Assembly (NCBI GenBank): GCA_019347855.1
Contig: JAHWKO010000012.1
Span: 1-36,976 of the forward strand
Direction of reading: 5' to 3'
DNA length: 36,976 nt
From: Actinomycetota bacterium
GTDB lineage: Bacteria > Actinomycetota > Nitriliruptoria > Nitriliruptorales > JAHWKO01
A model generated the notes under the pieces. It searched no databases. It had not been told where the DNA came from and saw only the letters and a program-made list of their open reading frames with translations. A program made the translations under genes and the position numbers. This document shows, piece after piece, positions 1 to 36,976 of the stretch. How positions within the stretch are numbered: position 1 is the stretch's first letter; every line of letters starts with the position of its first letter.

Positions 1-18
1 GGCGTCGCCCCCCTTCCC

Positions 19-1380
19 GTGGCCCCGGCGGGTCTGTTCCTCGCGTGGGCGGCGAGTATTCTGGTTGCCCTGGCGACTCACCCTGCGCAGGCCGGCACGA
101 CGCTGCGGTTCGGAGGCGAGCTCCTCCTGAACGGCCTGCTCTTTTACGTCGGGCTCGCCATCGCCCGCCGGGGACACCGCTCGATGGATCAGGTGCTCAC
201 CCTCGTCGTCGTGGCATCTCTCCCTCTTGCCCTCGCCATGCTCGCGCTGGTGGTGCTCGCGATGGGGTACACGCGGGTCGCATCGACCCGGGTCGCGGCC
301 CGCCGTCACGTGCACCCCACCCGCCTGTTCTACGACGCCGAAGGCAACGTGGAGCTCCAGATCCGCAACGACGGTCGGGTCCCCACGGCGACCCTGCTCG
401 TCGAGGACCAGGTACCCAACGCGCTCGGCGATCCCGCGCGGTTCGTCGTGGACTCGCTGCGGCCCGGCGCGTCCCAGACCCTCCACTACGACCTGCATGC
501 GCGGCTGCGTGGGCGCTACCCGATCGGTCCGGCGACCGTCCGGCTGCGCGACCCGTTCGGCGTGGCCGAACGCCCCGTGCGGTTCGGCCGCGTCGACGAG
601 GTGATCGTCTACCCGCCGGTCTGGGCCCTGCCAGCCGGGGTGCTACCCCGTACCGGCCGGTTCGGGACCGCCAGCGAGGGGTCCGCCCGGCCGCACGCGT
701 CCTCCGGGGAGTTCGCGAACATCCGCGAGTACGTGCGCGGCGACGATCTGCGCAAGGTGCACTGGAAGTCCACCGCACGCCGCGGGAAGCTCATGATCAA
801 GCAGGAGGAGATCCCGCAGGAGGCGCAGGCCACCATCGTCCTCGACGGTCGCCGCAACGCCCACCGGGGCACCGGCGCGAGCTCGACGTTCGAACACGCG
901 GTGGCCACCGCGGCGAGCGCCTCGTACCACCTCGCGGAGCGCCGCTACGGGTTGAAGCTCGTGACCGGTCCGGTCACGGACCCGCCTGCGAGCGTCCCGT
1001 GGGAGATCATCCTCGAACGGCTCGCGGTGGTCCAGCCGCTCTCGGCCGGCTCGCTCGTGCCCGTGTGGCGGCAGCTCGCCAAAGGGGCTGGCGGGGACGG
1101 GATGTTGTTCGCGGTGATCCCGGTCCCCGATGCCCGCGAGCTGCGCGAGATCGTCCGGGCCGGGCGGACGTTCGGAGCACGCGTCGCCGTGGTGGTGGCG
1201 CCCGTTGAGGTTCGCCGCCGGGTGATCAGCAGCGACGACACCGAGCAGGTGATCGCCGCCCTGCGTGCCGCGGGCTGGCGTGCGACCGTGCACCGCCCCG
1301 GCGGGCGACTGGACCACGCGTGGACCGAGCTGGCGTTGCGCTCGCCCCGGACGGGTCGGGCGCTGGCAGGTGCGCCGTGA
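19..1380 (+). CDS. DUF58 domain-containing membrane protein (start uncertain)
   Basis: DUF58 proteins carry a von Willebrand A-like domain after N-terminal membrane helices. They usually sit with MoxR ATPases and transglutaminase-like proteins, and their biochemical role is poorly defined. The protein has hydrophobic segments at the N-terminus, a beta-rich middle, and the family hallmark around residues 230-260 (EFANIREYVRGDDLRKVHWK followed by STARRGKL). The frame stays open to the left window edge, so the GTG at 19 is not a proven start. ATG 184, with GGGGA nine bases upstream, would give a more usual DUF58 N-terminus. The stop codon overlaps the GTG of the next gene (GTGA), so the two are probably translationally coupled. 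A MoxR gene would be expected just outside the window. Family assignment is firm; the start is not. Confidence 0.88.
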   Translation: MAPAGLFLAWAASILVALATHPAQAGTTLRFGGELLLNGLLFYVGLAIARRGHRSMDQVLTLVVVASLPLALAMLALVVLAMGYTRVASTRVAARRHVHPTRLFYDAEGNVELQIRNDGRVPTATLLVEDQVPNALGDPARFVVDSLRPGASQTLHYDLHARLRGRYPIGPATVRLRDPFGVAERPVRFGRVDEVIVYPPVWALPAGVLPRTGRFGTASEGSARPHASSGEFANIREYVRGDDLRKVHWKSTARRGKLMIKQEEIPQEAQATIVLDGRRNAHRGTGASSTFEHAVATAASASYHLAERRYGLKLVTGPVTDPPASVPWEIILERLAVVQPLSAGSLVPVWRQLAKGAGGDGMLFAVIPVPDARELREIVRAGRTFGARVAVVVAPVEVRRRVISSDDTEQVIAALRAAGWRATVHRPGGRLDHAWTELALRSPRTGRALAGAP

Positions 1381-3674
1381 CGATGACGCAGCGTCGTGAC
1401 CTCATCCTCGCGCTCGGGGCGATGCTCACCACGGTCGCCGCGTCGTTGTCGATGCACCGTGCGTACATCGACGACGCCTGGGTGGGCTCCACGTGGACGG
1501 CGATCGCCCTCGCCATCGCGATCGCGGCGGGAGCCCGCTGGCTGCGCCTGGGGGCGGCCGCCTCGGCGGTCGCGAGCGCGGTCGTCTGGGTCGTCTACAC
1601 CTACGTCGTGCACCTGGACGCGGGCGGTCTCCTGCCGGGCGCGGCGCAGTTCGCGCAGTTCACGGAGCTGACCGGCCAGGCGGTCACCGACCTGATGCAG
1701 GAACCCGCCCCGGCACGGACGTTGCCGAGCCTCCTGCTGATCACGACGACCGCGGCCTGGTGGGTGACCCACGTCGCCCACGAGCTCCTGGTCCGAGCGC
1801 GTCGTGCCGGCGCCGCCGTGATCGCGACCGCTGTCCTGTGGATCTTCCCGCTGGCCGTTCCCCAGCCGCCCGGCCGCACGTGGCCCCAGGCTCTGCCCTT
1901 CCTCGCGGCCGCCGGGATGCTCCTGCTGCTCGAGCCCGACCCCGACCTGTCGGCGTGGAGGCGTCCGAACAGCCGCTGGATCCGACCGAGCGCTGCCGGC
2001 CTGGGGGTGGGCGCGGTCGCGCTGATCCTGGCGACGGTCCTGCCAGGCGTGCTGCCCGGCTACGGCCAGGAGCCCTGGGTCGACCTCAGCTCGCCGGATG
2101 CCGCCCGTGGCTACCAACCGATCGTCGACGTGTCGCGACGCCTCAAGCTGCCCGCCGAACGTGACCTGCTGCGGGTCCGCTCGGAGTTCCCGTTGTACCT
2201 CCGACTCGCCGGCCTCGACACGTTCGACGGGAACACCTGGCGCTTGGGACCGGCCGATCAGGCCGCGTTCGAGCCCGAGGAGGTCATCCCGGCGGACCGC
2301 CGCCTCCCCGCCGAGGTCCCGATCGCGGACTCCGTGCCCACCACGGTGGACATCGAGAACCTCTCCCTCGAGAACGTGTTCGTCCCGACGCCGTACCGCC
2401 CCGTCGAGATCGTGGGCTCCGCCGCCCGGCGCATGGTGTACTCCGAGGACGGGACGTTCATCGCGACCTCCGACACCCTCGAGGGGGAACCGGCGCTGAT
2501 CCCCGGCCTGGCCTACCAGGTCGACGCCGAGCTGCCGGCCCCGTCCGCAGGTTCCCTCGCCTCGATCGGCTTCGAGGCGTACTCGGACCCGGAGCACGTG
2601 CGGTGGACCCAGCTACCCGCCGAGTACCCCGAGCTCGCCGCGCTGGGCGAGCAGATCACGCAGGAGGCGGGGGCCACCGACCCGTACACGTTCGCGTTCG
2701 CGTTGCAGGACCACTTCCGCGACACCGATCGGTTCACCTACTCCACCGATGTCCCCGCGCTCCGGGGCAGCGATGCCCTCGAACGTTTCGTGCTCGAGGA
2801 CCGGCGCGGGTACTGCGAGTACTTCGCGACCGCGATGGCGGTCATGCTGCGGCAGCAGGGCATCCCGAGCCGCGTGGCCGTCGGTTTCCGACTCGGGGAC
2901 CAGATCGGCGAGCAGGAGTACCTGGTCACGACCCGTGACGCCCACGCCTGGGTCGAGGTGCTGTTCCCGGGGTACGGCTGGATCCAGTTCGAGCCCACGC
3001 CTGCGCTGCGAGACGCGCTCGTCCCGACCCGGGAGGACGTGACCCCACGCGCCCCGGTCGGTACCGCCCCACGGCCCGCAGCGACCTCGAGCGAGCAGCC
3101 CCAGGGCGTCCCGGACGACCTCGCCGGCGACGCCGCCGATCAGGACGTCCCCGGCGGCCTCGGCGAGCAGACGCCTGGAGGTGACGACACATCCAGGCCG
3201 GGCCGTCGCGCGCTCCCGGTCGTGGCCGGGCTGCTGTTGGCCCTGACCTCGGTGGCCCTCGTGCTCGCCCAACGGCGCCGCCGTCGCCACCACCCCGACC
3301 TCGACGATGTCGAGCGGACCCTGGCTGCGCAGCGCCGGATCCTGCTCGACGCCCGGTCCTACGGGGTGGGGCGCCGGGACCACGAGACCACGATCGAGGT
3401 GGGCCGACGCTGGGCCGGGGAGGGTCGGGTCGACCGGGAGACCGCCGAACGGCTCGCCCGCCTGTCCCAGGCCGCCGCGTTCGGCGGGCACCTGCCGGAC
3501 GGCGCCGGGGCGGAGGCGGAGGTGCTGGTCGACCGGATGGTCGAGGACCTCCGCGGCTCGGTGCCCCGCACCGCACGGCTGACGGCCCCGGTGCGGGTGC
3601 CCTACGAGACCACGGTCGAGACCGGTCGGCGCCTGGTCGGCGCGGTGCGTGGCGACCGCGAGGACCGGGCCTAG
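1377..3674 (+). CDS. TgpA-like transglutaminase-domain membrane protein
   Basis: This is a membrane protein with a transglutaminase-like (papain-fold) domain, 765 aa from GTG 1377; ATG 1383 is an alternative. Several N-terminal membrane helices (roughly residues 5-225) precede an extracytoplasmic region. The catalytic triad can be read: Cys480 in GYCEYFATAMA, His523 in DAHAWVEV, and an acidic third residue, Glu539, in QFEPTP, where Asp is more usual. One more helix (about residues 618-637) leads to a charged cytoplasmic tail. The GTGA overlap with the DUF58 gene indicates coupled expression, and this gene pair is common in actinobacteria. The natural substrate is not known for this family; cell-envelope protein or peptide processing is an inference. 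Confidence 0.9.
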   Translation: MTMTQRRDLILALGAMLTTVAASLSMHRAYIDDAWVGSTWTAIALAIAIAAGARWLRLGAAASAVASAVVWVVYTYVVHLDAGGLLPGAAQFAQFTELTGQAVTDLMQEPAPARTLPSLLLITTTAAWWVTHVAHELLVRARRAGAAVIATAVLWIFPLAVPQPPGRTWPQALPFLAAAGMLLLLEPDPDLSAWRRPNSRWIRPSAAGLGVGAVALILATVLPGVLPGYGQEPWVDLSSPDAARGYQPIVDVSRRLKLPAERDLLRVRSEFPLYLRLAGLDTFDGNTWRLGPADQAAFEPEEVIPADRRLPAEVPIADSVPTTVDIENLSLENVFVPTPYRPVEIVGSAARRMVYSEDGTFIATSDTLEGEPALIPGLAYQVDAELPAPSAGSLASIGFEAYSDPEHVRWTQLPAEYPELAALGEQITQEAGATDPYTFAFALQDHFRDTDRFTYSTDVPALRGSDALERFVLEDRRGYCEYFATAMAVMLRQQGIPSRVAVGFRLGDQIGEQEYLVTTRDAHAWVEVLFPGYGWIQFEPTPALRDALVPTREDVTPRAPVGTAPRPAATSSEQPQGVPDDLAGDAADQDVPGGLGEQTPGGDDTSRPGRRALPVVAGLLLALTSVALVLAQRRRRRHHPDLDDVERTLAAQRRILLDARSYGVGRRDHETTIEVGRRWAGEGRVDRETAERLARLSQAAAFGGHLPDGAGAEAEVLVDRMVEDLRGSVPRTARLTAPVRVPYETTVETGRRLVGAVRGDREDRA

Positions 3675-3705
3675 GCCTCGCTCCTGTTCCAGGCGGACCG
3701 GGACC

Positions 3706-4041
3706 TCAGCGGGACCCGTCGTGCTCCTGGCGACCGAAGGCGCGGCGGAGCTCGTCGAGGACGCGGGAGCCTCCACCGGACAGGTTGCGGATCGCCCCGA
3801 CCGCGGTCACCACGGAGGCGAGCATGAGGCCGAACCCGACCAGACCGAACACGAGGTTGAAGGTCAATCCGAGGAGCAGCACGATGCCCGCGACGAACCC
3901 CACCGCCGCCCACCGGAGCCGCCGGAGGTGGACCTTGACCGGGCTCTGGTTGCTGACGGTCGCGACGAACTGGGGGTCTTCCTCGGACAGGTGACGGGCG
4001 ATCTCCTCGAGCGCCCGTTCCTCGTGTTCCGACAGCGGCAT
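3706..4041 (-). CDS. DUF3040 family small membrane protein
   Basis: The 111-aa protein starts at ATG 4041, chosen because GAGGAG lies five bases upstream and because MPLSEHEERALEEI is the usual DUF3040 opening; a GTG six bases further up is also open. After an amphipathic N-terminus (LSEHEERALEEIARHL) come a basic stretch (HLRRLRW) and two hydrophobic helices (about residues 44-82), then a charged tail. DUF3040 is an actinobacterial membrane family of unknown function, often near division and cell-wall loci in other genomes. It converges on the transglutaminase gene with only 31 bases between the stops. A TATACT-like -10 lies about 70 bases upstream. Confidence 0.85.
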   Translation of the reverse strand: MPLSEHEERALEEIARHLSEEDPQFVATVSNQSPVKVHLRRLRWAAVGFVAGIVLLLGLTFNLVFGLVGFGLMLASVVTAVGAIRNLSGGGSRVLDELRRAFGRQEHDGSR

Positions 4042-4111
4042 CGCCACTCCTCAAGAGGCTCCGCGGCGGGGTCCCGATGACGGCGCGACCTCCGCCGCTC
4101 GCACGGTGGCG

Positions 4112-4117
4112 AGTATA
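4112..4117 (-). promoter_or_regulatory. Possible -10 element for the DUF3040 gene
   Basis: On the minus strand this hexamer reads TATACT, an unusually AT-rich spot in the 130-bp gap between the crotonase gene and the DUF3040 gene, about 70 bases before the DUF3040 start. No convincing -35 hexamer is seen at 17 bp. The rest of the gap shows nothing else. Confidence 0.35.
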
Positions 4118-4171
4118 CGAGGCGCCGGGCGGGTGGGCACCGGGACCGGACATCTCCCGTCCCACCGCCTT

Positions 4172-4936
4172 TCAGGTCGTGGACAGGAAGTCGGGATCCC
4201 GGCCCTGGAGGTGCGCCGTGACCGCCTCGGCGAAGTCCGGGCCGGTGAGCAGTCCCACCTGGGTCCGACGCTCGGCCGCCGACGCGTCGTCGACGCCTCG
4301 GGACAGGTTCTCGCGCAGGAGCCGAGGCGCGAGCCGGACGGCCCGAGGCCCGCGGGCGAGCCTGGCGGTGAACGCGAAGGCCTCGTCGATGTCCTCCACG
4401 GCGATCTCGGCCAGACCGATCCGCAGCGCTTCCTCGGCGTCGACCCGACGGCCGGTCAGGGTGAGCTCCGTGGCCCGGCCGAGACCGACCAGACGAGGCA
4501 GACGCAACGTCCCACCGAGATCGGGAACGAGCGACCAGCGGACCTCCATCACCGCCAGCGACGCCGACGGGGTCACGCAGCGGAGGTGGCAAGCGGCTGC
4601 GAGCTGGATCCCGGCGCCGAAGCAGGGACCGGCGATCGCAGCGACGGTCGGCTTGTCGATGTCCTCGTACGCGGTGAACGCCTCCTGAAGGGGGATGATG
4701 AAGTCCTCGTCCACCCCGTCCTCGAGCTGCCCCCCGAGCAGGCCGACGTCGATCCCACTCGAGAACGTGTCGCCCTCGCCGTGGACGAGGACGGCCCGTG
4801 CGTCGTCGTCCTCGGCGGCTCGGCGGGCGTGCTCGCCGAGCTGACGGAACACGACGTCGTTCATGGCGTTCTTCTTCTGGGGCCGGTCGATCGTGATGAC
4901 GGCCACGTGGTCGGTGACCTCGTACCTGACGCTCAC
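4172..4936 (-). CDS. Crotonase/enoyl-CoA hydratase family protein (dienoyl-CoA isomerase-like active site)
   Basis: A 254-aa crotonase-fold enzyme acting on acyl-CoA thioesters. Start GTG 4936 is preceded by AGGAG at five bases; an upstream ATG (4966) lacks such a site. Seen in the sequence: the N-terminal VAVITIDRP strand, the first oxyanion-hole segment TFSSGIDVGLL (about 57-67), the second GPCFGAGIQLAAAC (103-116), and PDLGGTLRLPRLVG (138-151). The first hydratase catalytic Glu is replaced by Gln111. Glu131 (VME) is kept and is followed eight residues later by Asp139. That Glu/Asp pair with this spacing is the arrangement of delta3,5-delta2,4-dienoyl-CoA isomerases, so isomerase activity in beta-oxidation of unsaturated acyl-CoAs is more likely than classical hydration. 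It stands alone, divergent from the next gene. Confidence 0.88.
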   Translation of the reverse strand: MSVRYEVTDHVAVITIDRPQKKNAMNDVVFRQLGEHARRAAEDDDARAVLVHGEGDTFSSGIDVGLLGGQLEDGVDEDFIIPLQEAFTAYEDIDKPTVAAIAGPCFGAGIQLAAACHLRCVTPSASLAVMEVRWSLVPDLGGTLRLPRLVGLGRATELTLTGRRVDAEEALRIGLAEIAVEDIDEAFAFTARLARGPRAVRLAPRLLRENLSRGVDDASAAERRTQVGLLTGPDFAEAVTAHLQGRDPDFLSTT

Positions 4937-5024
4937 TCGTGCTCCTGGGTCCGAAGGCGGGTCCACGCAGCGTAGGAGCCACCGGTGCGTGGGTACGCTC
5001 GGACGGCACCGATCCGGGGGTCAC
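4937..5024. promoter_or_regulatory. Divergent promoter region with paired TACGCT boxes
   Basis: The 88-bp gap between the crotonase gene and the cysteine-cluster gene holds a TACGCT hexamer on each strand: minus strand at 4969-4974 and plus strand at 4994-4999. Both are at reasonable distances from the starts at 4936 and 5025, and TANNNT is the common actinobacterial -10 form. Assignment is by motif and position only. Confidence 0.4.
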
Positions 5025-5750
5025 GTGGCACTCGAACGCGAGTGGGTCAGCATCCGGGACCCCGACGACGACCACCTGCGCTACGACTTCGACGTGTCGT
5101 TCCTGCTGTCGGCGTACCGGTGCATCTACGGTGACGGCTGCCCCGGGATCAACGGCGACCCCGTGATCGGGTGCTGCGAGCACGGCGCCTACTGGGTCGA
5201 CGAGGACGAACGCGAGCGCTTCGAGCACGGCTGGGACGAGATCCTCGACGCCGACCTGATGCAGTTCCACGACCTCGCATCCGAGCGAGGCATCACCGAG
5301 GTCGACGAGGACGGCGAGGGCTACACGCGGATCCACGACGGCGCGTGCATCTTCCTCAACCGGGCGGGCTGGCCCGCTGGCGAGGGCTGCGCGTTCCACG
5401 TCGCCGCGATGCAGCGCGGCGAGCACCATATGACCCACAAGCCGACGGTCTGCTGGCAGGTCCCCCTGCACCGGGACGTCCGCGAGGAGACCGCCAACGA
5501 CGGAGGCACCCTGCAGGTCCACCGGATCGCCGCGTTCGAACGCGGGACCTGGGGCACGGGCGGAGCGGAGTTCGACTGGTGGTGCATGGACGACGCCCAG
5601 GCGTTCGTCGCCGAGGACCCCGTGTACCGCCGGATGGAGCACGAGCTCCGGGCGATGGTGGGCGACGCGGTCTACTGCGAACTGCGCGACTACCTCGACG
5701 GTCGCGACCGCATCCGCGACCGGGTGGCGTTCCTGCCCATCCTCACCTGA
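5025..5750 (+). CDS. YkgJ/DUF3109-like cysteine-cluster protein
   Basis: A 241-aa cytoplasmic protein from GTG 5025, with GGGGG about four bases upstream. Its cysteine pattern suggests a metal or Fe-S site: Cys33, Cys39, the pair Cys50-Cys51, Cys108 in DGACIFL, Cys122 in GCAFH, and Cys143 in KPTVCWQVPL. The last part (C-x-F-L ... GCAFH ... KP-x-x-C-x-x-x-P) is like the end of YkgJ-type zinc or iron-sulfur proteins, but the spacing here is longer and His-rich (GEHHMTHKP). Function is unknown for these families, and I would call this a divergent actinobacterial relative. Single gene, divergent from the crotonase, convergent with dinB across a strong inverted repeat. Confidence 0.75.
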   Translation: MALEREWVSIRDPDDDHLRYDFDVSFLLSAYRCIYGDGCPGINGDPVIGCCEHGAYWVDEDERERFEHGWDEILDADLMQFHDLASERGITEVDEDGEGYTRIHDGACIFLNRAGWPAGEGCAFHVAAMQRGEHHMTHKPTVCWQVPLHRDVREETANDGGTLQVHRIAAFERGTWGTGGAEFDWWCMDDAQAFVAEDPVYRRMEHELRAMVGDAVYCELRDYLDGRDRIRDRVAFLPILT

Positions 5751-5756
5751 CCTGGC

Positions 5757-5810
5757 GCGCATCTGGGTGGAGGAAGTACAGCCGGTTGTACGAGATGCGC
5801 CCAGATGCGC
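5757..5810. terminator. Nested inverted repeat between convergent genes
   Basis: GCGCATCTGGG (5757-5767) is matched exactly by CCCAGATGCGC (5800-5810). Inside it GTACA (5776-5780) pairs with TGTAC (5787-5791). It lies between the stop of the cysteine-cluster gene and the stop of dinB, so a bidirectional transcription terminator is the simplest reading. There is no T-tract on either side. Confidence 0.6.
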
Positions 5811-5811
5811 A

Positions 5812-7056
5812 TCAGCCGCCGTGGACGTCGTCGCGGTTCGGGGCGTCGTTGCCTGCACGGGGCGTGTCGTCGAGCAGCGCGCCGTAGGTCACCACCCGGT
5901 CGCCGAACCGTTCCTCGAGCCGGTCGGCGGTGCGTTCGGCGTCCTCCCAACGTCGGTCCGTGTCGAGCGCGAGCTGCCGGGCGGCCGACCCCTCGGTGAG
6001 GTTCGACACGCCGATCCCGAGCAGCCGGATCCTGGCCCGTTCGAGCCGGAGCTCGCGCAGTAGCTGGCCGGAGACCTCGACGAGGTCGTGCGTCCGGTCG
6101 GTCGGCAGCTCGAGGGTGGTCGAGCGGGTGATCGTCCGGAACGAGTCGAAGCGCACCTTGAGGGTCACGGTCCGCCCGGCGAGCTCCGCCGACCGCAGGC
6201 GACGGCCCACCTTCTCGGCAAGTCGCAGCAGCTCCCGGTGCATCTCGTCGGGGTCGTCGAGGTCCCGGTCGTAGGTCTCCTCGGCGGACAGGCTCTTGGC
6301 CGGTTCGTGCGGGACGACGCGGCGGCTGTCCTCCCCCCGAGCGAGCCGGTGCAGCTGCTGGCCGGTGGCCTCCCCCACGACGCGCTCGAGGGTCCGCGCG
6401 TCGCTGTCGGCGATCTGCCCGACGGTCCGGAACCCGTACCGGTGCAGCCGCTCGACGGTCTTCGGGCCCGCGCCCCACAGGTCCGACACCGGCAGGGGAC
6501 GCAGGAACCCCTCGACCTCGTCGCGCCTGAGGTGCAGCAGGCCGTCGGGCTTGGCCTTCCCGGAGCACAGCTTCGCGAGGTACTTGTTGGGCGCGACGCC
6601 GACCGAGCAGGGCAGCCCGGTCCGTTCGCGGACGTCAGCACGGATCCGGCGACCGATCTCGGGCGCCGGGCCGAACAGCCGGACCGAGCCGCTCACGTCG
6701 AGGAACGCCTCGTCCAGCGACAGCGGCTCGACGAGCGGGGTGTAGTCGATGAACACCTCCCGGACGGTGCGGGAGGCCTCGGTGTACCGGTCGAAGTCCG
6801 GGGGCACGACGACCAGATCGGCGCACAGCCGGCGGGCGCGAACCATCGGCATCGCCGAGTGGATACCGAAGCGGCGAGCCTCGTAGGACGCCGCGGCGAC
6901 CACGCCCCGACCCCCCTGGCCCCCGACCACCACGGGGCGCCCCTGCAGCGACGGATCGTCGCGCTGCTCCACCGAGGCGTAGAAGGCGTCCATGTCGACG
7001 TGGAGGATCGGTTCGTCGACCGGCTCATCGATCGGCTCATCGATCGGCTCAGGCAC
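5812..7056 (-). CDS. dinB: DNA polymerase IV (Y-family translesion polymerase)
   Basis: Pol IV is a low-fidelity Y-family polymerase that copies past damaged bases. The 414-aa protein starts at GTG 7056, with GAGG about four bases before it. The palm carboxylates are present: Asp21 in HVDMDAFYASVE, and Asp115/Glu116 in SLDEAFLDV. Also seen are SVGVAPNKYLAKL, the helix-hairpin-helix region around WGAGPKTVERL, and a little-finger domain with the DRDL/TVTLKVRF strands. The conserved domain begins only at about residue 17: the first 16 residues are a Pro-Glu-Asp-Ile tetrapeptide repeat encoded by a 12-bp tandem repeat. A LexA-type box lies about 45 bases upstream, so SOS induction is expected. 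It is separated from the dnaE2 block by four loci. Confidence 0.95.
   Translation of the reverse strand: MPEPIDEPIDEPVDEPILHVDMDAFYASVEQRDDPSLQGRPVVVGGQGGRGVVAAASYEARRFGIHSAMPMVRARRLCADLVVVPPDFDRYTEASRTVREVFIDYTPLVEPLSLDEAFLDVSGSVRLFGPAPEIGRRIRADVRERTGLPCSVGVAPNKYLAKLCSGKAKPDGLLHLRRDEVEGFLRPLPVSDLWGAGPKTVERLHRYGFRTVGQIADSDARTLERVVGEATGQQLHRLARGEDSRRVVPHEPAKSLSAEETYDRDLDDPDEMHRELLRLAEKVGRRLRSAELAGRTVTLKVRFDSFRTITRSTTLELPTDRTHDLVEVSGQLLRELRLERARIRLLGIGVSNLTEGSAARQLALDTDRRWEDAERTADRLEERFGDRVVTYGALLDDTPRAGNDAPNRDDVHGG
7009..7053. repeat. 12-bp tandem repeat at the 5' end of dinB
   Basis: Units CGGTTCGTCGAC (7009-7020), CGGCTCATCGAT (7021-7032), CGGCTCATCGAT (7033-7044) and a partial CGGCTCAGG (7045-7053) lie inside the dinB coding sequence. 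They encode a Glu-Pro-Ile/Val-Asp repeat before the conserved polymerase domain. Confidence 0.85.
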
Positions 7057-7099
7057 GGGTCCTCACACCTGCGGCAGCTGGCGGCCCCGTGGACCGCTG

Positions 7100-7115
7100 T
7101 CGAACGCGTGTTCGT
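7100..7115. promoter_or_regulatory. LexA (SOS) box upstream of dinB
   Basis: TCGAACGCGTGTTCGT matches the actinobacterial LexA consensus TCGAAC-N4-GTTCGA at all but the last base. It sits 44 bases before the dinB GTG and next to a minus-strand TAGCAT (7120-7125) that could be its -10. The divergent VOC gene has a plus-strand TAGGCT (7134-7139), so LexA could affect that gene too, but dinB is the expected target. Confidence 0.8.
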
Positions 7116-7180
7116 GGTCATGCTAGCGCGCACTAGGCTGTTCCGGCCCGAACCCCTCCCGACCCCACGGAGCGCCGCCC

Positions 7181-7888
7181 GTGCCCCTCGACGCCCGCCC
7201 CGACCACGTCGCCATCGCCGTCCCCGAGCCGGACGACACCACCCCCCGCTGGCACGACGATCTGGGCGGCGGCCTGCTGACGACCTGGGACAACGGGACC
7301 TTCAAGGGGCGCCAGTACCGTTTCTGCAACGGCGGCAAGCTCGAGGTGATCGGCCCCTCCCCCGACGACCCCGGGGCCGACAACTTCCTCCGTCGGTTCC
7401 TCGACCGCTTCGGCGTGCGGATCCACCACATGACGCTGAAGGTCCCGGACATCCACGAGGCGATCGCGACGATGCGCCATGGGGGGCTCGACGTGATCGA
7501 CATCGACACCGACAGCGACCACTGGCGCGAGTCCTTCCTGCGCCCGAGCCAGGTCGGCGGGCTCGTGGTCCAGGTCGCGTGGGCCTCGCACTCCGACGAC
7601 GAGTGGGCACGACAGGGGGGCCACACGCCCGAGGAACCGGCCGCGGACGGCGCGGGGTTCGTCGGGGCGCGGCTGCAGCACCCGGACCTGGACGAGGCCA
7701 CGGAGCTCTGGACCCTGCTCGGCGCGGACGTGGAGCGCGACGATGGCCGACTCACGGTCGCGTGGGAGGGCTCGCCGATCGGCCTCGCGATCGAGCACGG
7801 TCCCGCAGGCCCGGTCGCGCTGCGGTTCAGCGGGACCCAGGCGATGTCGGACCACGACGTGCTCGGACCCGCCGTGGAGGGGACGTGA
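7181..7888 (+). CDS. VOC-family (glyoxalase-fold) protein
   Basis: A 235-aa member of the vicinal oxygen chelate superfamily, which includes glyoxalases, dioxygenases and methylmalonyl-CoA epimerases. Start GTG 7181 has ACGGAG eight bases upstream. Two beta-alpha-beta-beta-beta modules can be seen, the first opening with DHVAIAVPEPD (His9). Likely metal ligands are His9, Glu55 in KLEVIG, and His82 or His83 in IHHMTLKVPD. The second module (from about residue 155) is weaker. Substrate cannot be told from sequence. Its TGA overlaps the ATG of the broken methyltransferase downstream (TGATG), so the two were once a coupled pair. Confidence 0.8.
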   Translation: MPLDARPDHVAIAVPEPDDTTPRWHDDLGGGLLTTWDNGTFKGRQYRFCNGGKLEVIGPSPDDPGADNFLRRFLDRFGVRIHHMTLKVPDIHEAIATMRHGGLDVIDIDTDSDHWRESFLRPSQVGGLVVQVAWASHSDDEWARQGGHTPEEPAADGAGFVGARLQHPDLDEATELWTLLGADVERDDGRLTVAWEGSPIGLAIEHGPAGPVALRFSGTQAMSDHDVLGPAVEGT

Positions 7889-8324
7889 TGGACGACGGAC
7901 CCACGGGTGACCGGGCTGGACTTCTCGCAGCCCGCGATCGACGCCGCCCGCGAGCTGGCGGACGAGCTGGGGATCGAGGCCCGGTTCGAGACCGCCGACG
8001 TGTACGCCGCGCCGGACGTCCTCGGCGAACGACTAGTTCCACGGTCCCGAGCCGATGCGCTGGGAGGAGTCGGGTACCTACGCGGACGAGGACGCGCCCG
8101 CGGAGCACGACGTCACCTACGAGTGGAACCACGGGCTGGGCGAGGTCGTGACCGCACTCGTGTCGCGCGGGTTGCGGATCGGGTTCTTGCACGAGCACGA
8201 CTTCACGCTGTTCCCCCGCTGGCCGTCGCTCGAGCGGTCCGACGACGGCACCTACCGGCTCCCCGAGGGCCAGCCCAACCTGCCCCTGATCTACTCGCTG
8301 AAGGCCACGAAGCCGGGATCGTGA
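7888..8324 (+). pseudogene. Class I SAM-dependent methyltransferase remnant with two internal deletions
   Basis: The locus begins with ATG 7888 coupled to the VOC stop, but after four or five codons jumps to a piece that reads VTGLDFSQPAIDAARELADE in another frame. This is the SAM-binding motif I acidic strand and what follows, up to VLGERL (about 8033). It then jumps again, in a third frame, to FHGPEPMRWEESGTYAD and a normal C-terminal end (TYEWNHGLGEV ... LKATKPGS, stop 8322-8324). In full-length relatives a glycine-rich motif I strand precedes the first piece, and about 80-90 residues lie between the two pieces. Both are missing. The second junction falls at an ACTAGT hexamer (8031-8036). 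The product cannot be a working methyltransferase. Confidence 0.75.
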
Positions 8325-8363
8325 AGAGCTGCGGCGTCCTGGGGGGTGTATCTCTTCACGATC
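8317..8363. terminator. 12-bp inverted repeat overlapping both convergent stop codons
   Basis: GATCGTGAAGAG (8317-8328) and CTCTTCACGATC (8352-8363) are exact inverse complements with a 23-base loop. The stop codon of the methyltransferase remnant (8322-8324) and that of the minus-strand membrane gene (8356-8358) lie in opposite arms. This is a likely bidirectional terminator. Confidence 0.65.
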
Positions 8364-8667
8364 GCGGGGGGCGGCGGCGGGACCACCAACGCAGCCCGAG
8401 AGCCGCGAGTCCGGACAGCAGCGCCCCGGTCCCGCTGGCGATCCCCAGGAGCCCCACCCCGAGCGCCCTCATCCCCTCGGTCGAGGTGGTGGGGTCGGCG
8501 GAGTAGGCGACGACGAACAGCAGGCCGGCCACGAGGAAGCCGGCGAACGCGGACCAGGCGAACGGCACACCGGGGTCGGCTCGGTCGATGCCACGGATCG
8601 CGGCGACGACCGAGCCGGCCAGGGGCCACACCAGGAGCTGTCCGATCGGGAGCCAGAGACCATCCAC
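8356..8667 (-). CDS. Small hypothetical membrane protein
   Basis: A 103-aa protein from GTG 8667, with GAGGA about ten bases upstream. It is predicted to have three hydrophobic helices: about residues 5-24 (LPIGQLLVWPLAGSVVAAI), 36-56 (AFAGFLVAGLLFVVAYSA) and 68-92, ending in a basic RWWSRRRPPRS tail. I do not recognise the family. It lies between dnaE2, whose stop is at 8709, and the methyltransferase remnant, on the same strand as dnaE2. Support for being real comes from the ribosome-binding site, the clean membrane topology and the terminator-like repeat at its end. No function can be assigned. Confidence 0.5.
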   Translation of the reverse strand: MDGLWLPIGQLLVWPLAGSVVAAIRGIDRADPGVPFAWSAFAGFLVAGLLFVVAYSADPTTSTEGMRALGVGLLGIASGTGALLSGLAALGLRWWSRRRPPRS

Positions 8668-8708
8668 GGGGTGCTTCCTCGTTCGGGCACCTGCGAACGT
8701 AGGGGCGG

Positions 8709-11700
8709 TCAGCGGCTGCCCGAGGCGAACATCGCAGCCGAGAGCCCCGCGGGACGTCGCTCCGCACGGCGGTGGGGCGCCGGTGGGCCGCGCCGGGCCA
8801 GAGCGGCATCGAGCTGCCCCCTTCCCCAGGCTCGCCACAGCTCGCTCAGGTCCCAGGCCCGCTCGGCGAGGATCGACGCGCCCCGCGGGCCGCTGCGGCG
8901 CAACCGCCCCTCGACGACGACCAACCAGCTGTTCAGCACCGTCCAGGCCTCGGTACCCAGGACCGACTCGAAGAAGTTGCACTGGGTGGTCCCGGTGCGG
9001 TCGTCCAGCGAGAGGAACAGCACCCGCTGCCCAGACCGGACCGGCGGCGACTGGAGGGCGACCCGCACCCCAGCGACGCGCACGACCTCCCCGTCGTGAC
9101 GTCCGAGGAGCTGGTACGCGCGGGTGACGCCGAGCACCTCGAACAACGGCTCGTAGAACGCCACCACGTGCCTGGACCAGTCCAGCTCCAGCACCTCGAG
9201 CTCGTCGCGGACCGCCTCGGCATCGGTGGGGGGCGGCAGCTGCGGCTCGTGGTCGGCGTGCAGATCGAGGCTGGTCTGGTGGACCTCGACGTCGCCCCCA
9301 CCGCCCGCCCGGGACCCCTGGCCACCCGCCCGCAGGGTCCGCCGCGTCCCGGCCCACAGCTCCTCGACCGCCAGCATCGTGCGCCGTCGGTCGGGGCCGT
9401 GCGGGGACAGCGCGTCCAACGCCCCGGCCTTGCAGAGGTTCTCGGCGGTGAGGCGCGACAGCCCGCCCCGCACCCGCAGGTCCTCCAACGAGGTGTAGGC
9501 ACGCCCCGTCAGGAGCCGCTCCCGCTCGACCTCGCTCATGGCCTTGACGTCCTGCAGGCCGACCCGCACCGCCCACCGCATCGCGACCCCCTCCGCCCCG
9601 ACCTCGTCCGCCCCGAGGTCCCACCCCGACGGCGGGACCACCCGCTCGTGAACCCCGAACGCCACATGTGGCGCTGACGGTTCACAAGGGGGGCTGGATA
9701 GCCCGTGCTGCCCCTGCCTGTGAACCGGGAGCGCCACATGTGGCGCTGACGGTTCACAGGTCCAGCCGGGGGGTGGGTCCCCACGAGGGCGGACACCGAG
9801 CGACGCCAGCGCGACCGGGGCGGGGACGCGCTCGACCGTGTACTCCGACCGCGAGACGTTCACGTCCGGGCCGAGCACCGCGATGCCGAACTGGCGAGCC
9901 TCGTCCAGGATCAGCCGTCGCGGGTACATCCCGGGGTCGTGGGTCAGCAGTCCGGCGACGAGCTCGGGTAGCAGGTGCACCTTCATCCACGCCGACCGGT
10001 AGGTGGGCACCGCGAACGCCGCCGCGTGGGCCTTGCAGAAGCCGAACGACGCGAACGACGCGACCTGCTTCCAGATGGCCTCGGCGGTCGCCCGGTCGAA
10101 CCCACGCTCGCGCGCCCGGTTCAGCGCCCACACCCGCCGGGCGGCCAGCTTCCCCTCGTCGGCGAGCTCGCGGCGGACCAGGTCGGCGTAGGCCAGGTCG
10201 CACCCGGTCAGCGCGGCGACCACCTCCATGACCTGCTCGTGGTAGACCACCACGCCGAAGGTCTCGCCCAGGACCGGCTCCAGCAACGGGTGCAGGATCT
10301 CGCCCTGCTCCTCCCCGGTGCGGCGGGCCACGAACGGGCCGACCATGTCCGCCTTCACCGGTCCCGGCCGGAACAGCGAGATCTCGGTGATGAGGTCCCC
10401 GAACGTGTCGGGCTGCAGCCGCCCCAGCAGCTCGCGCTGCCCCGGCGATTCGACCTGGAACACGCCCACCGACCGTGTGGACCGCAGCAGCTCGTAGGTG
10501 CCCGGGTCGTCGTCGCCGATGTCCTCGACGGTGAGCTCGCGACCACGGGTCTCCTGGGTGAGGTCCAACGCGTGACGCATCGCGGACAGCAGCCGCACCG
10601 CCAGCACGTCGAGCTTCAACAACCCCAGTGCGGCGACGTCGTCCTTGTCGAACTGCACCATCGAGAACCCGTTGGCGGAGCGCTCGACCGGGGCGCGGTC
10701 CAGCAGCTCCCCATCCCCCAGCACGATCCCGCACGGGTGCAGCGCCAGGTGGCGGGGGAACCCGTCGATGCGCTCGACCACCTGGAACAGCATCTCGAGC
10801 TGGCCGGCGTCCAGTCGCGTCCCGGCGAGCTCTGGCAGCTCGCGCATCGCCGCCCGGATGTCGCGAGCGCGGACCTGCCGGAACGCCTTGGCGATCAGGT
10901 TGATCTCCTCGGGGGGCAGCCCCAGGACCTTGCCGGTCTCGCGCACCGCCATCCGCGCCTGGAAGGTCTCGACCATCGCGACGCACGCGGTGCGCTCGTC
11001 GCCGTAGCGACCCATCACCATCCGGTAGACGTCCTCGCGGCGGGCCGATTCCACGTCGATGTCGATGTCGGGCAGCTCGTCCCGGTAGGGGTTCATGAAC
11101 CGTTCGAACAGCAACCCGTGCGCCACAGGATCGACGTCGGAGATGCGCAGCGCGTAGCAGATCAGGCTGCCGGCAGCGGACCCCCGGCAGGCCGTGAGGA
11201 TCCCGGCATCGCGGATGTCCCGCACGATCTCGGCGACCGCCAGGAAGTAGTCGTGGAGCCCCAGCTGGTCGACCATCGCGAGCTCGGCCACCAGCCGGTC
11301 CGACACCTCCGGCCCGGGTCGGTCGTAGCGCTCCCGGACACCAGTCCGGCAGCGGGCGTGGAGCTCGCGGCGTGCCTCGACGTCATCGAGGCCGGTCAGG
11401 CGCGGAGCGTGGGGCCCCGCGTGCAGCCCTAGGTCGACCTCGCAGGACCCCGCGACCCGCTGGGCGTTGCGCAGCAGGTCTGGGCGGTCCCGGAACCGCG
11501 GGATCGTCAGCAGGTCATCGGCGGTCTTGAGCCAACCCTCGGCGGTGGACCGGTCGAGGTGGTGGCCGGCCACCGGCACCTGGGCCCGCACGCAGGCCAT
11601 GACGTCCGCGAGGTAGGCGTCCCGCTCACGGAGGTAGCGCACGTCGTTCACGGCCACCGCGGTGAGCCCGAGCCGGTCTGCCAGCGCCACGGTCCGGGAC

Positions 11701-12320
11701 GCGGCCAGGTCCTCGGCGAGCCCGGACCGGTGATCACGGACCGCGAGCAGCACCTGGTCCGCACCGCACGCTCCGACCCAGCGGACCACCTCGGCCTCCG
11801 CTGCCTGGGTCGCTCCGTCCGCCAGCAACCGCCCCACCGGCGAGTCCACCCCCAGCAGGACGTAGCGCCCCTCGGGGTGGACGGTCGCGTCCTCCCAGGT
11901 CAGGTGCGGATCGGACCGTTGATCCCGGTGAGCGGCCGACACCGTCCGGCACAGCCCGCCGTACCCCCGCTGGGTCCGGGCCAGGAAGGTGATCCGCGGA
12001 GCGTCGCCCTCGAGCCACGCCGGCCCCACCGCCGGCCGGGACTCCCACTCGCGTCGGACCCGCCCACCTCGGGAGCTCCCCCAGCCGGGCCGGTCGGGGT
12101 CAGGTTCCAGCGCCAGGTCGGCGCCGAACACCGGAGTGACGCCGGTGGCTGCGCAGGCCTGGGCCACCCGCACCGCCCCGTACAGCCCGTCGCGGTCGGT
12201 CACGGCGACGTGGCTCATGCCAGCCTCTGCCGCAGCCACCGCCAGCTCCCGAGGTCGGATCGTGCCATCCCGTAGGGAGTAGCTGGTCCGCACCGACAGG
12301 TGCGCGAACGGGACCGTCAT
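8709..12320 (-). CDS. dnaE2: Error-prone DNA polymerase III alpha (DnaE2), with in-frame palindromic insertion
   Basis: DnaE2 is the C-family polymerase of damage-induced mutagenesis. The 1203-aa protein starts at ATG 12320 with GAGGTGG six bases upstream. An N-terminal PHP domain keeps His7 (FAHLSVRTSYSLRDG), but the two other His of the usual HLHVHS motif are replaced, so metal-dependent exonuclease activity there is unlikely. The palm Asp420 and Asp422 are present in PDIDIDVE, with LLKLDVLAVR, the KAHAAAFAVPTYRSAWMK fingers segment, and a C-terminal OB fold (VVRVAGVRVALQSPP to CNFFESV). Between SEYTVE and RVGLQDVK there is an extra stretch of about 60-75 residues containing CEPSAPHVA twice (855-863 and 879-887), encoded by two palindromic repeats. 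DnaE2 proteins are usually about 1050-1100 aa. A LexA box lies upstream; imuA'/imuB are not in the window. Confidence 0.93.
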   Translation of the reverse strand: MTVPFAHLSVRTSYSLRDGTIRPRELAVAAAEAGMSHVAVTDRDGLYGAVRVAQACAATGVTPVFGADLALEPDPDRPGWGSSRGGRVRREWESRPAVGPAWLEGDAPRITFLARTQRGYGGLCRTVSAAHRDQRSDPHLTWEDATVHPEGRYVLLGVDSPVGRLLADGATQAAEAEVVRWVGACGADQVLLAVRDHRSGLAEDLAASRTVALADRLGLTAVAVNDVRYLRERDAYLADVMACVRAQVPVAGHHLDRSTAEGWLKTADDLLTIPRFRDRPDLLRNAQRVAGSCEVDLGLHAGPHAPRLTGLDDVEARRELHARCRTGVRERYDRPGPEVSDRLVAELAMVDQLGLHDYFLAVAEIVRDIRDAGILTACRGSAAGSLICYALRISDVDPVAHGLLFERFMNPYRDELPDIDIDVESARREDVYRMVMGRYGDERTACVAMVETFQARMAVRETGKVLGLPPEEINLIAKAFRQVRARDIRAAMRELPELAGTRLDAGQLEMLFQVVERIDGFPRHLALHPCGIVLGDGELLDRAPVERSANGFSMVQFDKDDVAALGLLKLDVLAVRLLSAMRHALDLTQETRGRELTVEDIGDDDPGTYELLRSTRSVGVFQVESPGQRELLGRLQPDTFGDLITEISLFRPGPVKADMVGPFVARRTGEEQGEILHPLLEPVLGETFGVVVYHEQVMEVVAALTGCDLAYADLVRRELADEGKLAARRVWALNRARERGFDRATAEAIWKQVASFASFGFCKAHAAAFAVPTYRSAWMKVHLLPELVAGLLTHDPGMYPRRLILDEARQFGIAVLGPDVNVSRSEYTVERVPAPVALASLGVRPRGDPPPGWTCEPSAPHVALPVHRQGQHGLSSPPCEPSAPHVAFGVHERVVPPSGWDLGADEVGAEGVAMRWAVRVGLQDVKAMSEVERERLLTGRAYTSLEDLRVRGGLSRLTAENLCKAGALDALSPHGPDRRRTMLAVEELWAGTRRTLRAGGQGSRAGGGGDVEVHQTSLDLHADHEPQLPPPTDAEAVRDELEVLELDWSRHVVAFYEPLFEVLGVTRAYQLLGRHDGEVVRVAGVRVALQSPPVRSGQRVLFLSLDDRTGTTQCNFFESVLGTEAWTVLNSWLVVVEGRLRRSGPRGASILAERAWDLSELWRAWGRGQLDAALARRGPPAPHRRAERRPAGLSAAMFASGSR
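9648..9686. repeat. Palindromic repeat element, copy 1 (inside dnaE2)
   Basis: GTGAACC (9648-9654) pairs with GGTTCAC (9679-9685), and the centre CGCCACATGTGGCG (9660-9673) is a perfect palindrome. On the coding strand it reads in frame as CEPSAPHVAFGVHE. It lies 71-72 bases from copy 2 in the same orientation. Confidence 0.85.
9719..9758. repeat. Palindromic repeat element, copy 2 (inside dnaE2)
   Basis: TGTGAACCG (9719-9727) and CGGTTCACA (9750-9758) are exact inverse complements, flanking three bases on each side of GCGCCACATGTGGCGC (9731-9746), itself a perfect palindrome. On the coding strand it reads in frame as CEPSAPHVALPVHR. It differs from copy 1 only in the left arm and in three to four bases beside the core. 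Confidence 0.88.
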
Positions 12321-12331
12321 CGCGAGCCACC

Positions 12332-12358
12332 TCGAACGTCTCGAACGCCTCGAACGTT
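12332..12358. repeat. Three 9-bp TCGAACGNN direct repeats upstream of dnaE2
   Basis: TCGAACGTC, TCGAACGCC and TCGAACGTT start at 12332, 12341 and 12350. Each carries the TCGAAC half-site of a LexA box. They lie between the full LexA box and the dnaE2 start, in the untranslated leader. Confidence 0.7.
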
Positions 12359-12359
12359 T

Positions 12360-12375
12360 GCGAACGTACGTTCGA
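12360..12375. promoter_or_regulatory. LexA (SOS) box upstream of dnaE2
   Basis: GCGAACGTACGTTCGA has the palindromic core CGAAC-GTAC-GTTCG and matches TCGAAC-N4-GTTCGA at 15 of 16 positions. It is centred about 47 bases before the dnaE2 ATG, a normal operator position. Confidence 0.85.
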
Positions 12376-12413
12376 TGATGTCGTGGGTGCTCGGTCCCGT
12401 CAACCGAGAGTTC

Positions 12414-13445
12414 TCACCCGACGGCCACGCCCGTCCGGTAGTCGAAGAACCGCAACCGATCCGGGTCGGCGTACAGGTCCAGCTCCTCGCCGACCGTGGG
12501 CTCGGGAACCGCGAGCGGGGTCCGCAGGACCGCGGTCACCGTGGTCCCGGCGACCCGTCCACGCACGTGCAACTCCGGACCGGTCGAGGTGACCTGCATC
12601 ACCGACACCCGGACGTGCAGACCCTGTCGGCGGGGTTCGGGATCCAGGTCCGCCGGTCGCACCCCGACGAGCACCCGACCGTCCGGCACCCGACCCGACA
12701 CGGTGACGTCCGCCGCGGACAGGAGGTTCGTCGGCGGCGATCCCAGCAGTGTCGCCACCTCGATCGTCGCCGGGCGTTCGTACAGCTCGAGCGGCGGTCC
12801 CACCTGCACCACCTGGCCAGCGACGAGCACCGCCACCCGATCCCCGAGCGCCATCGCCTCGGTCTGGTCGTTGGTCGCGTACACCATGGTCACCCCGGCC
12901 GCGCGCTGGACCATCGCGAGCTCCCGTCGCAGCCGCTGCCGCTCGTGGCTGTCGACGTTCGCGAGCGGCTCGTCCAGCAGGAAGAGACCAACGGCACGCC
13001 CCAGCTCCCGGGTGGTCTCGACCGCCTGGCGCGATCCGGCGGACAGCTGTCGGGGCAGACGGTCCAGCAGATGCGACAGACCCATCACCCGCGCCGACGC
13101 CTCGACCCGCTCGGTGACCTCTGGACCCGGCGACCGCAGCAGGCGCAACGGGAAGGCGATGTTGTCCCGGGCCGTCAGCTGGCGCTGGAGACTGCCCTCC
13201 TGGAACACCATCGCGACGTCGCGCTGCGCCGCCGGCACCTCGGTCACGTCGTGGTCGTCGATCAGGACCCGGCCCGCGTCCACCGGCTCGAGACCGGCGA
13301 GGACCCGCAGCAACGTCGTCTTGCCGCTCCCCGAGGGACCGATCACGACGAGCAGCTCACCGTCCTCGATCGCGAGGTGCACGTCGTCGAGCCGCCTCGC
13401 CCCGTCGTGGCCCACGGTGACGCCGTCCACCGTGACCGCCGGCAC
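12414..13445 (-). CDS. ABC transporter ATP-binding protein (MalK/UgpC type) with non-canonical signature and H-loop
   Basis: A 343-aa ATPase subunit for an importer of the sugar/glycerol-phosphate class, judged by its length and C-terminal TOBE-like domain (GVRPADLDPEPRR, then two beta-rich repeats). Start GTG 13445 lies two bases after the stop of the upstream remnant. Walker A GPSGSGKT is at 36-43, the Q-loop Gln at 82, and Walker B LFLLDEP at 154-160. Two key motifs differ: the signature is LSAGSRQ (134-140) instead of LSGGQ, and the switch histidine is Asn192 (ATNDQTEAMALGD). No permease is coded next to it. The substrate-binding protein at 14080 is of another family. It may energise a permease elsewhere, or it may have low activity. 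Confidence 0.85.
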   Translation of the reverse strand: MPAVTVDGVTVGHDGARRLDDVHLAIEDGELLVVIGPSGSGKTTLLRVLAGLEPVDAGRVLIDDHDVTEVPAAQRDVAMVFQEGSLQRQLTARDNIAFPLRLLRSPGPEVTERVEASARVMGLSHLLDRLPRQLSAGSRQAVETTRELGRAVGLFLLDEPLANVDSHERQRLRRELAMVQRAAGVTMVYATNDQTEAMALGDRVAVLVAGQVVQVGPPLELYERPATIEVATLLGSPPTNLLSAADVTVSGRVPDGRVLVGVRPADLDPEPRRQGLHVRVSVMQVTSTGPELHVRGRVAGTTVTAVLRTPLAVPEPTVGEELDLYADPDRLRFFDYRTGVAVG

Positions 13446-13447
13446 GA

Positions 13448-13657
13448 TCAGGTCCCGATGTCGCGGCGCTCGGACGCCCAGACCGCGACACCGAGCAGCG
13501 CCAGCAGCAACCGGATCGTGGCCGTCTTCCCGGCGCCGTTCGGGCCGAGGAACCCGAACACCTCGCCCGGCCGGACCTCGAGGTCGACCTCGGAGATGCC
13601 CACCACGTCGCCGTACCGCTCGGTGAGGGACTCGGTGCGGATCGGGGCGTCGCTCAT
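13448..13657 (-). pseudogene. Collapsed ABC-2 type ATPase/permease fusion remnant
   Basis: The 69-aa frame from ATG 13657 begins like a normal ABC-2 ATPase: [20 protein letters not shown], then Walker A GPNGAGKT and ATIRLLL. It then passes straight into [16 protein letters not shown], which looks like the C-terminal end of an ABC-2 permease (hydrophobic helix followed by ERRDI). The remainder of the ATPase (Q-loop, signature, Walker B) and most of the permease, several hundred residues together, are absent. The join is in frame. The product could not hydrolyse ATP or form a channel. The permease identity of the tail rests on a short match. Confidence 0.65.
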
Positions 13658-13677
13658 GCGATCCGAGCCTAGGCGGG

Positions 13678-13959
13678 TCAGTCCCAGACCCGGTCGAGGT
13701 GCCAGTCCTCCCCACGCCGGACGACCTCGTACACGCCGGTCGTGCGCCTGCCGGAGTCGCCCGCGGCCTCCACCCGCCAGAGGTCGGCCTGCTCGATGCG
13801 GATCGCCCGCCCATCGGACCGCCGCCACCAGCCCGGGTCCTCGCGCCAGTGACCGAGGACCTGGTGGATCCGGTAGGTCCGTCCTCGCCACCGGAACACC
13901 GTCGGCACCCCGCCCTCGCAGCGCACCGCCTCGAGCACCTCGCGGTAGCGCTTCGTCAC
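13678..13959 (-). CDS. DUF6504 family protein
   Basis: A 93-aa protein from GTG 13959; ATG 13992 in the same frame is an alternative. The recognisable core is [20 protein letters not shown], then [12 protein letters not shown], and a C-terminal [19 protein letters not shown]. This is the pattern of DUF6504, a small domain known beside imuB/dnaE2 mutasome genes in actinobacteria. A perfect LexA palindrome lies upstream, and dnaE2 follows on the same strand after two ABC genes, so this looks like a mutasome accessory gene separated from its usual partners. No catalytic residues are known. GGGTGAG precedes the chosen start at a usable distance. Confidence 0.72.
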
Positions 13960-14007
13960 CCGTCGCTCACCCCGGCCACCTCGGCTCCGCATCCCTCGAC
14001 GCCCGCA

Positions 14008-14023
14008 CCGAACGTACGTTCGG
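14008..14023. promoter_or_regulatory. LexA (SOS) box upstream of the DUF6504 gene
   Basis: CCGAACGTACGTTCGG is a perfect 16-bp palindrome containing GAAC-GTAC-GTTC, the LexA core. It is about 55 bases before the GTG at 13959. The same CGAACGTACGTTCG core occurs upstream of dnaE2. Confidence 0.82.
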
Positions 14024-14032
14024 ACACACCGA

Positions 14033-14045
14033 CGAACGTACGTCA
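14033..14045. promoter_or_regulatory. Second, weaker LexA-like site
   Basis: CGAACGTACGTCA repeats the left half and spacer of the neighbouring LexA box but ends GTCA instead of GTTC. Its centre is 24 bp from the centre of the first box, so cooperative binding is conceivable. Confidence 0.4.
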
Positions 14046-14079
14046 GCGCCACGGGCCGGTCAACACCACGTCGGCAGGC

Positions 14080-15015
14080 TCAGCCCGCCGCAGGTTCCTC
14101 CGGCGGGAGGAGCTCCTCAACCGCCTCCTCGGCGACCTCGGCGGGATCGCCGACCTGGGTCACCCGGGCGTTCCAGCGAGCGAGCCACGCCGTCCCGACC
14201 CGGTCGTCGAACCTGCGGAGAGCCGCGACCGCCTCGGGGCGCTGCTCGACCAGCTCCTCGCGGACGACCGGGGCCAGCACGAACGCCGGGAACCCCTGTC
14301 GTTCGTCGCGGAGCGTCTTCAGCCCGGACGACCACGCTCCTCCGTGGGTGGCCGACGTCAGGCCCGCCAGGCAGTCCCCGCGGACCACGGCGGTGACGGC
14401 CTGGTCCGGGGTCGCCTCGAGGATCTGTTCGCTGAGGACCTGTCGATCCAGCGGGATCACCCGCGGCACGAGCGACTGCAGGCCGTCGGTCCGTTCCGCG
14501 AAGCTCTGGTCCACGCACAGCTTCTCGTCGGGCTCGGTGTTCAGGACGCTGAGGTCGAAGACCCGCTCCAGGTGCGCCCACCGCCCAGGAGGCCCGTTCA
14601 CCACGAACGCGAACGTGGCGTTCACCCGGGTGGGCGGCAACCACACCAGCCCGTCGTCCGCGTCCAGCTCCGCCACCCGATCGTAGGAGGCGTCCACGTC
14701 ACGGGGCGGGTTCGGCAGCCCGTACTCCTCGAGCCACACCGCCCCCGTGTAGGACGGGACCACGTCGACCGTCCCGAGCTCGAGGCCCTGTCGCGCATCG
14801 GCCGTGCTCCGGAACCGGTCGTCGACCTCGGCATCGATGCCATCGTCTTCGAGCAGTTCCGCGAGGACGTGGGCGACGAGCCGGCTCTCCCCCTCGGGAC
14901 CAGCCCCGATCCGTACGGGGTCCCCCGACGTACCCCGCTGCTGCCACGCGAACGCACCCACGGCCCCCGCGACGAGGACGACCGCGACCAGACCGAGCAC
15001 GAGAGGGCGACGCAC
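14080..15015 (-). CDS. Glycine betaine/osmoprotectant-type ABC substrate-binding protein
   Basis: A 311-aa extracytoplasmic binding protein of the OpuAC/OpuC type. Start GTG 15015 sits just after a TACCCT -10, suggesting a leaderless transcript. An N-terminal hydrophobic helix (residues 5-27) has no lipobox Cys, so it may be an uncleaved anchor. The binding domain opens with VRIGAGPEGESRLVAHVLAE and continues LELGTVDVVPSYTG, then a hinge region with DEKLCVDQSFAERTDGL and a return lobe ending in VTQVGDPAEVAEE. These are typical of quaternary-amine binding proteins. No permease or partner ATPase is adjacent, which is unusual for such systems, so the gene is an orphan here. Ligand identity is inferred from family only. 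Confidence 0.8.
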   Translation of the reverse strand: MRRPLVLGLVAVVLVAGAVGAFAWQQRGTSGDPVRIGAGPEGESRLVAHVLAELLEDDGIDAEVDDRFRSTADARQGLELGTVDVVPSYTGAVWLEEYGLPNPPRDVDASYDRVAELDADDGLVWLPPTRVNATFAFVVNGPPGRWAHLERVFDLSVLNTEPDEKLCVDQSFAERTDGLQSLVPRVIPLDRQVLSEQILEATPDQAVTAVVRGDCLAGLTSATHGGAWSSGLKTLRDERQGFPAFVLAPVVREELVEQRPEAVAALRRFDDRVGTAWLARWNARVTQVGDPAEVAEEAVEELLPPEEPAAG

Positions 15016-15021
15016 GGTGCG

Positions 15022-15027
15022 AGGGTA
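15022..15027 (-). promoter_or_regulatory. -10 element for a leaderless transcript (substrate-binding protein)
   Basis: The minus strand reads TACCCT, ending six bases before the GTG start codon at 15015. A transcript starting at the usual distance would begin at or next to the start codon. Confidence 0.45.
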
Positions 15028-15056
15028 CGGCGACGGTCGAGGTCGGGCACCAGCGG

Positions 15057-15062
15057 TAGCCT
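15057..15062 (+). promoter_or_regulatory. Possible -10 element for the lipoprotein pair
   Basis: TAGCCT on the plus strand, 77 bases before the ATG at 15140, in the 124-bp gap between divergent genes. Motif only. Confidence 0.35.
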
Positions 15063-15139
15063 CGGCGCCCCGCGGCCCGCACGCGGCCGTCGTTCGAACC
15101 CGCGATCCCCCCACCCGCGATCCCCGGAGCCACACGGTC

Positions 15140-16093
15140 ATGGCCACCACCGTCCGACTGAGCCGGCGCCAGCTTCTCCGAGGTCTCGGGGCGCTCGGTG
15201 CGACCGGTCTCCTGGTGGCCTGCGGCGGGAACGGCCAGTCCGGCGCCGGGGACGACGGCACCCAGGCGGGCGGCACGGCCGATCCGTCCACGCAACCGCA
15301 GGACCCTCGCGAGGAGATCCAGCAGCAGCTCGGGATGCAGGGTCCGCTCGACCTCAGCGTGATCCTGCCGGCCGGCGTGTTCCTCACCGGTCCTGACCGT
15401 CGGGTCGTCTTCTCGCTCGGGACCTCCCCCTCGGACCTGGTGCTCGACCTGGACGTGACCGCGCACCTGGTCAGCGATGTCGGGCTCGAGGTCGCCCAGG
15501 GACCGCTCGAGGCGACGTTCCACCAGGAGGGACTCGGCGAGCGGGGCGTGTACGTCATCACGACCGACATCGACGAGCCCGGGCGCTACTGGCTCGCCGT
15601 CGAGGCGCCCGACCACGCCGCGATCGGCGCGATCACGATCTTCCCCGCCGACCAGCTCGCGGTGCCGGACGTCGGCGAGGACTTCCCGTCGGCACAGACC
15701 CCCACCACCGAGGATCCCATGGGGCTCGAGGAGCTCTGCACCCGGGACCCGGACTGCACGATGCACGACGTCACCTTGGAGCGGGCCCTGTCCGAGGGGC
15801 GACCGACCGTCCTCACCGTGGCCACGCCGGCCTACTGCCAGACGGCGATCTGCGGCCCGGTCGTCGACATCGTCGAGGGGCTCAAGGAGGAGGCTGGGCG
15901 CGACGAGGTCGCGTGGATCCACGTCGAGGTGTTCTCCGATGCCGGCAACACCCCGGTCCCGCTGGTGACCGAGACCCTGAGCCTGCCGTCCGAACCCTGG
16001 ACCTTCTTCATCGACGGGGAGGGGACGCTGGCCGACTACTTCGAGGGACCCACGCCCACGGACCTCCTGCGGTCGTCGCTGGAGAAGATCTGA
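15140..16093 (+). CDS. Tat-exported lipoprotein with C-terminal thioredoxin-like domain
   Basis: A 317-aa exported protein from ATG 15140, with GGAG ten bases upstream. Its N-terminus has both a twin-arginine motif (SRRQLL, residues 8-13) and a lipobox (LLVAC, Cys28), so it is likely folded in the cytoplasm, exported by Tat and lipidated. A low-complexity Gly/Asp/Gln linker follows, then a beta-rich domain (about 70-175). The final third looks like a thioredoxin fold: PTVLTVATPAYCQTAICGPV carries Cys233 and Cys238 spaced C-x4-C, not the usual C-x2-C, and EPWTFFIDGEG follows as in TlpA-like proteins. A redox or metal-handling role outside the membrane is plausible. One base separates it from the next lipoprotein gene. 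Confidence 0.72.
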   Translation: MATTVRLSRRQLLRGLGALGATGLLVACGGNGQSGAGDDGTQAGGTADPSTQPQDPREEIQQQLGMQGPLDLSVILPAGVFLTGPDRRVVFSLGTSPSDLVLDLDVTAHLVSDVGLEVAQGPLEATFHQEGLGERGVYVITTDIDEPGRYWLAVEAPDHAAIGAITIFPADQLAVPDVGEDFPSAQTPTTEDPMGLEELCTRDPDCTMHDVTLERALSEGRPTVLTVATPAYCQTAICGPVVDIVEGLKEEAGRDEVAWIHVEVFSDAGNTPVPLVTETLSLPSEPWTFFIDGEGTLADYFEGPTPTDLLRSSLEKI

Positions 16094-16094
16094 C

Positions 16095-16598
16095 GTGCGC
16101 CCCGCCGCGATGCTCGCGGCCGCGGTCCTGCTGTCCGGATGCGGGTTCACCGCCGAGGGCGGGGGCGCGTCGTGCGGGCCGGTCGAGCACCCGGAGCTCC
16201 AGGGTGGCGGCCACCTCCTCGGTGAGCGCGAACCACCCGTGCCGTACTCGTCGACGCCGGGGACGTCCGGCTTCCACGCTGCCGGCGCGCCCCGGACCGG
16301 GGTCCTCCCGCGCGACGAGCCGCTGAGCGAGCCGCACATCGTGCTCGCGCTCGAGGTCGGCCAGGTGGTCGCCGCCTACGACCCGGACCGGCTGCCCGAC
16401 GAGGACATCCAGCAGCTCGAGGAGCTCGCCACCGGACCGCTGCAGGGCGAGCTGACGGTCACCGCGTTCGAGGGGCACATGGGCGCCGCGCTCACCCTGA
16501 ACGCCTGGGGCACGCGCCGTCCCTGCGCTGCGGTCGACGTGGAGACCGTGCGGGGGTTCGTCGAGGAGCACGGCGGACAGGGACCCGACCACTCCTGA
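16095..16598 (+). CDS. DUF3105-like lipoprotein
   Basis: A 167-aa protein from GTG 16095, one base after the preceding stop, so certainly co-transcribed. A short signal peptide ends in a lipobox LLSGC (Cys16). The mature part resembles DUF3105: GGGHLLGE, then VPYSSTPGTSGFH, then EPHIVLALEVGQVVAAYDPDRL. These correspond to the family's HL, PPTSG-H and VH-LEHG segments, although the usual His after SLE is Val here. Two further Cys occur (GASCGPVEHP and RRPCAAVD). Function of DUF3105 is not established. The pairing with a thioredoxin-like lipoprotein suggests a shared extracytoplasmic task. It converges on the ogt gene, with stop codons in a small hairpin. Confidence 0.72.
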   Translation: MRPAAMLAAAVLLSGCGFTAEGGGASCGPVEHPELQGGGHLLGEREPPVPYSSTPGTSGFHAAGAPRTGVLPRDEPLSEPHIVLALEVGQVVAAYDPDRLPDEDIQQLEELATGPLQGELTVTAFEGHMGAALTLNAWGTRRPCAAVDVETVRGFVEEHGGQGPDHS

Positions 16599-16610
16599 CC
16601 GTGCGTCAGG
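16594..16610. terminator. Small hairpin holding both convergent stop codons
   Basis: CCTGAC (16594-16599), a five-base loop, and GTCAGG (16605-16610). The lipoprotein stop (16596-16598) and the ogt stop (16606-16608) are inside the arms. Stem of six bases; modest as a terminator. Confidence 0.4.
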
Positions 16611-17214
16611 CGGCGCCCTCGAGCGCGAGCAGGTGCCGCTTGACGTCCAACCCACCGGTGTAGCCACCGAGCCCTCCGCCCGTACGCACGACCCGATGGC
16701 AGGGCACCACGATCGGGACCGGGTTCGACCCCAGCGCGTTGCCCGCTGCGCGGGACGCCTTGGGGTTGCCGGCGGCCGCGGCGACCTCGCCGTACGTAGC
16801 GACCTCGCCGTACGGGATGCGCCGAGCGACCTGCAGCACCTGGCGCGCGAACTCCCCGCGGACCAACCGCAGGTCGATCTCGAGCTCGAAGGTCCGGCGA
16901 TCGCCCGCGAAGTACGCATCCAGCTGCTCGCCCACGGACCGCAGCCCGTCGGGATCCTCGACCAGCCGGGGGGACAACCGGTCGACGACGTCCTCCAGCG
17001 CCTCGTCGACCCCGCCCTCGCCCAGGTAATGCAGGACCGCCAGGCCGTCGACGGTGGCGACCGCCAACACCGACCGGATCGGTGTCTCCAGGACGGCGTA
17101 CCTCGCATCGGCGAGGTCGCCGTCCACCGCCTCGCGGATCACCCGGTCGATCAGCGCCGCGGTGCCCTCGGGGTCGGGGCGGCTCCGCCGCAGGCGGTCC
17201 TCGACATCGTTCAT
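16606..17214 (-). CDS. ogt: Methylated-DNA--protein-cysteine methyltransferase
   Basis: A suicide repair protein that moves alkyl groups from O6 of guanine to its own cysteine. The 202-aa protein starts at ATG 17214, which overlaps the sigma-factor stop (ATGA). The C-terminal DNA-binding domain is complete: VARRIPYGEVATYGEVA (129-145), then ASRAAGNALGSNPVPIVVPC with the acceptor Cys172 in PCHRVV, and GGLGGYTGGLDVKRHLLALE. The N-terminal 100 residues are longer and less conserved than in the minimal form. Coupling to an ECF sigma factor suggests it is part of that factor's own operon. There is no Ada-type N-terminal zinc domain. Confidence 0.93.
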   Translation of the reverse strand: MNDVEDRLRRSRPDPEGTAALIDRVIREAVDGDLADARYAVLETPIRSVLAVATVDGLAVLHYLGEGGVDEALEDVVDRLSPRLVEDPDGLRSVGEQLDAYFAGDRRTFELEIDLRLVRGEFARQVLQVARRIPYGEVATYGEVAAAAGNPKASRAAGNALGSNPVPIVVPCHRVVRTGGGLGGYTGGLDVKRHLLALEGAA

Positions 17215-17693
17215 CGGACACCCTCCGTCGTGTGCGCCACGCGGGTGCGCAGCGTCGTGATGCCCTCGTGGACGTTGCGACGTGCCGCATCCGGGGAGCA
17301 CCCCAGCAGCTCCCCCAGACGGTCGTACGACAGGTCGGCGCCGAACCGTCCGGCCACCGCGACGCGCTGTTTCGGGGGCAACCGTCGGACCTCGTCCCAC
17401 AGGGCGTCATCTGCCGTTTCCGCCGCGTCGGCGCTCGTGGCCGGCGGGTCCGCGACCGGGACCGCGTGGCGGGCGCGCCGGCGGTGGACATCGATCGCCT
17501 TGCGCACGGCGATCGTGGCGACCCACGCTCCCAGGTCGCTGTCGGCCGGGAGGTCCCCGTACGCCCGTAACGCCGACAGGAAGGTCTCCTGGAAGACATC
17601 GTCCGCGTCAGCGTGGCCGACCATCGCCAGCGCCATCCGGTGGACCTCGGGCGCGTGGGACTCGAGGAACGTCTGGAACGGGGGCAGGCTCAC
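17211..17693 (-). CDS. ECF-type RNA polymerase sigma factor
   Basis: A 160-aa sigma-70 family protein from GTG 17693. Region 2 is seen as VHRMALAMVGHADADDVFQE (17-36) with WVATIAVRKAIDVHRRR, and region 4 as LPPKQRVAVAGRF ... SYDRLGELLGCSPDAARRNV (about 108-140). There is no C-terminal extension and no adjacent anti-sigma gene that I can recognise. Downstream it overlaps ogt by four bases. Upstream, seven bases from the start codon, lies a 19-bp perfect inverted repeat. A sigma factor controlling an alkylation-repair gene is suggested by this layout, but what activates it is unknown. Confidence 0.9.
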   Translation of the reverse strand: MSLPPFQTFLESHAPEVHRMALAMVGHADADDVFQETFLSALRAYGDLPADSDLGAWVATIAVRKAIDVHRRRARHAVPVADPPATSADAAETADDALWDEVRRLPPKQRVAVAGRFGADLSYDRLGELLGCSPDAARRNVHEGITTLRTRVAHTTEGVR

Positions 17694-17699
17694 ACCCGT

Positions 17700-17718
17700 A
17701 CGACGCGCGGCGCGTCGT
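17700..17718. promoter_or_regulatory. 19-bp perfect inverted repeat before the sigma factor
   Basis: ACGACGCGC (17700-17708), one central base, GCGCGTCGT (17710-17718). It fills the 46-bp gap between the ThiE-like gene and the sigma gene, seven bases from the sigma start. It may be a terminator for the upstream genes, an operator, or a translation-masking hairpin. Confidence 0.5.
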
Positions 17719-17739
17719 TCCTGTGAGGTCGCGTGCGGC

Positions 17740-18360
17740 TCACCGGTCGCCGTGCGCGCTGAGCGCGCGACGCAGCGCCCAGCAGTGCGCGCCCGGGTCG
17801 TCCATCCGCGAGGGCGCGCTCAGGCGGGCCGCGCCGACCTGCAGCATCCGTGCGGCCTCCTCCACACCGGCTACCGACGCGAACCACGGGTGCGTGGCGT
17901 GCTGGGCCGCGTACCGGACCAGGTCGGTATCGCAGGGATCGAGCACGAGCAGGTCGATGTCCTGGTCGGCTGAGGCATCGATCCCCGCGGCGTCCCCCAC
18001 GATCGCGCCGACCAGCAGGTCCGGACCGACCGCACGTCGAGCGTGATCGGGGCGCACATCCGGCGCGCCGACCAGGACCCCGTCCGCCCCCACCTGCAAC
18101 GCCAACCCCGGGAGGCGGTCCAGGAGGAAGAGGGTCGCGGCCCGATCGCAGACCCGCCGGAACACGTCGGCCGCGGCACGGAGGTCGTCCTCACCCGCCC
18201 GGTCGTCGCGGAGCCGGCAGATGTCCGCGCTGGCACCCGTCACCGAGAGCAGGTGCGCCTCCAGGTCCTCGGGCGTGGTGTCGCACATCACCTGCAGCCG
18301 TGCATCGTCGAGCCGGGCGAGCCGCCGGGCCCCGGCCGCAGAGACGCTCGGGATCGTCAC
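17740..18360 (-). CDS. ThiE-like (thiamine phosphate synthase fold) protein, divergent
   Basis: A 206-aa TIM-barrel protein from GTG 18360, overlapping the upstream gene's stop (GTGA). It follows the thiamine phosphate synthase pattern: DICRLRDDRAGEDDL (compare V-QLRDK), FLLDRLPGLALQVGADGVLV (compare NDR..A...GADGVHLG), GPDLLVGAIV, and a final HPWFASVAGVEEAARML ... DPGAHCWALRRAL. Residues important in ThiE are altered: the Lys of LRDK is Asp, and the Asn of NDR is Leu. Thiamine phosphate synthesis is therefore doubtful, and no other thi gene is nearby. It is the last gene of a coupled three-gene set with two proteins I do not recognise. Confidence 0.65.
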   Translation of the reverse strand: MTIPSVSAAGARRLARLDDARLQVMCDTTPEDLEAHLLSVTGASADICRLRDDRAGEDDLRAAADVFRRVCDRAATLFLLDRLPGLALQVGADGVLVGAPDVRPDHARRAVGPDLLVGAIVGDAAGIDASADQDIDLLVLDPCDTDLVRYAAQHATHPWFASVAGVEEAARMLQVGAARLSAPSRMDDPGAHCWALRRALSAHGDR

Positions 18361-18680
18361 CGCTCGCGCCGTCCGTCACGCGATCGCAGCTGCGGAGGCA
18401 CCAGCCCGACGTCCCGGTCCGCGAGGCGCTCACCCCGGTCACCGGCACGCAGCATCCCCCGGAGCGCAGCGGCGGTCACGACGGCGATGGCTCCGAGCAC
18501 GATGACGAGCACGGCGAGTCCCGCCCACAGCAGGAACGCGTCCAGGGGCGGGCCGCCCGCCACCAGCCATGACACGAGGAGCCCCACCGACGCGAACCCG
18601 CCGACCGCCACCGCCAGCACGCGGACCCGCTGGACGGTGCGGCCGTGGTCGAGCAGCTCGTCGCGTGTCCGTCGCCTCAC
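18357..18680 (-). CDS. Small membrane protein of unknown function
   Basis: A 107-aa protein from GTG 18680, overlapping the preceding gene's stop by four bases, and itself overlapping the next gene by four. A basic start (RRRTRDELLDHGRTVQRVR) is followed by two helices, about residues 20-43 (VLAVAVGGFASVGLLVSWLVA) and 50-74 (FLLWAGLAVLVIVLGAIAVV), then a charged cytoplasmic-looking tail. No family recognised. The middle position in the coupled set means it is made together with the 111-aa protein and the ThiE-like protein. Confidence 0.65.
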   Translation of the reverse strand: MRRRTRDELLDHGRTVQRVRVLAVAVGGFASVGLLVSWLVAGGPPLDAFLLWAGLAVLVIVLGAIAVVTAAALRGMLRAGDRGERLADRDVGLVPPQLRSRDGRRER

Positions 18681-19012
18681 AGGTCGAGATCCCCCAGGTC
18701 CAAGCGCAGGGTCTGCAGCGTCCGGGTGATCTCCGTCCGGACCGCGTCGGCGTCGTGCCGCAGCTTCACGTCGGACTGCGGGTACAGCTCCTGGAAGCTC
18801 GTCTCTCCCGCCCCGATCTGCATCCCGCGGTCCAGGAAGAACTCCCCCAGCGCGAACGACCACGTGAAGACCAGCGTGTCCTGGAACTCGTGCACGTCGA
18901 ACGTCAGGTAGCGGTTCCACTCGAGGGTCCACTGGCGACCACCCCGGCGGCTGACCCCCTGGTCGACGAAGCCCGTCTGCCGGAGTTCGGCGCCCAACGA
19001 CCCGTTCGCCAC
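18677..19012 (-). CDS. Hypothetical soluble protein
   Basis: A 111-aa protein from GTG 19012, chosen because GGAGGA lies six bases upstream. It is rich in aromatic and charged residues: QWTLEWNRYLTFDVHEFQDT, then LVFTWSFALGEFFLDRGMQI, and ends in an amphipathic helix (RTEITRTLQTLRLDLGDLDL). No Cys, no signal peptide, no membrane helix. I do not recognise the family. It is first in a three-gene set with GTGA overlaps, upstream of a membrane protein and the ThiE-like protein, and divergent from the PASTA kinase gene. Confidence 0.65.
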   Translation of the reverse strand: MANGSLGAELRQTGFVDQGVSRRGGRQWTLEWNRYLTFDVHEFQDTLVFTWSFALGEFFLDRGMQIGAGETSFQELYPQSDVKLRHDADAVRTEITRTLQTLRLDLGDLDL

Positions 19013-19079
19013 GTTGCGTCCTCCACGCTGCGCGGGCCCGCAGCCTACGGGGGTTCGGAGGCTCAGCGGGCCACCTGCT

Positions 19080-19085
19080 CTACCA
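19080..19085 (+). promoter_or_regulatory. Possible -10 element for the kinase gene
   Basis: TACCAT on the plus strand, 38 bases before GTG 19123, in the 110-bp gap between the divergent genes. Motif only. Confidence 0.35.
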
Positions 19086-19122
19086 TGCCGGCCGTGTTCG
19101 CACCCATCCACGCGAGCGCGTC

Positions 19123-21012
19123 GTGACCGACACGCCCGCTTCCACGATCGCGACCCGACTCGGGGGTCGGTACCGCGTCCTGCGCGAGATCGCGCGGGGC
19201 GGGATGGCGACCGTCTACCGCGCGGTCGACGAGGTCCTGGAACGCGAGGTCGCGGTCAAGGTCCTGCACGAGCATCTCGCGTCCGACGAGGTGTTCCTCG
19301 ACCGTTTCCTGCGCGAGGCCCGCGCCGCCGCCGCGCTGTCGCACCCCCATGTCGTGTCGGTCTTCGACTGGGGGCAGGACGTCGATGGGGACCGCGTCGA
19401 GGCCTACCTCGTCATGGAGCTGGTCGATGGGCCGAGCCTGCGTGATGTCCTCCGGGACCGCGGCGCCCTAGACCCGGATGAGGTGTCCGCCGTCCTGGCA
19501 CCAGCGGCGGACGGGATCGCCGCGGCCCACGCCCGCGGGCTGGTCCACCGGGACGTGAAGCCCGAGAACATCCTGCTGTCCGCCGAAGGGGCCGTGAAGG
19601 TCACCGACTTCGGGCTGGCACGGGCGGCGGCCGCCAGCACCCAGACGTTCGGGCCGGGGGCGATCGTGGGGTCTCCCCACTACCTGGCTCCCGAGGCCGT
19701 CCGTGAGGAACGGCTGGACGCCAGGGCGGACGTCTACGCGCTCGGGATCGTGGCGTACGAGTGCCTCGTGGGTGAGCCACCGTTCTCGTCCGACACGGCG
19801 CTCGGGACCGCGATGCGCCACACCGCCGAGCAGGTCCCCCTCCCGTCCGACGCCCCCGACGTCCCCGAGGACCTGGACGACGTCGTCGCCCGCGCCACCG
19901 AACCGGACCCGGACCACCGGTTCACCGATGCCGCCGGGTTCGCATCGGCGATCCGGACGGCTGCACCCCCGGGTGCGGTGCCGATCCTCGACGGGCGGCG
20001 TGACACCGAGATCATCCCCAACGCGAACGTCGACACGGTCGTCCCCCAGCTGGACTCCAACGAGCGGCGGTCGGACCGCGTCCCACGTCGCAAGCGGGTG
20101 CGGTGGGGTCGCCGCGTGCTGCTGCCCCTGCTGATCCTCGCGGCCGTGGCGGGCGGGCTCTACCTGGCCTGGAGCGAGCTGATCGCCCCGGTCACCGATG
20201 TCCCGGACGTCCTCGGCCGGCCCGAAGCGCAGGCCGTCGAGATGCTCCGTGAGCAGGGCTTCGAGCCGCGGACCGCGGACGAGCAGGCGTTCAGCCTGGA
20301 GGTCCCGGCCGGCCACGTCGTGTCCCAGGACCCATCCGGCGACGGCCAGGCCCGCGTCGGCAGCACCGTCACGATCAAGCTCTCGGCCGGTCCACGGTCG
20401 GTCGACGGCGGCGTCCCCGAGGTGACCGGCCAGCCGGCTGACGAAGCTGCAGCCACGCTCGAGTCCCACGAGCTCGAGGTGACCCGGGCGGAGGAGCACC
20501 ACGAGGAGATCGCAGCCGGCAACGTGATCCGGACCGACCCACCCGCGGGCACCGAGATCAAACAGGGCACCAGCGTTGCGCTCGTGGTGAGCGCGGGACC
20601 CGCACCGATCGAGGTCCCGCAGGTCGTCGGCGCCGCCGAGGCGGCCGCGATCGAGGACCTGTCCGCCCTGGGGTTGAACCCCGAGGTCGTGGCCCGCGAG
20701 TTCAGCGAGGACGTCGCGGCGGGCGTCGTGATGGGCCAGACGCCGGCGCCCGGCGAGATCCTGTACCGCGGGGACACCGTCCAGCTCACGGTGTCCGAGG
20801 GCCCGCCGCCGTTCCCCATGCCGGACGTCGAGGGACGGTCGCGCGAGGAGGCCCTGCAGATCCTCCAGAGCAAGGGCCTCGAGGTGGTCGTCCGCGAGCA
20901 GGGCCGGCTGTTCGGGTTCGTCGGGCCGTCGGACACGGTCGCGAAGCAGGAGCCAGAGCCTGGGACGACCGTGCGGGCCGGCGACACCGCCACGATCTAC
21001 GTCTGGAAGTGA
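19123..21012 (+). CDS. PASTA-domain Ser/Thr protein kinase (PknB type)
   Basis: A 629-aa membrane kinase that senses peptidoglycan-related ligands through PASTA repeats in this family. Start is GTG 19123. The kinase domain has the glycine loop IARGGMATVY (23-32), Lys46 in VAVKVL, HRDVKPEN with Asp144, and DFG with Asp162, followed by an activation loop with Ser/Thr and GSPHYLAPEA. A juxtamembrane basic segment (RRKRVRWGRR) and one helix (about 331-350) come next. Four PASTA repeats follow, opening at VPDVLG, VPEVTG, VPQVVG and MPDVEG. The protein ends with the last repeat. Its stop overlaps the EamA transporter start (GTGA), an unusual partner for this kinase. All catalytic residues are present. 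Confidence 0.95.
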   Translation: MTDTPASTIATRLGGRYRVLREIARGGMATVYRAVDEVLEREVAVKVLHEHLASDEVFLDRFLREARAAAALSHPHVVSVFDWGQDVDGDRVEAYLVMELVDGPSLRDVLRDRGALDPDEVSAVLAPAADGIAAAHARGLVHRDVKPENILLSAEGAVKVTDFGLARAAAASTQTFGPGAIVGSPHYLAPEAVREERLDARADVYALGIVAYECLVGEPPFSSDTALGTAMRHTAEQVPLPSDAPDVPEDLDDVVARATEPDPDHRFTDAAGFASAIRTAAPPGAVPILDGRRDTEIIPNANVDTVVPQLDSNERRSDRVPRRKRVRWGRRVLLPLLILAAVAGGLYLAWSELIAPVTDVPDVLGRPEAQAVEMLREQGFEPRTADEQAFSLEVPAGHVVSQDPSGDGQARVGSTVTIKLSAGPRSVDGGVPEVTGQPADEAAATLESHELEVTRAEEHHEEIAAGNVIRTDPPAGTEIKQGTSVALVVSAGPAPIEVPQVVGAAEAAAIEDLSALGLNPEVVAREFSEDVAAGVVMGQTPAPGEILYRGDTVQLTVSEGPPPFPMPDVEGRSREEALQILQSKGLEVVVREQGRLFGFVGPSDTVAKQEPEPGTTVRAGDTATIYVWK

Positions 21013-22025
21013 CCTCGGGGCGTTCCCTCGAGCGCCGGTGGACCCTGGCCCTCGTCGCGGTCACGTTCGTCTGGGGGTCCACCTTCGTCGTGGTCCAGGA
21101 AGCCGTGGACCGGCTCCCGGTCTTCCCGTTCAACGGGTTGCGCTTCGCGCTCGCCACGGTCGCGCTCGGGGCCCTCACGGTCGGCCAGCTCCGCACGCTC
21201 GACCGGATCGGCTGGATCCGCGGGGCGATCCTCGGCGCCGCCCTGTGGGCGGGGTACGCCTTCCAGACCTTCGGCCTCACGCTCACCACCGCCCCGAAGG
21301 CGGGGTTCATCACCGGCATGGTGGTGGTCCTGACCCCGCTGTTCCAGGCGTTGCTCCTGCGGCGCGCCCCGGGCCGGGCGGCGACGCTCGGCGCGGCGCT
21401 GGCGACGGTCGGGCTCGGCCTCCTCACGCTCGAGGGCACCCTGGTGCCGTCCGCCGGGGACCTCCTGGTGCTCGCGTGCGCGGCCGCGTTCGCCCTCCAC
21501 CTCATCGGCCTCGGCGCGTGGTCGGGCCGCCACCCCGTGCGCGCCCTGGCCGTGGTCCAGCTCGGCACGGCCGCCCTGCTGCACGCCGCTGGCGGGCTCG
21601 TCCAGGATGCGGTCACGGCGGGGTCCTCTGCCTGGCTGCCACGCAGCCCCTACGTGTGGGGCGCGATCGTCTTCACCGCCGTGTTCGCCAGCGCTGCGGC
21701 GTTCTTCATCCAGACCGCCGCCCAGCGGGTCCTCTCGCCGGCCCGGACAGCGGTCATCTTCACGATGGAACCGGTCTTCGCGTGGTTGACGTCGTGGTTG
21801 GGCGTCCCGCTGCTGCTGGCCGTCGGCGTCGTCGGACTGCAGGCCGAGACCTTCGGCGGCCGCGAGGCGGCCGGGGCGGCGTTGATCCTGGCGGGGATGC
21901 TGTGGTCGGAGCTGCGCTCAGGCGAACCGCCCGATGCGCTAGCCGCCCCCGAGACGGCGGCCCTCGCCGGCGGACGCCCCGACGTCAACCCTGGGCGGGC
22001 CAGCCGTGGATCGACACCTCGCTGA
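21009..22025 (+). CDS. EamA/DMT family transporter
   Basis: A 338-aa drug/metabolite superfamily membrane protein from GTG 21009, coupled to the kinase gene by a 4-nt overlap. Ten hydrophobic segments are arranged as two EamA repeats, the first opening with FVWGSTFVVVQEAVDRLPVF and a conserved PFNGLRFALA, the second from about residue 150. The glycine-rich TTAPKAGFITGMVVVLTPLF and the late PARTAVIFTMEPVFAW are family landmarks. Substrate is unknown; amino acids and other metabolites are exported by relatives. Its last 41 bases overlap the convergent zinc-ribbon gene. Confidence 0.9.
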   Translation: MTSGRSLERRWTLALVAVTFVWGSTFVVVQEAVDRLPVFPFNGLRFALATVALGALTVGQLRTLDRIGWIRGAILGAALWAGYAFQTFGLTLTTAPKAGFITGMVVVLTPLFQALLLRRAPGRAATLGAALATVGLGLLTLEGTLVPSAGDLLVLACAAAFALHLIGLGAWSGRHPVRALAVVQLGTAALLHAAGGLVQDAVTAGSSAWLPRSPYVWGAIVFTAVFASAAAFFIQTAAQRVLSPARTAVIFTMEPVFAWLTSWLGVPLLLAVGVVGLQAETFGGREAAGAALILAGMLWSELRSGEPPDALAAPETAALAGGRPDVNPGRASRGSTPR

Positions 22026-22914
22026 TCGCGAGGTCCTGGTAGTGCTCGCCCGGGATGGCGTCGAGCACCTCCACCGTGACCGTGGACGTGTGCACCGGGT
22101 CCGGCAGACGCACGACCTGCGCCCCGCTGCGGTCCTGCACCTCGACCACGAACGCGCTGCCGTCACCGAACCGGACGAGCAGCCGCGACGCCCGCGCGTT
22201 GTCGAAGTAGGTCTGCTCGTCCTGCTGGTACCCGTTGCGGAGGACGAGCGCGGTGACCCACGAGTCCTGCGCGAGCTGCAGCTGGAGGGACTCGCCCTCG
22301 CCGCTGCCTTCGGACCCCTCGTTCCAGGCGGTCGTCGGATCCCCGTCGATCGCCAGACCGGGCTCGTAACTGATCGATCCCTCCGGCGACAGTTGGGAGG
22401 AAGCCGACACCTGGACAACCTGCAGGTCCTCGGTGTCGTCCGGGTACGCGGCCGGGTCGAACGTGGGCACCTCCTCGGCGCCGCCGGGCGTGCCGTCGGT
22501 CCGCAGCCACACCACGAGGCCCGCCGCCGAACCGATCAGCGCTCCGAGGATCACCACCACGAGCCACGTCCGACGCGAGGAGCGTCGCACGTCCCGGACC
22601 ACCTCGGTGCCCGACGGCGAGGGGGCACGGCGTGCGGGCACCCCGACCGAGCCCGTCTCGAGGTCCGCGCCGCAGCGACCGCACAGGACCCGCTGGGGGC
22701 TGTTCGGGGCCCCGCATCGCGGGCAGGACGCCAGCTCCGACGGATCACCTGTCCCAGACCCCTCGTCGGGTCCGACATCGGCCTCGCTGACCGGGTCATG
22801 CCCCTCGATCGCCGTGTCGTCGAGGGCGGGTCGCGTCGCTTCGACGTGGAGCCCGCAGAACGGACAGAACCGGGCGTCCTCCGCGATGTCCCTGCTGCAC
22901 GATGGGCACTCCAC
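21985..22914 (-). CDS. Zinc-ribbon membrane protein with C-terminal discoidin-like domain
   Basis: A 309-aa protein from GTG 22914, with GGAGGT about 11 bases upstream. The N-terminus has a zinc ribbon (VECPSCSRDIAEDARFCPFCG, four Cys). A second follows after an acidic linker (CPRCGAPNSPQRVLCGRCG). One helix (about residues 117-139, WLVVVILGALIGSAAGLVVW) separates them from an extracytoplasmic part of about 160 residues: SASSQLSPEGSISYEPGLAI, then DGDPTTAWNEGSEGSGEGES, and a beta-rich end. This A-x-D-G-x-x-x-T-x-W pattern is that of F5/8 type C (NADase-type glycan-binding) domains seen in similar zinc-ribbon proteins. A ligand-binding role outside is inferred; cytoplasmic partners are unknown. 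Confidence 0.75.
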   Translation of the reverse strand: MECPSCSRDIAEDARFCPFCGLHVEATRPALDDTAIEGHDPVSEADVGPDEGSGTGDPSELASCPRCGAPNSPQRVLCGRCGADLETGSVGVPARRAPSPSGTEVVRDVRRSSRRTWLVVVILGALIGSAAGLVVWLRTDGTPGGAEEVPTFDPAAYPDDTEDLQVVQVSASSQLSPEGSISYEPGLAIDGDPTTAWNEGSEGSGEGESLQLQLAQDSWVTALVLRNGYQQDEQTYFDNARASRLLVRFGDGSAFVVEVQDRSGAQVVRLPDPVHTSTVTVEVLDAIPGEHYQDLAISEVSIHGWPAQG

Positions 22915-23040
22915 GGGGCTAGCGGACCTCCGGGTCGATCGGGCGGCGGGTTCGATCGCCAGCGTAGGCAGCCGTCGGATGCGGGCGACGGAGCCCCCAC
23001 GCGACCTCCGCGCGGTTGGCGCACGTTCTCGCCGCTCGGG

Positions 23041-23046
23041 TACGCT
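23041..23046 (+). promoter_or_regulatory. -10 element of the leaderless aro leader transcript
   Basis: TACGCT ends seven bases before the ATG of the leader peptide (23054), so the transcript should begin at about the A of the ATG. A weak TTGGCG lies 19 bases upstream (23016-23021). Confidence 0.5.
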
Positions 23047-23053
23047 CCCCCGC

Positions 23054-23134
23054 ATGCAGCACCGACGCGTCCGAGACATCTGGTACGGGTACCTGTTCTT
23101 CCCCCGGGACCGGGGTCGCGACCGCGTGCGCTGA
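23054..23134 (+). CDS. Aromatic-rich leader peptide upstream of DAHP synthase
   Basis: A 26-residue frame (ATG 23054, TGA 23132-23134) with the cluster IWYGYLFFP, that is Trp10, Tyr11, Tyr13, Phe15 and Phe16, the three end-products of the pathway whose first enzyme follows. The rest is mostly Arg, Asp and Gly. It ends 21 bases before a strong terminator-type hairpin and 99 bases before the DAHP synthase start. This is the classical layout of ribosome-mediated attenuation: scarcity of any aromatic aminoacyl-tRNA would stall the ribosome in the cluster and change folding downstream. The start appears leaderless. The peptide itself probably has no other function. Regulation is inferred, not shown. 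Confidence 0.7.
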   Translation: MQHRRVRDIWYGYLFFPRDRGRDRVR

Positions 23135-23155
23135 ACACACCGCAGACGGAACCGT

Positions 23156-23181
23156 GAGCCCCGGGGAGGACCCCGGGGCTC
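23156..23181 (+). terminator. Attenuator hairpin before DAHP synthase
   Basis: GAGCCCCGGGG (23156-23166), loop AGGA, CCCCGGGGCTC (23171-23181): an 11-bp perfect stem. The run CCCCGGG at 23102-23108, inside the leader coding sequence, could pair with CCCGGGG (23160-23166) as a competing fold. There is no long T-tract after the stem (TCATCGTT). Confidence 0.7.
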
Positions 23182-23233
23182 TCATCGTTCGGAGCCGCAG
23201 GTGGACAACCGAGACGTGAGAGAGGACACCAGC

Positions 23234-24295
23234 ATGGTCGTGGTGATGCGCCACAACGCCACGGACGAGGACGTCGACAAGGTCGTGGACGCCGTCACCC
23301 GGGTGGGCGGGGAGGCCTTCGTCAGCCGCGGGAAGCACCAGACGATCGTCGGACTGGTCGGTGACCTCTCCCAGTTCGCGGAGCTGCCCCTCCACGCCTT
23401 CTCCGGTGTCGAAGACGTGATCCGCGTCTCGAAGCCGTACAAGCTCGTCAGCATCGAGACGCACCCACGTCCGTCGACGGTGAACGTCGAGGACGTCCCC
23501 ATCGGACGTGACACGTTCACGCTGATCGCCGGGCCGTGCGCGGTCGAGACCGAGGAGCAGACCCGCGCGGCCGGCCGTATGGCCAAGGAGGCCGGGGCGC
23601 TGATTCTGCGGGGCGGGGCGTTCAAGCCGCGCACCTCTCCCTACTCCTTCCAGGGGCTCGGCGAACGCGGTCTGGAGATCCTGGACCGGGTATCCGACGA
23701 GCTCGACATGCCCGTGGTCACCGAGGTCGTCACCCCCGGCGACGTCGAGCTCGTCGCGGAGCACGCGTCGATGCTGCAGATCGGCGCACGGAACATGCAG
23801 AACTTCCAGCTGCTGAAGGAGGTCGGTCTCAGCCGCAAGCCGGTACTGCTCAAACGCGGGATGACCGCGACGATCGACGAGTGGATCATGGCCGCCGAGT
23901 ACATCGCACACACCGGCAACCTCCAGGTCGTCCTCTGCGAACGTGGGATCCGCACGTTCGAGGACGCGACCCGGAACACGCTCGACGTGTCAGCCGTCCC
24001 CGTCGTGCAATCGCTCACCCACCTGCCCGTGATCGTGGACCCGTCGCACTCCGGCGGGAAGCGTGAGCTCGTGATCCCGCTGGCCCGCGCCGCCATGGCG
24101 GCGGGTGCCGACGGCCTCATCGTCGACGTCCACCCGCGCCCGGAACTCGCGCTGTGCGACGGGCCCCAGGCGTTGGTGCGCGACGACCTGCAGCGCCTGC
24201 GTCAGGACGTCCTGCGCTTCACGGACCTGATGGGCCGCGAGCTGCACGAGCCCTCACGCGAGGACCGTGTCGGCGCCTGGGGCCGGTCGACCTGA
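23234..24295 (+). CDS. aroF: 3-deoxy-7-phosphoheptulonate (DAHP) synthase
   Basis: This enzyme condenses phosphoenolpyruvate and erythrose 4-phosphate, the first step of aromatic amino acid synthesis. The 353-aa protein starts at ATG 23234, with AGAGGA eight bases upstream and the usual MVVVMRHNAT opening; GTG 23201 in the same frame is less likely. An N-terminal FLD-type regulatory domain (about 1-70) precedes the catalytic barrel, which shows IAGPCAVE, LRGGAFKPRTSPYSFQGLG, QIGARNMQNF, LLKRGMTATIDEW, CERGIRTFE and VDPSHSGGKR. This is the AroF/AroA beta subclass, often feedback-regulated through the small domain. Expression is probably also controlled by the leader peptide and hairpin just upstream. 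Symbol given by family; alternatives are aroG or aroA. Confidence 0.93.
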   Translation: MVVVMRHNATDEDVDKVVDAVTRVGGEAFVSRGKHQTIVGLVGDLSQFAELPLHAFSGVEDVIRVSKPYKLVSIETHPRPSTVNVEDVPIGRDTFTLIAGPCAVETEEQTRAAGRMAKEAGALILRGGAFKPRTSPYSFQGLGERGLEILDRVSDELDMPVVTEVVTPGDVELVAEHASMLQIGARNMQNFQLLKEVGLSRKPVLLKRGMTATIDEWIMAAEYIAHTGNLQVVLCERGIRTFEDATRNTLDVSAVPVVQSLTHLPVIVDPSHSGGKRELVIPLARAAMAAGADGLIVDVHPRPELALCDGPQALVRDDLQRLRQDVLRFTDLMGRELHEPSREDRVGAWGRST

Positions 24296-24298
24296 CCG

Positions 24299-24649
24299 TC
24301 AGCCGCGGCGAGCCTTGGAGGTCCGCTTGTTCACGGCGTCGTCGATCTGCCGCCAGATCTCGTCGCGGACCTCGTTGAGCGCGTCCCGCATCTGCGGTTC
24401 GGTTGACGTCGCGACGAACCGCTCGTACCCGGCCACCCGTGCCTCGAGCACGACGTGCTGCTCGTTGGTGTCGCGGCCCTTGACGGAGACCTCGAGATCG
24501 ACGGCGTCCTCGTCGAACCGTTTCAACCGGCGGTCCAGCTTGCGAAGGCGCGAGACGACGTCCTCACGCTCCTCGTCGCTGAACCCGGCACCGAGACGGA
24601 TCTCGTCCACCGTGGCCGGCTGCTCTCCGTCGTCGCGGCTAGCTCCCAT
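24299..24649 (-). CDS. HPF/RaiA-like ribosome-associated protein
   Basis: A 116-aa protein from ATG 24649, chosen because GGAAGG lies six bases upstream; ATG 24655 would put that site against the start codon. The predicted order is strand-helix-strand-strand-strand-helix: DEIRLGAGFSDEEREDVVSR, LKRFDEDAVDLEVSVKGRD, HVVLEARVAGYERFVAT and ALNEVRDEIWRQIDDAVNKR. This is like the N-terminal domain of ribosome hibernation factors, but it lacks the long dimerisation tail. Binding to the ribosome is inferred from fold only and the sequence match is loose. It converges on the DAHP synthase with three bases between stops. Confidence 0.62.
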   Translation of the reverse strand: MGASRDDGEQPATVDEIRLGAGFSDEEREDVVSRLRKLDRRLKRFDEDAVDLEVSVKGRDTNEQHVVLEARVAGYERFVATSTEPQMRDALNEVRDEIWRQIDDAVNKRTSKARRG

Positions 24650-24685
24650 CGGCATCCTTCCGGATCGGGGTGCCGACCCTAGTGC

Positions 24686-26449
24686 CTACCGCCGACGGGG
24701 CCGGTGGCCGAGTAGCAGGGCGAACCCCATCGCCAGGACAGGGACGGCCGCGGCGCCACCACCCGTCGCCGGGAGACCTGCGCGGTCAGCACGTGGCTGG
24801 ACGGCTGGAGCCTGGCCGCCGGGATCCGGACCGGCTGGGGCGGCGTTCCCGCCGTTGCCCTGTCGACGGACCGGCACGGATACCTCCGCGGACACCTGCA
24901 GCTCCGCCGGCGTCCGCGCTATCGCGTGCATCGCACTGGTGGTGGACACCTGCAGGTCGAGGTGGTGCCCCTCAGGCACGGTGTAGGCGATGCCGGCCAG
25001 GTCGAGCTCGATGACCTGCGCGTCACCTGACAGGTCGGTCACGCGCAGGGGTGTCGCCTGGAGGTTGACCACCTCACCGGCCTCCCGATCGATCAGCTTG
25101 AGGAACAGGTGGGCAGCGGGTCCGGTGCCCGTCACCTCGAGGGTCGCGCGGGAGATCCCGACGAGCTCCAGGGAGCCGTCCGCCGCGTGGGCGACCTCGA
25201 ACGAGAACGCGTGCGGGTCACCCTCCTGGTTCGGCTGAGCGCTGGTGATCGGCAGGATCGGCAGACCACCGGACCCCTGGAGGTCGTCGAACAGACCGGA
25301 GACGTCGACCGATGTCGGGCCGGGGGTACTGATGAGCGAGCCCTCCCCAGCTGCGGTCAGGAACCGGGCGTCCGGCGGGGTGAAGTCGGCGGCGGTCCGC
25401 CACACCCCCTCGTTGGTGCGGTACTCGAAGGGTGCCCCCGTCTCCACGTTCTCGCCCTTGAGGTACCGCGCGAACCAGGTCAGGATCGCCTCGTCCAGGT
25501 GGGCGCGATCGTCGGCCTGTTCGTACGAGGGCGGGCACGCGACGTGGCCGCCGCACCAGGCGATGTACTTGGCGGGGGCGCCCTGCGCCTTCACGTGCTG
25601 GAAGATCCCGTTGCCGTCGGTGAGGTCGAACAGGGTGTCGACGCTGCCGTTCATGACGAGGGTCGGGATCGCGACCGGGTGCTCCTGGCCGTAGTGAGCG
25701 AGGCTGCTGTCCGCGAAGAAGGCCAGCGAGTCCTCGGAGAACGCGTTCGTGCCGGTCCCCTCGGTCAGCGCCTGGTGGATCTCCTGTGCGAGACCGCCGG
25801 ACTGCGGACCGGCCGGGTTGCTCGGGTCGAGTCCCTGGGACTGGGCCGTGGCCGCGCCCGCGGCGTACAGGAGCTCGCCCCAGCCGAGGTTGATGACGCC
25901 GCCGTCGTACAGGGAGTAGCGGAGGTCGGTCCACGTGATCTCGGGCGCGAGCGCATCGACACGTGGGTCGAAGGCCGCGGTGGCCATCTGGATGCCGCCC
26001 GCGTAGGAGCCGCCGGTGAAGCCGACGATCGGGTCGTCCGGGGCCTCCATCGCGACGGGCGCGTTGTCCACGGCCCAGCTGATCAGCGCGCTGGCGTCTC
26101 GACCTTCGAGATCCGGCTTGTCGATGTGCACCTCGCCGCCCGAGTACCCGAACCCGCGCTGGTCCCACGTCACGACGGCGTACCCGGCGTCCAGCAGCGT
26201 CTCCAGCGTCCCGGCGATCGCCGTCTCGCCGGTGCCGCCCCAGCCGTGCGTGCGCAGGACGAGGGGGACCGGGTTCTCGTCGCTCGCTCCGGCCGGTAGG
26301 AACAGGTGCGTCCAGATCGGGGTGCCGTCGAAGGACTCGACGACGTGGTCGGTACGGGCGTGCCCCTGCTCCTGCGCGGAGGCGGGTACGGCCACCACGG
26401 TCAACGCGACGACGAGCATGGCGGCGAGGACGGACGCGCGGATGCGCAC
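24686..26449 (-). CDS. Secreted CocE/S15-type alpha/beta hydrolase with LPXTG wall-anchor signal
   Basis: A 587-aa exported hydrolase from GTG 26449, with AGGAG six bases upstream. The signal peptide is at residues 1-25 (cleavage near ASA-QE). The alpha/beta core shows LVLRTHGWGG, VVTWDQRGFGYSGG, the nucleophile Ser148 in GGSYAGG, Asp271 in MNGSVDTLFD, and His302 in GGHVACPP, so the triad is complete. A C-terminal beta domain like that of X-Pro dipeptidyl peptidases and cocaine esterase follows (about 395-525). After a Pro/Gly-rich linker comes LPATG (559-563), a hydrophobic helix and a RPRRR tail, a standard sortase signal. The hydrolase is therefore probably linked to the cell wall. Substrate (peptide or ester) is not known. 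No sortase gene is in the window. Confidence 0.88.
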   Translation of the reverse strand: MRIRASVLAAMLVVALTVVAVPASAQEQGHARTDHVVESFDGTPIWTHLFLPAGASDENPVPLVLRTHGWGGTGETAIAGTLETLLDAGYAVVTWDQRGFGYSGGEVHIDKPDLEGRDASALISWAVDNAPVAMEAPDDPIVGFTGGSYAGGIQMATAAFDPRVDALAPEITWTDLRYSLYDGGVINLGWGELLYAAGAATAQSQGLDPSNPAGPQSGGLAQEIHQALTEGTGTNAFSEDSLAFFADSSLAHYGQEHPVAIPTLVMNGSVDTLFDLTDGNGIFQHVKAQGAPAKYIAWCGGHVACPPSYEQADDRAHLDEAILTWFARYLKGENVETGAPFEYRTNEGVWRTAADFTPPDARFLTAAGEGSLISTPGPTSVDVSGLFDDLQGSGGLPILPITSAQPNQEGDPHAFSFEVAHAADGSLELVGISRATLEVTGTGPAAHLFLKLIDREAGEVVNLQATPLRVTDLSGDAQVIELDLAGIAYTVPEGHHLDLQVSTTSAMHAIARTPAELQVSAEVSVPVRRQGNGGNAAPAGPDPGGQAPAVQPRADRAGLPATGGGAAAVPVLAMGFALLLGHRPRRR

Positions 26450-26541
26450 GGGCGGCTCCTGAGGGATCGGATCGGTGGGGGCGAGGTCTCGGTAACGAGT
26501 TCGCCGCGACCCGGTGACATCCCTATGGCCATCCGTACGGG

Positions 26542-27570
26542 CTACGCGAGCGCGCGGGCGATCGCCTCGGCCGCCCGACGGCAGCCCTTCTCGTCCACGT
26601 CCAGATGGGTGACCAGACGGATCGTGGAAGCGTCGAACGCGATCACCAGGATCCCATCGTCGCCGAGCTGCGCGGCCAGATCCTCCGCATCGACGTCCCC
26701 GGTACCGACGTAGATCATGTTCGTCTGCACCTGCGCGAGATCCACGGCCCGGGGGTCGGCTTCCGCGATCGTCTCGGCCATGGCGCGGGCGTTGGCGTGG
26801 TCCTCGGCGAGTCGGTCGACGTTGTGCTGGAGCGCGTGGATACCCGCCGCGGCGACGACCCCCGCCTGGCGCATCGCGCCACCGAGACGTCGACGCCATC
26901 TCCTGGCGACGGCGATGTCATCGGCGTCCCCCACGATGACGGACCCCACCGGCGCTCCCAGCCCCTTCGACAGCGAGAACATCAGCCCGTCGACGAGCGC
27001 GCCGTAGACCGCGACGTCCACATGTGCCGCAGCTGCCGCGTTGAACACCCGCGCGCCGTCCATGTAGAGGCGGATGCCGTGCTGCTGCACCACATCCGCG
27101 ATCCGCTCGAGCTCGGCGAGCGGGTAGACCGTCCCGCCCTTGCGGTTGTGGCTCTGCTCGACCGCGACCAGAGAGGTGGGCGTGAGGTGGTAGGCATCCG
27201 GACGGATCGAGGTGTCCACGACGTCGGGGGCGAGGAGGCCATCGTCGGTGGCGATCGTCCGCCACTGGACCCCTGCGAAGAGCGCGCCAGCCCCATCCTC
27301 GTAGTTCACCATGTGCGCGTCCGCCTCGATGATCGCCTCGGTCGCCGGGGCCCCCCACGTGCGCAGCCCGATGACGTTGGCCATGACCCCGGAGGGGGTG
27401 AAGAGCGCGGCTTCGCGTCCGAACCGTTCGGCAGCGAGATCCTGCAGCCGGTTGACCGTCGGATCGTCTCCCAAGACGTCGTCGCCGACCTCTGCGGCAC
27501 CCATCGCTCGCCTCATCTCCTCGGACGGGTGCGTCACCGTGTCGGAACGGAGGTCGACGAGATCGCTCAC
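26542..27570 (-). CDS. ltaE: Low-specificity L-threonine aldolase
   Basis: A PLP enzyme that splits threonine or allo-threonine to glycine and acetaldehyde. The 342-aa protein starts at GTG 27570 with AGGAG six bases upstream. Landmarks are VDLRSDTVTHPSEEM (5-19), GDDVLGDDPTVNRLQ, TPSGVMANVIGL (58-69), EQSHNRKGGTVYPL (138-151), YMDGARVFNAA (169-179, Asp binding the PLP nitrogen) and the Schiff-base Lys202 in SLSKGLGAPVGS. Length is normal for the family. It appears monocistronic; the LPXTG hydrolase lies 92 bases downstream on the same strand. Confidence 0.92.
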   Translation of the reverse strand: MSDLVDLRSDTVTHPSEEMRRAMGAAEVGDDVLGDDPTVNRLQDLAAERFGREAALFTPSGVMANVIGLRTWGAPATEAIIEADAHMVNYEDGAGALFAGVQWRTIATDDGLLAPDVVDTSIRPDAYHLTPTSLVAVEQSHNRKGGTVYPLAELERIADVVQQHGIRLYMDGARVFNAAAAAHVDVAVYGALVDGLMFSLSKGLGAPVGSVIVGDADDIAVARRWRRRLGGAMRQAGVVAAAGIHALQHNVDRLAEDHANARAMAETIAEADPRAVDLAQVQTNMIYVGTGDVDAEDLAAQLGDDGILVIAFDASTIRLVTHLDVDEKGCRRAAEAIARALA

Positions 27571-27623
27571 AGGCGGCTCCTGACGTGAGGCTCGGACGCG
27601 TCGAGGATAGGCGCGGTCCCCGC

Positions 27624-27629
27624 TACCGT
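27624..27629 (+). promoter_or_regulatory. -10 element of a leaderless transcript (MDMPI-fold gene)
   Basis: TACCGT ends eight bases before ATG 27638, and no ribosome-binding site is present between them. Confidence 0.4.
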
Positions 27630-27637
27630 TCCGCGCG

Positions 27638-28297
27638 ATGGCCCCATCGCAGCCCTGCCCCGTGCCGTTCGAGCGTTCGATCTCCGCGTTCCGGGCCGAG
27701 GCCGACGCCCTCCACACGATCCTGTCTTCGCTGACCGGCCGGTGGGCCGCACGTACGACGCGTCTGCCGGCCTGGGACCTCCACCAGCTCGTCGCACACG
27801 CGATGCGCGCCGCGACGCGCGTGACCGGCTACCTCGGGCGCCCGGCCCCGGATCGCGCGGAGATCGATTGGCTGGACTACTGGCGGCGCGCCGACGACAC
27901 CGATCCCGACGGGGTCGCCCAACGGGCCATCGAGGATGCGTCATCGCTGGACACCGCCGGAGCCGCCGAGGCGTTCGGACAGGCGTGGGTCGACGCGCTC
28001 GCGGCTGCCCGGGACGCCGGAGCGGCCCACCTCCTGACCGGCCCGTTCGGGGGCATGCGGCTGGACCACTACCTCCCCACGCGGGTCGTCGAGCTCACCG
28101 TCCACGGCCTCGACATCCGCGCAGCGCTCGATCTCCCCGAGACGCCGACGGACGAGGGAGCCGAGGTCACGACCGCGGTGCTCGAGGGCCTCTACGGCGG
28201 CCGTCCCCCCGACCTCGTTGGCGACGACGTCGGTTTCATCCTGGCCGGGACCGGACGGCGCGAGCATCCGGATCCCGACCTCCCCGTGTTGAGCTAA
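27638..28297 (+). CDS. Maleylpyruvate isomerase/mycothiol-dependent (MDMPI, TIGR03083) family protein
   Basis: A 219-aa protein from ATG 27638, probably translated from a leaderless transcript. The N-terminal half is a DinB-fold four-helix bundle of the mycothiol-dependent type: FRAEADALHTILSSLTGRW, TTRLPAWDLHQLVAHAMRA (His in VAH is a likely metal ligand), and later HYLPTRVVELTVHGLDIRAA with two more His. Members of this large actinobacterial group include maleylpyruvate isomerase, but most have unknown substrates. Length and motif order are normal. It is divergent from ltaE and followed by 140 bases with only a TACGGT (28407-28412) that may serve the next gene. Confidence 0.8.
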   Translation: MAPSQPCPVPFERSISAFRAEADALHTILSSLTGRWAARTTRLPAWDLHQLVAHAMRAATRVTGYLGRPAPDRAEIDWLDYWRRADDTDPDGVAQRAIEDASSLDTAGAAEAFGQAWVDALAAARDAGAAHLLTGPFGGMRLDHYLPTRVVELTVHGLDIRAALDLPETPTDEGAEVTTAVLEGLYGGRPPDLVGDDVGFILAGTGRREHPDPDLPVLS

Positions 28298-28437
28298 CGG
28301 ACGTCGAGGGGCGCCCGGCTGAGCACGCCGACCAGGTGCTCGGAGCGATCCGGGGACCCGACTGACACCACACCTTCGGGCGACCCGGACCTGCGTCTCG
28401 CGTGGCTACGGTCGCAGCGAACGACCGGAGGAGCGGC

Positions 28438-29190
28438 GTGACGGGGACGATCCGTGTGGGGACCAGCGGGTGGTCCTACGACGACTGGAACGGCACGTTC
28501 TACCCAGAGGAGCTGCCGCGCGACCGGTGGTTCGAGCACTACGCGGAGCGGTTCGACACCGTCGAGATCAACAACACCTTCTACCGTCTGCCACCCGAGA
28601 GCACCGTCACCCGGTGGCACGACCAGTCCCCGGACCTCTTCCGGTACGCGGTCAAGGGCAGCCGGTACGTCACGCACATGAAGAAGCTCAACGATCCCGA
28701 GGAGGGCGTCGGCAACGTCGTCGACCGGTTACAGGGCCTGAAGACCTACCTGGGCGTGTGGCTGTGGCAGCTCCCGCCGAACCAGCACAAGGACATCGAC
28801 AAGCTCGCCCGGTTCGTCGACACGCTCCCGGGACGCTGGCCGCACGCGATCGAGTTCCGCCACGCATCGTGGTGGAACGAGGACGTGTACGACGTCCTGC
28901 GGGAGCGTGACGTCGCGTTCGTCTGGCTGTCCGACAAGCAGATGCCCGATGAGCGCCCCCTCACCTCCCAGCACGTGTACGTCCGCTTCCACGGACTCGG
29001 GGGCCAGGACCAGCGCTACCGCTACGACTACCGCGACGACGAGCTGCAGCCCTGGGCCGACCGGCTGCGCGAGCTGGCCGAGGACGACCACGACGGCTGG
29101 GTCTACTTCAACAACGACTACGACGCCAACGCGCCCCGCAACGCCCACACCCTCATCGACCAGCTCGGTGAGTTCGCACACGGACGCTGA
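28438..29190 (+). CDS. DUF72 domain protein (TIM-barrel, YecE-like)
   Basis: A 250-aa protein from GTG 28438, chosen because GGAGGA lies about five bases upstream and because IRVGTSGWSYDDWNG is the standard DUF72 opening. Further landmarks are ERFDTVEINNTFYRLP, FRYAVKGSRYVTHMKKL, VWLWQLPPN, AIEFRHASWW, and the final YFNNDYDANAPRNA. The family forms a TIM barrel; biochemical function is not established. It is 14 bases upstream of the MBL-fold gene, with a good ribosome-binding site there, so the two are probably co-transcribed. Confidence 0.92.
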   Translation: MTGTIRVGTSGWSYDDWNGTFYPEELPRDRWFEHYAERFDTVEINNTFYRLPPESTVTRWHDQSPDLFRYAVKGSRYVTHMKKLNDPEEGVGNVVDRLQGLKTYLGVWLWQLPPNQHKDIDKLARFVDTLPGRWPHAIEFRHASWWNEDVYDVLRERDVAFVWLSDKQMPDERPLTSQHVYVRFHGLGGQDQRYRYDYRDDELQPWADRLRELAEDDHDGWVYFNNDYDANAPRNAHTLIDQLGEFAHGR

Positions 29191-29204
29191 CGGAGGAACC
29201 CGAG

Positions 29205-29900
29205 ATGCGCATCAGCAAGTTCAAGCAGTCCTGCCTCCTCCTCGAGGAGAGCGACGCGAGGATCCTGATCGATCCCGGAGGGATCACGACCGCCGACTAC
29301 GGGCTCGGGGATTTCGGCGAGCTCGACGCGGCGCTGTTCACGCACCGGCACTTCGACCACTGCGACGAGGAACTGGTCGGTCCGCTGAACGAGCGGGGCA
29401 TCCCCGTGTACGGCAACGCTGACGTGATCGAGAAGCTCAGCGGACACGAGGTCACCGAGGTGAACGATGGTCGGACCTTCGAGGTCGCCGGTCTCGAGAT
29501 CACCCCACGTGACCTCCCGCACGTCGAGATGGTGGACGGATCCGCCGGACCTCCGAACACCGGGTACGTCGTCGACGGACGGCTGTTCCATCCGGGCGAC
29601 GGCGCGCAGCTCCCTGGTCTCCAGGTCGACGTGCTGGCGCTGCCGATCGCCGGACCGAGCATCAGCTTCCGTGATGCCTACCGGTTCCTCGGGTCGACCG
29701 GAGCGGACACGGCGATCCCGATCCACTTCGACTTCTTCATGGCCAGCCCGGAGCGGTTCGCGGAGTTCTGCGACATCGCCGACGTGCTGATCATCGAGGA
29801 CGGCGACACCGCCGAGATCTGGGCCCCGGACCTCAGCTCCGGGACCTCCCGCTCCCACTCATGCCCTCGGCGACGCCGACGAGCAGCACCGCGGCGATGA
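29205..29900 (+). CDS. MBL-fold metallo-hydrolase
   Basis: A 231-aa metallo-beta-lactamase-fold protein from ATG 29205, with GGAGGA eight bases upstream. The metal motif is THRHFDH (His47, His49, Asp51, His52), and later ligands are probably His106 (DLPHVE), Asp131 (HPGDG) and His175 (IPIHFD). The UlaG/YycJ-like arrangement suggests a small-molecule or nucleic acid hydrolase, not an antibiotic-degrading enzyme. The fold ends near EDGDTAEIWAP; the last 22 residues are a basic tail (SCPRRRRRAAPRR) encoded where it overlaps the convergent GlsB-type gene by 68 bases. That tail is probably the by-product of a lost stop codon. Confidence 0.85.
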   Translation: MRISKFKQSCLLLEESDARILIDPGGITTADYGLGDFGELDAALFTHRHFDHCDEELVGPLNERGIPVYGNADVIEKLSGHEVTEVNDGRTFEVAGLEITPRDLPHVEMVDGSAGPPNTGYVVDGRLFHPGDGAQLPGLQVDVLALPIAGPSISFRDAYRFLGSTGADTAIPIHFDFFMASPERFAEFCDIADVLIIEDGDTAEIWAPDLSSGTSRSHSCPRRRRRAAPRR

Positions 29901-30093
29901 CCGCGACGATGAACCCGAGCGCGTTGAGCTCGAAGAGGTCACCGGTGCCCAGCAGGTTGGCGACGGTCCCGCCGATCACGGACCCGGCGAGGCCGAGCAG
30001 CAGCGTCGCCAGCAGGCTGAGGTCCTGCCTGCCGCGTTTGAACAGCCGGGCGAGCGCCCCGATCACGAGTCCAGCCACGATGAACCCGATCAT
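29833..30093 (-). CDS. GlsB/YeaQ/YmgE family stress-associated membrane protein
   Basis: An 86-aa protein from ATG 30093, with GGAGGTGA five bases upstream. It shows the family's three short glycine-rich helices: IGFIVAGLVIGALARLF, LLATLLLGLAGSVIGGTVA and ALGFIVAVIAAVLLVGVAE. Members are transglycosylase-associated or stress-induced envelope proteins in other bacteria; exact function is not known. Its end overlaps the MBL-fold gene. Confidence 0.9.
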   Translation of the reverse strand: MIGFIVAGLVIGALARLFKRGRQDLSLLATLLLGLAGSVIGGTVANLLGTGDLFELNALGFIVAVIAAVLLVGVAEGMSGSGRSRS

Positions 30094-30184
30094 CCGTCAC
30101 CTCCGGTACGACTGCGCCCCATGCAACCAGCGGTGACTCGGGTCCGCCCGTCCGTGCGTCCAACCGCCCGAGCGGACCACGCTG

Positions 30185-30988
30185 TCACGCCGTGAAGCGC
30201 CCCACCACGATCTCCACCAGCCGGTCGTGGACGTCCGGGCAGCCGGCGATGACCGCGGTGCGCTCGCTGCCGGCGACCGCGACCTTGTGACGCGAGGCCA
30301 GGCCGCCAGCCTCCTCGACCAGGAGCATCCCGGCCATCCAGTCCCACGGTTTGAGGTCGAACTCGTAGAACCCGTCGATACGCCCCGCGGCGACCCACGA
30401 CAGATCGAGCGCGGCCGCGCCGGCCCGACGGATGTCGCGCACCTGACCCAGGATGTCGGTCGCGAGGCTCCCCTGCTCGGTCCGGACCGCAGGGTCGTAC
30501 GAGAACCCCGTGGCCACCAGCGCCCGGTCCAGCGTCCGTTCGTTGACCGCGAGGTCTTTGCCGTTGCCGGTCGCTCCGGCACCCCGCACCGCGGAGAACA
30601 TGTCGCCGACGTTCGGGTCGTGGACAACCGCGACCAGCGGTCCATCCCCGTCCTCGCACGCGATCGACACGCACCACTGGGGGATGCCGTAGAGGAAGTT
30701 CACCGTCCCGTCGAGCGGGTCGACGACCCAGCGCAGGCCACTCGTGCCCTCCCGGTTGGCGGCGTCCTCCTCTCCGAGGAACCCGTCCTCGGGCCGGCCG
30801 GCGGTCAGCCGGTCGGCGATCAGGCGCTCAGCAGCCTGATCCGCCTCGGACACCGGATCCGTCTCGGAGGTCTTCGTGTCCACCCGCAGCTCCCCGATCC
30901 GCGTGGCGTAGTCCAGGAGGAGCCGTCCGGTCTCCTCGGCGACGTCGATGGCGAGGGTGCGCAGCTGCTCGAGGTCGGCCTGCCTCAT
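30185..30988 (-). CDS. Inositol monophosphatase family protein
   Basis: A 267-aa Mg-dependent phosphatase from ATG 30988, overlapping the pfkA stop (ATGA). The metal-site motifs are all present: DPVSEADQAAE (44-54), GEEDAAN (72-78), VVDPLDGTVNFLYGIPQW (88-105) and KPWDWMAGMLLVEEAGG (about 212-228). The family includes inositol monophosphatase, histidinol phosphatase and fructose-1,6-bisphosphatase. Translational coupling to phosphofructokinase makes the last of these worth considering, since it would pair opposing steps of glycolysis, but sequence alone does not decide. Confidence 0.9.
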   Translation of the reverse strand: MRQADLEQLRTLAIDVAEETGRLLLDYATRIGELRVDTKTSETDPVSEADQAAERLIADRLTAGRPEDGFLGEEDAANREGTSGLRWVVDPLDGTVNFLYGIPQWCVSIACEDGDGPLVAVVHDPNVGDMFSAVRGAGATGNGKDLAVNERTLDRALVATGFSYDPAVRTEQGSLATDILGQVRDIRRAGAAALDLSWVAAGRIDGFYEFDLKPWDWMAGMLLVEEAGGLASRHKVAVAGSERTAVIAGCPDVHDRLVEIVVGRFTA

Positions 30989-32019
30989 CCGAAGAAGACC
31001 TCGGCGATCTCGTAGAGCTCGCGGGGGACGGTCTTGAGTTCGGCCGTGGCCTCCTCGAGCGGGACCGCTTCCACCTGCCGACCCGCCAGGCCCGTCATCA
31101 GACCCCACTTCCCTGCTTCGGCGAGCTCGACCGCTGCCACGCCGAACCGGGTCGCGATCACCCGATCGATCGGGTGCGGGCTGCCTCCCCGCTGGACGTG
31201 ACCGAGGATCGTGACGCGTGACGAGTAACCGGTGCGCTCCTCGATCTCGGTGGACACGAGGTTGCCGATACCTCCCAGCCTGGGGCGACCGAACTGGTCC
31301 TCCTCGTACTCGGGCATCCGCATCGTCCCCTCGGCGGGGACCGACCCCTCCGCGACCATCACGATCGAGAAGTCCCGCCCCGACCCCGCCCGGTGGCGGA
31401 TGTGTCGGCACACATGGGCGATGTCGAACGGGAACTCGGGGATGAGGATCGCATCGGCGCCTCCGGCCATCCCCGCGTAGGTGGCGATCCACCCGGCGTG
31501 CCGTCCCATCACCTCCAGCACCATCACCCGGTTGTGGGACTCCGCGGTGCTATGCAACCGGTCGACCGCCTCGGTGGCGATGTCGACGGCCGTGGTGAAC
31601 CCGACGGTGAGCTCCGTGCCCCCGACATCGTTGTCGATCGTCTTGGGGACGCCGACGACCGGCAGGTCCTCGTCGACCGCCAGACGGGTGGCCGCGGAGA
31701 GCGTGCCTTCGCCGCCGATCACGATGAGGCCGTCCAGCTGATGGATGTCGAGCGTCTCGCGGATCCGCTCCACCCCGCGGTCCTCGCGGTACGGGTCGAC
31801 CCTGGAGGTCCCGAGGATCGTGCCGCCGCGGTGCAGGATCCCGCGGGTGGACCCGATCGTGAGCTGGTCGACCTCCCCGTTGATCACGCCCTGCCAGCCG
31901 TTCGGGAAGCCGTAGCAGGTGATGTTGCGCTGGACGGCCTTGCGCACGATCGCCCGGATCACCGCGTTCAGGCCGGGACAGTCGCCCCCGCCGGTGAGGA
32001 TCCCGATCCGCTTGGCCAC
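30985..32019 (-). CDS. pfkA: 6-phosphofructokinase (probably ATP-dependent, group III type)
   Basis: Phosphorylates fructose 6-phosphate to the 1,6-bisphosphate. The 344-aa protein starts at GTG 32019, with GGGAG seven bases upstream. Landmarks are ILTGGGDCPGLNAVIRA (7-23), GTILGTSR (66-73), GGEGT (102-106), PKTIDND (125-131), MGRHAGWIA, and GHVQRGGSPHPIDR. At the two positions that separate ATP and pyrophosphate enzymes, Gly105 is the ATP type, while Lys126 is the residue typical of pyrophosphate enzymes. This mixed set occurs in actinobacterial ATP-dependent phosphofructokinases, so ATP use is the better guess. First gene of a pair with the inositol-phosphatase family gene. Confidence 0.94.
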   Translation of the reverse strand: MAKRIGILTGGGDCPGLNAVIRAIVRKAVQRNITCYGFPNGWQGVINGEVDQLTIGSTRGILHRGGTILGTSRVDPYREDRGVERIRETLDIHQLDGLIVIGGEGTLSAATRLAVDEDLPVVGVPKTIDNDVGGTELTVGFTTAVDIATEAVDRLHSTAESHNRVMVLEVMGRHAGWIATYAGMAGGADAILIPEFPFDIAHVCRHIRHRAGSGRDFSIVMVAEGSVPAEGTMRMPEYEEDQFGRPRLGGIGNLVSTEIEERTGYSSRVTILGHVQRGGSPHPIDRVIATRFGVAAVELAEAGKWGLMTGLAGRQVEAVPLEEATAELKTVPRELYEIAEVFFG

Positions 32020-32046
32020 ACCACGTCTCCCGCCGCGTCGCGCGCC

Positions 32047-32052
32047 AGCCTA
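32047..32052 (-). promoter_or_regulatory. Possible -10 element for pfkA overlapping the tetR stop
   Basis: The minus strand reads TAGGCT, with its TAG being the stop codon of the TetR gene. It is 27 bases before the pfkA start. Confidence 0.4.
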
Positions 32053-32661
32053 GGAGCGTCGCGACCGCGGGTCGGGGTCCAGGTCCTTCAACCCGTTCCA
32101 GGCGAGGTTCGAGAGGTGCGCGGCGACCGCCTCCCGGTCGGGGTCGCCGACGTCCAGCCACCACTCCCCCACCAACGCGACCATCCCGACCAGCCCGCGT
32201 GCGTACATGGGTGCGAGGGCCGGGTCGTACCCGCGTGACTCGAACTGGTCCGCCAGCAGGTCCTGCGCGTTCGCGGCGATGTCCCCGATCACGCTGGCGA
32301 GGGTCCCGGAGCTCGTCCCTACCGGGGCGTCGCGCACGAGGATCCGGAACCCCTCGGCGCGTTCCTCGATGTAGCTGAGGAACGCGTGGGCGGCGTCCTC
32401 GACCATCCGGCGGGGGTGGTCGGCGTCGCGCAGCGCGGTGACGATCCGTTCGAGCAGTTCCTGGACCTCGCGGTCGACGATGACCGCGTAGAGACCCTCC
32501 TTGCCACCGAAGTGCTCGTAGACGATCGGCTTGCTGACGTCCGCCCGTTCGGCGATCTCCTCGACCGTCGCCGCCTCGTAGCCGAGCTCGGCGAACACCG
32601 AGCGTCCGACCCCGATCAGCTGCTCGCGTCGCTCCTGGCCGGTGAGCCTGGTCCGCGTCAC
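32050..32661 (-). CDS. TetR family transcriptional regulator
   Basis: A 203-aa repressor from GTG 32661, overlapping the desaturase stop by four bases. The N-terminal helix-turn-helix is standard: GRSVFAELGYEAATVEEIAE (about 18-37), RADVSKPIVYEHFGGKEGLY (38-57). The ligand domain contains AFLSYIEERAEGFRILVRD and ends GEWWLDVGDPDREAVAAHL, as in actinobacterial fatty-acid-related TetR proteins. Coupling to a desaturase, and a 30-bp perfect inverted repeat before that operon, indicate that it represses its own operon and senses a lipid or acyl-CoA. The ligand is an inference. Confidence 0.92.
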   Translation of the reverse strand: MTRTRLTGQERREQLIGVGRSVFAELGYEAATVEEIAERADVSKPIVYEHFGGKEGLYAVIVDREVQELLERIVTALRDADHPRRMVEDAAHAFLSYIEERAEGFRILVRDAPVGTSSGTLASVIGDIAANAQDLLADQFESRGYDPALAPMYARGLVGMVALVGEWWLDVGDPDREAVAAHLSNLAWNGLKDLDPDPRSRRS

Positions 32662-33689
32662 CAGCGCGACAGCGGCTTGGGATCCTCGCTCCACTTCTTG
32701 TCGATCAGGTTCTGCGGAGGCAGACGGACGTCCCACGCGAGACGCATCTGCTGCATGGTGCGGATCACCCGCCACGACGGATCGAGCTGGCCACGCAGCA
32801 GCCCGTGGCGGGCGGAGGTCGGGAAGGCGTGGTGGTTGTTGTGCCAGGACTCCCCGAACGAGAGGATCGACAGCGGCCAGTTGTTGACCGATTCGTCGCG
32901 GCTCTCGAACGGCGCCTCTCCGAAGAAGTGGCAGATCGAGTTGATGCTCCACGTCACGTGCTGCAGCAGGAAGATCCGGACCAGCGAGCCCCAGATGAAC
33001 CCGGTGGCGACGCCCCAGAGGCTCCAGGTCAGCAGGCCCCCCAGGATCGCCGGCAGCGTGAAGGTGATCAGGAGGAACAGCGGGAAGCGCTCGTTGATCG
33101 TGACGAGCAGCTCCTCGTCCTCGAGGTCGGGCGCCCAGCGCGAGTTCAGCGTGTCGTCGGGCGCCCAGAACCATCCGGCGTGCGCGTGCCACAGGCCCTT
33201 CAGGACGCCCTTGATGCCGCTGTCCTGGATCAGGTGCGGGGAGTGCGGGTCGCCGTACTCGTCGGCGTAGGCGTGATGACGGCGGTGGGTGGCGACCCAA
33301 TCGATGATCGAGCCCTGCACGGACATCGACCCCGCGACCGCGAGCGTCGCGCGGATCGCCTTCGCGGCCTCGAAGCTGCGGTGGGTGAACAGCCGGTGGT
33401 AGCCGACCGTGACCCCGAGCCCGGTGAAGAGGTAGAAACCGAGGAACAGCCAGAAGTCGACCGTGCTGATCCCGGTGCCCCACAGCAGGACCATCGCGGC
33501 GAGCACACCGACCAGCGGGACGACCGTGAAGATCACGGCCATGCGTCGCTGGAAGCGCAGCTCCTCCTCGCTCGCCATCCGCACGCCCTTGATCTGGGGC
33601 GGTCCCTCCTCCTCGAGGGCAGCATCCATGATGGCTTCGGCGTCCGGTGGCAGGACGGTGTCTGCGGACGCAGGAGCGGTGGGTGACAT
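32658..33689 (-). CDS. Acyl-CoA/fatty-acid desaturase (delta-9 type)
   Basis: A 343-aa integral membrane di-iron desaturase from ATG 33689. The three histidine boxes are present: HRLFTH (98-103), HRRHH (135-139) and HNNHH (near residue 287), with four hydrophobic segments placed as in stearoyl-CoA desaturases (GFYLFTGLGVTVGYHRLFTH is typical). It introduces a double bond into saturated acyl chains and so sets membrane fluidity. The electron donor is not encoded nearby, and no fused cytochrome b5 domain is seen. It is co-translated with the TetR regulator and controlled by the operator upstream. Confidence 0.94.
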   Translation of the reverse strand: MSPTAPASADTVLPPDAEAIMDAALEEEGPPQIKGVRMASEEELRFQRRMAVIFTVVPLVGVLAAMVLLWGTGISTVDFWLFLGFYLFTGLGVTVGYHRLFTHRSFEAAKAIRATLAVAGSMSVQGSIIDWVATHRRHHAYADEYGDPHSPHLIQDSGIKGVLKGLWHAHAGWFWAPDDTLNSRWAPDLEDEELLVTINERFPLFLLITFTLPAILGGLLTWSLWGVATGFIWGSLVRIFLLQHVTWSINSICHFFGEAPFESRDESVNNWPLSILSFGESWHNNHHAFPTSARHGLLRGQLDPSWRVIRTMQQMRLAWDVRLPPQNLIDKKWSEDPKPLSRW

Positions 33690-33732
33690 ACGCGTTCCCC
33701 GGTTCGTTCGATGTCGCGGCGGCGTGAGCCAC

Positions 33733-33762
33733 GTCGTAGGTTACGCAACCGTAACCTACGAC
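33733..33762. promoter_or_regulatory. 30-bp perfect operator for the desaturase-tetR operon
   Basis: GTCGTAGGTTACG (33733-33745), CAAC, CGTAACCTACGAC (33750-33762): 13-bp arms without mismatch. A further half-site, CGTAGGTTGCG (33765-33775), follows directly. It is 43 bases upstream of the desaturase ATG. Length and symmetry fit a TetR dimer or pair of dimers, the obvious candidate being the TetR protein of the same operon. Confidence 0.8.
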
Positions 33763-33821
33763 AGCGTAGGTTGCGAACGGCCGGTGGTCCCGGCCCCCGT
33801 GGGCACGTCCACTGCCGCGAG

Positions 33822-33839
33822 GGTCCGGATATCCGGACC
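33822..33839. promoter_or_regulatory. 18-bp perfect palindrome between acyltransferase and desaturase
   Basis: GGTCCGGAT/ATCCGGACC. It lies 20 bases after the acyltransferase stop and about 130 bases upstream of the desaturase start. As RNA it would give a 7-bp stem with a four-base loop, so either a terminator for the acyltransferase or a second operator. Confidence 0.45.
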
Positions 33840-33858
33840 GTGGCGGCACTCGACGTGG

Positions 33859-34626
33859 TCAGCCGGCTCGTCGTCGGTCGAGGTCCGGGAGGTCGGTGAC
33901 CGCATCGACCTCCGGGGCGTGCTCCCGATCGAGGCCCTCGACGTCGACGTCGCCGTCCTTGACGCGCGACGCGTACTCGTCGACGTACTCCTGGCCCGAG
34001 AGCATCATGATCTCGTACATCAGCTCGTCCGTGGCCGAGCGCAGCACGAACGGGTCGTCCGCGCCGCCCTGGTACCGGGAGAAGTCGAGGGGGCGTCCGT
34101 AGCGGATACGCACCGGGTGCCGGTTGGGGATGTACGTGCCGGGGGGCTGGGCCTCACGGCTGCCGACCAGACCGACCGGCACGATCGGCACCTTCGCCGC
34201 CAGCGCCATGCGCACCGGCCCGGTCTTGCCGCGGTAGAGGCGACCGTCGGGACTGCGCGTCCCCTCGGGGTAGATCCCGAGCAGGTCGCCCCGCTCGAGC
34301 ACCTCGACCCCCTTCTCGAGGGCCTGGCCGGACTTGTCGCCGCCGCTGCGGAACGTGGGGATCACGCCGACCCCCTCGAAGAACCAGCGGGTCCGCCACG
34401 AGTCGAAGTAGTCGGCCTTGCCGAGGAAGTAGACGGGCCGCTCGACGTGCAGGGGCGCGTAGATCGAGTCCATGAACGACAGGTGGTTCGCGGCCACGAT
34501 CGCCCCGCCAGACGACGGGATGTTCTCGATGCCCTCGACGTACAGGTGGAAGTAGCGGTCCACGACCGGGGGCAGGACCCGTTTCAGCGTGCGGTACATG
34601 AGGGGCGCGTCTCGCATGCCGGCCAT
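33859..34626 (-). CDS. plsC: 1-acyl-sn-glycerol-3-phosphate acyltransferase
   Basis: Adds the second acyl chain in phosphatidic acid synthesis. The 255-aa protein starts at ATG 34626, with GGGGAA a few bases upstream. The PlsC motifs are NHLSFMD (47-53), FFEGVGVIPTFRSGG (82-96), YPEGTRSPDG (119-128) and VPIVPVGLVG (about 147-156). A C-terminal extension of about 70 residues ends in a charged, disordered-looking tail (VDVEGLDREHAPEVDAVTDL). Closeness to the desaturase fits a lipid-synthesis neighbourhood, but a palindrome and the desaturase promoter region separate them, so they are probably separate units. Confidence 0.92.
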   Translation of the reverse strand: MAGMRDAPLMYRTLKRVLPPVVDRYFHLYVEGIENIPSSGGAIVAANHLSFMDSIYAPLHVERPVYFLGKADYFDSWRTRWFFEGVGVIPTFRSGGDKSGQALEKGVEVLERGDLLGIYPEGTRSPDGRLYRGKTGPVRMALAAKVPIVPVGLVGSREAQPPGTYIPNRHPVRIRYGRPLDFSRYQGGADDPFVLRSATDELMYEIMMLSGQEYVDEYASRVKDGDVDVEGLDREHAPEVDAVTDLPDLDRRRAG

Positions 34627-34887
34627 GTGTTCCCCGCTCCACGCTCGCGTCTGGGTGCGCTCCGGTCCGGCGGGACACCTTCCCCGTGTCGCCCGACGGG
34701 CCGAGCCAGTACCGTAGCGACGGCCCTCGGGTGCCGTCGAGGCACGATCACCGAACCGTGCGTTGCACCCGACCGCTCGCACGTGACCCCGCCAACCCGG
34801 CCATCCTCGGCTACCTCCGGGACCAGATGGACGAGTGCGCTGACCGCGCGGAGGGGGCCCGTCCACCCGTCGTGACGAGGAGGCACC
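34627..34887. other. Divergent intergenic region, 261 bp
   Basis: Overlapping TACCGT (plus, 34710-34715) and TACGGT (minus, 34711-34716) could be -10 boxes for the two divergent genes. The segment 34760-34870 has an open plus-strand frame (PANPAILGYLRDQMDECADR) that reads like coding sequence but has no stop of its own before it runs through the next gene. It may be a remnant of a broken gene. Nothing else is seen. Confidence 0.35.
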
Positions 34888-35148
34888 GTGAGCGAGGACC
34901 GCTGGGAGGACGAACCGAGCGGCCGGCCCCTGTTGATGGAACGGTTGCGGCGGCTCGGTGTCCCCGTGGCGATCGTGCTGGCGGCGGTGATGGTCGTCTT
35001 CCTCTCCTACCAGGGGCCGCTCCTGGGAGGCGTCGCCGCGTTCATCGCCACGATCGTGGTGATCGTCTGGTTGCGTGCCCGGACCCGCGACGAGGACGAC
35101 CGGGCCTACGGCCCCGGCACGGACGACGGCATGGGTCAGACGGAGTAG
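34888..35148 (+). CDS. Small two-helix membrane protein
   Basis: An 86-aa protein from GTG 34888, with GAGGAGG four bases upstream, an excellent ribosome-binding site. An acidic/basic start (MSEDRWEDEPSGRPLLMERL) is followed by two adjacent helices, about residues 24-42 (GVPVAIVLAAVMVVFLSYQG) and 45-62 (LGGVAAFIATIVVIVWLRA), then an acidic tail (DEDDRAYGPGTDD). I do not recognise the family, and nothing in the neighbourhood suggests a role. Confidence 0.65.
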   Translation: MSEDRWEDEPSGRPLLMERLRRLGVPVAIVLAAVMVVFLSYQGPLLGGVAAFIATIVVIVWLRARTRDEDDRAYGPGTDDGMGQTE

Positions 35149-35186
35149 TCAAGGCGGACCTCGCCCGTGCCGACAACTAGAGCACG

Positions 35187-35540
35187 ATGGGCCAGATCAG
35201 CGGACAGCACGGTGATGTCCCGGCGGATGACGCGGGAGCGGACGACGCCGCCGTGATCCCCCTGCTGCCCACGACCTGGACGGTCGACATCGAGGCGGGC
35301 GGGCGACCTTCCGAGCCGGCCGTGGACCGCACCGCGCTCCGTCGGCTCCTCGATGTGCTGTCCGACCGTCGTCCCTCGGTCGGGTGCACGTCGTGGTCCT
35401 ACTCCGTGCGGTTCACGATCGACGCGACGGACGATGCGGCCGCCACGATGCAGCGGGCGGTCGACGTCTGGACCGACGCGATCTCCGAGGCCGGACTGCC
35501 GTCCTGGCCGATCACCCGGTACGAGGCACACCGCCGCTGA
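35187..35540 (+). CDS. Hypothetical protein
   Basis: A 117-aa cytoplasmic protein from ATG 35187. The first 30 residues are Asp/Ala-rich and probably disordered. The rest has a compact two-layer look: TTWTVDIEAGG, a helix (DRTALRRLLDVLSD), WSYSVRFTIDA, a longer helix (DDAAATMQRAVDVWTDAISE), and an end LPSWPITRYEAHRR. Similar small strand-helix-strand-helix proteins are common in actinobacteria without known function. It converges on the broken peptidase, with 20 bases between stops. Confidence 0.6.
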   Translation: MGQISGQHGDVPADDAGADDAAVIPLLPTTWTVDIEAGGRPSEPAVDRTALRRLLDVLSDRRPSVGCTSWSYSVRFTIDATDDAAATMQRAVDVWTDAISEAGLPSWPITRYEAHRR

Positions 35541-35560
35541 CCCCCCACTGACCTGGCGGG

Positions 35561-36976
35561 CTACCGACGCTCCAGCGCGGTGCGGAGGAACCTCACCTGC
35601 AGTCGCAGCAGGTTCTCGACCACGACCGCTTGGGGCGTCATGTGCGTCACCCCCGACAGGGGCAGGACCGTGTGGGGTCGTCCGGCCTCGAGCAGGGCTC
35701 GGGACAACCGCAGGGTGTGGGCGACGACCACGTTGTCGTCGGTCATGCCGTGGATCAGCAGCAGCGGACGTTCGAGCTGGTGGGCGTCGTCCAGCAACGA
35801 CGCCCGGTCGTACGCGTCGGGGTGCTCGTCGGGGTGCCCCAGGTAGCGCTCGGCGTAGTGGGTGTCGTACAGCCGCCAGTCCGTGACGGGGGCGCCGGCA
35901 ACGGCGGCGTGGAAGAGGTCCGGACGACGCAGGACGGCCAGGGCCGCGAGCCACCCACCGAACGCTGCCGGTCCCCTAGCCGGAGCATCTGCGGACGCGG
36001 GTCGAGCCCCGGATCACCAGCCATCGAGGCGATCCCCTGATCGCCGGCGGGGCCCCGGATCACCACGGACACGTGACGGTCGTCGAGCGTGGCGCTGCGG
36101 ATCACGACCGTGTCACCACCGGAGGTCGCCCCGTGGCGCCCCGGCGCGGAGGTCATCCGTTCGAGCATCCCGTCGTCCCACCGCCACACGTGGAGTTCGA
36201 CGGGCTCGTCGGACGCCTGGAACAGCACCCGGCCGCCGGCGACCTCGAGGATCGCCGAGACCTCGAGACCCGGCGGGGTGACCGGCTGCCCGTCGACCGC
36301 GAGACGGCGGGTGTCGTCCGCGTCCACGGTCGTGACCAGCCGCCCATCGTCGAGCAGCGCCGGGGATCCCGAGACCAGGGGAACCCAGGCGTCGTCGCGG
36401 TCCTCGCGCAGCACCGTCGTCGAGCCGTCCTCGGGATCGACGGCCAGCACGCGCGTGGTCCGCTGATCGCGGGACTGCACGAGCAGGATCGGGGCGTGCG
36501 CTTCCTCCCAGCGCACCCGGGCCAGGTACGGGAACGCCGCACGGCCCCAGTCGACGGCTCGGCGGCCACGAACTCGGCCATGCCCCAGGTGACACCGTCC
36601 TCGGCGACCGTGAGCACCTCGCCGCCATCACGGTCGACCACGTGCAGTCCCCCGTCCGCGACGAAGGCGATGCGGGACCCGGAGGGGTCGGGACGCGGAT
36701 CGAAGACGCCCGGAGGACCGTCGATCCGGCGCGGTCCCGCATCGTCCCCCGCATCGACCAGATGGAGGTCACCACCCAGTGCGAAGGTGATCACCCGCAG
36801 GGCCCGGTCCCCGGCGTAGGCGGTGATCCCACCGCCCTGCTCCCGGAGCCGTTCGCGTCGGCGACGTTCCTCGAGCGGGAGCGGCCGGTCGTCGGTGGAC
36901 AGATCCGCGGGATCGGCGAGCGCGCGCTCCTGTCCGGTGCGGACATCGACCTCCCACAGGCGGTTCACCGGGTCCC
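35561..36976 (-). pseudogene. S9 family (dipeptidyl peptidase IV-like) prolyl oligopeptidase, broken by two internal deletions; runs off the window
   Basis: Three pieces of one gene follow in order on the minus strand, in shifting frames. Piece 1 (window edge to about 36560) is beta-propeller sequence (RIAFVADGGLHVVDRDGGEV ... WGMAEFVAAE). Piece 2 (about 36555-35972) resumes at DWGRAAFPYLARVRWEEAHA and continues to PRPQMLRLGDR. Piece 3 (about 35972-35561) resumes at FGGWLAALAVLRRPDLFHAA and ends normally with Asp (MTDDNV) and His (VTHMTP) of the triad. Relatives have roughly 60-80 residues between pieces 1 and 2, and over 100 between pieces 2 and 3, including the G-W-S-F-G-G nucleophile; here the Ser is gone. 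The first junction is at GCCGTCGAC (36560-36570). The product cannot be active. Gap sizes are from memory of the family. Confidence 0.78.

Follow-up and report, generated by a model that had tools for sequence, protein, structure and literature searches.

Palindromic DNA that codes for protein is best known from Rickettsia, an alphaproteobacterium, and from the REPs of some other bacteria. Rickettsia palindromic elements (RPEs) are translated in frame inside conserved proteins, and a guanylate kinase (gmk) that carries one stayed active with its affinity for substrate altered, as told in passages of PMC2229807 and PMC6649704. REPs are portrayed in parts of PMC3733652 as palindromes of 20 to 40 bp, tagged by GTAG or CGTC, often arranged as dimers 20 to 100 bp apart and lying mostly between genes, and their ends can supply the stop codons of neighboring genes. 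The same sections describe (in 2013) REP palindromes inside ORFs. Dimers or groups make up over half of these inserts, and many of the tagged host genes serve DNA synthesis or repair, DnaE2 genes being named among them (PMC3733652).

The window, by which we mean the whole 36,976-nucleotide stretch of DNA that was analyzed, holds two palindromic elements inside a gene of this same kind. We think it likely that they are a tandem pair, or dimer, of a short palindromic repeat resembling REPs or RPEs, set in an exposed loop of DnaE2, retained since the reading frame was kept. The gene, dnaE2 (8709..12320, minus strand), encodes an intact error-prone DNA polymerase alpha-type subunit of 1203 residues and houses both elements. 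Among NCBIfam models it matches PRK05672 (error-prone DNA polymerase) best, at 710 bits under a cut-off of 939 bits, and the product passes the polymerase III alpha superfamily model (563 vs 434 bits). Pfam recognizes PHP, polymerase, finger, HHH_6 and OB domains, and Foldseek returned DnaE-type polymerases at large rmsd. The host had been taken for an actinobacterium, and the nearest named relatives, among the best 120 of 5608 proteins, are indeed Nitriliruptorales. A plasmid search found DnaE relatives, none above 60% identity, and a phage search gave chance-like matches only. Near dnaE2 on the same strand is a gene for a Y-family (IMS) polymerase (5812-7056), a possible partner in mutagenic repair.

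Each element is a two-step palindrome of 38 bp with the pattern GTGAACC-N5-CGCCACATGTGGCG-N5-GGTTCAC. The pattern is matched with 0 mismatches at 9648-9685 and at 9720-9757, and 100 shuffles of the window gave 0 matches; the exact CGCCACATGTGGCG core occurs in the window at these two sites only. Both copies are listed on the plus strand, in the direct orientation first reported for them and offset by 72 nt, or 24 codons. Read on the minus strand, the copy that comes first in the protein (9720..9757) encodes CEPSAPHVALPVH and the second (9648..9685) encodes CEPSAPHVAFGVH. The 34-nt spacer between them (9686..9719, minus strand) encodes about RQGQHGLSSPP. The entire loop insert spans 9639..9761 on the minus strand, residues 854-894, and is predicted to be disordered, with confidence lowest at 862-881. 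As the earlier note had it, the frame stays open through both elements, and the peptide CEPSAPHVA appears from residues 855 and 879 of the 1203-residue product. Through each copy two of the three minus-strand frames and one of the three plus-strand frames are open, so insertion of such DNA into a coding sequence would be survivable at times. An Rfam search matched nothing. A CRISPR-like reading, with a 38-nt repeat and a 34-nt spacer, was discarded, since this DNA is translated as part of a conserved gene.

The window contains other palindromes. An interrupted one of 54 bp lies outside predicted genes at 33804-33857, with the center GGTCCGGATATCCGGACC, and another, GTCGTAGGTTACG...CGTAACCTACGAC, is found about 40 bp from it at 33733-33762. 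A palindrome with arms GATCGTGAAGAG/CTCTTCACGATC at 8313-8367 overlaps the end of a small predicted plus-strand ORF, and ACGTACGTTCG...CGAACGTACGT at 14012-14043 is outside predicted genes. At 23156-23181 a terminator-like hairpin, GAGCCCCGGGG...CCCCGGGGCTC, stands directly ahead of a DAHP synthase gene.

How close are these elements to the systems already described? The likeness to the Rickettsia elements that had been drawn is apt as to layout, since the palindromes lie in frame inside a conserved protein gene. RPEs measure 105-146 bp in the part of PMC2229807 that gives their length, against 38 bp for the window's unit and 110 bp for its pair. Set beside the REPs as characterized in sections of PMC3733652, the 38-bp elements fall within the 20-40 bp palindrome range, and their dimer spacing (34 bp in the window, 33 bp in G048, the one other genome found to hold the motif) falls within 20-100 bp, the head-to-tail orientation of the partners being the rare type. 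There is no GTAG in or beside any copy in the window or in G048. On the minus strand both window copies do have a CGTC, placed between arm and core, where it is terminal only if the inner stem alone is counted, and it is absent from both G048 copies. The window's motif forms a single pair in G048; other palindrome families of its relatives occupy 4-15 places. REPs of the GTAG type go with the RAYT tyrosine transposase, which is nearly absent in the window's class. The RAYT domain, Y1_Tnp (PF01797), was found in one of 66 class genomes (G016), as a partial match to profile positions 64-121 of 121, and its rarity counts against the repeat-element reading, which would call for a mobilizing enzyme. 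The main text of PMC3733652 is without the words Actinobacteria, actinomycet- or Streptomyces.

Measured between the conserved flanks, the linkers of the best 120 of 5608 proteins (the window's protein counted among them) span 17 to 127 residues with a median of 75; the window has 101, and nine homologues have longer ones. Several of those nine are without any known palindrome, which counts against the repeat-element reading. A narrower measure sets the window apart. From PGW to PPxxxD it has 42 residues, the longest distance among the 105 parsed proteins of the best 120, whose median is 10; by the rules of the script two proteins whose linkers are longer, P0117 and P0005 (a partial protein), are among the 15 unparsed ones. 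The claim of an insert where relatives have a short linker therefore stands for the PGW-PPxxxD segment and fails for the linker from flank to flank, which is not uniformly short. The 60-75 added residues first proposed were too many, the excess from PGW to PPxxxD being only about 32 among the 105 parsed proteins. That excess is about the length of the element pair, so the loop excess matches the pair. The relatives viewed, G048 among them, are without the window's insert, as had been supposed.

The HHH_6 match in the window's DnaE2 begins at residue 915, which corresponds to profile position 20, and so places the insert in the turn that precedes most of the domain. Residues 700-1130 were modeled with AlphaFold from 60 sequences; the mean pLDDT is 80, falling under 50 in mid-insert, at residues 862-881, and on this prediction we read the loop as probably disordered and exposed. 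Most likely it is an extension, clade-specific and variable in length, of the turn at the start of HHH_6, in which 30-odd extra residues, probably disordered, are tolerated. The DnaE2 linker of one relative, G027, consists in part of a short tandem repeat of GGGGAACCTGACCT-like units with no strong palindrome (L060, about 3900-4030).

Is the window alone in having palindromes at this spot? A survey of the loop took in 51 stretches, namely the window, 30 loci and a further 20 loci. Both flanks were located in 44 of them, giving 43 loops (G025 counted once), the window's and those of 42 of the 66 class genomes, which are in part fragmentary; five stretches had the left flank only, and two, fetched for other reasons, had neither. 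For each loop the best inverted repeat was scored against 707 control segments of equal length, drawn upstream and downstream from dnaE2 and adjoining DNA and not from the loops of other genes. A score of at least 13 was reached by 4 of 43 loops and by 0 of 707 controls. At 12 or above the contrast shrinks (5 of 43 loops, 6 of 707 controls), and the counts are 7 of 43 and 12 of 707 at a score of 11, and 10 of 43 and 33 of 707 at a score of 10. With the window excluded, as it was chosen beforehand, 3 of 42 loops score at least 13 (Fisher p 1.6e-4) and 4 of 42 at least 12 (p 1.4e-3); these values treat related genomes as independent of shared ancestry, and the cut-off of 13 was fixed after the scores were seen. 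Against these controls strong palindromes are commoner in the loop than in the remainder of dnaE2, a comparison within the gene and not with other genes.

Besides the window, the loops that score at least 13 are those of G033, G011 and G009, and G012 stands at 12. The palindromes of G009 and G011 have common GTCGACYGA arms at the same point of the loop and, to judge from that agreement, may stem from one event or origin. In G009, G011 and G033 no stops were reported in the matches, and a single long open frame contains the loop palindromes. The dnaE2 of G012 is not one continuous frame as assembled, so G012 shows insertion and not in-frame insertion. The loop thus has the look of a site where palindromic DNA has landed, or grown, more than once.

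Landing and growth are different things. The elements could have arisen on the spot, by replication slippage and template switching in a freely varying linker, without any mobile element, and a linker that ranges from 17 to 127 residues in the best 120 of 5608 proteins would suit such an origin. Two loops suit it as well. That of G033 holds three tandem 60-bp units with a palindrome in each, and that of G007 three tandem units with a weaker palindrome; the linker of P0005 has one G033-like unit and that of P0117 has two G007-like units. The exact G033 pattern occurs in dnaE2 and nowhere else, and the G007 unit at one further place only, with 3 mismatches, and for these two local growth fits better. 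As the source of the window's pair we nevertheless consider local origin unlikely, because the window's motif recurs at an unrelated site in G048, and because the loop palindromes of G009, G011 and G012 have sister copies elsewhere in their own genomes. Both observations we count for origin from a repeat family.

The sister copies deserve a closer description. One member of each of the G009, G011 and G012 families sits in the DnaE2 loop where the window has its pair, with arm sequences unlike the window's. The G012 palindrome occupies 15 places in G012, 10 in G007, 9 in G008 and 1 in G013; the remaining 62 class genomes have none. Of these 35 places 31 were examined, with genes called from codon composition only: 23 are intergenic with respect to the predicted genes, 6 lie across a predicted gene edge (one of them that of dnaE2) and 2 lie inside a called ORF. 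The first of these two is ahead of a sub-threshold AbiEi_4 match, 107 codons past the called start. The second, a copy of this AGAAGGG/AGCAGGG palindrome family at 2001-2036 of L180 (G012), lies near the C-terminus of an ORF for a YchF-type GTPase, in the tail past the recognized domain. Counting the dnaE2 copy in each, the G011 palindrome is found at 7 places in G011 and the G009 palindrome at 4 in G009; the noise of this pattern search shows in single matches in G049 and in G062 and in single control matches in G004 and in G066. Of those 11 places the two in dnaE2 alone are well inside predicted genes, and the rest are intergenic or towards the end of a predicted gene. Covariation in the inner helix of the G011 family was not above that of shuffles, which counts against the repeat-element reading, and 9 of 10 outer-arm pairs are fixed by the search pattern and so uninformative.

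The window's own motif was expected to turn up elsewhere, and it does, sparingly. With up to 3 mismatches it is found in one of the 66 genomes of the class (that of G001, a Nitriliruptorales bacterium) and in one of 396 genomes of the phylum, a draw that takes in class members; the genome is G048 both times. There it forms a tandem pair with 2 mismatches, the copies 71 bp apart with 33 bp between them. On one side of the pair is a gene for an alpha/beta hydrolase and on the other the 3' end of a gene for a type I phosphodiesterase, the stop codon of which falls within the second copy. The dnaE2 loop of G048 is without the motif. This is the only pair in 4.9 Mb of G048, which counts against a dispersed repeat family, and a DNA search of that genome with the pair region gave no second good match. 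The exact 22-base pattern had 0 matches in genome_contigs and the 24-base form 0 in viral_contigs, both being patterns that the G048 copies, which differ, would escape. A strict scan for two-step palindromes, run over 397 kb of G048, 400 kb of G033 and 101 other loci, gave 0, 1 (shuffled mean 0.2) and 3 respectively; it missed the known G048 pair within the sequence scanned, and so is insensitive. In the window's own genome the motif would, on the repeat-element reading, be dispersed.

A covariance model, R1, made from the window and G048 copies, reaches further, with E-values that are rough. At E 0.1 or better it matches in 8 of the 66 class genomes. Ten places were viewed (E 2.6e-4 to 0.055 per genome, again rough), all two-step palindromes with a window-like core: three in G001 with arms GTGCACC/GGTGCAC, three in G009 with arms ending TGAAG/CTTCA or similar, and four in G011 with arms TGAAC/GTTCA. 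The arms thus differ from those of the window, and the ACATGT center of its core is present in several of the ten. By locus, L082, L085, L086, L087 and L089 are two-step palindromes, and the arms are weaker in L077 and L078. A search of five genomes with a laxer filter gave 5 distinct places in G001, 5 in G009, 6 in G011, 4 in G048 and 2 in G031, the weaker ones not viewed. In the dnaE2 loops of G001, G009 and G011 no copies of the window's layout were seen. The common core with differing arms suggests that the window's motif may be one of several related families. R1 also led to a GGGGAGCG-armed palindrome with the center CCACATGTGG around 1501-1544 of L083 (G031), with a second GGGGAGCG...CTCCCC copy directly downstream.

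The reading we favor, a dimer of a short palindromic repeat kept for its open frame, would then run as follows. The repeat would have entered the loop, or been duplicated within it. Several short palindromic repeat families of the class would reach this loop, where added residues do no harm; copies that broke the frame would be lost, those that kept it would persist, and tandem duplication would add copies, as may have happened in the window, G048, G033 and G007. We infer the mobility of the elements, their neutrality and this order of events.

Neutrality has its counterpart in an idea that we consider unlikely. The loop might be a selected landing pad, in which different palindromes are captured time and again because a structured, elongating insert in an SOS polymerase is favored, whether for slower translation or for a longer flexible loop; the capture of REPs by repair polymerases would then be a cross-phylum pattern and no accident. 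A further proposal, very improbable in our estimation, is that the hairpins regulate dnaE2, mRNA structure slowing ribosomes or recruiting RNases and so limiting a mutagenic polymerase. The predicted RNA fold of the pair is very stable (-83.4 kcal/mol, z -8.2; the copies singly give -33.3 and -35.0 kcal/mol, z -5.2 and -6.0), and structured inserts recur in this one gene in the loop survey. Yet 39 of 43 loops score below 13, and both the sequence and the place of the hairpin vary between the genomes that have one, G009 and G011 excepted. That the inserted peptide itself works in the protein, for example by binding a mutasome partner, is scarcely credible: the repeat does have 9 identical residues, but their identity follows from the DNA palindrome, the G048 motif is not inside a gene, the insert is predicted to be disordered, and two word-based searches of 5.8 billion sequences (lengths about 660-2100 and 165-525 residues, shared 5-residue words required) found no related peptide in other proteins.

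What is new in the favored reading, a palindromic repeat pair retained in frame, is not its kind. REPs in DnaE2 genes are in print for other bacteria, in the relevant parts of PMC3733652. The novelty lies in the lineage, in the sequences and in the recurrence at a single loop, none of which was met in searches of the open-licence literature; among the papers listed there for Nitriliruptor palindromes, for REPs in Actinobacteria and for palindromes in DnaE2, nothing was nearer than PMC3733652. Several palindrome families are present in one actinobacterial class, and a single loop of a single error-prone polymerase carries different ones of them. Set beside the REPs already described in DnaE2 genes elsewhere, this frames a question that can be put to the test: are genes of mutagenesis and repair hit by such palindromes, or do they keep them, more often than others, and does the insert alter the polymerase that carries it?
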